From Flavobacteriaceae bacterium (GTDB taxonomy: Bacteria > Bacteroidota > Bacteroidia > Flavobacteriales > Flavobacteriaceae): DNA of 10,248 bases. Shown here piece by piece: positions 1-10,248 of this stretch. The position numbers and the translations under genes are program-made. The notes beneath the pieces were generated by a model that was not told the origin of the DNA, did no database searches, and saw only the letters and a list, made by a program, of their open reading frames with translations. The stretch spans positions 1 through 10,248 of the forward strand of contig JAESTN010000282.1 in assembly GCA_016763595.1 (NCBI GenBank), read 5' to 3'. Position 1 is the stretch's first letter, and every line of letters starts with the position of its first letter.

Positions 1-387
1 CTCATCATCATTTTAGCCAGAGGTTCTAAACCATTTAACCGAGCGGTTTCTGCTTTTGTTTTACGTTTTTTCTTAAAAGGTAAATAGAGATCTTCTAAAG
101 AAGTCAATTCTTTTGTCACTCTAATTTTTTTGTTGGATCTCGGATGTTAAAACTCCTTGCTCATCCAAGGCTTTTAAAATTGTTTTTTTACGTTTTTCCA
201 AGGTTTCAAAGACTTCCTTGTAGGTAACAATGGCACCGATTTCTACTTCATCTAAATTACCAGTACGTTCTTTTCTGTAGCGAGCAATAAACGGAATGGT
301 ACAATCTTCATATAGCAACTCTAGCGTATTTTGAATTGCTTTTTGTGTGAGCTCTGTTTGTTGGGTGATGTAATTTAGAAGTTGCAT
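1..387 (-). pseudogene. tex: Tex-family RNA-binding protein, N-terminal part, frameshifted and cut by window edge
   Basis: This is the beginning of a Tex (YhgF-like) protein, a cytoplasmic nucleic-acid-binding factor with an N-terminal helical region, a YqgF-like domain, an HhH region and a C-terminal S1 domain. Only the N-terminal region is in the window. It starts at ATG 387-385, and the family motif IARYRKERTGNLDE is present. The reading frame stops at TAG 123-121, after EIQQKN. Dropping one A from the A7 run (T7 at 125-131 on the plus strand) restores the frame: it then continues KIRVTKELTS and LEDLYLPFKKKRKTKAETA, which is typical Tex sequence, to the edge. The gene is therefore either truly broken or carries a homopolymer sequencing error. 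It lies just downstream of the metG terminator. A near-match -7 element (TACTTTTT, 417-410) overlaps that terminator's U-tract. The family call is firm; functional status is not. Confidence 0.85.
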
Positions 388-410
388 TTTATAAGAAAGG
401 AATTGTATTA

Positions 411-444
411 AAAAGTAAAAACCTCACAGGAAAACTGTGAGGTT
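411..444 (-). terminator. Rho-independent terminator of metG
   Basis: Arms 420-429 and 435-444 form a perfect 10-bp stem with a 5-nt loop. Read on the minus strand, the hairpin comes about 28 nt after the metG stop and is followed by a T-rich stretch (TTTACTTTTT). It separates metG from tex. Its sequence (CTCACAG-TTTTC-CTGTGAG) resembles the inverted repeat at 9811-9828. Confidence 0.82.
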
Positions 445-471
445 GCTAATATAGTAAATGATACTTCTTTT

Positions 472-2526
472 TTAAGAAATTTGGCCTCCGTTTTGAACCT
501 TTTCTGAAGGTTCAACAAAGGCTAGTTTCCCCTCAGGAGTATCGGTCATTAAAATCATTCCTTGACTTTCTACCCCACGTAATTTTCTTGGGGCCAAATT
601 GCACAATACGGTTACTTGTTGTCCAATAAGATCTTCTGGTTTAAAGCTTTCAGCAATTCCAGAAACAATGGTTCTTACATCAATACCAACATCCACTTTT
701 AATTGTAATAATTTTTTAGTTTTTGCTACTTTTTCAGCCTCAATAATTGTTCCAACTCGCATGTCTAATTTGGTGAAGTCGTCAAATTCAATGGTTTCTT
801 TTTGGGGCTCCATTGTTTTTTTAGCTTGCTCATTAGCTAGTTTTGTAGCTTGTAATTTTTCTAATTGCGCTTCAATTTCTTTGTCTTCTATTTTTGCAAA
901 CAACAATTCGGCTTTGTTAATTTGATGATTTGCCTCTATTAAGACGTCTTTTTTAGAAATGTCATTCCAAGTTAAGTTCTCATCAATATTCAGCATTTTT
1001 TTCAGTTTTACAGAAGTAAATGGTAAAAAAGGTTCACATAAAACGGCCAACCCAGTTGCAATTTGTAAGGCAACATTCATAATTGTTTTTACACGTTCTT
1101 CATCTTGTTTAATCACTTTCCAAGGCTCTTCATCAGCCAAGTATTTATTTCCTAGACGGGCCAATCCTAATAATTCTTGAGAAGCTTCTCTAAAACGGTA
1201 GCGTTCAATAGATCTAGAAATGGTATTTGGAAATTCTTTTAAAGTTGAAATTGTTTCTTCGTCTACTTCAGATAAATCTCCTGCAGGTGGTACCTGCCCT
1301 CCATAATATTTGTTGGTCAATACAATTACACGGTTGATAAAGTTTCCAAAAATGGCTACCAATTCGTTATTGTTTCTTGCTTGAAAATCTTTCCATGTAA
1401 AATCGTTGTCTTTTGTTTCTGGAGCTGTTGCTGTTAATGCATACCGCAATACATCTTGTTTGTCTGGGAAATCTAGTAAATATTCATGCAGCCAAACTGC
1501 CCAGTTTTTAGACGTTGATAATTTATTTCCTTCTAAGTTTAAAAACTCGTTTGCAGGTACATTTTCTGGTAAGATATAATCTCCATGCGCTTTTAACATT
1601 GCAGGAAAAATGATGCAATGAAAAACAATATTGTCTTTTCCAATAAAGTGCACCAATTTGGTGTCTTTATCTTTCCAATATGGTTTCCAATCTGTGTTGT
1701 TTTGTTCTGCCCATTCTTTGGTGGCAGAAATATATCCGATAGGTGCATCAAACCAAACGTATAATACTTTTCCGTCTGCTCCTTCAATTGGGACTGGTAT
1801 TCCCCAATCTAAATCACGGGTTACTGCCCGAGGTCTTAAACCATCATCAATCCAAGATTTTACTTGCCCTAAAACATTAGATTTCCAATCGTTTTTATGC
1901 CCTTCTAAAATCCATTCTTTTAAAAATGCTTCGTGTTTGTCTAGTGGCAAAAACCAGTGTTTGGTTTCTTTTAAACTAGGGACATTTCCTGTGATTGAAG
2001 ATTTTGGATTGATTAAATCTGTGGCATTATGAGTGGTACCACAGTTTTCACATTGATCACCATAACTTTCTTCATTTCCACATTTTGGACAGGTCCCAAC
2101 CACAAATCGATCTGCTAAATATTGATTTGCTTCAGCATCATACAATTGTTCTGTTACTTCTTCAATAAACTCACCATCATTATATAGTTTGGTAAAGAAA
2201 TCTGATGCAGTGTCGTGGTGTATTTTTGCGGATGTTCTAGAATAATTATCAAATGAAATGCCAAAATCAGCAAATGATGTTTTGATAATTTCATTGTATT
2301 TGTCTACCACTTGTTGTGGTGTAATCCCTTCTTTTTTCGCCTTGATAGTAATGGGCACTCCGTGTTCATCAGAACCACAAACAAAAACTACATCTTCGCC
2401 TTTTTGGCGTAAATAACGTGTGTAAATATCTGCAGGTACATACACACCAGCTAAATGCCCAATATGAACGGGTCCGTTAGTGTATGGTAATGCAGCAGTA
2501 ATTGTATATCTTTTTGGAGTACTCAT
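472..2526 (-). CDS. metG: Methionyl-tRNA synthetase with C-terminal tRNA-binding domain
   Basis: Charges tRNA-Met with methionine using ATP, in the cytoplasm; it serves both initiation and elongation. The 684-residue protein has the class I signature HIGH at residues 21-24 and a KMSKS-type loop, KLSTS, at 335-339. A zinc knuckle in the connective domain has Cys146, Cys149, Cys159 and Cys162. An anticodon-binding helical domain covers roughly 370-540. A charged linker follows, then an EMAP-II/Trbp111-like tRNA-binding domain at about 583-684 beginning [14 protein letters not shown]. Length and domain order match the long, dimerising bacterial MetG form. The start at 2526 gives [10 protein letters not shown], the usual N-terminus. 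No Shine-Dalgarno is seen, as is normal in Bacteroidota. A -7 element at 2586-2579 and a small leader hairpin at 2552-2568 lie upstream. All key motifs are intact. Confidence 0.98.
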
Positions 2527-2578
2527 TATATTTCTTTTGCGAATGTGAATTATCAGTTTTGGACTGATTTTTGAAACG

Positions 2579-2586
2579 CAAAAGTA
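2579..2586 (-). promoter_or_regulatory. Candidate -7 promoter element for metG
   Basis: The minus strand reads TACTTTTG, an exact match to the Bacteroidota -7 consensus TAnnTTTG, about 53 nt upstream of the metG start. I see no good -33 TTG at the usual 19-21 nt spacing, so this is tentative. A leader of about 45 nt would contain a 6-bp hairpin (ATCAGT/ACTGAT, 2552-2568). Confidence 0.4.
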
Positions 2587-2710
2587 CGGAAAAGCAATGA
2601 AAACTCATTTTTTTAAGCGGTCAAAAATAGATACATTTACAATCATTGGGTTATTAGATTGCTAAAACCAAGAAATAAGACAAAATTTGAATACAAGAAA
2701 AAAGCAGCAT

Positions 2711-3721
2711 ATGAAAAATAGAATAGTCTTTTTTGCACTACTATTTGTGTTAATTACCGTAGATGCACAAGAAAAAACGGATTCAATTTCTAGGGTTAAA
2801 TCACATCTAATTACGCCGCCGTATTTGCAAAAAGGCGATACCATTGCAATTGTTGCACCCGCAGGAATTTTAACCAACAGAAAAGAAGTGATAAGTAAAG
2901 CGAAAGCGTTGGCAGAGAGTTGGGGGTTGCATGTTGTTTATGGAGAACATTTATTTGAGTCTGCTGGGCATTTTTCTGCTACCGATGCAGAAAGAGCAGA
3001 AGATTTTCAAAAAGCATTAGACAATCCGAACATTAAAGCTGTTTGGGCTGGACGCGGTGGTTATGGAACTGTACGGATTTTAGATAGATTGGACTTTTCT
3101 AAATTTATAATGCACCCAAAATGGGTGATTGGGTATTCGGATATTACTGCCTTACATAGTCATATTCATACCTTAGGTTTTGAAACCATTCATGCGATGA
3201 TGGGAACAAGTTTAGGCGAAGATCCAATTGAAATTATTCAAACTGTTTCCTCTTTTAAGAAAACACTTTTTGGAGAAAAATTAAGCTACAGTTTGGTTTC
3301 TGTAAAAGAAAATAGAATAGGAAATGGGAAGGGGCAAATTATTGGAGGGAATTTAGCACTGTTGGCTTCCATGTTAGGTTCTAGTAGTGAAATGAATGCG
3401 GATGGTAAGATTCTATTTATTGAAGAAGTAGGCGAGTACAAATACAGTATTGATAGAATGTTACAGAGTTTAAAACGTGCAGGTTTCTTCGAGAAATGTA
3501 AGGGCTTAATTGTTGGAGATATTTCAAACATTAAAACCAATTCTACAAAATGGGGGAGCTCTATAGAACAACTAATTTACGATGTTGTATCAGAATATGA
3601 TTTCCCAATAGTATACCAGTTTCCTGCTGGACATGAGCCAGATAATAGGTCCCTAATTTTAGGGAGAACTATAGAAATGAACGTAACCAAAGAAGGTGTT
3701 TCTACCGTTGTTTTTGAATAG
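2711..3721 (+). CDS. Exported LD-carboxypeptidase, peptidase family S66
   Basis: Family S66 enzymes remove the terminal D-alanine from the tetrapeptide of peptidoglycan by cutting the L-D bond, a step in muropeptide recycling. The start at 2711 gives 336 residues opening with a hydrophobic signal peptide (MKNRIVFFALLFVLITVDAQ), so this copy probably acts in the periplasm. An in-frame TTG at 2687 would only add eight polar residues before it. Visible S66 features are KGDTIAIVAPAG (41-52), WAGRGGYG (112-119), the nucleophile in GYSD (Ser143), IEEVGEYKYSIDRML with probable catalytic Glu238, and PAGH (His308). The Ser-Glu-His triad is thus complete and length is normal. It is divergent from metG, and its 3' end meets the patatin operon with only 6 bp between. 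A weak -7-like TACATTTA lies at 2632-2639. The true substrate (muropeptide or another L-D bond) cannot be read from sequence. Confidence 0.93.
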   Translation: MKNRIVFFALLFVLITVDAQEKTDSISRVKSHLITPPYLQKGDTIAIVAPAGILTNRKEVISKAKALAESWGLHVVYGEHLFESAGHFSATDAERAEDFQKALDNPNIKAVWAGRGGYGTVRILDRLDFSKFIMHPKWVIGYSDITALHSHIHTLGFETIHAMMGTSLGEDPIEIIQTVSSFKKTLFGEKLSYSLVSVKENRIGNGKGQIIGGNLALLASMLGSSSEMNADGKILFIEEVGEYKYSIDRMLQSLKRAGFFEKCKGLIVGDISNIKTNSTKWGSSIEQLIYDVVSEYDFPIVYQFPAGHEPDNRSLILGRTIEMNVTKEGVSTVVFE

Positions 3722-3727
3722 TAAAGG

Positions 3728-4012
3728 TTAAAGCAAAGCAGCCAATGCAGGAACTTTTTCGGCAATCTTTATTGCAATTTCTCCAAGAGATTTAATGTTT
3801 GTAATTAAATCTGCCTGCGAAATATTATCTTTTGAAGCTTGCTTTACAACCTCAATGAGTTTGTTGTATATACTCATGTCGGTTAAACCATTTGGAGTTA
3901 CTTCTTCAATTTCACTTTTAGATAATCCCATTAAATCATTTAATTGGCTTTTATACGTTCCAGAGAATGCCGCATCGGCTTCTCCAAAAAGATCGTCAAA
4001 TCTATTCAACAT
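3728..4012 (-). CDS. Small protein of unknown function, third gene of patatin operon
   Basis: I do not recognise this 94-residue protein. It has no signal peptide and no cysteines. It looks largely helical and acidic at the N-terminus (MLNRFDDLFGEADAAF). A glycine/proline turn (VTPNGLTD) sits near residue 40, and the C-terminal helix becomes hydrophobic, ending KVPALAALL. It starts 2 bp after the stop of the lipoprotein gene, so it is very likely translated from the same mRNA as the lipoprotein and the phospholipase. Its end lies 6 bp from the end of the convergent S66 gene, with no terminator between. A partner or regulator of the two upstream products is a guess from position only. Confidence 0.75.
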   Translation of the reverse strand: MLNRFDDLFGEADAAFSGTYKSQLNDLMGLSKSEIEEVTPNGLTDMSIYNKLIEVVKQASKDNISQADLITNIKSLGEIAIKIAEKVPALAALL

Positions 4013-4014
4013 AA

Positions 4015-4722
4015 CTATTTATTTTTTTGAGTTAATTTTTTAATTTCATCGGTAATCTCTTTAATTTGATCTAGTGCGTTATCACTTTTAGTATCAATTT
4101 CCTTTCCTCTTTGAATCGCCTCTTTTACACCTTCTGATAATTGTAATAATTTTGTGGTAACCAAACTATCAATTCCTTTTAGACCAATCATAGATAAAGC
4201 TTCTCGTTGGGTTGCTTTTACCTTTCTTATAGAACTTAAATATGCAGTTAAAGTTGAGTTGGCATACATGGTGTTTTGGTAGGCTTGATCTATTTTTAAT
4301 AGAAGTTCTGTTTCTTGTGTTGTGATTGGATTCATTAATTCATCCGTTTTCTTCTTGATTTGTCTATTGGCCGCGCTTAAAAAATCTTGCATGTCATTAG
4401 TTGCTTTTTCTGTTGTGGCAATCGTATTTTTTTGAGCAGCATCATTCAGTGCTTTAAAAATTGATTCCTGACCATTTTTATAGGAGCTCAACTCTTTTTT
4501 AAGTACAAAATTAATCACATATGGAGCATATACATCTTTGATGAAAATATCAATATTGTCTTTAATTTTTTGATAATATATAATAACCACATTTCTATGT
4601 GAAGTATGTAATCCTTTTAAATCAATTCCCACTGCTTTAGAAAGTTCTACAGTTTCTTTTGGTATTGAAATACAGCTAGATATTAGAAAGGCAATTAGTA
4701 AAAGTTGAATTGTTTTTTTCAT
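4015..4722 (-). CDS. Putative lipoprotein with coiled-coil character, second gene of patatin operon
   Basis: The 235-residue product begins with a lipoprotein signal (MKKTIQLLLIAFLISSC), with the lipobox ISSC placing the acylated cysteine at residue 17. It is therefore probably anchored in a membrane and faces the periplasm. The acidic residues after Cys seen in some Bacteroidota surface-export signals are absent (ISIPKET follows), which mildly favours a periplasmic face. The mature part is nearly all helix-forming, rich in Lys, Glu, Gln and Ala. It has heptad-like stretches around residues 100-155 and at the C-terminus (about 190-235), suggesting coiled coils or a helical bundle. No enzymatic motif is visible. 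It lies 10 bp after the phospholipase gene and 2 bp before the small protein gene. I do not recognise the family. Confidence 0.8.
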   Translation of the reverse strand: MKKTIQLLLIAFLISSCISIPKETVELSKAVGIDLKGLHTSHRNVVIIYYQKIKDNIDIFIKDVYAPYVINFVLKKELSSYKNGQESIFKALNDAAQKNTIATTEKATNDMQDFLSAANRQIKKKTDELMNPITTQETELLLKIDQAYQNTMYANSTLTAYLSSIRKVKATQREALSMIGLKGIDSLVTTKLLQLSEGVKEAIQRGKEIDTKSDNALDQIKEITDEIKKLTQKNK

Positions 4723-4732
4723 GTAATCAAAA

Positions 4733-5797
4733 TTAATTGTTTTCTATAAGTTGTTGAATAAATTCATCTAATGAGTGTTCATTTTCTTTTTGAGATTGTG
4801 CATCTTTCAATGCTTCTCTCCCTGCTTTTTTCAAAGCTTCAACGTTTTCTGGAGAAGCATCTGCCATATCACTTGAATAGGTACGCTTATTTTTAGGGAC
4901 ATCAATTCTCTTATAATTGAATTTGTCTTTTTGGTTTAGCGTATCAAAAATATTTTTCATTTGGTAATCTACCGTGTCAATACTTCCGTCCATCATAATG
5001 TTAGGAATAGAAGTGGCCCAAGAAAGTATTCCCCAGTTAGAACTCTTATTTACAGTAGGTAAATCAAATTGCCCCCCCCCAGTTCCAATAGATAAAACAA
5101 GCATGTCTTTTGCGGCGGGGAAAGAAATATCATCAAAATCTGTTGCTCTAGCCTCAGAATAGGCGCACATTGTAGGGTTGTTTGCAAAAACACCACCATC
5201 TATATTAATCATTTGCTTTTGTGTGGCTAAATTTTCAATAAATGCAGGTGGAAAATAGGTTGGTGCAGCAGAGGTAGAACGGAGTACATCTTTAACATAG
5301 AATTCTCTGTCTTTATCCATTGGTTCCCTACTACTAAAGAAAAAAGAATTTTTACTTTGTAGATTATACGTAGTAATGATGCAGGGTTTTAATAATTCTT
5401 TTAGGTGAAGATGTTGAAACTCTCTATGTAATATTCTTTCTAATTCCTTTGGACTGTATTGTGAAGCATTAAATAATTGTCGCAACCCAAACCAACCAAA
5501 TTTTTTAGAGGCATTAAAAATTTTATAGCCATCTTTTGAATAAAAAGCTAAAGCTTCTGAAGCTTTAAATTTTGAAATTGGATCCTCTTTAAATAGTGTT
5601 TTACTAGGGGTTAAATAAAAAGCACCTAATATGCCTCCTGTACTTGTGCCAGCAACTAAATCAAAATAATCTGCAATTCTAGCATTTGGATTTTTGGTGA
5701 TTTCAATAATTTTATTTTCTACATATTCTAAAACAGTAGCCGGAATGATTCCTCTCATTCCACCTCCGTCTAAAGATAAGATTCTTACTTTTTTCAT
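4733..5797 (-). CDS. Patatin-like phospholipase
   Basis: Patatin-family lipid acyl hydrolases use a Ser-Asp dyad to cleave fatty acids from phospholipids. In the 354-residue protein the oxyanion-hole loop DGGGMRG is at residues 10-16, the nucleophile elbow GTSTG at 50-54 (Ser52), and the catalytic Asp in DGGVFANNP at 200-208 (Asp200). The usual core strand LSIGTG is at 235-240. All active-site elements are intact. There is no signal peptide, so the enzyme is probably cytoplasmic. The residues after 250 form a C-terminal extension ending in a charged helix. It is the first gene of a three-gene unit with a lipoprotein and a small protein. Codons 240-242 are GGG GGG GGG, forming a G9 run (5072-5080) in an AT-rich gene. 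Patatins act as effectors in CBASS, but no nucleotidyltransferase partner is present here. The family is sure; the biological role is unknown. Confidence 0.93.
   Translation of the reverse strand: MKKVRILSLDGGGMRGIIPATVLEYVENKIIEITKNPNARIADYFDLVAGTSTGGILGAFYLTPSKTLFKEDPISKFKASEALAFYSKDGYKIFNASKKFGWFGLRQLFNASQYSPKELERILHREFQHLHLKELLKPCIITTYNLQSKNSFFFSSREPMDKDREFYVKDVLRSTSAAPTYFPPAFIENLATQKQMINIDGGVFANNPTMCAYSEARATDFDDISFPAAKDMLVLSIGTGGGQFDLPTVNKSSNWGILSWATSIPNIMMDGSIDTVDYQMKNIFDTLNQKDKFNYKRIDVPKNKRTYSSDMADASPENVEALKKAGREALKDAQSQKENEHSLDEFIQQLIENN
5072..5080 (-). repeat. Poly-G (G9) tract inside the patatin coding sequence
   Basis: Nine consecutive C on the plus strand encode Gly240-Gly242 as GGG GGG GGG. 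Such runs are prone to slipped-strand mispairing. With ten G the frame reads G-G-G-A-I and stops at TGA (244 residues). With eight G it runs a few more residues to TAA (248 residues). Both would delete about 110 C-terminal residues while keeping the Ser52/Asp200 dyad. Confidence 0.85.
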
Positions 5798-5806
5798 ATA
5801 TCAAGA

Positions 5807-5877
5807 TTTTGAGCAATAGGGAAAACTTAGCACGTAAGTTTGTTTTGACTCTTATCAAATGTATATTTTTTGAGCAA
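5807..5877. promoter_or_regulatory. Patatin operon promoter flanked by a 10-bp direct repeat
   Basis: On the minus strand TACATTTG (5863-5856) matches the Bacteroidota -7 element TAnnTTTG exactly, 59 nt upstream of the patatin start; no clear -33 TTG is at normal spacing. The plus-strand sequence TTTTGAGCAA occurs at 5807-5816 and again at 5868-5877, once on each side of this element and 61 bp apart, about six helical turns. This could be a pair of operator sites, or chance in AT-rich DNA. Confidence 0.4.
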
Positions 5878-5924
5878 GAATCATTCTCTAAAGTGTTGAA
5901 AATCTATCTGTAATAAGTGAAATC

Positions 5925-5938
5925 AGGTATTTTTACCT
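5925..5938. promoter_or_regulatory. Short inverted repeat between divergent patatin operon and yraN
   Basis: AGGTA and TACCT (5925-5929 and 5934-5938) form an inverted repeat around TTTT. It lies 56 bp upstream of the yraN start, in the divergent intergenic region. It could be a small operator for either gene. The arms are only 5 bp, so the evidence is weak. Confidence 0.25.
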
Positions 5939-5993
5939 AAAGAGATGCGTGTTTGTTCGAGGTCTTTTTAAAAATAAAAAGTATATTTATTTC

Positions 5994-6353
5994 ATGGCAC
6001 AACATAATGACTTAGGGAAAGAAGGAGAAAAATTAGCAATTGATTATTTAATAAAGCATGATTATGTCATTCTAGAAAAAAATTATAGATACTTAAAAGC
6101 AGAAGTAGATATTATTGTTCAGAAAGAAAACATTGTCATTGCTGTAGAGGTAAAAACAAGGTCTTCAGATTATTTTGGAGATCCTCAAGATTTTATCAAC
6201 CCTAAAAAAATAAAATTATTGGTTTCTGCTCTAGATCACTATGTGGTTGAAAATGAGTTAGATGTAGAAGTTCGATTTGATGTCATTGCCCTTGTAAAAC
6301 AAAAAAACATCTTTCAAATAGAACATTTAAAAGACGCTTTTTTACATTTTTAG
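5994..6353 (+). CDS. yraN: YraN/UPF0102 family protein, nuclease-like fold
   Basis: A 119-residue member of the widespread YraN family, which has a restriction-endonuclease-like fold and an undefined cellular role, probably in DNA processing. The N-terminal family signature GKEGEKLAIDYL is at 8-19. The nuclease-like core residues follow: Glu37 and Asp39 in AEVDII, then Glu52 and Lys54 in VEVKTR. Length is typical. I chose the ATG at 5994 (MAQHNDLG), which matches where the family usually begins. An in-frame GTG at 5949 would add 15 unconserved residues, and the ATG at 5945 is out of frame. It is a single gene; its stop is 6 bp from that of the convergent TlpA-like gene. Confidence 0.9.
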   Translation: MAQHNDLGKEGEKLAIDYLIKHDYVILEKNYRYLKAEVDIIVQKENIVIAVEVKTRSSDYFGDPQDFINPKKIKLLVSALDHYVVENELDVEVRFDVIALVKQKNIFQIEHLKDAFLHF

Positions 6354-6359
6354 TTCGGT

Positions 6360-7730
6360 TTATTGATCTAAGTATTTTACAATTTTACGAACCTCATCTA
6401 AGGTTTCTGGTTTTGCTATAATTTTTTTGTTTTTGTCTAAAACAATATAGGTTGGAGTCGAATATATTTGATAAGCCCTTGCGGTTGGATTTTCCCATTT
6501 TTTTAAGCCAATCACATTATGCCATTTTGGATATTTTTGAATGTGCTTCTTCCAATCTTTATCATTATTCTCTAAGCTAAAGGCAATCACTTTAGTATTT
6601 TTAGAATTTTGAGTGTTCTTGTATAAAACAGGAATTTCACGTAAACAATGAGAGCAGCCTGTACTCCAAAAGACCAACACATAATTTTGCGCATCATTTA
6701 TTGTCGATAGTTTATACTCTTTGCCATTTTCTTTCCAAGTAATTTCTGGAGCAGTTCTACCAATTGAAACGATGGTTTTTTCGTTAAAACTTGATACAAA
6801 TTCTTTATTCTGAATTGCAACGGGTAATTTTTGATAATAGGTTTTCATTAAATAATCTGCAAAATCTATATTTCTAGAATTTACAAACTGCGTAATTAAA
6901 AATTCTAAAATGTCTTTCTTAAAAGCTTGACTTTTTGCTTTTTCTAATACAGTTTGTACTGCTTCTTTATGTAGTTCGTTTTGTTTTTTAGCATCATCAG
7001 AATAATTCATGTAAAAAACATAATCTGTAATTCTATCAATAATAAAAGAAGAATTATACAGTGCGGTATTGGTGAAATCAATCGTGTCAAAAAAGTGATC
7101 ATTGATAGATTTTAAATAGGCTTGTGGGTCTTTTGAAATTGTAGGACTGTTATATCTGTTCGTGGCTTTTATAAAGCTATGCACCATCAACCCTTTAGAT
7201 TTAGCCAAATATTGTTTTTGCAAAGCAGCTATTTTTGATAGTTGAGCTTTGTATAAATTAGCCGTTTTTGGTTGTGGGGTTTTTAAATATGCAACCTGTA
7301 AAGAATCCGTTTTGTATTGTTGTGTAGATACTGTGTTTATGTATTCTTGATAGAGCTTATTCTCTTTAGATTGGTAAAACTGAATGGTTTCTTCTGCCTT
7401 TTCTGGATTAAAAGTAAATGAGATGTTTTCTTTATTGAATAAGAAATCGGCAAAACCACCTCCTTCTGTTTTATAAGAAACTCTATAAGAACCAGCTTTT
7501 GCATTCGCGGGTAATGTGAATTCAAAATTGCTAACTTCAGTTTTTTTACCGTTGATTACTTTAGAAGTCTTTTTTAAACTCTCACTTTTAACAAATACCT
7601 GTCTTGCTCCTTCAATTTTGTATAAAATAATCCAATTGTATTTTTTAGGTGGATTTAATTCCCCTTTAATTTTGTATTGCGCTTGTACACTAAACGATGC
7701 TAATAAAAGGAATAAGAATAATTTTTTCAT
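6360..7730 (-). CDS. Exported TlpA-like thioredoxin-fold protein
   Basis: This 456-residue protein begins with a signal peptide (MKKLFLFLLLASFSVQAQ), so it is periplasmic or otherwise exported. Residues about 19-115 look like a beta-rich N-terminal domain of the kind often found in Bacteroidota TlpA-like proteins (DUF4369-type; I am not certain). Residues about 120-315 are helical. The C-terminal thioredoxin/AhpC-TSA domain covers about 322-456. It has the redox motif CSHC (Cys359 and Cys362) in VFWSTGCSHCLREIP and the cis-proline loop STPTYIVLD with Pro426. It is thus a probable thiol-disulfide oxidoreductase for envelope proteins, or a stress-related one. Upstream are an exact -7 element (7779-7772) and a 15-bp palindrome (7749-7763). 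The partner redox protein is not in the window. Confidence 0.92.
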   Translation of the reverse strand: MKKLFLFLLLASFSVQAQYKIKGELNPPKKYNWIILYKIEGARQVFVKSESLKKTSKVINGKKTEVSNFEFTLPANAKAGSYRVSYKTEGGGFADFLFNKENISFTFNPEKAEETIQFYQSKENKLYQEYINTVSTQQYKTDSLQVAYLKTPQPKTANLYKAQLSKIAALQKQYLAKSKGLMVHSFIKATNRYNSPTISKDPQAYLKSINDHFFDTIDFTNTALYNSSFIIDRITDYVFYMNYSDDAKKQNELHKEAVQTVLEKAKSQAFKKDILEFLITQFVNSRNIDFADYLMKTYYQKLPVAIQNKEFVSSFNEKTIVSIGRTAPEITWKENGKEYKLSTINDAQNYVLVFWSTGCSHCLREIPVLYKNTQNSKNTKVIAFSLENNDKDWKKHIQKYPKWHNVIGLKKWENPTARAYQIYSTPTYIVLDKNKKIIAKPETLDEVRKIVKYLDQ

Positions 7731-7748
7731 GTATTGGAATTTAATACT

Positions 7749-7779
7749 CTTGAAAATTTCAAGAAGCGTACCAAAATTA
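7749..7779 (-). promoter_or_regulatory. Candidate -7 element and palindrome upstream of the TlpA-like gene
   Basis: The minus strand reads TAATTTTG at 7779-7772, an exact TAnnTTTG match 42 nt upstream of the start. Just downstream of it lies the odd palindrome CTTGAAA-A-TTTCAAG (7749-7763), which would fall at the start of the transcript. It could be an operator or a leader stem-loop. No -33 TTG is seen at normal spacing. Confidence 0.38.
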
Positions 7780-7823
7780 CTATTTCTAACTTAAAATAAT
7801 TACATTGCTATCAAATTATTAAC

Positions 7824-8618
7824 ATGAATTTCACAAATAAGGTTGTTTGGATCACGGGAGCGTCATCTGGAATCGGAAAAGCGTTGGCATTAGAATTGTC
7901 TAAACAAGATGCGAAACTCATTTTATCGGCCAGAAATGAAGAAAAATTAGAGGCTGTGAAAAAGGCCTGTGAAAATGATGATATGATAAAAGTACTACCA
8001 TTCGATTTAGAAGACTATACGAATTTAAAATCTAAAGTTGCCGAAGCGATTAACTGGTTTGGTAGGGTAGATGTCTTAGTAAATAATGGCGGAATTAGCC
8101 AACGTTCATTGGCGAGTGAAACTTCAGTTTCTGTGGATAAACGGATTATGGATGTTAACTATTTAGGAACCGTCGGGCTAACAAAAGCACTCTTGCCACA
8201 TTTTATTAAAAACAAAAAAGGCCAGTTTGTAGTCACTACAAGTATTGTTGGGAAAATTGGGACCCCATTACGGTCGAGTTATGCGGCCTCTAAACATGCA
8301 CTGCATGGTTTTTTTGATAGTTTAAGAGCAGAAAACCATAAAAACAATATAACAGTTACTTTAGTGTGTCCAGGTTTTGTAAACACCAATGTTTCTATTA
8401 ATGCCTTAACGGGTGATGGCGTTCCGCAAAATAAAATGGATACTGCTACTAAAAACGGTATTGAACCAAATAGGTTTGCGAAAATTATGACAAAAGCCAT
8501 TTTAAAGAAAAAAGAAGAAGTATATATTGCTGGAGCGAAAGAAAAGTTAGGAGTGTATGTAAAAAGATTCTTCCCAAAATTATTGTCAACAATGATTCGT
8601 AAACTATCAGTTACTTAA
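7824..8618 (+). CDS. Short-chain dehydrogenase/reductase (SDR), classical type
   Basis: A cytoplasmic NAD(P)-dependent oxidoreductase of 264 residues with a Rossmann fold. The cofactor motif TGASSGIG is at residues 11-18 and NNGG at 87-90. The catalytic set Asn112, Ser140, Tyr153 and Lys157 (YAASK, 153-157) is complete. The basic residue in SARNEEKL after the second strand (Arg37) favours NADPH over NADH. PGFVNT (183-188) is the usual post-catalytic loop. The C-terminus is long and basic (VKRFFPKLLSTMIRK), as in SDR members related to DHRS7 that associate with membranes. The substrate cannot be assigned. The start ATG at 7824 sits two codons before the first strand, as is usual. The last 8 bp overlap the convergent gene at 8611-8967. 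Confidence 0.93.
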   Translation: MNFTNKVVWITGASSGIGKALALELSKQDAKLILSARNEEKLEAVKKACENDDMIKVLPFDLEDYTNLKSKVAEAINWFGRVDVLVNNGGISQRSLASETSVSVDKRIMDVNYLGTVGLTKALLPHFIKNKKGQFVVTTSIVGKIGTPLRSSYAASKHALHGFFDSLRAENHKNNITVTLVCPGFVNTNVSINALTGDGVPQNKMDTATKNGIEPNRFAKIMTKAILKKKEEVYIAGAKEKLGVYVKRFFPKLLSTMIRKLSVT

Positions 8619-8967
8619 AAAAATCGATGGCTTCAAAATAGGAAACAATGGATTCTTTCATCAATACAGATTGTTCTCCAGGTTTTAAATTCGGTAATTC
8701 AGTTTTTACCTTGTAATGCGGCCAACCATCATTGTCAAAAAAGTCAAATTCGTAATACCCATAAGGTTCTAATAATTTACATATAGCAATGTGCATTAGA
8801 TTTACCTTTTCGTCTTTTTTAAATTTTCGATGTCCTTGACCTAATTCTTGAACGCCTATTAAATAAATAACAGAGTCTAAATTCATGGTATCCCCATCTG
8901 CAAATTGTGTAGATAAATTTGCGAGTAGAATATCCCATTTTTCTTTTAAAGAAGTATTTTCTGTCAT
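8611..8967 (-). CDS. Conserved small protein of unknown function, flavobacterial type
   Basis: The 118-residue protein contains the stretches VIYLIGVQELGQG, FKKDEKVNLMHIAICKLL and a C-terminal DGWPHYK followed by a helix. I recall this arrangement in small conserved hypothetical proteins of Flavobacteriia, but I know of no function. It is soluble, acidic, and without signal peptide or membrane segment. It is transcribed away from cvpA, sharing that intergenic region, and overlaps the SDR stop by 8 bp. The start at 8967 fits a -7 element just upstream (8992-8985), giving a very short leader. Confidence 0.85.
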   Translation of the reverse strand: MTENTSLKEKWDILLANLSTQFADGDTMNLDSVIYLIGVQELGQGHRKFKKDEKVNLMHIAICKLLEPYGYYEFDFFDNDGWPHYKVKTELPNLKPGEQSVLMKESIVSYFEAIDFFK

Positions 8968-8984
8968 GCCTTTTTTTTGAGCCT

Positions 8985-8992
8985 CAAAGATA
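8985..8992 (-). promoter_or_regulatory. Candidate -7 promoter element for the 8611-8967 gene
   Basis: The minus strand reads TATCTTTG, an exact TAnnTTTG match. It lies 18 bp upstream of the start codon, implying a leader of roughly 12 nt. No -33 TTG is found at normal spacing. Confidence 0.4.
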
Positions 8993-9030
8993 TACTATCT
9001 GTACAAGATTTTCGTTTAAATTTTTGACCA

Positions 9031-9062
9031 TTTGAATTTTCGTTCTTTTTATAGTAAGTTCG
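9031..9062 (+). promoter_or_regulatory. Candidate cvpA promoter
   Basis: TTTG at 9031-9034 and TAAGTTCG at 9055-9062 are separated by 20 bp, matching Bacteroidota -33/-7 architecture with one mismatch in the -7 element. Transcription would start near 9068, about 20 nt before the cvpA start. Confidence 0.42.
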
Positions 9063-9087
9063 CAAAGAGTAACAAAAAAAACGCTGC

Positions 9088-9621
9088 ATGAATGTATTTG
9101 ATATTGTAATACTGGTTTTCCTTTTGTATGGATTTATAAAAGGAATTATGAAAGGTCTGTTTGTAGAAATAGCCTCTTTAGTAGCTTTAATTGGCGGAAT
9201 TTGGGGAGCCATTCATTTCTCCTATTTTGTTGGGGATTTTTTAGAAGAAAGTGTTACTTGGAGCGAGAAAAAGATCTCGCTAGTTGCCTTTGCAATTACC
9301 TTTGTTATTATAATTGTGGTTGTTGGAATGTTGGGTAAATTTTTAACCAAACTAGCAGATTTAGCAGCATTGGGATTGGTTAATAAAATATTAGGCGGAA
9401 TTTTTGGGTTTCTAAAAATAGGACTGGTATTAAGTATTGTATTTATCTTTTTTCATAGGTTAAATGCAACCATCTCTTTTGTAGATGATAAAACCTTAGA
9501 AGAATCTGTGTTGTACAATACGGTTAAAAGTATTGCGCCAGCAATATTTCCATCTATTATTAATACCGATGGTGATACTGGTAAAGATGTGATAGATAGC
9601 ATTATAGATGAAGTAAACTAA
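9088..9621 (+). CDS. cvpA: CvpA family membrane protein
   Basis: CvpA proteins are inner-membrane proteins named for colicin V production. The family is linked to envelope homeostasis, with no agreed biochemical activity. This 177-residue copy has four hydrophobic segments at about 3-20, 26-47, 64-85 and 103-124, the family pattern. Small residues and glycines cluster in the first two (LLYGFIKGIMKG, LIGGIWGA). A polar C-terminal tail of about 50 residues follows, ending DVIDSIIDEVN. Length is typical. The start at 9088 (MNVFDIVILV) runs straight into the first membrane segment. It is monocistronic by appearance: a probable promoter lies at 9031-9062 and a weak terminator after the stop. Confidence 0.92.
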   Translation: MNVFDIVILVFLLYGFIKGIMKGLFVEIASLVALIGGIWGAIHFSYFVGDFLEESVTWSEKKISLVAFAITFVIIIVVVGMLGKFLTKLADLAALGLVNKILGGIFGFLKIGLVLSIVFIFFHRLNATISFVDDKTLEESVLYNTVKSIAPAIFPSIINTDGDTGKDVIDSIIDEVN

Positions 9622-9643
9622 AGAAACAGAAGTAGATTCTATT

Positions 9644-9673
9644 GGTTTTTTCAGTAATGAACCTGTTTTTTTT
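9644..9673 (+). terminator. Probable weak terminator of cvpA
   Basis: A short imperfect stem is possible: TTCA (9650-9653) and TGAA (9658-9661) around GTAA, with GG/CC below and an intervening bulge. It is followed by an eight-T run (9666-9673). It lies 23 bp after the cvpA stop. The long T run is the main support. Confidence 0.4.
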
Positions 9674-9681
9674 GTATAAAT

Positions 9682-9721
9682 AAAAAAGACGATTAAAAAT
9701 CTAGGGGGTAGTTTTTAATCG
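9682..9721 (-). terminator. Rho-independent terminator of the candidate small RNA
   Basis: Arms 9690-9699 and 9712-9721 form a perfect 10-bp stem, which CTA/TAG can extend by three pairs inside, leaving a five-nucleotide loop that reads CCCCC on the minus strand. A TCTTTTTT tract follows on the minus strand only (9689-9682). On the plus strand no T run follows, so it is directional and does not serve cvpA. Confidence 0.68.
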
Positions 9722-9752
9722 CCTCATGTTAACAAAGAATTGTTGTGGGGGA
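9682..9752 (-). ncRNA. Candidate small RNA with two CCCCC motifs
   Basis: A free-standing transcription unit is suggested: a promoter at 9787-9757 on the minus strand, no usable gene downstream, and an intrinsic terminator about 60 nt later, predicting an RNA of about 70 nt. Its 5' end would be single-stranded and C-rich (ACTCCCCCACA). A 5-bp stem-loop follows (AACAA/TTGTT, 9731-9744). Then comes the terminator hairpin, whose loop carries a second CCCCC. An eight-codon reading frame, MRRLKTTP, begins within it and stops in the terminator loop, but no downstream gene would make it a leader peptide. No known RNA family is recognised. Promoter and terminator support is good; function is inference. 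Confidence 0.5.
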
Positions 9753-9756
9753 GTAA

Positions 9757-9787
9757 CAAATTTACAGCAGAAAAGCATACTACACAA
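9757..9787 (-). promoter_or_regulatory. Promoter of the candidate small RNA
   Basis: On the minus strand, TTG (9787-9785), a 20-bp spacer and TAAATTTG (9764-9757) give the best full Bacteroidota -33/-7 match in the window. Predicted transcription start is near 9752. Confidence 0.58.
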
Positions 9788-9789
9788 TA

Positions 9790-9852
9790 CCCATTTATGG
9801 GGTTTTTTACCTCACGGTTTTCCGTGAGAAGTGTCTCCCTGAAAACCGTGAG
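9790..9852. promoter_or_regulatory. Inverted-repeat cluster upstream of the small RNA promoter
   Basis: The heptamer CCGTGAG occurs three times: inverted at 9811-9817, direct at 9822-9828 and direct at 9846-9852. The first two make CTCACGG-TTTT-CCGTGAG. The block CTCACGGTTTTC (9811-9822) can instead pair with GAAAACCGTGAG (9841-9852), so two hairpins exclude each other. A further inverted repeat, CCCAT-TT-ATGGG (9790-9801), touches the -33 element. The position immediately upstream of a promoter suggests binding sites for a regulator. A plus-strand role of the last repeat, which is followed by TTTTTT (9803-9808), as a terminator is an alternative. Confidence 0.5.
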
Positions 9853-9881
9853 AAACTTTTTGTAATGGAAAATTAGCGTAT

Positions 9882-9912
9882 AAAAAAAGCGTGCTATCAG
9901 CACGCTTTTTTA
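9882..9912 (-). terminator. Rho-independent terminator of the carbonic anhydrase gene
   Basis: AGCGTGCT (9888-9895) and AGCACGCT (9899-9906) form a perfect 8-bp GC-rich stem around a 3-nt loop, flanked by A7 and T6 runs that extend it. It lies about 20 bp after the stop on the minus strand. The symmetric flanks mean it could work in both directions. Confidence 0.85.
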
Positions 9913-9931
9913 CCTATTCTTACGCTATTTT

Positions 9932-10248
9932 TTAGTAGATAGAAACCTTTCCGTTAGCTAAGTGATAAACACCACCAACTATTTTAATTTCTCCATTGTC
10001 TTCCATTTCTTTTAGAACAGCACTTTTTTCTCTAATTCTGTCCATAGTTAACTGCACGTTGTTTTTGATCGTTTGATTTACAAACTCCGTATTAGAAGAA
10101 TCATGTGCGCCACTGATTTGAGATTCGGCAAGTGTAACAGCAGGCTGAATATTAGCTAACATTGCGGTAATATTTCCTAATTCTACATGATCACAAGCAG
10201 CTTTTACAGCGCCGCAACTTTCATGGCCCAAAACAAACACCAATTTAC
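9932..10248 (-). CDS. Beta-class carbonic anhydrase, C-terminal part (cut by window edge)
   Basis: Beta-carbonic anhydrases are zinc enzymes that interconvert CO2 and bicarbonate, usually in the cytoplasm. The visible part, about 105 residues, begins KLVFVLGHESCGAVKAA. That contains the His and second Cys zinc ligands of the family in the GHxxCGA motif. The first Cys ligand and the Asp-Arg pair lie upstream, outside the window. The following helical stretch (VNQTIKNNVQLTMDRIRE) and the C-terminal strand IVGGVYHLANGKVSIY are typical of the family's end. An internal GTG near 10243 is not the start, because the reading frame continues to the edge with conserved residues. A strong terminator follows. 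Confidence 0.93.
   Translation of the reverse strand, partial: KLVFVLGHESCGAVKAACDHVELGNITAMLANIQPAVTLAESQISGAHDSSNTEFVNQTIKNNVQLTMDRIREKSAVLKEMEDNGEIKIVGGVYHLANGKVSIY

Follow-up and report, generated by a model that had tools for sequence, protein, structure and literature searches.

Response regulators that drive several small RNA (sRNA) genes are an already known kind of circuit. In Pseudomonas, GacA, a response regulator of the NarL/FixJ kind, drives several Rsm sRNA genes via an upstream palindromic box, and the Rsm RNAs carry GGA motifs for RsmA and sequester this protein. In Vibrio, the response regulator LuxO, of the NtrC type, drives several sibling Qrr sRNAs from sigma-54 promoters, and in Listeria the regulator LisR is of the OmpR type. 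To our knowledge, few sRNAs of Flavobacteriia have been characterized. The multicopy sRNA LhrC1-5 of Listeria monocytogenes depends on the two-component system LisRK, and its UCCC motifs, located in loops including that of the terminator, are described as pairing with an mRNA in the part of the report available (PMC4132741). The nearest described sRNAs of the phylum in the open-licence literature, according to the accessible text of the two reports, are Rfp18 of Flavobacterium psychrophilum, a conserved flavobacterial sRNA affecting metalloprotease mRNAs (PMC9723704), and FopS of Bacteroides thetaiotaomicron, the regulator of which is given there as unknown and which together with GibS represents multicopy paralogous sRNAs that expose a single-stranded 5' seed and end in an intrinsic terminator (PMC11697453). 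In the same open-licence literature nothing was found on the C-rich sRNA family considered here, its operators or its regulator.

This article describes a locus in a 10,248-nt contig of a Flavobacteriaceae bacterium (JAESTN010000282.1; the whole stretch analysed is called the window), which, judged from sequence, looks like a small RNA gene of an apparently undescribed, multicopy, C-rich kind. It is read here as a short member of a family of C-rich sRNAs that an autoregulated response regulator would directly activate together with a few secreted-protein genes, the RNA likely pairing with G-rich mRNA, a reading to which we assign a probability of about 0.75. The gene family, the shared operators and the link to the regulator are supported by sequence comparison; transcription in vivo, activation over repression, control by phosphorylation and the pairing mechanism we infer. 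A two-component regulator probably turns the sRNA on, its DNA target having changed along with the promoters from species to species. What is new is the family itself, its C-rich character in Flavobacteriia and the concerted operator change.

Architecture of the sRNA locus

The original prediction was of a separate sRNA gene, furnished with a promoter, regulator sites and a terminator of its own, on the minus strand between the cvpA-like and carbonic anhydrase genes (Table 1), and the same architecture was found to recur beside different genes. The promoter layout TTG-20 bp-TAAATTTG is present where it had been described, with a spacing of exactly 20 nt; TAAATTTG is presumably the -7 element of the Bacteroidetes promoter type, and the 5' end of the RNA was placed, by inference, 5-7 nt past it. 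The CCCAT/ATGGG repeat that had been pointed out is the core operator CCCCATAAATGGGTATTG (9802-9785, minus strand), which overlaps the TTG (9787-9785) of the -33 element, and the three CCGTGAG half-sites, also present, are rather three good arms and one degenerate arm of two 18-bp palindromes. The predicted terminator was recovered as a hairpin (9725-9686) with a U-rich tail; its stem is not perfect, as had been claimed, because of a one-base bulge. A further terminator-like hairpin (9883-9911) lies between the sRNA unit and the upstream carbonic anhydrase gene, and therefore a mere 3' tail of a neighbouring mRNA is disfavoured. A simple scan of the window, made with a sigma-70 consensus other than the Bacteroidetes one, listed neither the sRNA terminator nor the sRNA promoter. 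Elsewhere in the window, outside the subject of this work, a patatin-like phospholipase gene (Pfam Patatin; 4015-5797, minus strand) adjoins a lipoprotein-like gene.

Table 1. Features of the sRNA locus and its neighbours in the window.
Feature	Position	Strand	Basis or remark
cvpA-like gene (Colicin_V domain)	9088..9621	+	neighbour, ends at 9621
U-rich tail of terminator	9685-9678	-	sequence
Predicted sRNA, about 75 nt	9678..9752	-	sequence, fold, alignment with 44 other members
Terminator hairpin	9686..9725	-	fold; stem kept across the family
Second CCCCC run, terminator loop, unpaired	9704..9708	-	sequence and fold
First CCCCC run, near 5' end, unpaired	9747..9751	-	sequence and fold
TAAATTTG, presumed -7 element	9757..9764	-	sequence
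Core operator CCCCATAAATGGGTATTG, palindrome CCCAT-AA-ATGGG	9785..9802	-	exact core search
Proximal 18-bp palindrome CTCACGG-TTTT-CCGTGAG (CTCACGGTTTTCCGTGAG, plus-strand reading)	9811..9828	.	sequence
Distal 18-bp palindrome CTCCCTG-AAAA-CCGTGAG (CTCCCTGAAAACCGTGAG, plus-strand reading), one arm degenerate	9835..9852	.	sequence
Terminator-like hairpin between carbonic anhydrase gene and sRNA promoter	9883..9911	.	simple scan
Carbonic anhydrase gene (Pro_CA)	9932..10246	-	neighbour, cut by window end

The fold predicted for the window RNA has two hairpins, a 5-bp hairpin alone preceding the terminator; its stability of -17.4 kcal/mol (z -6.39) was matched by none of 200 shuffles. Both CCCCC runs are single-stranded in this fold, in agreement with the original prediction, and reading the window RNA from its fold revealed no GGA motif.

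A family of predicted C-rich sRNAs in Polaribacter

The blastn comparison that had been suggested as a check hit the own genome at six more positions: a reverse self-match within the window, the remaining ones lying on contigs C348, C414, C39 and C391. Twelve of 59 genomes gave matches, counting the own one; those in two of the 12, from other genera, are weak. The copy on C348 has the same layout and, by reading, adjoins the prfA end. The records with the core operator and a genus-level search point to Polaribacter; conservation was detected within this genus alone, the search beyond it being a weak test of absence (see below). From Polaribacter 46 units were collected, corresponding to 45 distinct RNAs (type A). 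The distance between core and box is 20 nt in all 46 and the box reads exactly TAnnTTTG in 45. Most members are about 90-112 nt long and consist of a 5' hairpin, a C-run and a terminator AAGCGATTAA..TTAATCGCTTTT. Short forms occur in the window and in genome G032, the one other genome in which a copy was seen at the cvpA locus (L013, L057). Among the loci read, by far the commonest place is adjoining prfA (gene named by NCBIfam), with a GH31 glucosidase gene or another gene on the other flank. The sRNA genes stand alone or form tandem arrays, the longest with five copies (Polaribacter sp. Hel1_85, L050).

Enriched C-runs and compensatory stem changes were found across the family; the original prediction had named conserved CCCCC motifs and compensatory changes in the stems as support. 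Runs of four or more C occur in 38 of the 45 distinct RNAs (15.4 +/- 2.6 in dinucleotide shuffles), being found in the 5' part of 37 members and in the terminator part of 21, with 24 members lacking one in the terminator loop; no run of four or more G and no closed ORF of at least 20 codons was present in any of the 45. Across 28 long forms, 12 of 24 base pairs changed on both sides, a value that none of 500 shuffles attained and that fell to between 3 and 8 when the structure was slid along the alignment. RNAalifold applied to all 45 RNAs predicted the terminator stem only.

The exact core operator CCCCATAAATGGGTATTG is found in 17 of 97 genomes of the genus and, alone, in a few unrelated metagenome-assembled genomes (MAGs). 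Four of the latter from rumen and other Bacteroidales (L043, L044, L051, L054) carry it at the same 20-nt distance in front of an ORF (a FeoA-FeoB fusion in the case of L043 and L054); they were rejected as family members, the upstream palindromes being absent and the core preceding an ORF. A type-A covariance model (R2) matched 23 of the 97 genus genomes, some weak matches appearing false, among them one in G034 (L115) with no such promoter upstream by eye. Over 299 genomes of the bacterial family it gave two weak matches, neither with promoter or operators, which is a weak test of absence because R2 failed as well on the own genome, G020 and G032. At the gathering score no Rfam family was detected in the window or in nine relatives' loci, and the 19 entries of a permissive list, all below their cut-offs, were taken as chance (best JA02, 40 bits with a cut-off of 49, plus strand, 9792-9910).

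The response regulator and its operon

The same operators and promoter precede a response-regulator gene in the own genome (contig C414) and in many others. This gene, for a NarL/FixJ-type regulator, heads an operon that continues with genes for a lipoprotein and a TPR histidine kinase. The one regulator orthologue scanned (L053:2276-2935) matches Response_reg with 86 bits and GerE with 64.5 bits, above the cut-offs, and the kinase of that operon shows TPR, HisKA_3 and HATPase_c domains. The lipoprotein, in which no Pfam domain was detected, diverges fast (L053:3066-3728, L056:4305-4994, L045:2041-2730) and could be a signal sensor or an accessory component.

Regulator orthologues (E < 1e-60) are present in 76 of the 97 genus genomes and in 63 of the 69 good ones. 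In the 75 upstream regions read (G007 was left out at a contig end), the strict TTG-20-TAnnTTTG box occurs in 70 and is missing in 5. Palindromicity measured from the TTG in 72 of these promoters peaks at -56 (4.65 of 8 pairs), -34 (4.43) and -45 (4.31) over a background of 2.35, the peaks showing a 22-bp period; the proximal palindrome of the window corresponds to the -34 peak and the distal one to the -56 peak. Of the good genomes, 31 of 63 that have the regulator showed an sRNA of type A or of a second type B (see below), as against none of the 6 that lack it (p 0.023), the list of sRNA-bearing genomes having been assembled by hand; neither type was found in the other 32 with the regulator, and overall one or the other was seen in 36 of 97 genomes.

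Outside the genus, orthologues (E < 1e-50) occur in 13 of 147 genomes. In three other genera (L275, L277, L278) similar palindromes were noted by eye before the regulator gene, so that the operator may predate the detected sRNA family.

These features suggest a circuit in which the sensor histidine kinase would signal to the NarL/FixJ-type response regulator, which in turn would bind three sites: the two palindromes further upstream, spaced by 22-24 bp, and the one that overlaps the -33 element, its centre estimated to lie near -43. Activation is favoured over repression, since both the overlap of a site with the -33 element and the spacing by two turns fit an activator. The regulator would thereby activate its own operon, the sRNAs and a few other genes, namely those for the second C-rich sRNA, an XRE-type regulator, secreted proteases and lipoproteins. 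The sRNA transcript would end at the intrinsic terminator and expose two unpaired C-runs, which most likely pair with G-rich stretches of target mRNAs.

Operators change in concert with the regulator

The operator palindrome is strongly species-dependent, with CTCACGG-TTTT-CCGTGAG, CTCACTG-TTTT-CAGTGAG, ATCCCTGAATTCAGGGAT, CTCCCCATTTATGGGGAG and CTCCCCCTAAAGGGGGAG among the types observed and CTACGTATTTATACGTAG, CTAAGGGTTTTCCCTTAG and TTTGCGGTAAAACCGCA as further ones before regulator genes. The sRNA promoters of a genome mostly bear the operator type of its own regulator promoter. This was quantified in 30 genomes, with sRNA positions hand-chosen by a promoter accompanied by a hairpin, C-run or palindromes, independently of likeness to the regulator promoter (G032, with no regulator found, and G015 and G035, with no type-A position listed, were left out). 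Operator similarity averaged 16.86 of 18 within a genome versus 13.73 between genomes, a difference reached by 0 of 20000 permutations. Between genomes, regulator promoters are less alike (13.81) than the regulator and sRNA promoters of a single genome are. The own pairing was favoured in all 237 genome pairs (of 435) with clearly different regulator operators; the poorer fits to the rule are G016 (own 13, best other 17) and G011, G030 and G099 (own 15).

The variation of the operator is accompanied by that of the regulator. Across 29 genomes the recognition helix, which we take to be residues 185-193 from the position in the GerE fold, correlates with the operator (r 0.59); controlling for receiver-domain distance leaves a partial r of 0.57, which none of 5000 permutations reached. 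Phylogeny is not fully removed in this comparison, since the rest of the HTH domain reaches 0.51, almost the value of the helix, and the receiver domain 0.39 (partial 0.34). At the level of whole genomes, TCCCTGARYTCAGGGA was present in all 8 genomes selected for that type and in 0 of 4 others (reversed control solely in G026, 2 per strand), and TCACKGWWWWCMGTGA in 13 of 13 of its type and 0 of 5 others (reversed control solely in G099). Both patterns were drawn from those regulator promoters, therefore it is the further sites that count; in eight genomes recounted, the exact palindromes form three to nine clusters each.

The clearly different half-sites (CTCACGG, TCCCTGA, TCCCCAT, CCCCCT, TACGTA, AAGGG, TTGCGGT) raise a broader proposition, to which we would give even odds: that the DNA-binding specificity of an autoregulated response regulator was replaced repeatedly within one genus, with three to nine promoter loci per genome, tandem C-rich sRNA arrays included, switching in concert. 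If true, Polaribacter would hold a natural series of mutually insulated versions of one regulon of sRNA and secretion genes, the switching perhaps driven by strain competition or by mobile elements exploiting the old operator.

Other members of the predicted regulon

Among twenty stretches with operators, nearby genes include an XRE-type gene (HTH_3), a subtilase with a Por secretion tail, an M43-type metallopeptidase and, by eye, lipoprotein-like proteins and small ones that look secreted. On C39 of the own genome the module precedes a gene that starts like the metallopeptidase of L337; no Pfam match was obtained for this gene, which is cut by the contig end. In G072, the 245-290 nt leaders of four operator-driven genes (L333-L336) have closely similar starts, but the products, lipoproteins or small proteins that look secreted, differ, which gives the impression that a single promoter-leader cassette has spread.

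The second C-rich sRNA (type B) lies behind the same operators and before an ABC-F-like ATPase gene, as seen in the seven loci checked (L327, L328, L322, L329, L330, L302, L341); the piece of this gene scanned met no NCBIfam cut-off. These seven RNAs, unlike type A in sequence, have a terminator CCCAAG..CTTGGG and one or two runs of four or more C each, in six of them inside a long-looped hairpin. Their stems displayed no compensatory change among the seven sequences, which are too alike. A model of the type-B RNA body alone (R3) was run on the 97 genomes, and 30 matches were read: 7 training loci, 17 new ones below E 2e-5 and 6 weaker. Palindromes of the own regulator's type stand upstream of 16 of the 17 new matches (L360-L365, L368-L377, at least two of them, L373 and L364, agreeing moderately, with 15 and 16 of 18), the exception being L366 in G063. 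Own-type operators were thereby located in G009 (CTCCCCCTTTAGGGGGA) and G082, both devoid of an sRNA in the earlier test. Of the six weaker matches, L382 is operator-like, L383 doubtful and the rest without operators; at E 0.01, R3 matched 67 of 97 genomes, the weak matches read being mostly bare terminators.

Targets and alternative explanations

Pairing with G-rich targets, as originally proposed, gained no support from one pattern search: TAAATTTG-(6-36)-AGGGG-(2-30)-ATG gave 10 matches in 8 genomes versus 11 for the reversed control. Among the leaders of other regulon genes, GGGG was present in L318 alone, where the stretch runs into the ORF. An AGGGG at the start of the XRE-like gene of G020 (L015) was considered as a target and dropped because it is missing in L319 of G035.

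The lack of a G-rich target class in that search would suit an explanation in which the C-rich RNAs sequester an RNA-binding protein in the manner of Rsm and RsmA, their exposed C-runs being protein sites, with the genes and the regulator link unchanged. Two RNA types, dissimilar in sequence, sharing regulator control and exposed C-runs, as well as the tandem copies, speak in the same direction. We nonetheless consider sequestration rather unlikely, though worth keeping in view, as we know of no such RNA-binding protein here. Exposed motifs and many copies also suit mRNA pairing, as the available part of the LhrC report illustrates with its UCCC motifs (PMC4132741).

A different question is whether the regulator acts on these promoters at all, or whether another DNA-binding protein controls them and the regulator gene is merely a fellow target. 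This would accord with the many genomes that have the regulator gene and no detected sRNA; however, the recognition helix of the regulator still follows the operator once the receiver domain is taken into account, none of the 6 good genomes devoid of the regulator shows the sRNA, and the core site has a 7-2-7 layout, presumably that known for NarL, all of which make control by another protein improbable. Even less credible, to the point of being nearly dismissible, is that the unit represents a dispersed repeat element with no RNA function. Such an element might be expected to occur several times per genome and in tandem, as is seen here, and to show an additional copy such as the one at the cvpA locus, seen in no genome but the own one and G032; but many copies sit at one conserved place beside prfA, the promoter spacing is fixed, the stems covary and the same operators precede protein genes.

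Read as a regulator-activated family of C-rich sRNAs, the system makes a regulator-sRNA circuit accessible to testing in a marine genus that is abundant. In addition, the joint change of operator and recognition helix across species supplies many ready-made natural experiments on how a transcription factor can change its site with its regulon retained.

Comparison with known systems

With GacA-Rsm the proposed circuit shares a response regulator driving several sRNA genes via upstream palindromes, whereas the window RNA is C-rich and devoid of GGA, and the regulator would also drive its own operon and protein genes. The Qrr system differs in both promoter and regulator, which here are TTG-20-TAAATTTG and GerE-type, respectively. 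FopS and GibS are likewise multicopy Bacteroidota sRNAs with a 5' single-stranded segment and an intrinsic terminator, but the accessible description does not present their seed as a C-run; FopS is stated there to be deposited in Rfam, of which no family matched here, and the release scanned may or may not hold it (PMC11697453). Rfp18 is comparable in that proteases lie in the regulon predicted here; compared by description, its pairing region is predicted in a third stem-loop in the text available, while the window RNA consists of two hairpins (PMC9723704). The closest resemblance in exposed C-rich motifs and several copies is to LhrC, and it is one of design, not of descent: LhrC belongs to another phylum, relation as assessed through Rfam gave no match for the window or nine relatives' loci, and the regulator here is of the GerE type.
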